A program made the translations under genes and the position numbers. Under the pieces are notes generated by a model that saw only the letters and a list, made by a program, of their open reading frames with translations, did no database searches and had not been told where the DNA came from. From contig JAAAIG010000006.1 in assembly GCA_015852425.1 (NCBI GenBank), positions 70,968-134,967 on the forward strand: a stretch of 64,000 bases of DNA, read 5' to 3'. Positions within the stretch are counted from its first letter, which is position 1, and every line of letters starts with the position of its first letter. This DNA is from Gryganskiella cystojenkinii. Lineage: Eukaryota > Mortierellomycota > Mortierellomycetes > Mortierellales > Mortierellaceae. Below are positions 1 to 64,000 of this stretch, piece by piece.

Positions 1-633
1 CGAGGGTTTACGAAAGAGTCGGACAATACCGATTTCTGGGATGAACGACGTTGGCAATGTGGGAGATATGTCGATCTTGCAGCTGGCAATGACCTCCTCA
101 GGAGTATTCCCTAGTGGGATTGAGGGTTCGGTGTAACTGCACCCATGGACGCCATTCCTGCCATAAGAGGAGACTGAACTTGTGGGCTTGGGTTGTTTGT
201 GATCGGAGAAACTATCGGAAGAAGTGGACGCTTGGGTATTGGCTGGTAATGGCGCACATCTGCTGGGGGTGGAAGTAGTGGTGATGGGAACAATTTTGAC
301 AGGTCGCTCTGGTTCCTCGCGCGGCAGACGAACGACCAAGGGGAGAAGGATGTTGGGTATCCGGGGAATTGGAGGGAATAGGTTGACAGAAGTTGGAGTG
401 GGGTCTGGATCGATCAAGAGACGGGAGAAGATGGACGAGCCTTCCTTTACGTCGTCGTCGCCGTTGTCGTCGTCATCGCGCTTGGCAAGAGAGGGTGTAG
501 AGGCGGTGGGTGTGGGTTGAAGATGTTTTGAAAGCGTGGCAAGAGAGGATGAAGAGGGATCGACAGGAGCAGAAGCGACAATGTGGAGAACTAGGATTGA
601 TAGGCAGGTCCACAAGAATGTTTTCCTAGCCAT
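1..633 (-). CDS. Secreted protein, 5' part only (runs off left edge)
   Basis: An uninterrupted reading frame of 211 codons starts at the ATG at 633 and is still open at base 1, so the C-terminus lies outside the window. The first 22 residues have a basic n-region (ARK), a hydrophobic core and a small-residue end (VASA), typical of a signal peptide. A Ser/Thr/Pro-rich stretch follows, then a Lys-Arg pair at about 51-52 before an acidic run (DDDNGDDD), which resembles a Kex2-type processing site. The rest is Pro/Ser/Thr-rich with a few cysteines (for example GCSY and ASCK near the visible end). I do not recognise a family. Secretion and Kex2 processing are inferred from the sequence; the function is unknown. 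No intron is needed in the visible part. Confidence 0.6.
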   Translation of the reverse strand, partial: MARKTFLWTCLSILVLHIVASAPVDPSSSSLATLSKHLQPTPTASTPSLAKRDDDDNGDDDVKEGSSIFSRLLIDPDPTPTSVNLFPPIPRIPNILLPLVVRLPREEPERPVKIVPITTTSTPSRCAPLPANTQASTSSDSFSDHKQPKPTSSVSSYGRNGVHGCSYTEPSIPLGNTPEEVIASCKIDISPTLPTSFIPEIGIVRLFRKPS

Positions 634-1510
634 ATTATGGCAGATTGAGAAGGAGAGGAGAGAGAGAGAGATGTAGGATCTTTGCCGTAAAACAATGGTG
701 GGAAAAGGTGAAAGAAGATATGAGAAAGGATGGGAGTAGATATGAATAAAAAGTCAAAGATAGATGAAAGAGAGAGAAGGGAAAGAAAAAAAAAAATGAA
801 AAAAGAAAAAAAAGTTCAAAAATAGGGCCACGCAGACCATGATGTGATGGGATGTCAGACCTTGCCAGTCGTTTGTCCGCCCTGAAAGAAAGTCGTTGTT
901 TGAAGTGATGTCTCGGCCATGGGGTCGACTGAAATAATGCGCGTCATAGTGTGATCATGGTGGGGCTAGAGAGTGTTTCTATGAGAACAGAACAGAAGAA
1001 GGACAAGAAAGAAGAACAGACGACCGAGACTGGACCCACTTTCTGCAAAAGAGCATCGCGACAAAGACAAGGAACCGGGAAAATGTGTCAAAGAGAGCTT
1101 GTCATTCAAAGTTAAAAGTGACAGTTTGGTGGCAAACTTGAAAGAGCGTGAAAGATATGAAGAAGAGGTACTCGAAAAAAAGAAAAAGGCAGTCACTCTT
1201 CCCTTTCCCCCTTTGTGAGGTGGCACCTTCACAAGCGAACACATCCCATTCTCATCCTCCATTTTTCTCTTTCTACACACTCCTTCTGCCAAAGCATACA
1301 AGTCATTCTCCCATCCCTCGACTCGTCCCCTTTCTCCCTCAACGTTGTCCAACAGTGCAAATCAATCCAATCCTCATTCCTATGCCGTCCCTGTTGGCTC
1401 TCTCTGCCCTGTAAAATCTATTTTTTTTTTTCCTTCTTGCTCACACTGTCTCATCTCCACCTCCCCCGGACATACAAAAAGACTTGATTACTTTCTCCGA
1501 GCTCTCCGTC
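634..1510. other. Divergent intergenic region
   Basis: This region separates the minus-strand secreted-protein gene from the plus-strand capping-enzyme gene. It holds purine-rich GA/poly-A tracts near 655-815 and pyrimidine-rich tracts near 1195-1480, which are probably the two promoters and 5' UTRs. No convincing coding sequence was seen. Confidence 0.5.
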
Positions 1511-4500
1511 ATGTCAATGACCCCGCGGGCGGCAACACCACAGACACCATCAGAGCTTGGCGTCCCGATCGATCCCGCCTTCTGCAAGGTCCTTCAGGCC
1601 CGCATCCGTTCTCTCCTGCAAGCAAAAGCCGAAGGGTGCGTTTCTTTTTTATTTTTTATTTTTGTCACGTTGATGGATCGTTTTTCTCTTTTTATTGCCG
1701 AGAGCGAGAGAGGGAGAGAGAGAACGAGAGCAGAGACACGTCCAGTTCGCGAGATGGATTTGTTTGTTTCTTTTTTCAATGAATAGCTATCCATGTCAGG
1801 ACTGGGAAAACAGCACGGGGATCAATCGCGTCTTTTTTTGGTGGGACAGGCAACACACAATCACCACACTTTTGCAGGACAGTACCACAGGGGGTCGAGA
1901 CAGGGAACCCATTGGGAAACAGCCAATCAGTGGAGAGATCATCATCAAACAAAGAGAACGACATGGACCTCTTTTCAGACCACCAGTGTCTTTTAACTGC
2001 AGCACAAGCAATAGAGGATGGTGGCGGGGGGTCTTTCACTCGCGACACAGCCGAACAACAAAGAGAACAGACGACATGAAACGCGCTTGACGTCAAGGCG
2101 CTGTTTCTTTTATATCACTTTGACTACAGCCTCTTTCTCTCTCCTTGGAACCATTTCCTTTTATTAACCTTCATCCTCACCACAATAGGTTTCCAGGATC
2201 ATACCCCACACCATTCGAACCCTCACATCTACAGCTACTCGCAAATGAAGAATTCTTTGTCACGGAAAAGGTTGCAGGAGTACGGTACATGCTCCTCAGC
2301 ACCATCACGCCCAAAGGACCAGCGTGCTTTCTGGCAAGTCTTTTACAACACGTCTTTAAACGGGACAAAACGAACAGAGGAAGAGGAACCCTTTGTGTGG
2401 ACAAAGATCGCGTTTGACTCTAACCCCCGAAAGAATTATTTTCTCTTTTGTTTTGGACTCTCGACCTGGACTCTGTAATTTAGATTGACCGCCACTTTCA
2501 AATATCATTTGTACCCAATCTTCTTCTCCCTCTCCGAGACAACCCAACCAAGTATCAAAACGAGACCTTGCTGGATGGAGAACTGGTTACCGAGGGTGAA
2601 GGGAGCAAGGTCAGGAAGTAGCCCTTGCCTGTCATGAATCCACTTTGTCGAGCCTCTTGTCCTTTTTTATCAACTCTTTTTTTTTTTTTTTNNNNNNNNN
2701 TTTTTTGGGTGACAAAATAGAAGACAATTCGCTTCCTGGTATTCGATCTCATGGTTCTGAATGGCGCGCCTGTCACGCAACGATCCTACAGCACCCGGTT
2801 AGGGGTACGTCCGTGACTGCATGCTTGTCGGAATGCCAGACGACTTGACATGTGGAAATAACACAGCTCACTCACCATTCTCTTTTCATATTTTTACTGT
2901 CATAGATGATGGATCAAGATATACTTGGTGTTCAGGCAGCAAAATCAGTGGAGACGAAATCAAAGGAGCCATTCACGTAAGGACCAGCACGCGGGCTGAA
3001 ACTCTTGACCCTTTTTTTCGGCATCGATCGCAGTTTCGTTATTCTCTTTTAATAATGTCTATCTTACCGGATCTTTCCTCATAGAATCGAGCGCAAGACG
3101 ATGCAGCGATCCTATGGATTGAATATAATCTTGTCCAACAGTAAACGACACAAGCATGGAGGAGAGGGCCTGATATTTGTGCCCGTAAAGCAAGCCTACA
3201 TCTCTGGAGTCAGTCCTAAACTGTAAGAATATGACCTTTGGTTAAAAAAAACAACAACAACAAGAAAAACAAGAACAAGAACAAGAGCAACAACAACACT
3301 GAATAGGCTATCGGTCGATCGCTAACGGCCGTGGCTCTTACTTCTTTTTTCTTCTTGAATAGTCTCAAATGGAAATCGCTTACCACCGCACAGTTCCAAA
3401 TCAAGGTTACGTTCAGCAGGGAACGAAAGCCTCTTTACTGCATACATGTCAAGCAAGGACCGACGGCGACAAAGTTCTACGACTATGTGACGCCGGAGCC
3501 AGCTTTGGCAACAGAGTAGGTGCTAAAAGTTCTCTGTTCTTTTATGAGTTTATGTCTCAAAATAGATCTACTCTCCAAGCTCATGCTCGTCGTATTTTTC
3601 TGACAATGAATTTTCTCTAGGTGGCACACGACCTCGCCGGATGGGAAAAACGCCGAGTTCTGGTATGTATTGGGGCAGGGGATTCACTACTGTCACTCAT
3701 GTCCATCAGAGCTGGATTTAACTCTTCTTTTCAAAACAAACGACTAGGTGGGATGCAAATTGGATGACCCAAATGTTCGAAAAGGGTTATGGACTGGAGA
3801 CACGGCAAGGTGGTTGGCGCTACTACAGAACACGTGAAGACAAAAAGGATGTCGACGATGAGGCAACTCTGCTAGCAATCGTTAAAGGAATGGAAAACAC
3901 TGTAACAAAAGTTCAGGTTCGTGGATTTACTTCGCTTCCTAAGACTCGAGACATCCCGCGCATGCCATGCATGCCGTGCATCGATCTCTTCTGACTCTTT
4001 TTCTCTTGCTCGATTTCTTCAACTTTTAGCTCGAGGGCGAAATAGATCATATTCGGACGCAGTGGAAGTGCAGAGAAGCCGGAGGGTCTGCAAACGGAAA
4101 TTCAGCCCATCCATCGCAACGTCCATCAATGAAGCCTCTGACCATCAATAACAGCATCAGGTATTGTCACTCAAGTTCCCCGACTTGTGGATTTTCGCAT
4201 GCAGGCATTACTTGTGGTTTGCTAATATCCCGCTTTGATACTTTTATTAGTCATCCTGAGAACCACCCCCCACTGATGACACCGGCACTAAGCTCACATT
4301 ATCTGCAATCACCATCTGTGGCTGGCCACTCAGGATCACACGGTTACTTTTCAAAGAGAGATCGAGAGCGTAAGCATTCCATGGATGACCATACCTCATT
4401 AAGCTCGTCGCCATTGTCGGCCAGTGCAACGTTTTCGCATCCCTTGCCTCCGAAACCTCAACCTCGACCGAGGCAGCTGTCCATTGACCAGTCAAACCAA

Positions 4501-7500
4501 TCCTTGTCCGCGGGATCAGCATCTTCAAAAAGTGCGGAACCAGAACGGGGTACGAGTGAATCCTCAGTAGCGTCATCCGTGGAATCTTCCAGCACGGAAA
4601 GCAAAGGCACTATACCATCATCGTCGCAGTCTCCATCAACTTCTGCTGGACTGTCAACTATAAAAAGCGCGCCAAAGCTTTCTCAGGTTCCATCTCATCT
4701 GCAACCGATCAAATCTTGGATGACGACGTCCCCGCCTCATCGACCTCCTCCAATCGATAAGTCGGCTAAACCATCACCAGAATCCAATCCACGGGGAGGT
4801 TCAACTTCAAGAAAGAGTTCTATGGGCGGTTTGGGTTTGATCAAGGAGATTTCATCGCCTGGATCTTCGAAAGCTGGCGCTACAGCCGGCTCATCAAGAT
4901 CGTCATCGCCTAATCGAGGATCTTCAGTATCACAGGAGGACCTCCCTCAAACACCTACGCCTGCACAGACGCCTACATCTGCTGCGACGGCACCACCTCT
5001 GCCAGCAACCGTGGTAATACCTCAGCTTTCCACTATCAGCCTGCCTCGAACAAGTCTCGCACATTCTACCACGGTGGAGGACACCGAAGATGTAAAGATG
5101 GAAGACAAAGCGGATGGTGGCGAGCAATATGTCAAGACGGAGGAAATGAAGAGCCCCAAGTTGCTGTCACAGCCTCTGCTGATCGATGATGGAGAGGCCA
5201 GACCATCACCAATTCTTGGTAAACGCACGGTCGGATCTCCTGCTGCAGACGGATCGTCGGGCGACTCTGTTGCCAGACGAAGGAAACTGTCTGATGGATT
5301 CCACCCCTCGCCAAAAACTGAATCGATGGTGTCTAAGCTGGACACGCTCCATATTGTCAACACTCCAACAATATCCCAGTCTTCAGAGCTTTTGACTTTG
5401 CCGTTAACCACAGAACCTCAGAACGTGAAATCGACTGGTAGTCAAGCCTCAAACGCCGCAATGGACGACCCTTTAACTCTGCCTGAAAGTGAGCATTCAC
5501 AAAACTCAACTCAAAATCCTACGCCAATCGACCCCCACAAAGTGAGACCGGGGCATGAGCGGAATGGACTAATACCGCAGACTAATGAAGTACCAGAGCC
5601 TCTCACGGAGGGTCAGGATGTCAAAATGGAAGAGAAAGCCAGCTCCAGTGTTGCATGTCAGGATACGGCTGAAGCTATGGAGCTGGACCTTGCTCCGGAA
5701 ATCAAGGCTGAACCTCCCACAGCCCTGTTCGAACCCACGGACCAAGAGAAACAGCAGGCCATGGCGCGCGCTCGAGCCCTCGCGGCGTTCAAGGTGCAGC
5801 AACAGCTGGAGAGTCAACAGGCGAAGGAACGAAAGTTGCAGGAGGATATCGAGAACTTCAAGGAAAAATCGCGTGTACGCAAGGAAAAGGCCGAGAAGCG
5901 AAGAGTTCAGGAAGCAATGGAAGTCCAGGTGCAGGATCGCCGTGCTCAGCCAGTGCGCCAGATCAATCAGCAACAGCAACAGCAGCGTGCCATGTCTTCG
6001 CCTCAGGAGCAGCGCCAGACATATGTGACTCGTGGACAATCCCGAGCTGTTGCCCGACCAGAGTCCAATCCAAGTGGCCTAAACAGTCCCAAACCAAACA
6101 TGCGTTCGCTACCTCAGGGTGTTTCCGCTAAGGAGCAACGCAATTCACCTCGACTGTCATTGTCAGAGCCGCAGGCGGCCCCGATCGCACAGCCCGCAAA
6201 GAGAGAATCAGTGCAGGAGGAAGGATCAGAGGACTCTCGACAAGTGGGACGACAAGGTTCTCAGCTGTTGCGTCCCGAGGAGGAGGCGCCGCGCGGTCAC
6301 AGGAGAGTCACCTCGATGGACTTTCAGCCACGTTCGACCGGGTCTCTTGGTGCTATGCGTCGTGATACAGCCTCTGGTCAGGAAAACATTGATGGTCAGT
6401 ATGGTCATCCACTTCGCAAGCGTTTGGATTATGGTCACCATGGTGAACCTAACCATAGACGTTCTCATTCTGACGTTGGTGTCTTTTACATGCCTGCTCG
6501 TGTTGCTATTCCTCATCCTCCACCTACTTCAGGCACCCTATTTCCAGGAGCGCAGTCAGACGTCCGCCTTTCTTCAGCTGGTCTTAATGGGGCCTCGATG
6601 CAACCACAACAACATCAACAACAGCACATCTTACAGCGAGATGGTGGAGCTGCATATCTTCAATCTTCTGGTGGACAAGAAACAAGAAACGACTTTGCCC
6701 CCAAGCCGACTCCAGTTAAGCGCGAATCGAAGACGAGACTGCAGTTTATTCTTAACGACGATCCGCCAAGTCCAGAGAGTAGCCATGGAGATGAAGTGTT
6801 TGAACGTCAAGCGTCACCGGAGGCGCCAGCATGGATTCAACAACACCCTGGAGGCGACCGACGCTTATGGACAGATGGCCCTGTAGCCGGACTTTCACAT
6901 GGCTCGCAGTTTCCTGCACAAGGAGGGTATTCTCAACGTGATCAAGTCTCTGTTGGATCTGAGCATGAGCGGTTCCCTCCTGCAGCCGATATGACGTTGG
7001 GCCGTCGTCCATCATCGAAAAAGCCCAAGCCAGTTCCAGCACTGATTCGAGGTAACGAGCATCCGACACCAGGTGCATTCGAATATCAAGGACGTCCGTC
7101 TCAAGGAGAGATTGTGCCAGTTCCACCGCCTTCTGAGCGCTGGCAGCAACAGCAACTACAACAACAACAACACTCTCACCCGTCTCATATTCAACACCCT
7201 GCTAACCCTCAAGGGCCACCGGTCTCCATGGTCCATGCTCAAGGCATGACGAGGAGGATGCCGGCTGAAGGACTGAGCGGACCTCCCCAACAGCCTGCTG
7301 GAATGTCAAGCCGCGATTCGTTTCAGGGAATGGACCAAGCTCATCATGGCCTTCTCGTAGCCCGATCGACTTCATCCTTGGATCCTCATGCAGTACCTGC
7401 CAATGGACCAGGACCAATTCAAAAGCGACCGCAACGGGCAACCCATTCTCGAAGCTCTTCCTTGTCCAAGTCGGGTATGATGGCTGAACAGAACGCGCCA

Positions 7501-8667
7501 CAGGGATCACCGTACCAAAATCCTCGACATGTTTTTGCTCCGGCACCGCCACCACATTCGGTTCCTCCGCCAGGGGACTATTATGTTCGTGGTGCACCTT
7601 CACCCTCGGTCAATGCAGGTCCTTCGTCGATGCGCTCAGGACCTCCAGTACAGCAGCCACCTCACGAGCACCAGCCTCCACAGCGTTTTCAGCAACAGCA
7701 GCCGCCACATCCTCAGCAACATCCCGTGCCTCAGCATGCCAACCTTAACCAGGGTTCAGGATCCCGGAAGAAAATCGCAATGGAACCGCACACGGGACAG
7801 GAACCGCCTCCACAGCCGGGACCAGGGTCTCAAGTGACATACGAGCATCAACCTGCCCACCCTCAATTACAGCAACAGTTTCATCCCCAGCAACAGCAAC
7901 AACAGCAACAGCAACAAATGCCTAACCAGCACATGCATCACTCTCAACATCCATATCCACCTCATGTTGACACTCCTGGACACGGGTACGAGCCTGAACC
8001 GGCAGGTCATGGGACGCCTCAAAGACAGTCGCAGAGTTCTCATCCCTCGCACGGATATTATGAGCCTGAGTCTCATTCACCTGCCCATGGAGGTCGTCCA
8101 GTTGTATATGCCTCTCAGCCACCTCACCCGTCAGACCGCCAAGGTGGTCCCGGGTACCCATCCCACCATGGACCAACGCCATCGCATGACTATGGACATC
8201 CACCTTACACTGGACCTAACATGAGAGGAGAGTCAGTGCCTAAAGGCGAGGGACGTGTTGTTCATGGAGGACGATCCTCGAATCCACATATCTCTGTTGA
8301 TCATCCGTCGCACCCAATGCCGCCGAAAGGGGGTCCGAGGCAACATCCTCATCAGAATCAAGGTGTACTACTGCATCAGCATCAGCATCAGCAACAGTTT
8401 CAACAACAACAGCAACAGCAACAGCATCAACATCAACAGCATCAACAGCAAAAGCAACACCCCGAATACCGACAGGGTCAGGCCGCCCATTTCCGGCCAT
8501 ACCAACCCACGATGCATCCACAACACATGCAACCACAGTATACACCTCAAAATGGAACGCATTCCAAGGCGTCGTCACCTCGACACGGTCACCTAGGCGA
8601 CCACGACCCAGCCTATCGACCTCATCCTCCTCCAGGACCTCATGGACACGGTGGTCCTTCGTGGTGA
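1511..8667 (+). CDS. CEG1: mRNA capping enzyme (guanylyltransferase) with very long disordered C-terminal extension
   Basis: Transfers GMP to the 5' diphosphate end of nascent mRNA in the nucleus. Exons: 1511-1635, 2189-2333, 2484-2609, 2721-2804, 2906-2976, 3085-3222, 3363-3515, 3621-3662, 3748-3916, 4030-4160, 4251-8667, giving 1866 residues. Family landmarks in order are FPGSYP (43-48), motif I with the nucleotidyl lysine K69, TLLDGELV, FLVFDLMVLNG, QRSYSTRLG, MQRSYGL, GEGLIFVPV, LLKWK, and a WR..R.DK-type end. Motif I reads K-V-A-G instead of the usual K-x-D-G. The enzyme domain ends near residue 385; yeast Ceg1 is about 460 residues. The frame then continues without a stop for about 1470 residues: Ser/Pro-rich, a charged Gln/Arg/Lys-rich probable coiled coil (~885-965), then Gln/His/Pro-rich. 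Intron 2334-2483 has a GC donor, intron 1 is 553 nt, and intron 4161-4250 is 90 nt and stop-free. The enzyme identity is strong. The fusion is inferred from the shared frame. Confidence 0.85.
2692..2700. other. Assembly gap (9 N)
   Basis: Nine undetermined bases sit inside a poly-T run in an intron of the capping-enzyme gene (2610-2720). The gap does not touch coding sequence. Confidence 0.99.
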
Positions 8668-9465
8668 ACGTTGAAAACTCTTCACTTTTTTTTCTTTTTT
8701 GTTCCCAACGAGACTGTTTCTTTCCCTTGCGTTCTCCTCCTTTTTTCTGTTTGTTAATTATCGCTCACCTGACTCGTTGTGTATTGTAGTTTGCTTGTTC
8801 TTTCCTTCGTTCTCGATAGCCTTATTTCTCTCCTCCCTCCACTCCCATTGTAAAATTTCCTTCTACGCGACCTGTAACAAAACAACACAAATGAAAGCAA
8901 AACCTCAACATTTACAGATGATACCGTCCGACTACGACCAATGTGAGAGAGAACGAGAACCTTGGGATGAAGGGAGAATATACCGTGCCCCCGACATCAT
9001 GTGGCCCTTTTCTCCCAGCTTCTGCCTTTGTTCATGCAAAGTTGTGATGAACGAACGCATAACAGGCCAAGTAACCCACCACTCACCGTCGACGTTGGAG
9101 CGAGACCAACACAATTGGTCTCACATTCGGTCATTCAACACGACCGTTGAACCCGCATATACCTCATTGTCCTAATTTGGAGGGACCCTTTCCACTTCCC
9201 TTTTATTTGTTATTTTTTGATTCTATCTCATTCTTGACTTCTGCACAACCCCAAAAGGAACAATAACGAAACAAGTAAACAAACAAAAACAACAACAACA
9301 GCACAGCGCATCAACCAACATCGACCGAGCGACAGAGTTTCTGACCCTTTGTCCAGTTGACCGTTCGCGCTGAACTTTTGTTCCTTTCGACACCACCTTT
9401 GTTTCTTCTTCCCCCCTACAGCCCATTATTATTTTTTACCCACCGTGTCAAATATTCTCCCCAAT
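8668..9465. other. Intergenic region
   Basis: Contains the 3' UTR of the capping-enzyme gene and the promoter/5' UTR of the next gene, with T-rich tracts at 8685-8830 and CAA-rich sequence at 9270-9310. No supported gene was seen. Confidence 0.5.
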
Positions 9466-11295
9466 ATGCTACTCTTGGTACCGACAGAAGACCCAAAGGA
9501 CTTGTCCAAAGGAACATCGACATCTCCAAATAGCAGTGATGGTAAACAAAGAATGCTGGTCATCCTCCCACCAAAGGCGAACCTCGGAACCGATACGATG
9601 GTCGTGCCCCGGGACCGAATGTACCGAACAGGAGGCATGGCCATGGGATACTCAGTAGACCCTTCCTGTCCAACCTCAACGGTGGCATCACTCAGTCGTC
9701 GACGACACAGCGCACAAGCAATCATGACTTCCACCGCCACTGCCTCCTCCTCCTCCTCTTCCTCAATTGCGTCCCCCTTTGGATCCATCATGTTCCACAG
9801 CAGCAAGAAGGATCGTCGTGGTTCCCATATTGGATTCACTCGAGCGCAACTACAACTACAACAGCATAACCAGCATCCATCTTCAGCGCGAATTTTTGCC
9901 TCTTACTCCATGTCGTCGTCCGCCAGGATGGTAGAAGACGATGAAAGTGAGGACTCTGAGGACAGCTATCTCGTCCGAGAAGCCTTTAAACAGAATCGAA
10001 CGGTCCGGTCGCCATTGTTGACGTCAACAAGCTTGGGCTTCGCCCTAGGTTTAATTGATCGAAAGGATTCGGGGATGGCCAGCGATGCCTCGACCCCAGT
10101 AAGGATTCCCGTGCTGCCTGCAGTTGGGACAAGTCAGTCGTCCTCTCAAGGGTCTTTGCCAACCGAGCACGGCAGCCTTGTCGGTCGTGGTTATGGCACC
10201 ACAGATGGTGGGACTGCAAGGTTGATGTCAGGACTGTTGAATGCTTCACGTCTATCGAGTTCAATCTCCTCATCTTCCCCTTCACCCAGCAACGCTACTA
10301 CAATAACAAGAGCCACAACAGAAGAAAAGGAAGAAAATGACGAGGCCGAGAACGAAGACAAAGACATGGTCGCGGCCGAGGACATTGAGATCGACGAAAC
10401 GACGCAAGATGGACAATTAAAAACACACATAACTGATATCCCATACGCCACCAGTCTTCGGTCAGCAACTGATACACACCCGTTTCTTGTCTCATCCTCG
10501 TCATCGTTGCCGCCACCACCAATCGTTAAGAAATCGCCTGTAGTCTGTTCTGCCTCAAGCTCTCCAACAACCAAGACAACAGCAACAACAACAACTACAA
10601 CACGACGACATATCTGTGACGACGCTTTCACATACTTGAACGCGAATGATATCTCAAATTCGCTCAGTGCAAACTTGACGCCGCTCGAGATCCAGAATCA
10701 ATACTATCATCATCAACAACGAATGTTGACTCGTCGAAGGAGCTCTCGACGTCGAGCTAGGAGTACTAGTCGTCGACACTCTCATCAGGATCACCGTCAA
10801 ACCGCCTTGGGTTTGCCTCTGTCGTCTTCGTCCCAGCAGTTAAACCACCAAGTTATGCTTCAACAACAACTGCTCTCTTTGGCCTTGGCAACACCTTCTA
10901 GATTCGGCGGCGTCCACCCGTTGGATTGGGATCCGACCTCGATGCCGCCGCCGCCGCCGCCACCTCAACCTCAGCTTCAATCTCCTGTTCATCCCCTCCA
11001 TCGACTTATGCCTTCCATCGGTCCCCTGCAATCGCCCTTGGAGGAGAGATGGCACCCGTTACAGACGTCTCATTCGATGGATCAAGATTTTCCGCCTTTG
11101 CTGCTTCCAAAGTTGCCTCCGAGTGCATTCCGGACCGTCGAGTCCTTGAAACGGGAGGAGAAACAAGAAGAAGAGAACAATGCAAGAGAAAAAGTTGCTC
11201 AAGAAGATCAAAAGAGGATGAAAGCCAAGACTGAGAGTGAGCGGGAACAGGATGAGATTGATCGGTTTTTGGTCTTTCCTTCACCAACTCTCTAA
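9466..11295 (+). CDS. Unrecognised Ser/Arg-rich low-complexity protein
   Basis: A single-exon frame of 609 codons from the ATG at 9466; an in-frame GTG lies 21 nt upstream but was not chosen. I do not recognise a family. Visible features are several Arg-Arg-x-Ser-type sites (RRRHS, KDRRGS, RRRSS), a serine run near residue 90, an acidic patch (DDESEDSEDS) near 160, an acidic EEKEEN segment around 285-300, an RS-like basic stretch (RRRSSRRRARSTSRRHS) around 422-440, a run of prolines near 490, and a charged, probably helical end (ESLKREEKQEEENN) from about 555. The RRxS sites could be targets of PKA, whose regulatory subunit is also in this window, but that is speculation. The length and composition fit a disordered regulatory protein. 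It is probably a real gene because the frame is long and shares the lineage's composition. Confidence 0.6.
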   Translation: MLLLVPTEDPKDLSKGTSTSPNSSDGKQRMLVILPPKANLGTDTMVVPRDRMYRTGGMAMGYSVDPSCPTSTVASLSRRRHSAQAIMTSTATASSSSSSSIASPFGSIMFHSSKKDRRGSHIGFTRAQLQLQQHNQHPSSARIFASYSMSSSARMVEDDESEDSEDSYLVREAFKQNRTVRSPLLTSTSLGFALGLIDRKDSGMASDASTPVRIPVLPAVGTSQSSSQGSLPTEHGSLVGRGYGTTDGGTARLMSGLLNASRLSSSISSSSPSPSNATTITRATTEEKEENDEAENEDKDMVAAEDIEIDETTQDGQLKTHITDIPYATSLRSATDTHPFLVSSSSSLPPPPIVKKSPVVCSASSSPTTKTTATTTTTTRRHICDDAFTYLNANDISNSLSANLTPLEIQNQYYHHQQRMLTRRRSSRRRARSTSRRHSHQDHRQTALGLPLSSSSQQLNHQVMLQQQLLSLALATPSRFGGVHPLDWDPTSMPPPPPPPQPQLQSPVHPLHRLMPSIGPLQSPLEERWHPLQTSHSMDQDFPPLLLPKLPPSAFRTVESLKREEKQEEENNAREKVAQEDQKRMKAKTESEREQDEIDRFLVFPSPTL

Positions 11296-14200
11296 ACAAA
11301 CGTACAAATTATAAAAAAAAAAAAAAGAATCGTGTTAAGAATAGGTTTTGGCCACCAAATTTTCCCAAAGATAACGAAATTTATTTTTGCGGGGAAAGCG
11401 GAAAGGATGGTCTCCAGGGTTCACAACCTTGACAAACCTTGAATATGTCATTTTTCACGTCAGATTGGGCAAAGCTCTGGAAGTTTGAATTTTTTTCGGT
11501 CGGGCAACCTTGATATTCCGATCAAGTAAATACGACTGTGAGAATATTTTTCGACGTGAGTCTTTCTCAAAAAAAGGCTTTCACATGGGCTCGTTCTCGA
11601 GTCCACATCTCCATCGTGGGAAACAACATTCTGTAGTGCGATGAAGGTCCTTTTGTTATGTCTTTGAGGTGACTTGTCTGCTGTCTGACTGATAGCAAAA
11701 AAAAAAATATTCATGTTGTGACAAAAATGACGAAGTTTTTTTTATATCTTGAATCCAACCCCGCCACCCTCCGCAGGTACCACACCGTGGGATACCATAC
11801 AGAAATTTTCCCACGATTCTTTACCTTTTTTTTTATTTAACGATCAAACGTGCTGTAGACTATTTCACAACAGAAAACCTTCAAGATGACGGCTGCCTAA
11901 AAGGAAAGAGAGCCACGCCAGGCTACACCGGAGCTGGGTTTTCTTTGAGAGAGCCATGTGCGGTTTACATGCAAAGGTCTACCTGAGGTCGATTTTGCCC
12001 GTGGGAAATTCAGGCCTGGACGCTGATTGGTCCAAACGCACGTGAAAGGTACCAAAGCGAAGCGATCCAGCCCGAGATCATATTTTTCTGGCGTTCTATC
12101 TCTTGACAACGTCAAGATTCTCTCAAGTAACCGAACACGCTGCAGTGGAGCAAATGACCGGACCGCCCGACAATCGAATTAAATCAATGCTCGGGATAGA
12201 TCGACTACAAGAAAAATACACAGCCGTCTTCACTCGCAAGTTATTTAGTTTTTGAAAATAGATTTTTGGGCATGAACAAGAGCTACCTGCGTTAGCGCCG
12301 GAGAGAGAGAAAGGTAAATTAAATAGGTAACGTGGCAAATTGATTTTTTGGCCACCGCAGCAGCACAACAAGACATTTTCGATGAGCATCATTCTGTCGC
12401 CATCACATGCTGGACCCAGACTCTCAAAAGACAAGCGATTGTTGAAACAGTCGCTTTATTTGCCAAGAAAAAAAAAAAAGACTTCGCCCTCTCCTGTACA
12501 TTTTTGTCATTTCAAATCTTTCCACGGTTCTGAGCAAAGTGACAGACCGAAAAATAACCTTTTTTTTTTTTTTTGGCTTTCTCCATCCGTTATCTCCTCC
12601 CCTCTCAATGAGGGAGAGGGGTTTTTTTGGCTTCTCCAATTCTCTGGCTCACAGTTTGAACAACACCTCGGACCATTTCTTGCAACTTTCTCGTTCTTTT
12701 TTTTTCTTGTCCCACACAGCCGATTAGACTTGAACCCTCTTCTCACATTTTTTTTTTGAAATGGCTCAACTAGACCGACTCCGGTGATCGATTGCTCATT
12801 GTGTGAGAGAGGGTGAGAAAAAAAAAATTGTGAGGAAACACGGAGAGCGTGGGCAAACAAGAGTGGATGATAAAAAAAAATGAAGAGATACGAACAAGCT
12901 GGTACAATTTGATTTTTTCTTTACCCACGCTGCAGCGATCCCTGTTTTCACAGGGTTGCTCATCACCGATGGGACTTGAATTTTCCGCGGCGATTCAAAG
13001 TCTTCATCGTATCGATCTACGGAAATCCAAAAAAAAAGCCCTTTACGCTTCTGTCCCTTTTGGCCCTGAGATAGCTTGAGACTTCGCTAATTTTCCAAAC
13101 TCCCTTAGACATACATCACTTTGACAATCAATGCATTCATCTCTCCGACAGTTGAGGAGGAAAGTCCCGAAAGTACCAAAATTAGGATCGCCGACCTTCA
13201 AGCCCGCAAACTTGGGGACATAGAAGGCCGTGAGTACTTTATTTGGTCTTTGCCGTTTTGAAATGCGTCGAACTTGTAACAAAGATGGGAAAAACATGCC
13301 GCGCATCCCACAGGGCTAAATACACTGCTCCACCCTGCCTACCTTCTCTATCTCTACCATCGATCAAAGGGGAAGGAGATCAAAGGGGCAAAAACGCAAT
13401 AAAGACAAAAAAGAGTCCAGTTCTAAACTTGTGAAGTATTGGAGAGAAAGGGCGAAATGTCGAGGATTAACCAAAAAAAAGGGTTGGCTTAACAAGTCCT
13501 CCATGGTAAAAAAAAAGGAGGAAGCGACGTTGGGCAACAGAAGGGACGAGGAAACTTTGCCTGGACCGAGAAGCAATGAACGCCTCAAAACCCCTCCCGC
13601 TCTATCTCCTTTTCTCCTTTCATCCCCTCATCCCTCTTCGCGTCACCCTCTTGGCAGTATTGGGTAAGGAGAAGGAGGGGTGTAGGAGGAGGTGGACAAG
13701 GGAGAAAGGGGGGAATCAAGGGGAGGGAGGGATCAGTTTTGCGACTCGAGGGTTCCTTTTTGTGAAATTTGGGCTTGGTTCATTTGGCACTGCAGATAAC
13801 AAAAAGAAGAAAACTATCCACTTTCCCATGGTTTCCCGGCTTGAAGTCCGGACTCTTTTTTTTTTTCTCCAATTTTATTTTTCAAACAAAAAGCGCAAAG
13901 GGACGAACTCGTTTCGTCTGTTCGGAAAAAGGGCTCAATGAGGACCACAAAGGGAGGCAAAGTGCATGCAAAAACAACAAAATTCATTCAAATTTTGGGA
14001 CATGGTGGACTTGAACGGAGAGGCGAACAAGAGAACAACCAACGAGAGAGCGCTGCAGAAGCAACGGAGGGTTTGGTTCCTTATCTCAGCATATTGAGCT
14101 TTTGAATTGAATTGAATAATTTATAATAATTTTGTTTTTGGAGCGTGCTCGTTTTCGTATTTCGTTCGGTCTGCTCCTGCTTGGTTCGGTCGGTCGACGA

Positions 14201-15332
14201 TTGTTTTTTTTATTTTTTGTGTTGCACATGAGAGGGGAAGAGATCAACGAACGAAACAAGGTAATCCAAAAGAGAGTTGAAAGTGAGGGGTGTGAGTGGA
14301 GCAGAGAAAAGGGAAAAGTGGGTGACATTCCGTTTGTACCTCGTTCGGCTTATGCCTTCGAGATTAAACTTCATGAACGGACAGTTTTTTTTTTTTTTTT
14401 GCTTCCAACTTTCACACACTCTCCACCCATTCCGTGCCTCTTGATACTTTGAAACTTTTTGACACTTGACAAAATACAAAATAAAAAATGTCAGTTGGGC
14501 GGTCCGTCCTGTGAGCAAGTTTTTAGTCACTCCTGTTCAAAGGTCAGCAAGTCCTTCCTAGTCATTCAGTCAGCCAGTCAGTCAGTCTGACAGACATATC
14601 GGTGGATGAAAGAAAAAGGAAAAAAAGAGGGGTGCAGTGTTGCCACAACATGTACGATGATGAGGTTTGTATCGATTTTTGAAATACAGTAAAAAATAAA
14701 GAAATCACATTCACGACGAAAATAGTCTTTTTTTTTTTTTTTTTTTTTGAGCGTTTCGCACAGATTGACCACACAAAGCGCACATCGACACACGATCACA
14801 ATCAAAAATGAAAATCAAATAAAAGAGAGATAAGGGGATCGCTTTTTTTTTATCTCTCCCTCTTTCCGCTTACTCTCTTTTTTCCCCCCCTCATTCACCC
14901 CTCTTTTTTTCCACACTTTTCAACTCTCTCACACTCCCCTTCCTCCGTCCTCGTCGTCCTTTTGCACCCTGAAAACGAAAGAACCAAAGAGACAATCCTC
15001 ATCCATATTTCTCTCACGCTTCGGTCTCGTTTTCATTCCACCCCTCTTTCTGTCTCCTCGTCGTCTGTCCTTTCGTCTCTTTCTTTTCTTTTTTTCTTTC
15101 ATTCTCCCACTTTCCAACTTTCTCACACTCCCTTTCTTCCAACTTGGATTCTCCACAAACCAACAACGTGTTTACTCGAGCATACCTGGCAACACAAAAC
15201 ACAAACTCTTTGCACAACACACACCCTCTTCCTCCTCCTCCTTTAAACTTATACCACCATCCACCTGCTTAGGGCTCCCTGTCCTCATACCCTTCTCTCT
15301 CCACATATCCAACACAAATATATATAGCATCA
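11296..15332. other. 4-kb intergenic region
   Basis: No coding sequence could be supported. The region holds many homopolymer A/T runs, short low-complexity frames on both strands and, from about 14860 to 15330, a strongly pyrimidine-rich stretch that is probably the promoter and 5' UTR of the CSL gene. Such long upstream regions are common in front of regulatory genes. Confidence 0.5.
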
Positions 15333-18156
15333 ATGAGACCCCCGTTTCCCTCGGCCGCACAGGCTTATGCAGAGTCCATCGACTCGACCACTGCCAGCAG
15401 ACACCACCCAGAAGCTCGTCTCAACATCCTCCCTCTTCCTTCCCTCGCCGCCCTCTATCCTCTGGACCAAGGCCTTCACCTTCACCAACATAATCACCAC
15501 CACCATAACCAACAACAACAGCAGCAACAACATCAACAACAACAACAGCACCAACAACAGCACTATAGCCACCGCCACTCTGGTTCTTTGTCCAGCTCTT
15601 CCTCTTCTTCGTCATCCTCTTCGTCACATGGTCTGAATGGCAACTCGACCTCAAGTTACCCTCGTTCACATTCCCAATCACTTTATAGCAATCAAAGTCT
15701 GCAACAACAGCAACAGCAGCAGCAACAACAACAACAACAGAGACCTTCTTATCAATCGTACGATAACAAGCACAGCTACCAAAAAGCTCCTCTTCGTGCG
15801 GAATCCCCCTCCTCAAAATCAAATAGCAACCACAAACAGGAATACCTTGGCACGAACATGGAGTCTCTTTTGGATGCGATTGAGGTTCACCCAGCCTTGT
15901 GTGCCTCGACTGGCTCGATCTCCTCAGCCTCATCCTGTGGATCTCTCTCACCCTCGACCTCAGTAGCCAGTCTTCCCTCTGCACCCTCATCGCCCCTGGC
16001 TTCTTTTGCAACAGCAACATCCTCTACTGCCGTAGAGAAACAGACTTCGTTGTCCTCTCCAGATGACATTTGGACTGCGGCCTCAATTATTTCATCAGCC
16101 TCGGAGGACAGTCACACAAATAGGACACGGGCCAGCCCTTCTCACGCCAGGATGTCCATAAGCAGTCTCGTTGACAACGACAACGACAACGACGAGCCCC
16201 TTGTTGACCACCACCATGGTCTCTTGCCCCTGACCGAGGACAGTAACAGCCATCGTCATCACCATCGTGCCATGATGGCCAGACCCACCTCCCCTCCTGC
16301 CGCTCCTGTGGTGACGCACAAGCGCAAATGGTCTCGACTCAGCACACACACTGCCACAGACGGCTCGCGCAGCCCAAAGCTTCATCGTACCCACCTTTCC
16401 AACGTCATTGCATCTTCGTCCTCATCGTCACCCTCTATCTCTTCCTCCCCTTGCCCCTCAGTCGCAGCCCCCTTTTCCTCAGCAACAGCGACAAATCACA
16501 GCAGTAACACTGTCACTGCCACCACCACCACCAACGGTGGTCGTCCCATGACTACCATCAGTTGTTTCCACGCCTCGGTGGCACAAAAGTCATACGGATC
16601 CGAGAAGCGATTCTTGTGCCCCCCTCCTATTGTTCAGATTCAGGGTCATCTCGATGATTCCAACTCTGGTCTGAGCAGTAAACCTCAGGTGGCCATGTCA
16701 GTTATCTGTGACTCGGGTGAGAACAGCACGAATCTCGGTCAACGGTCGACTCTGGAAGAGGATCAGTCAAGCACGTTCCGATACCTCTATGTCAGTGGAA
16801 CTGCCAAGGCCAAGGCCTTCCAACTCAAGCTTCAGATCTATGGTCGCCCCTGTTTGCCCAACGGATTTGTCTCGGGTGAGTCTGCTGCTCCTCAGACGCA
16901 AGCCCAGGCGGATGAACCCTATGCGACCTTTGATTCTGCTCCGATCACAATCATCTCCAAGCCCTCTAAAAAGACTGCCAAAGCCCGCAATGTCTCGTCT
17001 TGCATCCTCGCTGGATCCCTGGTCTCGTTGTTCAACCGAATCAACTCTCAAACGGTCCGAACCAAATACATGTCTGTTCAGGAGAGTGGTCTCTGTGCCA
17101 AGAGCTCGTGCTGGTCACCGTTCACGATCTCGATTGTCTCGAACGGTCCTAGCACTTCGTCGTCATCGTCTCCTCGTGGCGCGTCGGCTGCCTCAAAATC
17201 GCATCATCGTCAACCCGCCGCGGTTTCGACCTCGACACCGATCACCTATGGTGCCGAGATTGTCATGACCGAAGTTGCGACTGGAATCCAATCCGATCGT
17301 CTGATTGTTTGCAAGGTTGAAAATGGTCGTATCCTCGAAGGTGCTGTCGGACCTATTTGTCAGATGCAAAAGGTCGCACTTCAATCCTTGGAGCGGAACA
17401 AGGACGGCCAGTCCATGTACTTGGGTGCTGTTGGGGATGATCATCAGGGCGGCCGGTTCATGGATCATTCGACATCCTCCAACACGATCCTTCGTTATGA
17501 GGCCTCGACCATGACCGAGACCTCGAAGGCCGGTGGCGATGATTTCCTCTGCTGGACTATTGTTGGTATCTGTAAGTTTATTCGATCCTGCCGCCTCTTC
17601 GATGTTTTTTTTTTATAGAAATGAACCATGATTTCCATTGCAGATCATTAACGATCCCTTTATCTATTTATTTTTTCTTCTATCTTTTACAGCCAAGTTC
17701 GAGCATAGCTACTTTGAATCTGCTCCCTTGAACGAGGATGTCCAGATGCGCTCGCAACAAGTACCTCGCCCTATCACGCCCTTCCCGACTCTGGTCAACG
17801 AACCCGTCTACAACTCGGCCTCGCACTCGGTTGAACTCTGTGTCTCCTCCTTTTATTCTCAGCCATCCGATGACGACGAAGACGGTGAGCCTATGCAGGT
17901 CTGGCTGGGGTCCATGGGTCCCTTGAAGACGCAGGTCATCCGACGTAGCATTGGCGCTGTTGAGGGTCAATCCGATGAGACAACCTTGTTGGTCGATCTT
18001 CCAGAGGGTCAACATCTCGATAACAACAAGGTGTCGTCCACGACCTTGCCGTTGCTCTTTGTCCGACCTTTTGATGGCGTCAGTTACGACTCTCGTGTCA
18101 AGGTCGCCCACTCTTTCCTCAGTGACCAGGACCGATGGTCTGTCCACTTGTTGTGA
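15333..18156 (+). CDS. CSL (CBF1/Su(H)/LAG-1) family transcription factor
   Basis: A sequence-specific DNA-binding regulator of the family that includes metazoan RBP-J and S. pombe Cbf11/Cbf12. Exons 15333-17571 and 17693-18156 give 900 residues. An earlier AG at 17642-17643 would bring an immediate stop, so 17693 was chosen. Residues 1 to ~400 are disordered, with poly-Gln/His (50-80 and ~125-135), poly-Ser and poly-Thr. The Rel-like N-terminal domain begins near 410 with QKSYGSEKRFLCPPPIV. The beta-trefoil domain has the signature KPSKKTAKARN (~543) and SLFNRINSQTVRTKY. The C-terminal Ig-like domain ends with the second exon. The match to CSL signatures is clear. Fungi lack Notch, so the role is probably in growth, adhesion or cell-cycle control, as in S. 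pombe; this is inference. The four-kilobase upstream region suggests complex regulation. Confidence 0.92.
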
Positions 18157-18857
18157 AAAAAAGAATAACAACACAACCAAAACCACAAGGCTGAGGATTC
18201 TAACAATGAAGAGGGATCGAAACATATACAAACTCCTCGATTCGTAGGATCATACCCGAAAAAACGATCCCCTCCCTATCCAGTCAGTCCCTCGAGCCGC
18301 CCGCTCACCTTTATACTTTTTTTCCCTGCGACAATTTTTTTTTTTTCACCTCCTTTTGCTGTACTACTTGTTCTCCCCCATATCCTACATGTTCCAACAC
18401 CTTGTAGCCTCAGAGCGTTTTAAAAAACCTGTATCAATTTGCTGTAATAACAATATTTTTTCATAGTATAATCGTAGTAATAATACTCTTTCTTTGCAAC
18501 ACCCTTCGTGCACGCAATGGTTCTGGCAAGGTTGTCTCTTTTCGGGATACACAGCCCTTAAGTTTAAATTTCGCAATCAATTGTTTTTTGTTTACGATTT
18601 TGACGCGTCCAGGCGAACAGGTCCACGAAAAAGTGACCTCGAGCGCCACCAAAGCACTTTCAAACAGTCGCACAGGCAGGAAGGGAGACACCGTCCTGTT
18701 TTGTTCACTTTTTTCTTTTCTTTTTGCCACCATTGACATCACCTTCTCTTTCTTTTTAGTTGTTTACCCATCGTCATCATTCTTGCACCCCTTCACCATC
18801 ACAACCACCTCTCTCTCTAAGCATTAACGATCATCACTTGGCGTGATTAAAGCAATA
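18157..18857. other. Intergenic region
   Basis: 3' UTR of the CSL gene followed by the promoter of the cohesin gene. T-rich tracts are seen at 18310-18360 and 18710-18800. No gene is supported. Confidence 0.5.
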
Positions 18858-21800
18858 ATGACGAGACCACAGACCGACAATGTAAAAGACCTCAACCTTC
18901 TCTCGTTGACGCGTATTACATTTTCAATGTAAATAAGGAACACTTGTCTGTCACCATTTCTGAACTAGCTGTTTCTTTTTCTTTCTGTTCATTTCCAATA
19001 GAATGCCGAGTCTGACATCACGACACGGAGATCCACACGCAAGAAGGCCGAACCAGCACCTGGTAAAGACGGCGAATACGTCTCTTGGTTGAATGACATT
19101 CTGGATTCTGATGAACCGTTGGTTTGCCGACCTTTATGACATTCAGTAAACACTAATATTTACACGTTTCTCTTTGACATGGTTTCTGCGAACTCTTAGT
19201 CGCTGCTGCTGCTGCTGCCGTTGCAAAGCCAAAATCTAAAGTCGTAAAGCCGATCAAGGCACCAAAAACGACCGTGGATGTGATCGAATCCGGTGAGGAT
19301 GAAGCCGAAGACATGGAAGAAGATGAAGAAGAAGAAGAAGAGGAGGAGCCTGCCCAAACCTCGAAACGATCTACGAGGGCTAGGACTTCCAAGACTCCTG
19401 CTAAAAACCAAGCAAGCGGAAGCAAGACGACGCGGGCGCCACCATCAAGCAAGCAGGCAAAGGAAGCAGACACGGAAAAGACGAGTGCGGAGAAAGATCA
19501 AGATCAGGAGGATGACAACGACGATGAGGATCAAGACGAAGAGGATGATGAAGAGGATGAGGATGAGATTGAATCATCATCTTCAGAAAGTGAACTTGAG
19601 GACGCCGATTCGGACTTTGAGGAGCCTATGCAGCAGCGTTCAAAGGCGAAATCTGCGACAACCCCAAAGAAACCCAAGACTGCGCTGTCGAGAATCTCGG
19701 TGATCAAGAGGAGTAATAAGCCACCCAAGGAACCCAAAGCCCCCAAGTCTGCCAAGGGTGCCAAGTCGACAAGGAAGTTTGCGCCGCGTAAGACGCAGAC
19801 TATTGCCGGAGCTGCTGCAGTGGACGGAGAAATAGAAGGGGAGACCCCCCATCTATACAGTAAGAACTATAGCCTAGCATTTCTCTCCTGTTAATGATTG
19901 CGGTATATGATATGATGACTGACCCCCCCCCCCCTTGCATTGTTATTTAACAATTTTTAACAAACTCTTTTTTGTGGCCAAATTTGTTCTAGGCGCTGTC
20001 CTTGACCCACAAACGGCACTGGACGGTGTCGTCGAAGAGTGGATCGAGGAGTACGAAAAGTCAAACGAGGAGAGCATGTTGAAGTTGGTCAACTTTTTGA
20101 TCCGATCCTGTGGGTGTACTCAGCTCATCTCTGCAGAGGACTTTGCAGACTCAGAGATGCTAGAGGTTCTTGAAAACGTATTGTTGAGATACAAGGAGGT
20201 AAGTAATCCAGTCTGTGTGACGCGGATCAAATTTGATGGGCGGTGGATCCCTGCCGTATCTGGAGTCGCCATGAACAAAATTGTCTAACCACTGTGGTTT
20301 TGCTGTTTATACTTTTTGATAGAACACGGCTAACTTTGACTACCCGATCATCTCCAAGGCAAAGGAATTCAAAAAGTTCAAGAAGAACCTCCTCGAGTTT
20401 TTTTCGCGACTCATCCAGAAGGCTCAAAGCGAGATCATGTTTGACAAGAACTTTATGGACACTTTGCTTTCATGGACCTTCTCACTCTCCAGGTAAGTTA
20501 ACCGGTATAACTAGGCTTAGTTCGTGGTTTGTTTGTCAACAGCTTAACAATTCTAATTTTGGGTATGCGATTTCTTGCTTGTTTTTCTTCAGCACGACAT
20601 TCCGACCAGTTCGCCATACTTCGACCGTCGTTGGCTTGAACATCCTGTCCTCACTTGCCGAGATAGCTTCCGACATCCAGGATGAGCTCAACATTACTAG
20701 TCGTCAGCTGGCCACCAGTCAAAAGCAAAACGCTGTCCAGACTAAGATTCGTCAGCTCGAGAAGAAACTCAAAGAAGGAAAGGAACGTCAGGCGGATGTT
20801 CTCAAGTGGAGCAACGAAATCTTTGACAGGTACCGCCTGCCGATGCTGACTATATCGTTGTCGTCTTACTTTTTACCAAAGCTAGCCTCCTAACCCGATC
20901 ATAATTTGTTTTTTTAGTGTCTTTGTACTTCGCTGTCGTGACGTTGACTCACAGATTCGTGCTGACTGTGTTCGGGAGCTAGGACAATGGATGACAATGA
21001 ACTCGGAGCACTTTATCGCATCCTCCTATTTACAGTATCTGGGCTGGTTGCTCTCGGACAGAACTGCAGCCGTAAGGGTGGAGACTTTGAAGGTCCTCGC
21101 CAAGTTGTATGAGAGCGATAACCAAGCCAATGCACTGAGACAGTTCACAACAAGATTCACGGATCGCTTCATCGAAATGGCCTTGGGCGAATCCGATATT
21201 GCGGCCCGTCAAGGCGCAATCCGAGTCGCGACCTTGATCCATAAGCACGGTCAATTGGAGGAGGAGGATCAGGTTAAGCTCAGTGTCTTGATCTTTGGAG
21301 CTCATGCCAAGGTCCGCAAGGCGCTGGCCAAGTTTGTGAAGGCCCGTGTCTGGGAAGATGAAGTCGAGGGCAGGATGGCTTCCTGTGAGGTCATCGTTTC
21401 CTCTCTGACAGAGAAAACGGAGATCAAGAAGGATTGGATTGAGCTCAAATCGTTGATCAGCTTTTTGATCAAGGTTGGCAAGTCTGAGGAGGGGCAGGTT
21501 GCGTCTGGCGAGAAAGTTTTGAGTCAAACAACTGATACCCGCCTGATTGACGAGACAAAGGTTGGCCGCATTGCTTTGGCGATCGAGGCTTTGTGGAGTG
21601 AAATTGAGGCTTTGAAGGTAGGGTTTGATAGAGTTTCGGGTTATTGGATCGAACTGACTCAACCGGATTCATCTACGCTGACACACATCTTGTATGCTGT
21701 TACAAAATAGAATTGGAAATCTATTGCTGAATATCTTATCGAGGACCACTCTACAGCCCCACGCCAGCCAACTTCCTCCCGGCAAAAGGGACCTAAAGCA

Positions 21801-24584
21801 ACGACACTGGAAGACATCTACCATCTCGAGGAAGAGGAAGAGAATATCCTCCTGGAGATCTTTATTGCTAGCCTGCAATTGACTGTCCAGCCACCGACAT
21901 TGCCTGGATTCCACAAGGATAAGGCCAAGGTGAAGGCTCAGCAAGACGAACTCACAAACGAAGTTGGTCGTTACTGCGTTGATGTCCTCCCCAAGTTATT
22001 CTCCAAGTACGGTGTCGATGCTGCCCGCATTCGATCCATACTCGTGATCCCTCAGCTCATTCCTCTGAGTGTGTATCTCGATATGCGTATTCTTGCTGTA
22101 AGTTTGATGACCAAGCGATCTTATAGATGGAGTTAAGTAAGGACGCTTTCCATGAACCCTGTGTTTTAACAGCCTTGGTGTAATTGCTTTTCTAGACGTA
22201 CGAGGAATTGGTGGATGAGGTTATCAAGGTCTTCAAGAAACACACGGACACCTCTGTCCTAAGTGCCGCTGCGACGACACTTCGAACGATGCTGAGCTAC
22301 GAGATGCTCAGAGGTTCTCACGAGGCAAAGATTGAAGCCTTGGGTGCGTCCCTCGTCGAGTCATTCATGGTCCAGATCTCTGCAGTATGTGTGACATGTA
22401 TTCCACAGTGTTCAGTTCAGTTCAGTTTCACGTGAGTTTTCAACACACCTAACTAGTCTGCTATGTACTTGATATTTTTTTAGGACGATGAGATGTCAAG
22501 CAATGATACCCTGGACGAGTTGGTCCCTTGTCTGAGACGCTTTGAGCATTTGATCAAGTGCACAGATCTGACTGGAAAGAACACTCGTCCTGTGACTCTT
22601 GACCCGTTCGACGGATTAATCAAAGTGATTGAGCGTAATCAGACCGCACATGGCGAGCATGCAGAGGTATGATCTGAGTTCGTTGAATTGATTGAGTATT
22701 TCTTATGGCAGAAGAAAGAATGCTAACATACGACCATGTGTCTACACTGTCTAGATTTTGATTTCGGCGCTTTCAATCGCGTTCCTCTGGATCTCTTGGG
22801 TTTGCAGAGCTCTTGCTTCCAAAAGTGGACCTGATGCCGATTGGAATGAGCAGGACGCGAATGACGTACTGCAGAAGCAGAGAGCTCTGTTGGGTGTGGC
22901 ATCAGATTTGGCCATCAAGGGTGAGCAAGAACCGGATACGAGAGTTCGTCGTAGAGCTTTTCAAGTCCTTGGCGATCTGGCCTGGCTCTTTGGTGGTGAC
23001 ATGTTCCATGTCTCCAAAGGCCCGAACCGACATGTCCTCTACCTGACCTGCCCCGAGGCTACACAAGTAGAGTGCGAGAATTTCGTCCGCACGGAACTCG
23101 ACCTATGGGCCGAAAAGGTCCAAGAGAAGATGACTGCATCCAAGGAGGTTAGACGCGCCAGAAATGCGAAACAGAATAACCGTGCTGGTTCTGCAGAGGA
23201 TGAGCTTGCTGATGATGAGGAGGAAGAGAACGCAGAAGAGTTAGTCGAACTTTTGGAGGATGAAAAGCAAGCCGCAGCCCTGGTTGAACAAGAGGAGAAG
23301 CATGAGATGTTTGGAACCGTGTTCTCATTCATGCGACAGATCATCCTCAAGGATTTCAGTATGAAGCGTGCGACCACGGTGATTTCACAGTATGGTCGTT
23401 TCGGCGCCGAGTTTGATGAAGGTGTTAAGCGAGTCGTGACGGCGATCAAGTCTCAGACCTCGGAAGGATTGTCGAGACAAGCGCGAGCCCACAACGCCGA
23501 GATCTTTATGGATGTGTGCCTGGATTCTCTCAAGCAGGTAATGTCTTGTTCACTTGGGTCGCCCTATGGTTGCTTATGGCTCGAATTCAGTTTCTAACTC
23601 GTGAAGGGTTATTTGTTGATGACCATATAGTCTTTTGAACTCTACGTGGATGGACAAGTCAGATCAACGAACCAATGTATGCAGCTGGCCAAGGTCTTGA
23701 TGACAGCGATCAAACCTCCAGGATTTATGCAGCAGGTGCGCATTGGTATTGATGTGCAGTTGATCTGGCGTTTGCACAAGCAGGGCATTGTCTATGCCAT
23801 GGAGAAGCTCTTCTCATGCAAGGGGATCGACAACCTCAAGAAAATGTCGAATACGGCCAAGTTTTTCGAGATTTTGAGTCTGATGCTGTTCGGCGTTCAG
23901 GCCACCTCAGATCAGGTCGCTACTATGTAAGCCACCGTTTGTTTGCCTTTGTTGTTATCCAAGGCGCTGGTGTATTATCTCCCTGGCTACACTACGTCTA
24001 ACCTCGGTGTTATCTTTTTGAATTGTAGTCGAGATGTCATGGCCTCGGAGGCAGAGAAGCACGATTTAACGATCGACGAAGAGGAGGCGGTCTGGGAACC
24101 CCTTCGAGCATACCAATCCAAACTTGAAAAGTTGTCCCAAAAGGCCGTTGTCGAGAACGCAGCCAGGACCAAGAGAGCTGAGGAAACTGCAGCAGCCGCC
24201 GCAGCCGCCGCAGCTGCTGCACAGGAGAGAGCAGGAGGGTTAGAGCAGCAGGCGCAAGTACTCGAAGATAATGATGTGTACATGGTAGCGGCAACAACTA
24301 AGGGTGATCATGACAGGCAAATGGCGACTGATAGAGCTGCTGCTGCTACTGCCGTTCTCGTAGGAAAGAAGCGTAGTGCAGCTGACAAGGATGATGAGGA
24401 CGATGAGGAAGTCGAGGAGGAAGAAGAGGATGAGGAAAGCGAAAAGTTGATCCGGAGAAGGAAGCGATTGACCCCATCAGATGAGGCCGATGAGGCCGGT
24501 AGTGGTCCTGATAGCGATGCAGAGAGCCAGGCGAGTTTCTCAAGTCTGACTGTCAAGGAGGCGAAGCGCATCCGTGTTACTTAA
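18858..24584 (+). CDS. SCC3: Cohesin subunit Scc3/SA (STAG)
   Basis: A HEAT-repeat subunit of the cohesin ring that binds the kleisin and holds sister chromatids together in the nucleus. Thirteen exons join in phase to 1483 residues: 18858-18881, 19002-19062, 19200-19859, 19993-20198, 20323-20492, 20593-20829, 20918-21617, 21711-22097, 22196-22384, 22484-22666, 22755-23537, 23631-23926, 24029-24584. The N-terminus is a low-complexity Lys/acidic tail (two long Glu/Asp runs). The conserved core opens with AVLDPQTALDGVVEEWIEEY at ~249. The stromalin-conservative segment is VFVLRCRDVDSQIRADCVRELGQW. The C-terminal end is acidic and helical, with a short alanine run. Splitting exon 2 at the GTAAAG at 19063 is needed, because the later GTTTGC would put a stop into exon 3. 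The first two small exons are the least certain part. Confidence 0.92.
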
Positions 24585-24921
24585 TGAACGGTAGTCTTTA
24601 CCTCCTCTGTCGTGCACTTTTTCACAAATCAATTAAACTTCAGTAAACTCAAGTTCTTTTTATTTATTCACTGTTGGCCAAAAAGAAAAGAAGAGTCAGT
24701 CTGCTATTTGTTCATTCTCGCCTGGATCATCATTTTGCGGCAACGATGATGGTATGTTTCTCCGTGTACAAGTTGGATATATAAGAGTATTTGTCTCTTT
24801 GTCTGGTTTTGACAAGCTTTGTAACTGGACCTTTGGAAAGGGTGGGTGGGGGGTAGGCGAGGTGACAGAGCCAGAGCTGTCCTTTTTTTTTAGCTCAAAA
24901 AGTGGTCAATATTTCCGTCCT
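24585..24921. other. Convergent 3' region
   Basis: Lies between the stop codons of the cohesin gene (+) and the eS27 gene (-). A/T-rich, with a CAATTAAAC-like stretch near 24629 that could act in 3'-end formation. Nothing else is seen. Confidence 0.5.
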
Positions 24922-25176
24922 TTAGTTGGGTTTCTTGCGGAAGGACACGCCTTCACTCAGGCGAGCGAGACCACCAGTGGGCTGGGAGAGGACCATGCTG
25001 CACTTGGGACAGTTGACGACGGTATCGGCATGAGAGAACAAGGGGGTGATAGCTTGACAACCGGAGCACTTGACGTCCATATAAAACGAGTTTGGGCTCT
25101 GAACGAGACGCTTGAGCTTGTGGGACGTTTGGTCAGCGGCAGCGGAGGGGTTGAGGATATCGTAGGCAAGAGTCAT
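24922..25176 (-). CDS. RPS27: 40S ribosomal protein eS27 (S27e)
   Basis: A small-subunit ribosomal protein of 84 residues, the usual length. A single exon begins at [11 protein letters not shown] and carries the family core [18 protein letters not shown]. The zinc finger is C-x2-C (CSGC), a 15-residue spacer with FSHADTVV, and C-x2-C (CPKC), followed by QPTGG and a basic end. A TATA box stands 72 nt upstream of the start. It is transcribed toward the cohesin gene. Identity is certain; the absence of introns is somewhat unusual beside its intron-rich neighbours. Confidence 0.97.
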
Positions 25177-25882
25177 TTTGTTTATGCGTGTGATGAGAGT
25201 AAGATGGAATGAGAAGAGAAAGAAAGGAGAGATAGAGCTGCGCCTCTTTTATATACATATGTGCCAAGGAAGGGAGATCGGATTTTGGGATTCTGGGATC
25301 GGGATCGGATCGAGAAAAGGCAGAACTGGACCAATGGCACCAAGGAGATCGGCCTTTGCAGCTGAAAGCTACGATTGATTTATTGGACTGGCATGGTGTC
25401 TGACCAAGGCCTAAAAAGGAGTTTTTACAAAGAAGGAGCCGGACTGGGCAACGAAGACCATGGAAGGATGAGGGAGATTGGTGGCGTTTCGGTACAGTTT
25501 CTAACTTTCATTTCATTTCCAGCCGCAGACTGCGCCCAGTAAGAATCCTAAATAAAAAAATGAAATGACATCAGTTCAATTTCAAAATGCCATGTGACCA
25601 ATTTGCTAAAAAAGACGGTCACAAAAGAAGAGAGGGTCGCCCGGAGAGAGGGGCGCGCGCACCATGAGTGGGAAACGAGGGGCGAGAGAAGCAAATTACT
25701 TTGTTTCCTTTCCATTCCATTCTCCAATTCAAACATTTCTTTTGAACAATTCCTTTTGTGCACAGCTTTTCATTCATTAAAAAAAGCAATAACAAGCCTC
25801 TCTTTGGTACAACAACGCCACCAACCTTTTCCTCCCCCCAACACCCTTCCCTACAACGACGTCTTCTACCAGCTAACCTTCA
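25177..25882. other. Divergent intergenic region (eS27 / antizyme)
   Basis: Promoter region shared by the minus-strand eS27 gene and the plus-strand antizyme gene. The antizyme side (25690-25880) is pyrimidine/CAA-rich. Apart from the TATA box annotated separately, no element was recognised. Confidence 0.5.
25248..25255 (-). promoter_or_regulatory. TATA box of the eS27 gene
   Basis: Minus-strand TATATAAA, 72 nt upstream of the eS27 start codon and followed by purine-rich leader sequence. Its position fits a highly expressed ribosomal-protein promoter. Confidence 0.6.
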
Positions 25883-27246
25883 ATGGAGGGCTTTAATAAC
25901 AGCACGACCACCACAACCACAACCACCAGTGCCGCCAGTAGTATAATCAGCTTGAATTTACCCCTCGACAGCTTTGCGTCTGTTGCCGTTCCGACCATGA
26001 ACCGATCGATCCACTCGGACATCCAGGCGGTCTGCTTTGCTGAGGATGCGACCAAGGGGCTGCACTGCTATGTCTATTCTACCTGTACGTAGCAACCTAC
26101 CATTGTCTGTATCTGGGCGTGCAATTGCGAGAAACAATGAAACTGAACGAAAAAAAAAGGGAGATAGAGAGATGAAAGGAGGCTGCACCGATGATCGCTT
26201 TTGTTGACACTTCTTTTTACTCAACACACTTGTCCATTTCTGGACACTTCGACCCCATAAATCCTAACTGTGCTTTTCTTGTTTTTTTTCTTTTTTCTAC
26301 CAAACAGTGGAGGGCAGAGGCCAGTGGCGTTCCTGACATCGCCATTAATGATTGCGCGATGATGCTCACGGGTCTCTGTGGCAGCGAGACCCGTGAGCAA
26401 AGTCGCCACCTCCCTTCTCGAGCGGTTGCTTCAGCCAAAGAAACTGCACTGTTTGTGAGGGAGATGAAGGAAGGGGTTGTACAAGGTCAACAACAAGGGG
26501 TCTCTTGCACTAGCGCTGGTATGACGGAGAATGACGGTAGTTCCTTTATTCAACAACAACAAAAGCTCAAAGGTGCGGCGGTGTCGTCTTCAAGTCAATA
26601 TCAAGTCGATGCAACGTTAACGATTACCTCGACGGACAGCAAGATGAATACCTGGCTCGGATTCAAGTCTCAAGGCGCACTGTATTTGCGTGGCAACGGT
26701 TGGAACGATATGGACATTCGTGAGGTATAAAAAGAAACAAGCAACAGTTGTTGCGGTTGAGATGCAAACTTTCTATTTTTGTTTGCCTGAACTGGAATCA
26801 GCAGCTTGGGCCTAGCAAGAAGCTTGGTTTTTTTTTGTGTTGACAAACTTGTTACTTTCTGATGTGATAGAGTGTTGTCGCCGCCTTGGATCTGGCAGAG
26901 GAACAATTGAATTGTCACACCGTGTACCTATGTCTCGAGAAGACTAATGAGGATCTTGGTAAGGAGTTCTACGCTGTTCTTGATAAAACGCTGAACGTAC
27001 AACAGAAGCGGGGTTTTTTTACTGACAATCTTTTACTCCTTTCTTGCGATTCCTCGCCACTTTTTTCTGTCTTTTTCCCCATGCTTTGTTCTCCTTTGAA
27101 CCTGGCAAACACTGTCACTCTTCGCCCTCCGACTCCTTGCAGCAAAACTTGTCCGAGCCTTGATGTATGCTGGATTTGAGGTCGTCCATCCCGGTGTTTT
27201 GGCGCATGCGGATCCAAAATACCTGGTTCTCGGCATGGAACTATAA
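25883..27246 (+). CDS. OAZ1: Ornithine decarboxylase antizyme, +1 programmed frameshift
   Basis: Binds ornithine decarboxylase, inhibits it and sends it to the proteasome, closing the polyamine feedback loop. Exons: 25883-26084, 26308-26724, 26871-26958, 27143-27246. Joining exons 1 and 2 gives a zero-frame of 76 codons that ends ...TGG CGT TCC TGA at 26334-26336. The antizyme body lies in the +1 frame from GAC at 26335. The total after the shift is about 269 residues. Family landmarks in the second frame are GALYLRGNGW, ALDLAEEQLNCHTVYLCLEK and ALMYAGFEVVHPG. A donor at 26959 joins ...EDL to AKLVRAL and restores the family alignment; a later GT would not. Antizyme frameshifting is stimulated by high polyamines in all known cases, and the TCC-TGA context is nearly the animal one. 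Identity is secure. The first exon's start is less certain because M39 (MNRSIHS) is an alternative. Confidence 0.93.
26331..26336 (+). promoter_or_regulatory. Programmed +1 frameshift site (TCC TGA)
   Basis: Zero-frame codons TGG CGT TCC TGA, next base C. Reading T-C-C then skipping the T of TGA continues as GAC ATC GCC in the antizyme frame. The TCC-TGA pair and a preceding TGG match the shift site of known antizymes. Confidence 0.92.
26363..26399 (+). promoter_or_regulatory. Perfect 14-bp hairpin downstream of the frameshift site
   Basis: Left arm 26363-26376 (TGCTCACGGGTCTC), a 9-nt loop at 26377-26385, and right arm 26386-26399 (GAGACCCGTGAGCA) pair at all 14 positions. It begins 26 nt after the TGA and lies within coding sequence of the +1 frame. 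A role in stimulating the shift or sensing polyamines is inferred. The spacing is longer than the usual 5-9 nt. Confidence 0.75.
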
Positions 27247-28177
27247 GAACGCGGGTGAAGTCTCTTGGGAAGTTAGTTCTCGCAGACAAAATGTCCATTT
27301 CTGCCAAGACAAGTTAGTTTTTCCTCGATATTTTTTTTTTTTTTTTTGTTGAGTTCGCTTTTCTTGAGACGAATCTTACTGTATTTTTCTTTTCTTTTGT
27401 TTTGTGTGAGTTGATTTCTTCCCTCTTTTTTTTTTTTACTGTCCACCGGCCTGTACATTTTATCCTCTTTATATTTCTACGTCTTCTTCTTCCTTGGGTG
27501 TGTGTTGTCTTTTTTGCTCCTTCTTTGTTTACTGCAGAATAAAAAGGCAAGCCTCATCCAAGATATGAGGCCCTATGACCCTCACTCTTTTTGTCCTTGT
27601 AGAAAGTGTCTGTGTTGGTGTCTGTGCACCTTTTCAACACGTTCTCTGGGTCTTTTATTTGTTTTCCTAGAAAGAGCACTCTTGCAATCGTAAAATGAAC
27701 CAAAGGAGAAACGGAGAAATTATTTCGTTCTTTCAGCTCCGAACTCCTACCGTGGCGGCAAAATTGTTTGTCTTCTTTCTGATCTGAATAAGAATTTACG
27801 CTGGTAATCGCGGTCCCTGGTTGTTCTGTCGCGGATTCAATTTGTTTTTTTTCATGAACTATTTTTTTTAGTCTCCATAAATATGAATACAACAACTCGA
27901 AGAAACATTCGTTCTTCTTCTTCATTCATCACTTTCATTTTCATTTTCACTTTCTGTCTTTAACAGTAGCCAGCTCATACCCCACCACCTCCTCTCTTTT
28001 TCATAACTCTCGTCTCCTATTACTTTTCTCCTCCTTTTCTTCATTTCCCTTAGCTCTTTCTGTTTCTCCATCTTTCTCGCTTTCTTCAACCACCCTAACC
28101 TGCTCAGTCATCTCCTTCCCTCCTTCTCTTCTCTTCTCATCACACTCCTTCCTTCCTTCCTCTGAAAGATTATAACC
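27247..28177. other. Intergenic region
   Basis: 3' region of the antizyme gene with long T runs (27330-27440), then sequence without a supported gene, then a pyrimidine-rich promoter (27930-28170) for the next gene. An intron-like CTGCAG at 27534-27539 could belong to a spliced 3' UTR but cannot be supported. Confidence 0.45.
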
Positions 28178-29445
28178 ATGCCTTCTTCAACGATATCCAA
28201 GAACCTTTTCGTCTTTGACTTTGACTGGTAGGACGATCGATCTGACAGACAGAATGCGGTGGAATTGAAAATCTGCAGGATAACTCAGCCCTCTCTCTCC
28301 CCTCGGTCTTCCTATTTATTTATTTTTTTGACTCCTCTACTTTTAGGACCCTGATCGAAGCTGACTCGGACTATTGGGTTATGGAAAAGCTTGGTGGTCT
28401 GACTAGACAAGAGTTTGACAAGTCCTATTCAAACGTTCAGTGGACAGATCTGCAGTAGGGTTCTTTTATTCGTGCACAATTGTTATTCCTGTTCAACGTC
28501 ACATATGACAACCAGACGGGACTCAATATCAGATGTTAACCGGAATTATATTTGATTTATTGTCATAATACGTAGGGACATGCTGCTCGGTCGTTTGTTT
28601 GATCGTGGTGTGACCAATGAACAACTGGAGGCGACTCTGCGCCAGATCCCCATGATGCCCGAGACGATCGCCGCGCTCCGTCTGATGAAATCTCAGGGAT
28701 CCGAACTCGCGATCCTCTCGGACGCAAACACTTTTTACATCGACACCATCCTCAAGGTAACGCAAAACCTTACAAAGGCATGATCCTTCCTGATTTTATC
28801 GATTTTGATTTGCATAGTGCTGACATTTCATTTCGCCTTTTTTTCACCATCTAGGCCCATAAGATCGACGACTTGTTCTCAAAGGTCATCACAAATCCTT
28901 CCCATTTTGATGAACGAGGAAGACTTCATGTGGCAAGGTTTCATGGAGCGGAGAAACCCCCACACGGATGCCCTCGTCCCTGTGCCGTCAACTTGTGTAA
29001 AGGAAAGGAGCTTCAAAAGATGATTGATTCACAGCACTGGGATCGGGTCGTGTACATGGGTGACTCGACCAATGATTTTTGTCCGTCGACAAGACTTCAG
29101 AGGTAAATGGTCAGCGAGCGCAAATCAGAGCAAGGTTGCATTTTCGAGAGGAATTTACTTGGATGTAAACTTTTCTTTTAATGGGGAGACTGATTTTTTT
29201 TTTTTTTTTTTTCATTTCCTTCCCCGTCCATCGTTCTTGTGTTATCTAGTAAGGACGTTGTTCTCGCTCGAGCAAATCTCTTGCTGGAAAAGGCCATCAG
29301 GGCACAGCCAGAATTGGTCCAAGCCAATATCATCTACTGGTCCTCACCCAAGGATGTTCTCACGGCTACGCGAGCCCTGTTTGATATCCCGTCTTCAAAA
29401 CTCGTGGTCACTCCTGCATACTCCGAGATTGCCCAGGTTGTATAG
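28178..29445 (+). CDS. PHOSPHO1/PHOSPHO2-type HAD phosphatase
   Basis: A haloacid-dehalogenase-fold phosphatase of the PHOSPHO family, whose members hydrolyse phosphocholine/phosphoethanolamine or pyridoxal phosphate. Exons 28178-28227, 28347-28454, 28576-28756, 28855-29102, 29250-29445 give 260 residues, about the family length. The nucleophile motif is FDFDWTL (residues ~13-19, DxDxT with Trp). Motif II is the serine in AILSDANTFYI. The glycine/acid motif is VVYMGDSTNDFCPS. Metal and catalytic residues therefore look intact. Between them is the family segment with several Cys and His (HGCPRPCAVNLCKG). The substrate cannot be told from sequence. The gene converges on the WDR5 gene. Confidence 0.88.
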
Positions 29446-29849
29446 TAGTGTACAAGGTCCTATTCCTTATTACCCATCTTCTCCCACTCCTTATTTTTGC
29501 ATCGCTAAACATCATAAAGCATAGAAGCATGAAGTATGTTTGAAAACCGTGGAATTTATTGGCAAAGGTTAGGGTACAGGGGTTTCTTCCTCTCGAATAC
29601 GAGTATATCGCCTCCTTGTTAGTGGAGTGTCAATCTGTAAGTAACATCGCGAAAAGGTCAATGTCAACCAGGAAAGTGGCAAAGGCAAAATGGTTTGTCA
29701 TCCCGAATCAAAGTCTTGAGGGAGCAGGCGAATAAGTTAGTGACAGGCGAATGAAAGGTGGGAGAAAAGAGGTCAAAGATTTTTTTTTTTTTTTTTTTTT
29801 TTTGCCTTTCAGGGGTATGTGGGTTTGTTTGTACTTTGTAGCCCATCGA
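29446..29849. other. Convergent 3' region
   Basis: Between the stop codons of the PHOSPHO-type gene (+) and WDR5 (-). It contains a run of 23 T at 29780-29802 and no coding sequence. Confidence 0.5.
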
Positions 29850-32055
<2,206 letters not shown>

Positions 32056-33969
32056 ATGGGATCGTCTCTCTTCGACTCCATTCAGGACTCGGCTGCAGCC
32101 CTGCTCGAAAGAGCAACTGGCGATACTGGTCCATTCCCTTACAAGGAATCTGTCCTTGCATTCATGTACACGGTTTTCCTATGGGAGGAGTATCTCAGGT
32201 ACGTAAGAAAAAACGTGAAAAAAATAATCCTTTGCCGCTCTCACACGACAAATGTAATGAAACATGCGATAACATGCGATATTCTGAGGAGCAGATAGTT
32301 CCTGTTTACTAACCCCCGAGAAAAACACGATTTGCATTAGATATCGCCATTATCGTAACCTCTGCTCGACCATTTTACCCAAAGCTCTGAAGGAACACGT
32401 CACAGAGGAGCAATTTCAGAAGGCGCAAGCTTATGGACGGGACAAGGCTCGATTCGGATTTGTCGAGGCGGTGTTTGGTCAGATCCAAAGTACACTCACC
32501 CTCACCCTCAACTGGATGCCATGGCTCTGGACTTCCTCAGGAGATGTCATGTTCAAGATCGCGAGCTATGGCCCTGAATACGAGGTAAACTTGGCCTCTT
32601 TTTTTTCCCGAAACCTGTTTTTTTGAGAGGGACGGGACCGTTTTTTGCGCACCCCTGACTTTCCTTCCCCTGAGAAAAAAACCAAGAAACTAACTCTAGA
32701 GAAAACTTCTTCTCTTCTTTTTATTACTATCAAAACCCTCGGGATGATCGGCACATTTTCTTTCTGCAGATCACTCAATCCATCGTGTTCATCGTGGCGC
32801 TCACAGTCTTCTCGACCGTTATCTCGCTCCCCTTCCAGCTTTACTCGACCTTTGTCATTGAAGAACGTCATGGGTTCAACAAACAGACTCTTGGGCTTTT
32901 CTTTATGGACATGATTAAGGGCTATCTCGTCGGAGGCGCGATCGGAATCCCCTTCTTGGCTGGATTCCTCAAGGTTATCAAGATCAGTGGCGACAACTTT
33001 TTCTTTTACGTCTGGTTGTTCATGTAAGCAGCGCTTTGGTCACCGGGATTGCTTCTCTTTCACAACCTTCTCGGACAGCGTTTGACCAACGTTTTTCTTC
33101 TGTCTCTGTCTCATACTTTTTGGTCATCGATAATCTCCATTTTATAGGGTCGCGTTCCAGCTTATTATGGTCTCGATCTACCCAACTTTTATTCAGCCTC
33201 TGTTCAACAAGTTTGAGCCTCTGCCTGAAGGTGAACTCCGGAGCATGATCGAGGCCCTCGCGAGTCGCATTCACTTCCCCTTGACAAAGCTGTTTGTCAT
33301 TGATGGAAGCAAAAGATCTGGACATTCGAACGCCTACTTTTATGGATTCTTCAAGAACAAGCGTATTGTTCTTTATGATACTCTCTTGGAGCATTCTGAT
33401 AACGACGAGACCTGTGCCGTCCTTGGTATGTTATCAATCTAATACCACTATATATTATTTTTTGAGACTCTGAATAACGGATTATAAGCTTACTTTTATT
33501 CCCCCTTGACTCGACTGTTTTAGCCCACGAACTTGGACACTGGGCTTGCAACCACACACTCAAGATGCTCGCATTCAGTCAGGTCCAGATCTTTGCGACT
33601 TTTTACCTCTTTTCTCACTTCATCCATAACAAGGCCATGTACGAATCCTTTGGGTTTGTAGACGCGACCCCGACCTTGATCGGTTTCTTGCTCTTCCAGT
33701 TCCTGTACTCGCCTGTCGACAGTGCGATGAGTTTTGTTAACAATATGATCAGTCGTCGGTACGAGTTTCAGGCGGATGCATTTGCTCGTAACCTCGGTTA
33801 TGCGAGCTCGCTGGCCTCGGGTCTGATCAAGCTTCAGTTGAAGAACTTGGGAACCATGAATCCCGACTGGTTGTTCTCGATGTACCATCGCTCTCACCCC
33901 GAGTTGGTCGAGCGTCTGAACGCGATTCATCACCCTGGGCTCGTCGCCAAGACCAAGAAGGTCGAGTAG
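32056..33969 (+). CDS. STE24: CAAX prenyl protease 1 (Ste24/ZMPSTE24)
   Basis: An integral membrane zinc metalloprotease of the endoplasmic reticulum that cleaves the AAX tripeptide from farnesylated proteins such as mating pheromone precursors. Exons 32056-32198, 32341-32584, 32770-33023, 33148-33425, 33524-33969 give 454 residues, the family length. The active site is AHELGHW (His308-His312, HExxH) split across the last intron. The third zinc-ligand Glu lies in [11 protein letters not shown], which has the conserved E-x2-x-D pattern of M48 proteases. Hydrophobic membrane segments are seen near the start, at ~140-210, and after the active site. The conserved [26 protein letters not shown] stretch precedes HExxH. 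All catalytic residues are present. Confidence 0.96.
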
Positions 33970-34417
33970 AAGGAAATTACCATTTGCTTTTTTTTTTTGG
34001 AGTTCAGACAATAAATCATGAAACATACTACAAGATCCAGTGCGCGGGGGAAAGGGGAGGGGGGTCGTATTCTCTGGATGAACCTCAGTTATCGCCACGC
34101 TGTGTAGTCTTTTTGCGCCTGCACAAATCCTGAAAATTGATATTGCAAAAAAAAAGGGAGTCTTTTGCTATCTAAAACTACAGGATGTTTCCTGTTTAAC
34201 CGTGCTTCCTCTTCTGTGTGGTTTTATTGGGGGTTGAATAGTTGGTGGATGAGTGAGCGGTTTTTTAATGCTGTTGATCCTTGTGAGACAAAGCTTGGAA
34301 ACTCCCTAAATGGACAATCAAGAAAAAGAAGGGGGAGGTCATTTACAAAGGGTCAGTACTCAGGTATCAATTTCCTCTTGAGAAAGTAAAACCCGGCAAC
34401 AACAAAAAAAAACGTAG
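33970..34417. other. Convergent 3' region
   Basis: Between the stop codons of STE24 (+) and the mitochondrial SSB gene (-). It holds a GGGGAAAGGGGAGGGG stretch near 34047-34065 and short A runs. No gene is seen. Confidence 0.5.
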
Positions 34418-35293
34418 TCAGTGAGGTAGGTATAATGTCGTATCGTTACTCAAGTTAATTTCGGTGAGGTTCTTCTCGGTGCCATCCTTGCCGGTGTAAG
34501 AACGGTATTGGATAGGTCCCTCAACATAGACGAGATCTCCCTTCTTGACGCGGTCAACTAGGTATTGGTTTTTCTTTTGGTCCCAGGAGACGACTCTGTG
34601 CCATTGAGTGGTCCTAATCAAGTTGCCTAATAGAAGATGACACAGCAGTTAGAAAAACAAAAAAACTAAAACAAGGGATAAAAATCATCCAGACTGAAAC
34701 CGTCCTCTCGGGCGTGTCATGTGGTTGCTTTTTGATTTTGTTTGTCGAGTCCTTGTTGCTACATACCTTCGGCATCCTTGCGGGATTCGGAGGTGGCGAC
34801 AGAGAAATGAACGACGTTTCTCTCGGGTCCAACGGCGTTGAGCTCGGCATCCTGACCAACATTACCGACAATAGTGGCCTTGTTAACTATAAGTTAGAGG
34901 CGAGAGGAGGTGGTTGAGTTGGAGTCTGTCACAACGCTTCCCCTTGACAAGTTCCTTTTGGGACACAAGTTGCACTGGTCCTAGAGAATCAGAGGTACGC
35001 GTCAACAAATCGCCTGTCCTGGCTCCTGTGTATCCACAGTCCTTTATATGTCCTCATTATTCGCTATCGATTCTGTTTGCTATCCATACCGAGAGTGCGG
35101 ATGGCACCGACCGAGGTCTATTGAGGAAAAAGAAAAGGGGGGGGGAGGGGTAACCACTGACGCGTCAATTACAACAAACTCTTTTTTAAAAAGGAATCTG
35201 CATTCTGAATTCAATTCCGAAATAGACCAATGAGACTCAGCAACTGACCGTGGCGACACGCTTGGCGAGAGGGTTGATTCTGGTGAGGAGCAT
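34418..35293 (-). CDS. RIM1: Mitochondrial single-stranded DNA-binding protein
   Basis: An OB-fold protein that binds single-stranded mitochondrial DNA during replication. Exons in order of transcription are 35293-35249, 35117-35090, 34886-34767, 34626-34418, giving 133 residues, like yeast Rim1. The start MLLTRINPLAKRVATTS... has alternating Arg and hydrophobic residues without acids, as in a mitochondrial presequence. The core is NKATIVGNVGQDAEL, VVHFSVATSES, TQWHRVV, VKKGDLVYVEGPIQYRSYT. A 28-nt second exon (35117-35090) is the only join that connects the presequence to NKATIVG in phase. This small exon is the least certain part. Confidence 0.92.
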
Positions 35294-36502
35294 GACTGAG
35301 TAGGGAGAATATGTGAATGGTAATGGAGCTATGGAGAATAAGAGGGTGAGGAAATGTAATTCGTTTTCTGTGTTTCCTTTTTCTGTGTTTGTGAACAGGT
35401 GTCTCCTTTTCCAGAAAGACAGTCATAGAATCACGTGATCTTCGCGCGACATCTCTGGATACGGTTCAAGCCAGTACTCCACCTCGTCGAACAACCTATT
35501 TCCCTAGTGGTGGTTGTTTGGTTTGGTTTGGTGTTTGCTGTTCGTTAATGTGATGAATTGGGTTTGGCGGTTTGCCAGGAAGTGTTCTGCCGTTATGCTG
35601 TAAGCTGACTCGGTTTATTACCGCAGCCAATCTCTCAAAAACGTAGCCCAGGCACTTTAACCTTGCTCTAGAAATTGTTTGCAACATGAAAGCCTTTATC
35701 GCTAGGGTATTGAAGACATTGGAAGGTTGGAAAAGAGATGAAAACATCGGAGCTTCTCTTACCTGCACAGATGAATTTTTCAGCCAAGGTGCGGAACGAC
35801 AATCTTTATGGCGGAAGGATGCCACATACCCTTAAGGAGTGGCAGCCCAAACCCCGACATGCTGTTCACGCGTTTTTTTTTTTTTTCCGACTTCAACATC
35901 CGTTGCTGTGCCCAGAACGTGGACGAGCCGCAAGCTGCTGCTTTTTGTTTTTTGTTGCAACTTCAATCCTTTTTCGATTGTCGCACTGCTCTCTTCCTTG
36001 CCTTGAATATTTGCTCCCGCGGACAACGCATAACGCCCTCTTGGAAAGTCATCTCGGCTATGCGAGAAAAGATGACCAAACCTTCTCGGTCTCTCTCTCC
36101 CGGTTCGTGGTTGCTCATTCTTTGATGGGCTCTGAAATATGCAAGAAAGAAAAGATTCTCGATCGAACAAGCAACCAAACGCAACAAGGTCAGTGGCTGC
36201 CGACTGCCTGCGGAAAAAACCCCATTCATTGCAGCCCTGTGTGTTGGTTGTTTGTTGTCGAGCATGGCCATTGAACCATTTCCTCTGCGCTTTCCTTCTT
36301 TCTGCTTTTCTTTCCTTCTCCCTACTCTCTATCTTATTTTTCTCTTTCTTGGTGCTCCATCCACCACCCATCCCTCCCATTTCCCCTTCTGTTTCTTCAC
36401 TCCTCCGTTAGTCCTGTACCTTCCCTTACCTTCTTTTCTTACACTCCCTCCCTTTTATCCTCCACCCACCTCTTTCTTCTCGAAACACAGGCTGCATCCA
36501 TC
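35294..36502. other. Divergent intergenic region
   Basis: Promoters of the mitochondrial SSB gene (-) and of the first membrane-protein paralogue (+). A GGTTTGGTTTGGT repeat stands at 35518-35532 and a pyrimidine-rich tract at 36280-36490. An AG at 36489-36490, shortly before the ATG at 36503, could be an acceptor for a 5'-UTR or signal-peptide exon, but no partner was found. Confidence 0.45.
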
Positions 36503-38831
36503 ATGAGTGCTGTCTCTGTTCCAGCGTACTCGAGCGCTTGTATCGCCCCGTCTCGCTCAATTTCCTCGGTCTATTTGGCGGGTGTCCCCGTCACGAACGA
36601 GGGCCGACTCGAGTTCTACTCTGTCGATCTCACCAACATCAATTCCCCTCAGGCGACTTTTCTTGGGAACCAGACCTTCTTGGCCGCTTGGTCCAGTGCG
36701 GCTACTCGAGGCTGTTACTCCTACCCGGGTAACCAGGCCGATCCTAACAGTCCAATGCTGATGGTTCAATTCGGTCCCAAATCCTATTTCACCAACATGT
36801 ACCCGAACGGCACCACTGGTTCAACGTCCTATTTCTCAACGACAGCTTATGTGTCCCCCAAAGTGTTTTCGTTGACAGGTGCGGTGGGAGGCCTGAATTG
36901 GTTCGCGGCCATGACGAACGATACAATTTCGGGTACCTTTACTCCTTGGGCCGCTATCCGAGTCAATGCCACGCAGTCTACAAACAGTTCTATCGAGTAA
37001 GTCCTGTTGTGAGAATCGTTGTGGCGGGGCACTGTTTTGTTGTGGTGGGGCACTGTTTTGCTATGTTTGTTCACAAGAGAGTGGACAATCGTTGCGCCGT
37101 GATTCGAGAAAGAGCGCACTGTCCTCTACTCCCATCACAATCAGGAATGCCGGTCCGCGCCACATCAGATATCTCTTTCGTATCTTGTGATGATTCTTTA
37201 CCACGAGATGTTGTGGGAGTCTTTTTTTTTTTTTTGGAAAAGACGATGACCTGTCTCAACAGTCTTTCCCACCACTCCTCCTCTAATTCTGTGGTAGTCA
37301 CCGCCAAAATTTATCATTCTGGCTATGCAACAAGCAATTGCTCACAAATACACACACACTCACTCACTCTCCTATTCTCCAATTTAGCTGGAACTTGTCC
37401 GTGTACCCAACCTCGACCCCTTTGATGTCGGTCGGCACCTATGTCGCGACCTCGAACACGCCCGCACTGGGCAATCTGGTCGTGTTTGATACCCTTGGCG
37501 GTGCTTCGTCGTATACGACCCTGGATTCGGCCTCACCTATCCTTTCTTCCGCCGATAGAGTCATGTCCCTATCCAGTCAGCTGACCGTGGACATGAATGG
37601 CATCAAACTGACTAGCAATGCAATGTCGGTGACTATGGTCGGCGTCGGCTATATCTTGGATCAGGTACCTAAAAAGAGATATCGTGTGTTGTGCATGGAC
37701 CACACTCGACCCAGATCGACGCTAACTCATGCGTTTTCTTATTTTATTTTATTTATTTTTTATTTTTTATTTTTTGCTCGTTGAATATGGCAATAGGATG
37801 CCAGAGGAGGTACAGTCTTGTACTCCATCACTCCAAGTTCTGGACCGAAACTGAACAGAGTCTCTTTCACTGGAAACGTGCCCCCGTTCTCAAACTACAT
37901 GTCCGCCACCGTGTTGAATTCTCAGATCGTCACCTACGGAAGCTCGGCTTCAGGTATCGCCTCTGCGACTTTCAATAGTTTCGATACCATTTCGGGTCAA
38001 TGGTCAGGACCTGGATTGATTGCACCTGCGCCCTTGCCCACACCTGCACGCACCAGTAGCGGCAGCGGCATTGGTGGAAACCCTAGCCCTAGCCCCAACC
38101 CCAGCAACGGTAGCGACAGCGGTAACAACAAGAGTAGCGGTGGATCGAACGTTGCCGCGATTGCTGGAGGTGTCGTCGGTGGATTGGTCGTGATTGCTGC
38201 AATCATCTTCTTCTTTGTTCGACAGCGCCGCAAAAACAAGTACGACGCTGCTGCGACCTCCGCACCCCCTCCAGCTCCCAACGCGTCCACGAAACCCGAG
38301 TTTGCGACCTCGCCTCTTCAGTTCGCGACCACTCCAGCTCCTCAGTACCAGCAAATCCCTATGATGCAGCAGCAGCAGCAGCAGCAGCAACAGAACTTCA
38401 ACAACTTTGCGACGTCTCAACAGTCGACGGCGTTCAACCCTCATCAATCTTACTATGAGGTCGGTCCCAACAACGGCGGTTTCAGTCAACCCATGAGCCC
38501 CATCCAATCTCAACATCCTCCTTTGCAGCAACAACAGCAACAGCAACAGTCTCCTAACATCTTCCATACCCAACAACACCCTCAACCGACGTATTCGTAC
38601 GTGCCTCCAACGGTGGGTGTTGCTGCGGTGGAGCCCCAGAACCCAAACATCTTCCAGGTTCAGACACCCTCGGATCAGGGAAGTTATACCCAGGCTCAGT
38701 ACACGCCTTCGCTCAGTGCCGGCGCCGTGACAACGCCTCACACGCCCTATACCCAACAAGCTACCACCCCTTCAAGCGGTCCTGCGAGCCCTCAATACAT
38801 TAGCCAGAACGACCATGGTTATGTCTCTTAA
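36503..38831 (+). CDS. Single-pass membrane protein with extracellular domain and Gln/Pro-rich tail (paralogue A)
   Basis: Exons 36503-36996, 37388-37664, 37797-38831 give 601 residues. The N-terminal ~350 residues are Ser/Thr/Gly/Asn-rich with several Asn-x-Ser/Thr sites and beta-strand-like texture, and a Ser/Gly/Pro linker follows. One clear transmembrane helix (AAIAGGVVGGLVVIAAIIFFF, ~376-398) is followed at once by RQRRK, placing the C-terminus in the cytoplasm. The tail is Pro/Gln/Asn/Tyr-rich with poly-Gln runs and repeats such as NPNIF and PTYSYVPP, ending GYVS. There is no evident N-terminal signal peptide (MSAVSVPAY...), which is odd for this topology. The layout resembles a wall-sensor or receptor-like protein. 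I do not recognise a characterised family, and function is unknown. Confidence 0.72.
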
Positions 38832-39373
38832 GTAATTGACAAGAAAAGCAACGACGACGACGTGGATTGGATACTCTCCTCTTTGATGAAATGATGCCTT
38901 TTCGGTGCGCAATACCGATACCAATCCTCAACCTGGACAAAACAAAACAACAACAAAAAAACCAATAAAAACGTGCAACCCGCTCTCGTTGTTTTTTTTT
39001 TATTGCTCTTTTTCGATTTTTTCGGGCTCTGATTCGTGAAAAAGTCCCAAAGTCAAGAGAGATCCTGCTGGAATGGAACAAATCCGAGCGAGAACGAGAC
39101 GGTGGTAGTTTGTCGATTGCTTTAATAGGAACCTCACTGCGGCCCTGCATTTTTTTTTTTTGTGTTTGCTTCTTCTCTCAGACACGGTCGTTAACTAACG
39201 CTCTACTTTTCCTTCGTCCCTGTCGTTTTTCGTCTCTTTTTTCTTTCTTTCTCGGTTAGTTCTTTTTCTCACAGAGCACAATCCTCCCTCATCACCTCTT
39301 CCGCATACACCCTCGTTCCCTTCCCTCCTTCTCTTTCTTTGTCATCTCTCTCCCTCAAAACAAAACGTGGCAA
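38832..39373. other. Intergenic region between the paralogues
   Basis: 3' UTR of paralogue A and promoter of paralogue B, with T-rich tracts at 38990-39010 and 39200-39350. No gene is supported. Confidence 0.5.
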
Positions 39374-41687
39374 ATGAGCGCTGTCTCTGTCCCAGCTTAC
39401 AGGGGTGCCTGTATCGCCCCTTCTCGTACAGGTTCCTCAGTTTTCTTGGCCGGTGTCCCTGTTGCAAATGAAGGGCGACTGGAACTTTACAATGTTGACC
39501 TCACCAACATCAATTCACCAACGGCGACCTTCCTCGGTAACCAGTCCTCGCCCGTCTTTTGGTCCAGTGCAGCCTCTAGGGCCTGCTTTTCTTACCCAGG
39601 CAACCAGGCCGATACCAACAGTCCCATGTTCATGGTTCAATTCGGTCCCAAATCCTTCTTCACCAACATGTTCCCGAACGGAACGATTGATGATCCCATC
39701 TATTTCAGTACCACGTTGACCAAGGTGATTGTAGCGTACAGTTCGCCCAAATTGTTCTCCATGTCCGGCGCCGTCGGCAAGTTCAACTGGTACTCGGTCA
39801 TGTCGAATTTCACAAGCGCGACCACTGGGTCCTCTTGGATCTCTATCCGAAGCAACGCCACCTTGGCCATTAACAGTACTGTTGAGTAAGTTCACTTTTG
39901 TGCGTATGGCGTGCCTGCATGTGTTTTTTAATGATATTGCGTGCCATTCCTCCCCAAGAAGGAGTGGTCTAAGAACTTTACCTATATGTCAAACAGCCAT
40001 CATGTGTCGTTTTTCTTCTTCTTGGGTGTTTGCTTTTTCTTGGTCGACTGTGAGTCGACATTCAGTTGTGCCGAACGAAGAGCGGCGCTTCACCGTCTCC
40101 CAAAATCCTTGTGTTGTTTACAGTCGGTGCATCTCTTTTGATGCAGGAGTGGTTTTTTATTCATCCTTTTGCGCAAAAAAACAAACAACCACCCATCATT
40201 TTGTATTCACTGCCACAACCTTGTTTTTCTTTGCTCTTTTTTTTTTGTGGTCAAAACAAAAATCTTCACAAAAAATAAGCTCTTGTTTGTTCGTTTGCTG
40301 AACATCTCGTTTCTCTCTGTTCATCTTCATGATATCTATAAAAAACTCCCTCCAGTGCTACTTTGTCCGTGTACCCGACAGCGAACCCTCTCTTGTCTGT
40401 TGGTACCTACACCCCAACCTCAACCACACCCGCGCAGGGTAATCAGTTCGTGTTCGATACTCAGGGTGGAGCGATAGCCTACACAACATTGGACTCGGGT
40501 GTTACGTATGATTCCACGAGCCAGGACCATCTTATGACCCTGACTACTCCACAGACCGTCGACATGGGCGGCATCAAATTAACCAACAATGCCATCCCTG
40601 TGACCATGGTTACCGTCGCCTATATTTTGGACACGGTAGAGAAAAACTCAAAATTTTGCTGTGTTTGATTCAGCCCTGCCTGCAATCGCTTATACTGATG
40701 CTATCTTCTACGTTAATTTTCTCCTTTGGAATCTCCTAGGATGCTACCGGAGGCACCATTTTGTATACAATCTCCGGCTCAACACTGAAACTTGCCCGAG
40801 TCCCCTTCACCGGAAACGTTCCACCGTTCTCAAACTACATGTCCGCTACCTCCTTGAACTCTCAGATCATTACGTACGGAAGCTCGGCCTCTGGTATCGC
40901 CACTGCGACGTTTAACAGTTTCGATACCATTACCGGTCAGTGGTCAGGACCCGGATTGATTGTCCCTGCCCCAGTGCCTTCGCCCTCCACTTCCAGTAGT
41001 GGCACTCCTAAAGCCACAGGAGGAAGCGACAGCGGCAACAAGAGTAGCGGATCGAATGTGGGCGCGATTGCTGGAGGTGTCGTTGGTGGATTGGTCGTGA
41101 TTGCTGCAATCATCTTCTTCTTTTTCCGTCAACGTCGTAAAAACAACAATACTTCAAGCTCGGCCCCACCCCCTGTTCCCAACGCGTCGACCAAACCCGA
41201 GTTTGCGAGCTCGCCTCTTCAATACGCGACCACTCCAGCTCCTCAATACCAGCAAATCCCTGTGATGCAGCAGCAGCACCACCAGCAGCAGCAGCAACAG
41301 AACTTTAACAACTTTGCGACACCTCAACAGTCAATGGCGTATAACCCTCATCAGTCTTACTATGAACCCAACCCCAACGGCGGCTTCAGTCAACCGATGA
41401 GCCCCATCGTTCAACCTCAACAGTCGCCCTTGCCTCAGCCACCCTCGCCTAATATTTTCCAGGCCCAGCAGCAGCCTCAACCGACGTATTCGTACGTGCC
41501 CCCGACTTTGGGGGTCGCTGCGGTGGAACCACAAAACCCAAACATTTTCCAACCCCAGGCCTCGCCTTTGCAGAGCGCCAGTGGTTCGGCGACAACGCCT
41601 CAGACCCCCTATACCCAACAAGTTCACACACCTTCGTCCGGTCCTGCTAGTCCTCAATATGGCCACAACCACGGATATGTCTCTTAA
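39374..41687 (+). CDS. Single-pass membrane protein with extracellular domain and Gln/Pro-rich tail (paralogue B)
   Basis: Exons 39374-39885, 40356-40635, 40740-41687 give 579 residues. It aligns with paralogue A along its whole length: the same start (MSAVSVPAY), YPGNQAD, MVQFGPKS, SVYPTA/T, GNVPPFSNYMSAT, QWSGPGLI, the same transmembrane helix (~370-392) with RQRRK after it, and the same tail motifs (PTYSYVPPTLGVAAVEPQNPNIF) ending in GYVS. Both introns interrupt at the same place and phase (2 and 0). The ectodomain differs most near residues 100-170, including a short insertion. The tail keeps shorter Gln runs. No signal peptide is evident here either, and no acceptor precedes the ATG. Function is unknown. 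Confidence 0.72.
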
Positions 41688-42128
41688 GTGACGAACAAGG
41701 ATCATGTCTCCTTTACTCTTTTATGCCCTGGCGGAAAGAGAGAGCGAGAGCGTGACAGAGACGGAAAAAAAAATCCATCCGCAAGCCTCCGATACCAGTC
41801 TCCCGTTAAAAAAATATTCCCCAAAACACAGAAACACAAACCAACTAATCCACAGATCCCTACTTATTTAATGAAGTTGATATGCGACGAGAAAACAAGA
41901 AAAAAAACACAAAAAATTCAAAAACGAAAGTATGCAAGGAACGTGTTCCTGAAATGATGGTTTCGATTGCCGATGATTCATTATTGTTACTATTATCGTT
42001 TTGCTGTTATTTTCGTCTTAAAATACGAAAAGAAATGAATGACAGATAAAAAACGACACTATATACAACTTTCTCTTTCTCCCTCGACGTCTTCTCCTGT
42101 CCAAGCTTTTCCCCTCTCATTCTTTCTA
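41688..42128. other. Convergent 3' region
   Basis: Between the stop codons of paralogue B (+) and the chitin-synthase-like gene (-). A-rich from 41760 to 41930. No gene is seen. Confidence 0.5.
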
Positions 42129-45100
42129 TCAGATCTGTCTAAAGAACTGCCAGATCCATCCCAGGAGGTAGACCAGACTGCCCAGGAACCTACCCGTGGC
42201 ACCAATCGTGATGGTCCAGACCACGATCGTCACATATAAATTCGATCCATCCTTCAGGACCAAATACGGGGACAGCTGTTCCGACGAGATGGCAATCACC
42301 AATGCTCCGTTCACAACTATCCAGAGCAACAAGATTCGAGTTCGGAACGTTCGATAATAATCCGACTGCATTGTCTTAATATCGTCACGCTGTTTCTTGG
42401 CGACTTTGGCGACCTTGGCCGGTTTGACCTTGCCCCCTCCTCCTCCTCCTCCTCCTCCTGCAGGTGTGCTGTTGTTGTGGGTAGGTAACAACGAGGTCGA
42501 GGACGAAGAATGATGACCCAAAGTCGAAACCGACGTGATGAAGGAATTTCTTGGTTTCTTCCGCCTGTCCAGATCATCGATCGCATCCTGGTAAGCTGAG
42601 GCAACATAGCTTTCATCGGGCATCAGGACTGTGGACGCATGGTAGATCGCCTCTCGACTGATCATCGGGTCCTTTTCATCGTGGTCTTCTGGTTCCTTGA
42701 TTCCCCAGCTGTGGGGAGAAGGAGGATAATTAAGAGGAATGTTAGTCAAGTCGTCCATTAATGATTTCTTTCAACAACAACAAACAAAAAAAAAAAAAAA
42801 GAAAAGAGACGTACTTGACTTCGTGCATGTTGCAGAAGGCATACACGCCAAGGACACTGACATAACTGGGCAAGAGTAACAAAAACTGAACAAAGCAGGC
42901 AATCATATGCCAGGGTTCTCCGTAGAGCAACGCCGAGACCATATAGACCGCATAACAGCAGACCAAAGCTAAGATCAAGACATGGTACCCTGCAGCCTTA
43001 AAAACCGCCACTACGGTATCGAATGATTGCCAATTCGCATAGGGCAAAAACTCGGTCGCATGTAGAAAAGTCAGATAGCCAGCCGCAAAAAGGATATAAG
43101 CTTGAATGAAGGCGAAAAAGATAAAGCTGAGGACGAACAAGTAGAGTGATTGTCTATGGAGAAAAGAAAGAGAGGGAGTGTTATTGTTAGGGTCCGATAA
43201 GAATTCCTCTGCGCAAAACTGCGTCATCTTGTGGATCGTAGCTCTCGTTACCCTCGAGGCCGATTGCCCATAGAGATCATCATCACGACGACAATCAGGC
43301 AGATGTAGACATAACGCGTCAGCATAAACGTGGTCGCCCCAAAGTTGATGTGCGAAGCTGACGCTAGTGTTTGAGCCATATAGTAAAACACGAGATAGTA
43401 GTTTCCCTAAAAAAAAATAAAAGAAGGGAGGTTAGCTTGTTGACAAGAGACTGCCAAGAGTAATTTTGCACTTGACTTTTTAGTCAACGGACTTACCAGG
43501 GCCAGAAACCAGAATAATGTATCACAGCCTAGGTAGATCATCTCCAGCGTCAACCAGATCTTTCGCAAGAAATGATGTCCGCTTCTCCAGATCGCAGCGG
43601 TATGTGAGACTGCGTAGATCAAGCCAAAGAATCGTCGATTTTGCCATTTGCGTTTCATGCCCAAAAAAGTACCGATCCCTGCAGGCAGCTCGGTCTCTGC
43701 CCAGGCTGAACGGACGTATTGCATCGTGTACTGACGTCGTTCTCGAGTGGTCACTAGAAACGGCAATATTTGATCCTCTGCGAAATACGAGTACTCCAAG
43801 ACCTCGCCGACCTCTCGATGGTCCTCACTAAACACCAAATAATCCGGTTCGAAATAAGCCGTGAGCGGTCCTTTCCCTGAGATCGGTTCTGGCAACAATG
43901 CTTCGTATCGATACGCCACCAGGGCACTGGGCATGACCGAGATGAACCCAAAGATACTCTCGAACGGTTTCTCGAGTACACTGGAGACCTTATATTCAAA
44001 GATCTGAGCGGCAATGATTGGGTTCAAGACCTTCCACCACAACAACCCCTTGGCGACTCTGATCTCACCACAGGCTCCTGCACAATGCGGGTTCTTGTCA
44101 AAAGCGTTCCATAAGTGATAGAGACTCCCATCCCCAATTTTAGCTCCCGCTGTCGTCAAGATTGTGATCTTGGGTTGGAGCAATGGGCAGAGTGCATGGA
44201 AGAACCATCGATGAGAGTTGAGTTTCTTGGTGTGACGTTCCTTGAGACAAAAAACGATCTGTATCGGTGGATAATGGTGTTTGTTGCTGTTCTTCAACGT
44301 TCGTCCTTTGAGCTTCAGGTTCCTGTCCACAGACACTTGAGTAGAGTACTAAGGGACAATAATAAATCACGTTTGTCAGTTATGGTATTTTCTCTCTATG
44401 TGCTGTGCCAAAATGTGTATTCTTCACCATACCTCGAAGATATGTGCCTGCACTGCATGTCCATTAACTTGGTTTTTTGCCACTCCCTCCTGCCAACATC
44501 CCATGGATGCCAAGACTTTGAGAATTGCAGGATTGAGGTTTCGGCGACCGTCTGCGACGATACAGATCACGACCTTTTTCCACGAGTCCTTCTCCGCCCA
44601 CACAGGGTTCTTATGAGCCTTGGATTTTGACGCTGGTGAGCACATCTGACGAACGTTTTTGATGAGCGAGTGAAGTGTCAAACAAAAAGCTTGTGGTGAT
44701 TCCTAGGTGAGCATAAGGCGAATGAGGAACTGTGAGTGCCGTGTCCGCTGTCCTACACCTGTTACTTTTGAACATCCTTGTATTCGTTCCTGTCTTTACC
44801 TCGTTCACAGTCAAGCAAATAGCCAGCTCAACAGACCGTTTCAGGCTATGCGTCCGAAGCCTGTACTTGCCCTCGGGCACCATATCCGCATCGCAAGTCA
44901 CGGCCATGTAGCGCATCGTCTCAAACTCTACTCCTTCCCTGTGATCCACAGCCGAGAGATAACTCGATGGCACCGGAGTATCCAAGACCAAATTACCATC
45001 TGTCAATTGAACCTTCTTGGGTTTGAATACAAAATGAATCGGTATCGGCATTGCCATGGACTGAAACATGGGCGTCAAGGCACTAGGCAGATGAGACGCA

Positions 45101-45903
45101 GCAGTCCTCAACCAAGGCGCCTGTAGCCAATGCGAAAGCGGATAAGACTGAGGAGGCGCACCCTGGCGATAAGTTCCACCGCTATGAGGCATGGGAGGGT
45201 AGAACTCACCGGGTGCATAAGGCGTCGCAGTCGAGCCCAACGTTGGTGAGAGTGTCGGTGAGAGTGCTGTTGAAGTTGCAGGCCGAACCCCGGACTTTGT
45301 TTTTGTGATCACCTCATTTGCCCTACTGCTTCGGCCTGCGGAAGAAGAAGAGTCACCGCCATCGGCCCCGACCGGATACTGTCCTACGATCCTCGGTGGT
45401 GGGGAAAGAAGCCTCGCTGCCAATGTGCTAGAGTTTGCAGGAGGAGGTGCTCGAGGTATAGGCATCGAGACTGGCAAGAGATCGAACTGTGACCGAGGCG
45501 TTGTTTTTCTTACCATGATGGATGGTGTCCTCCTTCCGATTGGAGATGGGTGATAGTCTGACGGCGAAGGAGGATGATACCCTATTGGAGTTCTGTGGTT
45601 ACTTTGATCCCCTCGACTGGAATGGTGGTGAACTGGATGTCGCGTCCGTTCTAGGGTTGCTGATGATCGGTCAAGATACTGCTGTGGAGGCTGAAACGGC
45701 TGTTGATATTCTGCACGGGGAGGGTATGCCCTGGTTCCAGCTCTACTGCTCGGTGATGGTGCTACTGATGCTCGAGAGACTGTTGAGAGTCGATGCTGGT
45801 GTGATCGTGAAGGGTCGTCGAGGAATCTGTGGAGGGTGGGGTCTGGTTGTGCCGTAGTTGGGGGTAGTCGTGTTTGTGTTCGTCGAGGTGATGAGGGAAA
45901 CAT
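42129..45903 (-). CDS. CHS: Chitin-synthase-like protein with altered catalytic motifs
   Basis: A membrane GT2 protein of the division-1 chitin synthase type. Exons in order of transcription are 45903-44800, 44702-44433, 44348-43497, 43406-43252, 43153-42815, 42708-42129, giving 1099 residues. A ~300-residue Pro/Ser-rich head leads to the Chs N-domain (VQLTDGNLVLDTPVPSSYL, FETMRYMAVTCDAD) and the catalytic core (SWKKVVICIVADGR, KLNSHRWFF, YHLWNAFD, GACGEI, AAQIFEYKVS). At least six hydrophobic segments follow from ~725, with a glycine run (GGGGGGGGG) in a cytoplasmic loop. The first Asp (VADGR) and the catalytic ED (AED, ~649-650) remain. The usual DVG reads TAG (~524-526), EDR reads EDQ, and QRRRW reads MKRKW (~689-693). 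The reading frame and splice sites are intact, so it is not an obvious pseudogene. It may be inactive, altered or regulatory. Confidence 0.88.
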
Positions 45904-48000
45904 CAACTACAGCGGCGTTTTGTGGGTGGCGGATAGGTTGTCTAAGATTCTATTAAGACGGGGATCCTCAGGATTTCTGTCGTCATCACGCACAGGGAGA
46001 GTTTTGTTGAGTAAGGAAGATCCACAAAAGAAAAGAAACTGGATATGAACCGTTGAATGAGAACAAGAATGTGCGTCGGTGTTGCTGTAGGTATGCTTCT
46101 AAGAACGCTGGATAAATGTGAAAAGAGCGTTGGCAGCTCGTAAAGTGTGAAAGACAAAGAACAGGAGGAGAAAGAGGAACAAACAACCTCCATTGCTTCT
46201 AACCCACTCTTGTTTGCTCTGTGTGCCTTGTTCTCCTTCATGGAGAAAACAAGATCAAAAAATAACAGTTTTTTAATAGGGGTAATCGAGGATGATCTGG
46301 ATGAATGACCAAGAGGTTTAAAAATAAGGCGAAGGTGAAAGGAACAGGGGAATGACTATGACAACAACAACTGCTTGGCAGTGTAGAAGTGAAAAAAAAG
46401 GGGTTGGAACCTGCTGACATTGCAGCGCACAACAACAAGAGCGACGGTCGATCCAGGCACGGTCTAGTTTATTTATCCCCTGCATCCCAACAATGATAAT
46501 ATTTATTTATTTTTCATACAAAACGAACTGTCATGTCATGGACGGCGGGCTCTTTCCGGGACGCCCTCTGTATTTTCGTGCCTGAAACGTGTCTAGAGTT
46601 AGTTTTCGCATACGTTCCGCATGCGTCCCAGAGTAGCTTTTGTTGACGTCGTCATCCATGAGCCTTGGCGTCCACGCTCACACCTTGGTTCTCTATCCAG
46701 CGGCACCCGACGACTACTCTCTCATTCAAAGGTGACTAGATAAAAAAAGAGTCTAAGATTGGTGGCAAACGAGCCCTTCTTTCGAATGCATTATGATTTT
46801 ATGGCAGTCACCGCATGTGAACACGCATGTGAACAAGCATGTGAACACGCAACGATGTTGATGGCGATCGACAATCCAATAATTCGCTCCATTCTGAGAA
46901 CGGGGAGCGGCAGAGGCCGTCATATTTGTTATATTAGTCCTTCAGAAAGGTTCGAAAGAAGGAATGAGGTGAATGGGCAGACGAACTTAAAGCGAATGAG
47001 TAGTTTCCGTGCAAGAGGTTGAGTTGCTATCCATCTGAATGACAAGAGTGTGTTTCTTTCGTCAGAATGATCACTAACATTGCGGGTTCATTAATTGAAT
47101 CTCTCTGGACTGTTGGATTGAAAGAGGCATTTTTGACTTTTCGATTTTTGTGGCAAAAGGAGAAAGGGGGAGGACGTGACAAAAAATTGAATGTAGAGGA
47201 AGGAGGGTCCTGCAAAAGTCACGTAGTGCCATCCAGACCCTCTCCCACAAACGCGGTCATTGCGGAGCAAAGTTTTTGGTGGCGCTTGTCTTCTGTGGAC
47301 TACGCGCCATCGGTCTCTTTTGTCTGTTTGCATGATTAACGTGCGTATGGTGGTGCCTTCTCTGCCCGTCGTCTTCTTCATCCTGCATCGTCCTCCCCGC
47401 ACCCACCCGACCCTCTTCTCGAGTAGTGATCACCACGATTATACCTAAAGTCTTGTGGGTCTCCTGCACCCCTGGTTTCCTCGTCACCCTGATTCAGCAG
47501 GACACTCTTGGGTCTTTCGAGGGAATCTCGGTCGCGCTGCCAGTAAAGTTCCTGTTGTTGTCCAATATTAAGTGTCTCGTCACCATCAACGAAGTGCATC
47601 CATTCTTCTTCTATCTTCCCTCTTTCTGGAAAGGCAGCGGATGAAAAGTTTGAGCTGAGTTAGCATGTTCATGGCAAAAAGCTCTCTTCGTGATCAAATA
47701 ATCCCGGGACGCATGGTAGCAGACACCTGTCCCAATCCTTCAGAACAATTTCGCCGTTTTCTTATTTTTGTCGGTTTTTCTTGGTGCAACTGGAGAAGAG
47801 AATGTACACAAAGCCGAGTATTTTATTATTTACAGGTTCGATGGGTGGTTTTACAAGAAAATAGCACGAACAAGAGAAAAAGGCGATGGTTGCAGTGACG
47901 AAGGTGGAGAGCTGTAGTGAGAAAACATTGCTGGTGTGGATAAATACAAAGGGCTGGGTCACACCATCCTTAGCAATTGTTTCCCTTTTGGCATGATAAT
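45904..48000. other. Intergenic region
   Basis: Upstream region of the chitin-synthase-like gene and 3' region of the bHLH gene, both on the minus strand. Short open frames are present on both strands but none shows a family or codon pattern I can support. A tandem 12-bp repeat is annotated separately. Confidence 0.45.
46813..46848. repeat. Three tandem 12-bp repeats
   Basis: GCATGTGAACAC, GCATGTGAACAA and GCATGTGAACAC follow one another without gaps. The unit contains CATGTG, an E-box-like hexamer. Confidence 0.7.
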
Positions 48001-48957
48001 CTAAGGATGGTGGAATGATGACGAATGGGATGCAAAAGGTGCCTGGCTACTATGGTAAGTCGGGTACTCAGAGAAAATTTGTTGCTGCTGGGGAATCTGC
48101 AATACGACTGCGCTCAGAGGAGGAAGTGACAGCTGGGCCTGTTGAACACTACTCTCCTGCTGCATAGCAACGATAGTAGCCTGTGCGGTTTGATGGGTCG
48201 CACGTAGGAGAGAGTACTGTTCCGGGGGACTTGACGGTGACAATGGTGGTGAATTGAGTTGCTGTAGTGCAGAGACAGCTATGGCAACAGAAGGATCTAT
48301 TGGTGTCGCCTCTGGCGGTAGTGTCTGAGTTAGTTCTGGTTCGGACGGGGACAAGGACATACTCGAGGGCGAATCCGGTCTTGCGACTTCTTCGTCATCT
48401 TCAGCGGCGGTCATTGAGGTAGACACGACGGGTTTGAGACCGGCACACGACCGCAACCGACGAATCTCGTCGATGGCGTTTCGAAGGGTGGTAATCGAGT
48501 TGGATTTGACCGTCGACTTTTTCTCTATTCCTCCATACTCTTCTGTCGATGAGTATCGTTGACGTGGCGACGGCGATGGCGGCTGAGGTGTGGACGGCAC
48601 TGAATGGGGAGTTGAAGTCGAAGATGGGCCAGTCATGGTGACGTCGTTGGCAGACTCGCGAACAAGACTACCAAGCTCGGTGATGAGTTGGTTCATGGTA
48701 TCGCGCCGTTGCCGTTCATCGAGGATATGGGTGGCGCGTCGTCGCTCGAGGGCCGTTAACCGAGCGATAGAGTCGACGTTTTTCCGATTCAGGACATTGA
48801 CTCCATGTAACCGAAAGACGTTCTTGGTATGCGTTTTCGTAGGTGTTGGAGAAGGAGACGAGGACGTGGAAGAGGATGCTGAGATAGAAGTCGAAGGCGG
48901 AGTAGTAGAGGGTGCAGGCGAGGAAGATGACGACTTTGAAGATCGTGCTGCCGCCAT
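48001..48957 (-). CDS. bHLH transcription factor with an expanded loop
   Basis: A single-exon gene of 318 residues. After a Ser/Thr/Pro-rich head, residues ~77-100 form the basic region and helix 1 (HILDERQRRDTMNQLITELGSLV), with the His-Glu-Arg pattern H77, E81, R84-R85 that contacts E-box DNA. Helix 2 is VKSNSITTLRNAIDEIRRL (~150-168). The intervening loop is about 50 residues of Ser/Thr/Pro instead of the usual 5-20, resembling the long loops of some fungal SREBP or Ino4-like proteins. The C-terminal half is Ser/Pro/Gln-rich and probably an activation region. It is most likely a DNA-binding dimer; the target is unknown. The promoter lies in the large region to its right. Confidence 0.82.
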   Translation of the reverse strand: MAAARSSKSSSSSPAPSTTPPSTSISASSSTSSSPSPTPTKTHTKNVFRLHGVNVLNRKNVDSIARLTALERRRATHILDERQRRDTMNQLITELGSLVRESANDVTMTGPSSTSTPHSVPSTPQPPSPSPRQRYSSTEEYGGIEKKSTVKSNSITTLRNAIDEIRRLRSCAGLKPVVSTSMTAAEDDEEVARPDSPSSMSLSPSEPELTQTLPPEATPIDPSVAIAVSALQQLNSPPLSPSSPPEQYSLLRATHQTAQATIVAMQQESSVQQAQLSLPPLSAVVLQIPQQQQIFSEYPTYHSSQAPFASHSSSFHHP

Positions 48958-51900
48958 GGTCTGAAGGGAGGGATTGTGGGTGAAAGGGTTGGCGAGTGGG
49001 GTGAGGGAGAAAAAAAGGCGTGAGAATTGAAAGCTGTTGTCAAATACAAAATAATGTCAACGTGCGCTGCTTGAGCAAACTGTAAAAGTGAGAATGCAAA
49101 GCGTCGGGGCGGGCGAGACTTTGAGAGTGGCGAGTTTTTATAACATTGAATGAGCAAGGGGCAGGAGTCTCGTTTTTTAATCGATTGTCTGTTAGAAGAA
49201 AGAACAAAGAAATAAAAATAAGACAAATTCAACGCCACCACGAACCCTAAAAGGGGGCTGATCGAAATGATTTCGATCAAGATCAATATTCAATCGAAGC
49301 GATTACATCGCGATATTGCGATCAGCAAATGGGCGGACGTTAGCACTGATAAGAGATATATCTCCAACGAACAAAAGAAGAAGGGTTTATTGAACAGAGT
49401 CGACTTACAGAATGAAAAATAGGGGCGAGGGAGACAAGAAAGAAACTTTTGACGACCCAAATGCGAAGTTGAAAATAGGCGCTCTTGTTGTCGTCTTGTT
49501 GTTGCTTCGATTGATGCGGAAGAATTGAAAAGGTGGAAGCTGGGAAGGTTCGCCAGTGGAAAATTTCTCATTATCGACACAATCTCAAGAAAGGAAACTG
49601 GGGCGAAAGCTGAGGGCTTTTGGTGATGCCCTTACGGGCTATATATACTTGGCCAGTCCAAGCAGGAAGCGCTTTAACTGTTCGCTCCGTTACAACAAAG
49701 TTGTATGCTCAATGGAATCAACAGCTGAATGTCATAACAAACATGGGTGGCAACTAGTACGCGTGCGCCATGGCAATGGAACCGAATCATGCCAGGCGAA
49801 CGAGTCTCAGTAGAAATTCAACCATGGGGGCAACAATCGTCCTCCCTATCATTTAACAGTATCATAATCCTCGGGCCATCCAAAAAAGCTTCAATGTTCA
49901 TAGCAAAAAAAAGTAAAGTGTCGTCTTCCTTATCCGTGGGATGCTGTCTGTCTCCACACTTTCCTCGCGGATGAGCAATACAGGCGCCGAATCAAAAATA
50001 AGTTTTCCGCAGCTATCCGTTCACCCCTACTCTCATGTTCCTTGGCTTCGATGTTTCTTTCTGTTATACCCATGTTGTGTCCGTGGTCAGGCAAAAAAAA
50101 TTGCACCCCCCTGTGGCACTGAGCCCGCAGCTGATTTACTATCAGCTCCTAATCTAAAACGTTTTTGATGGTGAGCAAGTGATACCATCACTGGAGTACG
50201 TTTCACAGAAACACCTTTCCGTACTTTCCTTCTTTTTTTTGTGGTTCACGCTCTCTTCTTCCTGCCCTTTAAAATCGTAAAGATGTTCTGTGGTTTGTAG
50301 GCGTTTTTTAATTCAAACCATTCATTTGTAGCTCACAGGACTAAAATCGTCGTTTGGGTTGTCCACCCTTGAGGTTGTTTGTTTGTGCTTGTGTTTTTTT
50401 TTCTCTCTGTATTTCAATGTAAAGTGTTGCAGGTCGGGTCAACAGCCCCTGCTGCGAGCTTTCTGTCTGTTGCTTTTTTTGCCAGAGGTTGTACAGTAAA
50501 AGAAAACACCACCCTCCCAAGAAGAGAACAAATGAACGCATAGAAGTTTTGAGAGAGCATGAAGAGGAGGTTCCAGATACACTCCGCCAGCTGCAGTCTC
50601 CAACTCGAGGACGACAACAGTGGACTCCATATACGCCTTGCTGAGTTGGAAGTCAAGCTTGTCCAGACCGTCCGCCAAATGCTGTTGCCTCGACAGAATA
50701 CAAGACTAGAAGTCGAAGTCGAACGAGGAGGAGCGTTTTTCCACCACTGAGATCCGCCATGAGATCAAAACAATCGTGTTTTCAATTCAGTCCTCGACTT
50801 CTGCCTCTGTATGAGCGCTTACTCGGTCGTTGCTCCTAGACAACGAATCCTGTGGGCCGTAAATGTTCACATAAAATACTACGAAAATGCTCTTTATTTT
50901 TTCTGTTGTCCACGACCACTGTATTCCTACCGTGGCGAGGGATTCGTCTAGAAATGCGTTGCAGACTTTAATCGAGAGCGGAGAAGATATCAGTAAACGA
51001 GAAAGGCAAAAGAGAAAAGGAACGGTAATGGCGCCGACTTAGCCTTTTCCCTTTGAATTTTTTTTTTTTTTTTGCACGACCAACATCCGTTATCGCTGCA
51101 GGCCATCTTCGCTCCAGAGCCCTTTCGTGTCCGCGGTCCAACTTGAGATTCATTTGTCGCTGGTTTCTGCGGTAGGGTGGGAATGAAGCCATTTTTTTCA
51201 TCTTCGATGAAGGAGTTGCTGGCCCTAATTCTTTTGGGGAAATGTCCGGGTTGAGGAAAAAATTGTTTTGGAAATTACTCTCAAAAAAATGAGATTCTCC
51301 ACAATCTTGTGGTTTTTTTTTTCGTACAACGTCGACAACTGATCTAAATATCGATAACCAAGAAGTCCTTATTTGTTTTTTGTGTCCGAGATGGACACAA
51401 GATCCTCATCCCACGGAGTCGAAGGCGTAAAGCTCCAAATCGCCCGAAAAAACTATTCAAGATTTTAGGTCATTCAGTCTTTTCGCAGAGCCTTTAGTTG
51501 AACCTTGATGGTTCTGATTGTGCAGTCTGTACTCCAAACTTTAACTTTGTCTCTTCATATTTTTTTTGTTCTTCTCGAATGGGTGTGAGAGCACAAACGG
51601 TCTAAGCCGACCAAGCAAACGAACATACGCTGACCCACCTGACTTGGTGCCTTCAACAGGAAGTGAAAACAAAGACAAAGCAACACAAACAAATGAAGAA
51701 CACAACTACTGACAGGAAGGCCTTTGTCTCTTCTCACTGTTTTCTCAACAAAAAAAATATATGAAGAAAAGACAGAGAGAGTGATCATGCAAAAGAATGG
51801 TTTGATAACCTAACCTCCCTGCGGTCTGTCTCGCCTTTGGCTTGTGCTACCACGCGATAGCATATCAGTCGGTCGTGCGATCAACTCCTGTCAATCCGTC

Positions 51901-52968
51901 AACAAACGAATACCCAACAGCAAAGAAAGGACGCCATGTTCTGTCCAATGGCGAGAAATATTTTCTTGGCTCTCCCTCTTTCCCGACCTTGCCTTTTTAT
52001 TCATTCTGCCTCCTACCCCCCATGGACTACTTACTCCATTGATTCTCTTGATGAACTCAATCCCCCTTCGTCAGGCATGATAAAAACTCCTTCTTGGTTC
52101 AACACAGAGATGATCAAAGCAGCACCAAAGTTCCAATGTGGCACATGTATTGGAAGCGGAACGACTGTTTCATTCGCTCAAACAAGTCGACCGACCAGAT
52201 GATCAATACAAGAAGATCTTAATGCGCTCAAGATTTTGACAAGGAAAACAGAGCATCCTCTGGACTTTCGCACAAGACGCATAGCAAATAAAGAAGGAAA
52301 CAACACTTCTTTCACACCGTCCACAATGCCCTTATGCGTCCTGACCGAGCATCCAAGTTCGAAAGAGAAGTGCTTGGCTTTCCGGCTTTTGCGTTTTATT
52401 TTTTGTGTGTTTTTTAAAAATGTTTGTGTCTCAGTGTATTCTGTTTAGCTAGACTACAATAATAACGAAGATATCTCCAACCTCAGCAACGAACATCACG
52501 GACTCGTGCCACTGATGAACGACAGTGATTCGCAATTTCGGAGGTCGCGATCTTGCCTTTCTTCGTACTCCTGATGCCAAATTCCGCCCTCTTATGTGCG
52601 GTCAGTCATCAACACTACCAACCTCTCAAGTTCAGCCTTTCACCCCCTGAAGTGGACAAGATTCTACCCCAGCTTATAACCTTGATTACTATAGATTTTT
52701 GTTCAACAACCCCATTTCCTTTTATTTTTCTTTACCTCAGGTCCTTCAGTCACCTTCTTCTCATCCTCACCCTCCACCCTCTCCATCCACCACCGTCTCT
52801 ATCCGCACAATGGTGCTCCTCGCCAACCCATCGACCCTGGTCTTATTTTGGTGAGTAAACCATAAAAAAAAAGACTTCCACTCCTCTCCTTTCCTCGTCA
52901 TCTTCGATGCTCACGCTTGAGACTCAAGCGCCTTCGATTCCTCGACATTCATTCCTCTCTGCCCACAG
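48958..52968. other. 4-kb intergenic region
   Basis: No intact gene. The promoter of the bHLH gene occupies the left end, and a TATATATA-type box is seen at 49640-49648. Scattered short frames (for example 50559-50750 on +, 50439-50678 on -) have no recognised similarity and may be gene remnants. The right end (52700-52860) may hold the decayed first exon of the adjacent transporter pseudogene, ending at a GTGAGT at 52850. Confidence 0.45.
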
Positions 52969-54417
52969 CTATTCTTCCTGCAGGCAATAATCCTTGACAC
53001 TCGGCTCTTCACAATGTGTCTAACGCATATATCTCCTGATCGCCATCGTTATTTTTTTTTTTATCTTAGGGGCTCATCTGCTTCTGCTGCCCCGGTATGT
53101 TCAACGCCCTGAACCGTACCGGTTCTTATGCCCTCAGTTCCAAAGGTACCGACGTCGGTATCAAGGCCAACATTTCCCTATCTTGCGTCTTTGCCTTCTC
53201 ATCTCTCTTTGCCGGTGCATCAACATTCTTGGTGGTTTAACCTATGTCCCTGTATGTCAGATCCTTCCTCGCTTACTACTACATAGAATCCATCGTCTTT
53301 GTGGTTCTTGCTTCTTGCAACTCGGCGCTGGCTAGTTGTGGCGCGCTCAGCGAGCCGTCATGATGGGTTACCCGCTGAAGGCGAAAGGCAAGTACTTTTC
53401 GATCTCCTGTGCCATCTTCAGCTGTGGCTCCGTCCTCGGTAACCTTATCAAACTCTGACACTTTAGTGGAACGACCCAAGGCAGGGTGCTTCGACTGGCT
53501 CGTACGTCGGCTACATGGTCGTCATGACCTATGGATCCTTGATTTCAGTCTTTTTGTTACCATCTGAAATGGTCACGCGTAACGACGGTACCTCAGTCAC
53601 ACATATCAAGTAGTCTTCTCCGATCCTTGAGCTCAGCTTGTCATGAAACTCTTCACGGAGTGGCGCATGTTGTGCTTGATCTCCATGTTCTTTACTTCCA
53701 ATTAGATTTACACCTATAAACTCACCATGAACACGATCAACCTTACGCCTCGTACCCGTAATATGAACTCCGCGTTTTACTGGTTTGCCCAGATCTTGGC
53801 CTAGCTCGCTTTCAGTGCCTTCCTAGATCGTGCCAAGTGGTCGCGCTCAAATCGTGTCTGCTACCATTTGATCCCCATGGCTGCTATCTCGACCGCTACC
53901 TGGATCAGCGGTATTGTCTGGCAAAAGACATTTGGTCCCTAGAGCTTTATCTTTTACAAGGATGGCAAGGCCGTCAAGAACCCTGAAGACTACCACATGA
54001 TTGATCTCGTCAAGGACACAGGCGGTCACATCAGACCCTTCTTCTTGTACTTCTTCTGTGGAGCCATTGACGCCACGTACTAGGGTTACTCTTACTGGTT
54101 GATGGGTGCCCTCACGAACGATACATCAGAGGCCGCCCGCCCATCTCGCTGGTTTCTACAAGTTTGTTCAGAACTTGGGAGGTGTCGTGGCCCCCGTTGA
54201 CCTGGACCATCGGTATGCTCCCTTTGTTGGCCACAACATCATGAACGCGTCAACTCGCGGCTTGGGTGAGATTATTGTGTGTGTCGTATTGGTCTTTGCC
54301 GGCGTCACCAGTGCCATCCCCGTCGCCTTCCGCGCCATCAAGGGTCGCTCTGTCGAGGAGGGCGATGAGGTCACCAACGAGAAACGCGGTACTACCTTTG
54401 TGGATACCAATAATTAA
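52969..54417 (+). pseudogene. Decayed UNC93-like major facilitator transporter
   Basis: Remnant of an UNC93-like (DUF895-type) MFS membrane transporter. Recognisable pieces in order are FFLQAIIL (52972-52995) joined to GLICFCCPGMFNALN (from 53070), ILGGLTYV, AVMMGYPLKAKGKYFS, SYVGYMVVMTYGSL, NMNSAFYWFAQILA, DTGGHIRPFFLYFFCGAID, and an intact C-terminal ~90 codons (FVQNLGGVVAP to TTFVDTNN, stop at 54415). In-frame stops stand at 53611, 53703, 53802, 53940 and 54081, and one more lies near 53331. All are TAG. Frame shifts are needed near 53230, 53635 and 54140, and the donor after 52995 is lost. The good preservation of the C-terminus suggests recent decay. The natural substrate is unknown. Confidence 0.85.
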
Positions 54418-54778
54418 AAGATGATATCTCTTCCTCCCCCCCCCTCCTCTTTGGCCTACTCTTCTCCACAATACCTTTTTTTCCTGCAGTTGTGCATCAA
54501 TCTTACTAATATTATAGTTGCCCAGACTTGTTATGATGAACTATATATATCTTTTTTTGCCCCGAAACTAGTTAGAACATATTTGTAACGCCTACAAAAG
54601 TCAAAGCACGCACAATTAGCGTTAATAGTTTTTTGAGATCTTCTTTTGATAAGAGGCCAAGCATCACAAGCGGCGTTTGCGTGCAAGAGAAAAGAAGGTA
54701 TCACATGTTCATTCTTTTTCAAACTCCATCCTCATTTCGAAAAAACTTCATTCCCTTACAACGACATTAAAAAACCAA
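54418..54778. other. Intergenic region
   Basis: 3' region of the transporter pseudogene and promoter of the HAD phosphatase gene. It has a CCCCCCCC run at 54438-54445 and A/T-rich sequence. No other gene is seen. Confidence 0.5.
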
Positions 54779-55582
54779 ATGACTAAAGAAGACACGACTC
54801 CATTCTCCGTTCGATGCCGCGGGCTTTTGTTCGACATGGTAAACAGTTTTATTTCGCTTTTTTTTTTTTTATATCCCTCTGTCCTGTCCCAAACTCACAA
54901 AACCCTTTCACTCTTACTTTTGCCCGGTCAGGATGGAACCTTGGTTGACACCACTCATATCGTAGAAAGGAACTGGAAGGTTTGGTGTGAGACCTACGGG
55001 ATCAGCTACCCTTCCTTGATCGCCACTTCCCATGGCGTCCTGACCTACGAGGTCATGAAACGTTGGCTCTCCACAACGCCTCACTATCAATCCGACGATC
55101 AAGTCCGAAAACTCGCTTTCGAGCTCGAAGCAAAAGTCGCACTCGAACAGGATGGATTATTGGTCATCCCAGGAGCACCGGCTTTACTGGCCTCGATCCC
55201 CAAACACCAATGGGCCGTCGTCACCGGTGCAGGAAGACCTATGGCCATTGCTCGATTTCAACAAACCGGTTTGACTACTCCTCCAGTCTTGATCACTGCT
55301 AATGAAATGACGCATGGGAAACCGCATCCGGATGGTTACCTTCAGGCTGCAACAAAACTTGGGCTCGATCCCAAGAATTGTGTCGTCTTTGAGGACGCGC
55401 CTGCGGGTATTCGGGCAGGCGTTGCTGCGAACGCGGTCGCTGTCATTGGCATGAATACCAATAGTACGACGCCAGCTAGTCATTTGCTCGAGGCCGGCGC
55501 TACTGTGGTCGTCAAGACCTTTGAGGACATTGAAGTGGAATTTTTGTCCGACGGCTGGATCGAAGTTCGTCGACGTCCTTAA
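54779..55582 (+). CDS. GPP/DOG-type HAD phosphatase (glycerol-phosphate or sugar-phosphate phosphatase)
   Basis: A soluble HAD-superfamily phosphatase close to yeast Gpp1/Gpp2 and Dog1/Dog2. Exons 54779-54838 and 54932-55582 give 236 residues. The intron falls directly within the nucleophile motif FDM|DGTLVD (D19 and D21). Motif II is WAVVTGAG, motif III has the lysine in HGKPHPDGYLQAA, and motif IV is VVFEDAPAGIRAG. All four are intact. The substrate (glycerol-1-phosphate, 2-deoxyglucose-6-phosphate or other) cannot be settled from sequence. In yeast, members act in osmotic stress and sugar-phosphate detoxification. Confidence 0.92.
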   Translation: MTKEDTTPFSVRCRGLLFDMVNSFISLFFFLYPSVLSQTHKTLSLLLLPGQDGTLVDTTHIVERNWKVWCETYGISYPSLIATSHGVLTYEVMKRWLSTTPHYQSDDQVRKLAFELEAKVALEQDGLLVIPGAPALLASIPKHQWAVVTGAGRPMAIARFQQTGLTTPPVLITANEMTHGKPHPDGYLQAATKLGLDPKNCVVFEDAPAGIRAGVAANAVAVIGMNTNSTTPASHLLEAGATVVVKTFEDIEVEFLSDGWIEVRRRP

Positions 55583-55684
55583 GTATAGTAAGGTGTCCCG
55601 CCCTCTCCGGCACTTTTTATCGTCCTCAAAGAAATATATTATGAATTTTTTTATTTTATTTGTCTTTTTTGTGAAGGCATGGCA

Positions 55685-57972
<2,288 letters not shown>

Positions 57973-60702
57973 GTGTATTTATTAAGGGAAATAAAGAAGC
58001 GCGGGTCGGTCGCGAGAGATGGCAAATGTGTCTGCTTTGCTCTTCTTATTTTCTTTTTTTCTTTTTTTTGTAATAGTGTCGTGCCCTGAAGAGATGAGTG
58101 ATGGAGTGAGAGTACAGAAAATAATAAAGTCGCGTTCGTGGCCGAGGCAGGGGAGGATGGGGCGGTTGTGGGGTGGAGAAAGGAAAAGGGGAAAGTCGAA
58201 TGCAGAAACAAAAAACCAGCACTGAACCCAGTTCAATTCTGACCTAGTCAGGTGACACCTTCGTCATTGATTCGATGGACAGTCACGGTCTAGTATCACG
58301 TGGAACAACGCGATGTCATTTGGTGGCAAAGTTTTTTTTTTTTCACCTGAAAAAAAAGGGGTTAGGAGAAGGCAGAGAGGAGGGACTCGATCGTCTTGGG
58401 CTTGTTGCTTTTTTTTGTGCTTGGATAAAGACACTCTGAGCGACAGAGAGCGAGAATGCGCGAGCAAGGACAAAGAGTTTGAGATATAAAGAGGAGAGAG
58501 AATGAGGGACCAAAAGCGAGGTTTCTCCTTGTTTTCTTCTCGCCTTCATGCTGAAAGATGCTGCAAGATGCTTGAAGATGCTAGCTGCTGGGCTTTCTGC
58601 ATGCAATCAACCCCCTTATCCCAGCCTGGAGACCAAGTCCTCTCTCTTTCTTTTTCCGTCTCTGTTTTTCTCTCTCTCTCTGAGTATGTCAGTCCTCATT
58701 CCATGCCGTCCTATCCCACATGTACCTCATCATCACCATCATCATCATTTATCACAACCTGTTTGGGGGGATAAACCTCTTTCTCTTTTACTGTCATGCC
58801 TCCGAGGATGGTTCATGCAAAAATGCACTAACTGCCGAAGAGCAGAGAATTCGTAGGAGTGAACACGAAAGGGAAAGAGAGCAGCAAAAGATCGCTTTTT
58901 TGATCTGACCGTTTTATTTTCTGTTCGAGGGAAAATAGCACATCTCTCTGCTCCCTTTACTGCGTGGCCACCACAAAAGGGAGAAAAGGAACAAGGAACG
59001 GATCGCATCGATCTTCCCATTGTGGGAGAAAAAAAAGTTGACTTTTGCTCGAGGTCTCGAGGTTCAGGGTTGCAGTGCAGCTGGGCAGGTGCAGAGAGAG
59101 GGAGAGAGTGCAGCATTTTGGTCTGTCAAAACAGCTTGCCAAGTGAAATGAACACAAAAAGAAGATTACAAAAGGGAATGAGAATGGGAGAGAAGTGGTC
59201 GAATGTGGGAAGAATCATTGGGAGGGCGAGATGCCCTCCTTCTTGTTCGTCATCAACACCGTCCGTCCGTCCGTAGAAGGTTTGTTATTTGCAGACCCCA
59301 CCACGGAGGATAAGCAAGAAAGGGAAGAGAAGGAAGCAAAGAAAGGAAGGAGGGGAGGGGACAGTCCTGGGGACAGACAAGGCAACAACACACCAACCCA
59401 TGTTACTTTCACCCTCTCTCTTTTCCTCTCTACCCTCTTTCACCTCTTTTTTTTTTTCTTACGTTGTCTACTTCCTCTTCATCATTTGCTCTTCCCCTTT
59501 CCTCAGTCTCTGCTTCACCTTTCCTTCCTTCTCGTTCCTCCACTACCGAAACGATTCCACTTGCCTCTGTCTTTCTCCCTGTCTGTTTCTTCCCCTTGTT
59601 CTGATTCCTCGCATTCTTTAGAACTCAACTTGGCGATCAACCCTTTTCAGACACGTTTTTTTAGCTCATTTCACAACGCGACAAACCAAAGCTCGACCGT
59701 CTTTCTTTTTTTTTTTTGTCTTCTTCATTCGAAGATTCAACATGTGAGTTAACTATCTGTTGTGTCTGTGTGCGTGGAATGCAGTAGTAGCATGAGCAGC
59801 AATTTCAATTATTTATTTTCATTTGCTTTGCAATGTGTGAGAGAGAGAAGGAAAGAAAAAAGAAAAAAGAGAGAGATCTTTGCCATGCTGATTCTCCATG
59901 AGCAAAAAAAACAATTAACAGCAACAGCAACAACAAATGGGTCATGTGGTGAACGACACATGTGGAGGGGAGTAAAGAATAGGTGTGTTTGAGGGCAAAG
60001 AAACAAAAGAGAACGTTGGGATATCCACACAAGGTCACAACAATACATCCCATCCACTCACTCAGCTGTCTATCTGCCCTGTCCGTGTGTTGCCAACGGT
60101 TCATTTTTTTGTTTGCTCTCTCTTTTTTTTATATCTCTCCTTCCCTCTCCCTTTCTCTTTTCTTCCGTTTCTATTTTCTTGTACGCTGATCTCTTTCCTC
60201 CTTCTCATTCTTATTCTCATTCCATTGACAATCTCTCCCTTCACCTTTCCTACTGCTCAAAGAAGAAAGACGTAGCCGTTGTGTCGCCTCTTCGCTTTCT
60301 CTACTCTTTACTGCCCCTACCAAGACCTGACGCCTGTCACCTATTCGCTCTGCCTCAAACCCCTTCCACCCCGCTCCTCTCCAACGGTTGTCCTTTGCAC
60401 GTTTTCTTTCTTTTCCAGGCAACCAACAACCACGCGCACATCCCCCGTCTCAGCCGTCGTTCTTTCCCGACCTTTCAACGTCCTCCTTCTTTCCCCTCTC
60501 TCTCTCTCTCTCTCTTCCTCAGACCACGCGGCCAACAAGGAGGCGACTTTTTTTTTTTGTATGTGTGCCTCTCTCTCTCTTTCTTTATAAAATTCACGCA
60601 CAACTCGCAGTCAATCGACCATTTCGATTATCGAAAAAAAAAACTTACACCAATCTATTATACCCCCCTCCTTTTATCTACTTGGAGTCAGCCGTCTTCC
60701 CA
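57973..60702. other. Divergent intergenic region (forkhead / PKA-R)
   Basis: 2.7 kb separates two divergent regulatory genes. The right part is strongly pyrimidine-rich (59400-59720, 60115-60560) and includes a CT repeat at 60499-60516. A GTGAGT at 59742-59747 after a CT-rich tract might be the donor of a 5'-UTR intron. No protein gene could be supported. Confidence 0.5.
60586..60592 (+). promoter_or_regulatory. Possible TATA box of the PKA regulatory-subunit gene
   Basis: TATAAAA, 111 nt upstream of the start codon at 60703, following a CT-rich tract. Assignment rests on sequence and position only. Confidence 0.4.
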
Positions 60703-63700
60703 ATGTTTGCCTCTTCGACAACGACCCAGTCACCGATACATCGGTCCCTGCCACAAGCCTATGCCGAGATCTTGAACGATCTGAATCAAAAAGTGATTTC
60801 TGCCCAACCTCAGGATGTTCTTCAGTTCTGCGCAAACTATTTTAACAAGAAGCTGGAAGACCAGCGTATCCGATTCCTTGCTGCAGGTAAGAAAAGTGAA
60901 AAAGTAGAAGAAAAGTGAAAAAAACGTTGTAAAGTGGGGAGAACAAACAACTCTTCCATCCCCCCACCCCCTTGTTGAAGATTACCCTTTCGCTTCCCTT
61001 TTTCTTTCCTGTGTGAACACTTGACTTTTTGACTTCGACCCTGAAAAAGATGTTTTTTCCCTCCAAAAAATCGATCCCGAGGAAAAGGGAGTATCCTGCG
61101 GCTTTTTTTTGGGTTTTCTGTGTGTTTCGAGCGTTATGATTGAAGTGAGCATGTGAGTTGTGGATGGGTACCGTAAGAGAAGAGGGATGGAGTGGTGAAG
61201 AATGGTATCTCTACTGAGCACCGCTCGACACATGGTGTTGTTGGTTATTATTATTAACTGCAAACAGCAACATGAGCATCGAGAGCTGGAAAAAACAACC
61301 CAACGAGCATTGAGCCAAGAGCGAGCGAAAGAAGCCAAAAAAAAAAAATCATTTTCCTCTCCTTCTATTTCCCTTCCCTTTCTCCCTCAATCTCCCCTTC
61401 CTTGTCGCTATCTCTCCCTCTCTGTCTCTCTCCCTTCCTTTTCCTCTCCCTCTGTTTCTCTTTCCCTCTTTTGAACTCTGTGCATGGTCCAACGTCCCCG
61501 GGCTGCCACATGTTCGGGGCGTGGTTAGAGAGCTGAGCTCAAAGTCATAGTTTTTTTGAGCAAAAAAAAACACAGAGAGACGAGAAGAAAAACGGCCATC
61601 CATCTCTTGCCTTTGCTGCCACGCCACACCACTATCATTTTTTTCATACCGCGCCATGTAAAATCGACATGCGCTTGGCTTTGTTGTCACCGACCGGGCC
61701 TTAATTTTTTTTTGTGTTTGCCATGCAGCACTACAAACAACGTGGCCGGACAGACCTGTCAATGGTGTCATTTCCTTGTATTCTTTTTTTATGTTTTGTG
61801 TTTATTGGTATTTCAGTTGACCTTCAAATTTTTTTTTGATATTGCAATGATCTCGCATGTCCCCACTTCCTCCCCCAACTTAACTCACGGGGGTGAGTGA
61901 GCTTTGCTTACATGCAAAGCTGTCCCGAGTCTTCTCTAAAGAGCTCGTCGGAACCCATGGCCTCCGTAACCCTCTCGATCTCTTATTATTTTTTATTACA
62001 CGACTCAGAGTACATACATACTTGTTCCTGCAGCATGGTACCATTTTATACTCCATCAGTCCAAACACTCTGTCTCTTTGATCTATCGATCATCTTCATT
62101 AGTTTTTTCTCTCTCTCGTAATACCTTTGCTATCCATCTCTCGTTGATGACTGAGTCTCCGTCCATTGCCTTTCATCCTGCACCCTCAATCTCCCATCTC
62201 TTTTTTTCTCTGCCGACGTAACTCGATCAACCCTTCCCGTTTGGCTCTGGTTTACTTTTTTTTTATTTTCTCTTCTTCCATTTTTCTTTCTCAGAAATGA
62301 AAATTGGGAAGCTAGAGAGCATGCAAACGGACTTTGGGTGGGTGTGTTTTGGTTTTGTTTTGGTTTTGTTTTGTTTGTTTTTTCTTTCTCCCTTCTCTTT
62401 AAATATCGAGTCTATATTTATGATTAGAAGAGTGGAGAATGAGAGAGGAAGCTGGCCCAAAGCCTTTCTGTTTTATGGATCCGAATGTGGAACTGGGAAA
62501 ACTGATTTTTTTATATCTTCGCCCTCGATACTCTTAGCCAGAGCAGCGCCCCAGCAAAACAGAGAAGTCCCGCAGTTCCTCCCGGCTTTAATCCCGCCAA
62601 CACTCTCTGTCTCATCACCAAAGCTCTCACATGCAGCCACCCCAGCGGCATCAAGTCCCGATCACTCGATGGAATCCGACACTGATACGGATTCCGATGA
62701 TGAGGACGAAGATGAGGACGAAGCCCTTGAAGATCCCTCTCCGTTGTTGTCCATGCCTGCAAACTATATGCGCGGTCGTCGTACCTCTGTCAGTGCCGAG
62801 TCCATGGTCCCCAGCCATCAAAACTACGTAAAGACTGTGATCCCCAAGACTCCTGAACAACGTAAACGGATCGAACTTTCGATTGCTAGCAACTTCCTCT
62901 TCAAGAACCTGGACGAAGATCAACACGAGGATGTCGTCAATGCCATGGCCGAGAAGCGATTCCGGAGTCGAGAGAATGTGATTGAACAAGGCGCAGTTGG
63001 AGATTTCTTTTATGTGGTTGAGACTGGAACCCTGGACGTCTTTGTGGCCAAGAACGGGAACGCGGCCGAAAAAGTCTTTGAGTACGGACCTGGTGGAAGC
63101 TTTGGAGAGCTAGCTCTCATGTACAATGGCCCCCGTGCCGCGACTGTGACCGCGACCTCGGATGTTGTTCTTTGGGCTCTGGATCGAATCACGTTCCGTC
63201 GGATCTTGATGGAGAACACGTCGAGGAAACGTCGGATGTATGAAGCTTTCTTGGAGACCGTCCCCCTGCTGGTGTCGTTGGAGCCCTATGAGCGTCACAA
63301 GATTGCGGATGCACTTGAGTCGGTTTATTTTGAGGATGGTCAGAACGTGGTCCGTCAAGGCGACCAGGGCGACAACTTTTTCATCATCGAGTCTGGTGAG
63401 GCTACTGTCACCAAATGCAGTGAGGATGGCGAGGAATTTCCTATGCCCGGATTGGGACCTGGACAGTACTTTGGAGGTAAGGATCGAGGCAGCGTAGATA
63501 TTTGTTTTATCGAATGTCAGGACTTTTCAAGAAAATGACGGCTAACAGGTTCTCTTTTTTCTTTGCAGAATTGGCTCTTTTGAACGACATGCCTCGTGCC
63601 GCGACAGTTCAGGCTAAGGGAAGACTAAAGTGCGCGACGCTCGGAAAGCGCGCATTCGTTCGTCTGTTGGGCCCTGTGGTCGAGATCATCAAGCGCAACA

Positions 63701-63888
63701 GCGTAAACTATCAGACGATCGAACAACAGATTCAACAACATCAACAACAGCTCGTCCCTTCATCGTCGGCCTCGGCTTCACCAGCGCTGTCCTCGGCCTT
63801 AGCGCCAACATTAGCATCTTCCCCAGCATCTTCGACCATCTCACTTCCCCAACAACAGCAGTCTCCTCCTCAGCTCAGCATGATCTAG
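60703..63888 (+). CDS. BCY1: cAMP-dependent protein kinase regulatory subunit
   Basis: Binds and inhibits the PKA catalytic subunit until cAMP is present. Exons 60703-60886, 62538-63476, 63569-63888 give 480 residues. Exon 1 holds the dimerisation/docking helices ([32 protein letters not shown]). Exon 2 has an acidic Asp/Glu run, then the inhibitor site [10 protein letters not shown] with a phosphorylatable serine at ~145 (substrate type, RII-like). Two cyclic-nucleotide domains follow, each with its phosphate-binding cassette: [16 protein letters not shown] and [16 protein letters not shown], the latter split by the last intron. The tail is Gln/Ser/Ala-rich. Intron 1 is 1651 nt, far longer than the others. 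A second in-phase acceptor at 62547 would remove ARA. Cassette Glu and Arg residues are intact in both domains. Confidence 0.95.
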
Positions 63889-64000
63889 AAGAAAAAAGTT
63901 ATTGGAGCATAAGGAACAATACCTGTTCAATCATCGGCATATTTCAACTCATTTTTTTATTTTTCTTAGCAACAACAACATACAACAAAAAGACACTCAA
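63889..64000 (+). other. 3' UTR of the PKA regulatory-subunit gene
   Basis: The window ends 112 nt after the stop codon. A/T-rich, no other feature. Confidence 0.5.

Follow-up and report, generated by a model that had tools for sequence, protein, structure and literature searches.

The antizyme gene and its +1 shift site

The window, a 64-kb stretch of Gryganskiella cystojenkinii DNA, contains an antizyme gene of four exons (Table 1), the ends of which were placed by splice signals and protein comparison. Exon 2 is flanked by an acceptor CAG at 26305-26307 and a donor GTATAA at 26725. When exons 1 and 2 are joined, frame 0 reads ...YSTLEGRGQWRS and closes with QWRS at TGG CGT TCC TGA C. Omitting one base at this stop codon opens a full antizyme of 269 amino acids, whose C-terminal core (P0001) matches the Pfam family ODC_AZ (PF02100, E 1.3e-14). 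The protein is 100% identical over 131 amino acids to BGZ83_009160 of Gryganskiella cystojenkinii (Mortierellaceae, Mortierellomycota).

Table 1. The antizyme gene, its shift site and the downstream hairpin, in positions of the window
Feature	Position	Strand	Basis
Antizyme exon 1 (ORF1, frame 0), ATG to ...ACC T; donor GTACGT follows	25883..26084	+	joined reading frame
Antizyme exon 2, with the last part of ORF1, the shift site, the hairpin and the first part of ORF2 (+1 frame)	26308..26724	+	joined reading frame
GUGGCGU immediately 5' of the shift codon, in the place of 'module A'	26324..26330	+	sequence; module A as described in PMC4505036
+1 shift site UCC_UGA_C; UGA at 26334-26336	26331..26337	+	sequence, joined reading frame
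Spacer, 19 nt, stop codon to basal helix P1	26337..26355	+	sequence
Basal helix P1, 5' strand GCGAU, partner 26402-26406	26356..26360	+	inverted-repeat list, fold; same in paralog
Main stem P2, 5' arm, 14 nt, TGCTCACGGGTCTC	26363..26376	+	inverted-repeat list, stem scan, fold
Apical loop UGUGGCAGC, 9 nt; 2 more bp possible around GGCA	26377..26385	+	fold
Main stem P2, 3' arm, 14 nt, GAGACCCGTGAGCA	26386..26399	+	inverted-repeat list, stem scan, fold
Basal helix P1, 3' strand GUCGC	26402..26406	+	inverted-repeat list, fold
Antizyme exon 3 (ORF2, +1 frame)	26871..26958	+	joined reading frame
Antizyme exon 4; stop TAA at 27244-27246	27143..27246	+	joined reading frame

A long hairpin downstream of the shift site

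The main stem of the hairpin (P2) consists of 14 perfect base pairs and its first base lies 26 nt past the stop codon. A basal helix of 5 bp (P1), which the original prediction had missed, joins P2 across a 2x2 internal loop, so that the structure starts 19 nt after the stop codon. P2 sits in the longest inverted repeat listed within 60 nt in the window, and no other perfect stem with a loop of 3-15 nt reaches 10 bp anywhere in the 64 kb. None of 40 dinucleotide shuffles of the window contained a 14-bp stem, the longest shuffled stem being 12 bp. The predicted fold of the 51-nt element formed by P1 and P2 has an energy of -37 kcal/mol (z -7.4 against shuffles), and the 113 nt around the hairpin fold at -57.4 kcal/mol (z -4.7).

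Synonymous recoding of the encoded peptide rarely restores such a stem. With uniform codon choice 38 of 200,000 recodings pair as well as the natural sequence, and 451 of 200,000 do so when codons are weighted by the usage of both antizyme genes described here. The original prediction, made from the sequence alone, had placed the end of ORF1 at TGG CGT TCC TGA C with the antizyme body in the +1 frame, which the joined reading frame confirms. The 14-bp stem, the 9-nt loop and the 26-nt distance that it gave proved exact when the letters were rechecked, and its view that the palindrome is improbable by chance is borne out by the shuffles and by the small number of recodings that pair equally.

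A second antizyme gene retains the stem

A 129-nt search of the 35-Mb genome found one further locus (G000:C561), with 86% identity over 100 nt. This locus is a second antizyme gene, paralog B (P0061, BGZ83_008244), in which ORF1 ends CGG CCC TGA C. Here too the omission of one base opens the full +1 frame, which contains the ODC_AZ domain (PF02100, E 1.2e-12).

Paralog B retains 12 of the 14 P2 pairs and all five P1 pairs. Two of the P2 pairs are kept by double substitution, G-C being replaced by A-U at 26370/26392 and U-A by C-G at 26373/26389. One further pair changes from U-A to U-G, both end pairs are lost, and a pair is gained below the stem at 26361/26401. The 3' arm encodes RAC in paralog B and ETR in the window gene, so three consecutive amino-acid replacements have been absorbed with most of the stem intact. 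The 51-nt element of paralog B folds at -33.9 kcal/mol (z -6.1); within 113 nt of context it stands out only slightly (z -2.1; 7 of 200 shuffles are equally stable). Recodings of paralog B that pair as well number 1,661 (uniform) and 4,175 (weighted) of 200,000, a weaker result than for the window gene. Among residues shared by the two genes, the codons are identical at 17 of 23 positions from the start of exon 2 to the end of the hairpin versus 47 of 106 elsewhere (Fisher p 0.012).

Since paralog B keeps 12 of 14 pairs, two of them by double substitution, in spite of the different residues encoded by its 3' arm, the hairpin is a feature of the RNA and not an accident of coding. A mobile or repeated palindrome was also considered and rejected, since the window holds no second exact copy of the arm and just one match with three mismatches, below the chance expectation, and since the degenerate stem pattern, searched for exactly in the 35-Mb genome, occurs at the two antizyme genes only.

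The pairing record in Mortierellaceae proteins

Facing codons in the stem pair position 1 with 3, 2 with 2 and 3 with 1, and the encoded proteins therefore carry a record of the stem. The alignment comprised 112 sequences, namely the two genes read through the shift and 110 database proteins, three of which had been shortened beforehand; the second protein search scored the best 7,995 candidates by word sharing. Forty-five sequences were set aside (32 that join exon 1 inside the 5' arm, 10 without an arm and 3 that are not comparable); P0108 and P0110, which came from the second protein search and are from outside the Mortierellaceae or unplaced, could not be compared. The 67 sequences with both arms represent 29 distinct arm pairs, compared at four inner codon pairs, the DNA being that of the two genes and the rest being read from protein.

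With the best codons that the residues allow, 342 of 348 pairs can form across the 29 arm pairs. Re-dealing the 3' arms gave a mean of 335.0 pairs and reached 342 in none of 20,000 trials, and for the middle bases 110 of 116 pairs compare with a re-dealt mean of 105.4, the observed value being reached in 3 of 20,000; this control ignores relatedness in both cases. The true register allows 0.983 of pairs versus 0.57-0.74 in slid registers, a control that partly corrects for relatedness.

Several arm pairs have changed on both sides. Two-sided changes of the middle base are Asp-Val for Gly-Ala in P0036 (Gamsiella) and P0084 (Entomortierella beljakovae), Ile-Tyr for Thr-Cys in P0032 and Pro-Gly for Leu-Glu in P0092 and P0105. 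A two-sided Pro-Gly change is found at the apical codon pair of P0024, P0040 and P0072, and a two-sided Ser/Ala-Gly change in Actinomortierella (P0075-P0077). A midpoint-rooted FastTree tree of the core domain, whose support is patchy, places P0036, P0032, P0024, P0040/P0072 and P0075-P0077 apart. In this tree the short metagenome fragments, including P0092 and P0105, cluster artificially, and P0084 is too short to be placed.

One mismatch is forced in six of the 29 arm pairs (P0015, P0032, P0035, P0091, P0095 and P0096). In the 32 set-aside models with a join the apical codon pair is the only readable one, and it allows all three pairs in 29 of them, the exceptions being P0030, P0050 and P0078. 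Because of these mismatches the stem may be decaying in some lineages. In all 38 sequences that show the stretch in question, 10 residues separate the shift site from the stem's first codon (Leu/Phe/Pro); 74 of the 112 do not show it. The original prediction had named base pairing in relatives as a point on which it could fail. The pairing is kept, with compensatory changes in the DNA of paralog B and, as read from proteins, in the Mortierellaceae, which supports a functional RNA structure tied to the shift site.

The joins inside the 5' arm themselves bear on the pairing. In the database model of paralog B the false join lies at ACAG|GC of the Thr-Gly codons. The residue opposite the join is Cys (UGY), the U of which pairs with that A, in all 32 such models; in the 65 sequences without the join it is Cys in 42, Ser in 15, Arg in 5 and Tyr in 3. 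Where Arg (CGY) or Ser (AGY) lies opposite, pairing predicts that there is no AG; the window gene, which has Arg, reads ACG at this place. If the other models join where paralog B does, the association of ACA with Cys is a suggestive, indirect check on the pairing at the nucleotide level, in a comparison that mixes pipelines and lineages, includes some metagenome reading frames without splice modelling, counts Tyr, which would not forbid the join, and contains three models of the 32 that make Arg and not Cys at the join.

The basal helix and alternative folds

P1 is attainable in relatives, at least five of six pairs being possible in 36 of 38 sequences. Its covariation is not significant: of the 12 distinct residue pairs seen at the inner codon pair, 9 can pair at the middle base versus a shuffled mean of 8.0, and 1,628 of 5,000 shuffles reach the observed value. 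The outer codon pair has only three distinct combinations and is uninformative.

Alternative folds of this region were also considered. Positions 26337-26406 alone fold into two adjacent hairpins, as the 25 nt directly after the stop codon (26337-26361) can form a 6-bp hairpin of their own (CAUCGC/GCGAUG) that competes with P1. Both strands of this helix are identical in paralog B. It forms in silico and was rejected as not kept, all six pairs being possible in 14 of 38 sequences and at most four in another 14. An H-type pseudoknot between the loop (26378-26382) and 26405-26409 is possible in the window gene and is weakened in paralog B, which has GCCGG there. A hairpin predicted at the shift site itself (AGUGGCG/CGCCAUU) was set aside, as the ribosome would cover it. 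No Rfam family reaches its gathering score over the 64-kb window; at E values of up to 10, positions 26300-26480 give eight sub-threshold matches, to miRNA and snoRNA models only.

Comparison with known antizyme stimulators

In Schizosaccharomyces pombe, another fungus, the antizyme mRNA has a distal 3' contribution to frameshifting; that stimulator is not known to have a defined secondary structure. Animal antizyme mRNAs resemble the present case in having an RNA structure, a pseudoknot, 3' of a +1 shift site. The mammalian AZ1 pseudoknot begins 3 nt 3' of the shift site according to PMC5009743, in contrast to 19-26 nt here, and no Rfam family is found here at gathering score. The same source gives 6-9 nt as the usual distance of 3' stimulators and 12-15 nt for a minority, both of which the hairpin exceeds.

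The closest counterpart is found in the Basidiomycota. According to PMC4505036, which aligns 54 sequences and reports that four lack the structure, a 3' structure conserved in their antizyme mRNAs begins 19 nt past the shift site and lies just beyond the mRNA tunnel. The distance that the original prediction had called unusual is in this light less so. Deletion of the Basidiomycota structure reduces frameshifting 1.7- to 2-fold in HEK293T cells and 3.75-fold in S. pombe; its stimulatory and polyamine-sensitising effects are described there as weaker, the nascent peptide signal and module A outweighing it (PMC4505036). In Coprinopsis, module A starts with the third base of codon -4, a G, and codon -2 is CGU; a neighbouring UGG codon is mentioned at a position that the passage leaves uncertain (PMC4505036). 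The window gene shares both the G and the CGU at these places.

The two systems are alike in that both concern +1 frameshifting of fungal antizymes and have covarying stems, and they differ in several respects, as far as the account in PMC4505036 allows them to be compared. The 19-nt start coincides with that of P1 (26356, 19 nt after UGA), which lacks covariation support, whereas the well-supported P2 starts at 26 nt. The Basidiomycota structure consists of two directly adjacent stem-loops, while here there is one extended stem-loop with an internal loop; the second hairpin that could form beside it in the window gene has all six pairs in only 14 of the 38 sequences. AAAU abuts the 5' end of the Basidiomycota structure, and here UUGC (26352-26355, TTGC in the DNA) precedes P1 and ATGA (26359-26362) precedes P2. 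Loop 2 of the Basidiomycota structure is nearly invariant and 7 nt long. The shift codon is UUU there and UCC or CCC here.

That the Mortierellomycota hairpin and the Basidiomycota structure go back to one ancestral distal element is a speculative and rather doubtful proposition. If it were true, a +1 stimulator outside the channel together with a short 5' module beside the shift codon would be the old fungal state, and the animal pseudoknots near the shift site would be a separate solution.

In the literature covered, no paper on antizyme frameshifting in Mortierella or the Mucoromycota was found, the one paper retrieved being on Heterobasidion transcripts. Among the titles and abstract openings listed, fungal antizyme 3' structures were found in PMC4505036 and PMC5009743 and in none beyond these. 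Zygomycota antizymes were identified earlier by Ivanov and Atkins 2007, as cited in PMC4505036, and the hairpin may therefore already be noted there.

A proposed role in frameshifting

With UGA in the ribosomal A site the structure would lie just outside the mRNA entry channel, a placement based on the length of the channel. We consider it likely that antizyme +1 frameshifting in the Mortierellaceae involves the hairpin as a conserved RNA element acting in cis. This explanation draws on the arrangement of the gene, the predicted fold, the pairing (in the DNA of two genes and the proteins of others) and the fixed spacing. We infer frameshifting as the target, along with how strong the effect is, how polyamines alter it and how the ribosome is contacted; the hairpin is tied to frameshifting by its fixed distance from the shift site, by the conserved pairing and by its presence in both paralogs. 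Most likely it would make the +1 shift at UCC_UGA (in the paralog, CCC_UGA) modestly more frequent and more responsive to polyamines, either because the ribosome slows or because the entry side of the 40S subunit comes under load when the base of the hairpin is reached. Selection on pairing would then keep the stem while the encoded peptide drifts. Because related genes seem to retain the pairing where the protein differs, the hairpin probably belongs to the polyamine-sensing switch. A distal stimulator of modest strength is suggested by the Basidiomycota, where PMC4505036 describes the effects of the 3' structure as weaker and those of the nascent peptide and module A as larger.

Other explanations have to be weighed against this. 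The hairpin might slow ribosomes that have already shifted, so that those queued behind them dwell longer near the shift site, and the very stable fold inside ORF2 is in keeping with this. A ribosome footprint of about 30 nt would put the trailing ribosome upstream of the shift site when the leading one meets P1, and the hairpin would be half open once the spacing fits. A queueing scheme of this kind is described for the Saccharomyces cerevisiae antizyme in PMC5009743, but on the spacing given above it is unlikely to apply here. Regulation of the mRNA in another way, through stability, localisation or escape from the decay triggered by a stop codon, would also account for a conserved structure 3' of an early stop codon; this we judge to be quite unlikely, as the fixed distance in all 38 sequences that show it and the Basidiomycota precedent favour frameshifting. 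Chance, or the encoded peptide alone, is an extremely improbable source of the palindrome. Both peptides lend themselves to pairing, with an average of 8-10 of 15 pairs after recoding, but in both genes few of the 200,000 recodings pair as well (38 or 451, and 1,661 or 4,175 in the paralog), and the compensations in the paralog, the covariation of the arms and the restriction to two genomic places speak against it.

The question of splicing is raised by the 32 database proteins, of 110, whose gene models splice exon 1 to a place within the 5' arm and thereby bypass the stop codon. On this account the 5' arm could contain a cryptic 3' splice site (ACAG|G), hidden by the hairpin, whose use would join ORF1 to ORF2 without frameshifting. 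The window gene, however, lacks an AG, with ACGGG at this place, although its stem is the longer of the two, and paralog B has no pyrimidine tract before the AG. Such joins are moreover expected from predictors that are forced to repair a frame, and all 32 have Cys opposite and none Ser or Arg, so that we regard the explanation as very unlikely. Much the same weight is given to a switch in which the 5' strand of P1 pairs with the CAUCGC after the stop codon until the ribosome covers the latter, and then with GUCGC, thereby extending the hairpin. The two adjacent hairpins in the fold of 26337-26406 and the identical strands in paralog B would fit a switch, but the alternative helix is complete in only 14 of the 38 sequences and limited to at most four pairs in 14.

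If the hairpin is a stimulator of frameshifting, as we prefer, its position is of wider interest, for stimulators that act beyond the mRNA channel are at odds with the common view that the ribosome's unwinding site engages the structure during the shift. A very stable, simple and covarying hairpin at a fixed 19-26 nt within one fungal family, and in two paralogs with different shift codons (UCC and CCC), would be a clean natural system, suited to asking how a distal RNA structure affects +1 frameshifting and polyamine sensing. There is also a consequence for annotation, as the 32 of 110 database proteins whose models join exon 1 inside the hairpin skip the shift site.

Related genes and neighbours

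The N-termini of database antizymes are unreliable, the models that bypass the shift site including P0016, P0025 and P0061. The shift site of paralog B is CCC_UGA_C (L004 reverse strand, about 2304-2180, within G000:C561). According to PMC5009743, an extensive survey knew of no more than two antizymes with CCC_UGA. Relatives of paralog B read GGP-D in the +1 frame, which gives a shift codon NCC, N being any base; in the Mortierellaceae, CCC_UGA may be the regular shift site of one of the two antizyme genes. In P0013 (Haplosporangium bisporale) and P0035 (Podila epicladia) the +1 residues after the shift codon are P-S and not P-D. Since P-S together with a frame-0 stop is possible only with UAG (CCU AGY), NCC_UAG is the probable shift site of these two antizymes. 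A single forced stem mismatch is also present in each of the related Podila-type sequences P0035 and P0091.

Both antizyme genes are followed by a gene with a phosphatase-like motif, TLIEADSDYW, which was read by eye (window 28246-29100; L004 reverse strand from about 220 down). This shared neighbour points to a segmental duplication as the origin of the two antizyme genes. The fused database model P0086 carries PF06888. Upstream of the window gene, on the minus strand at 24922-25248, lies a neighbour with a zinc ribbon (CSGC...CPKC), which we take to resemble ribosomal protein eS27.
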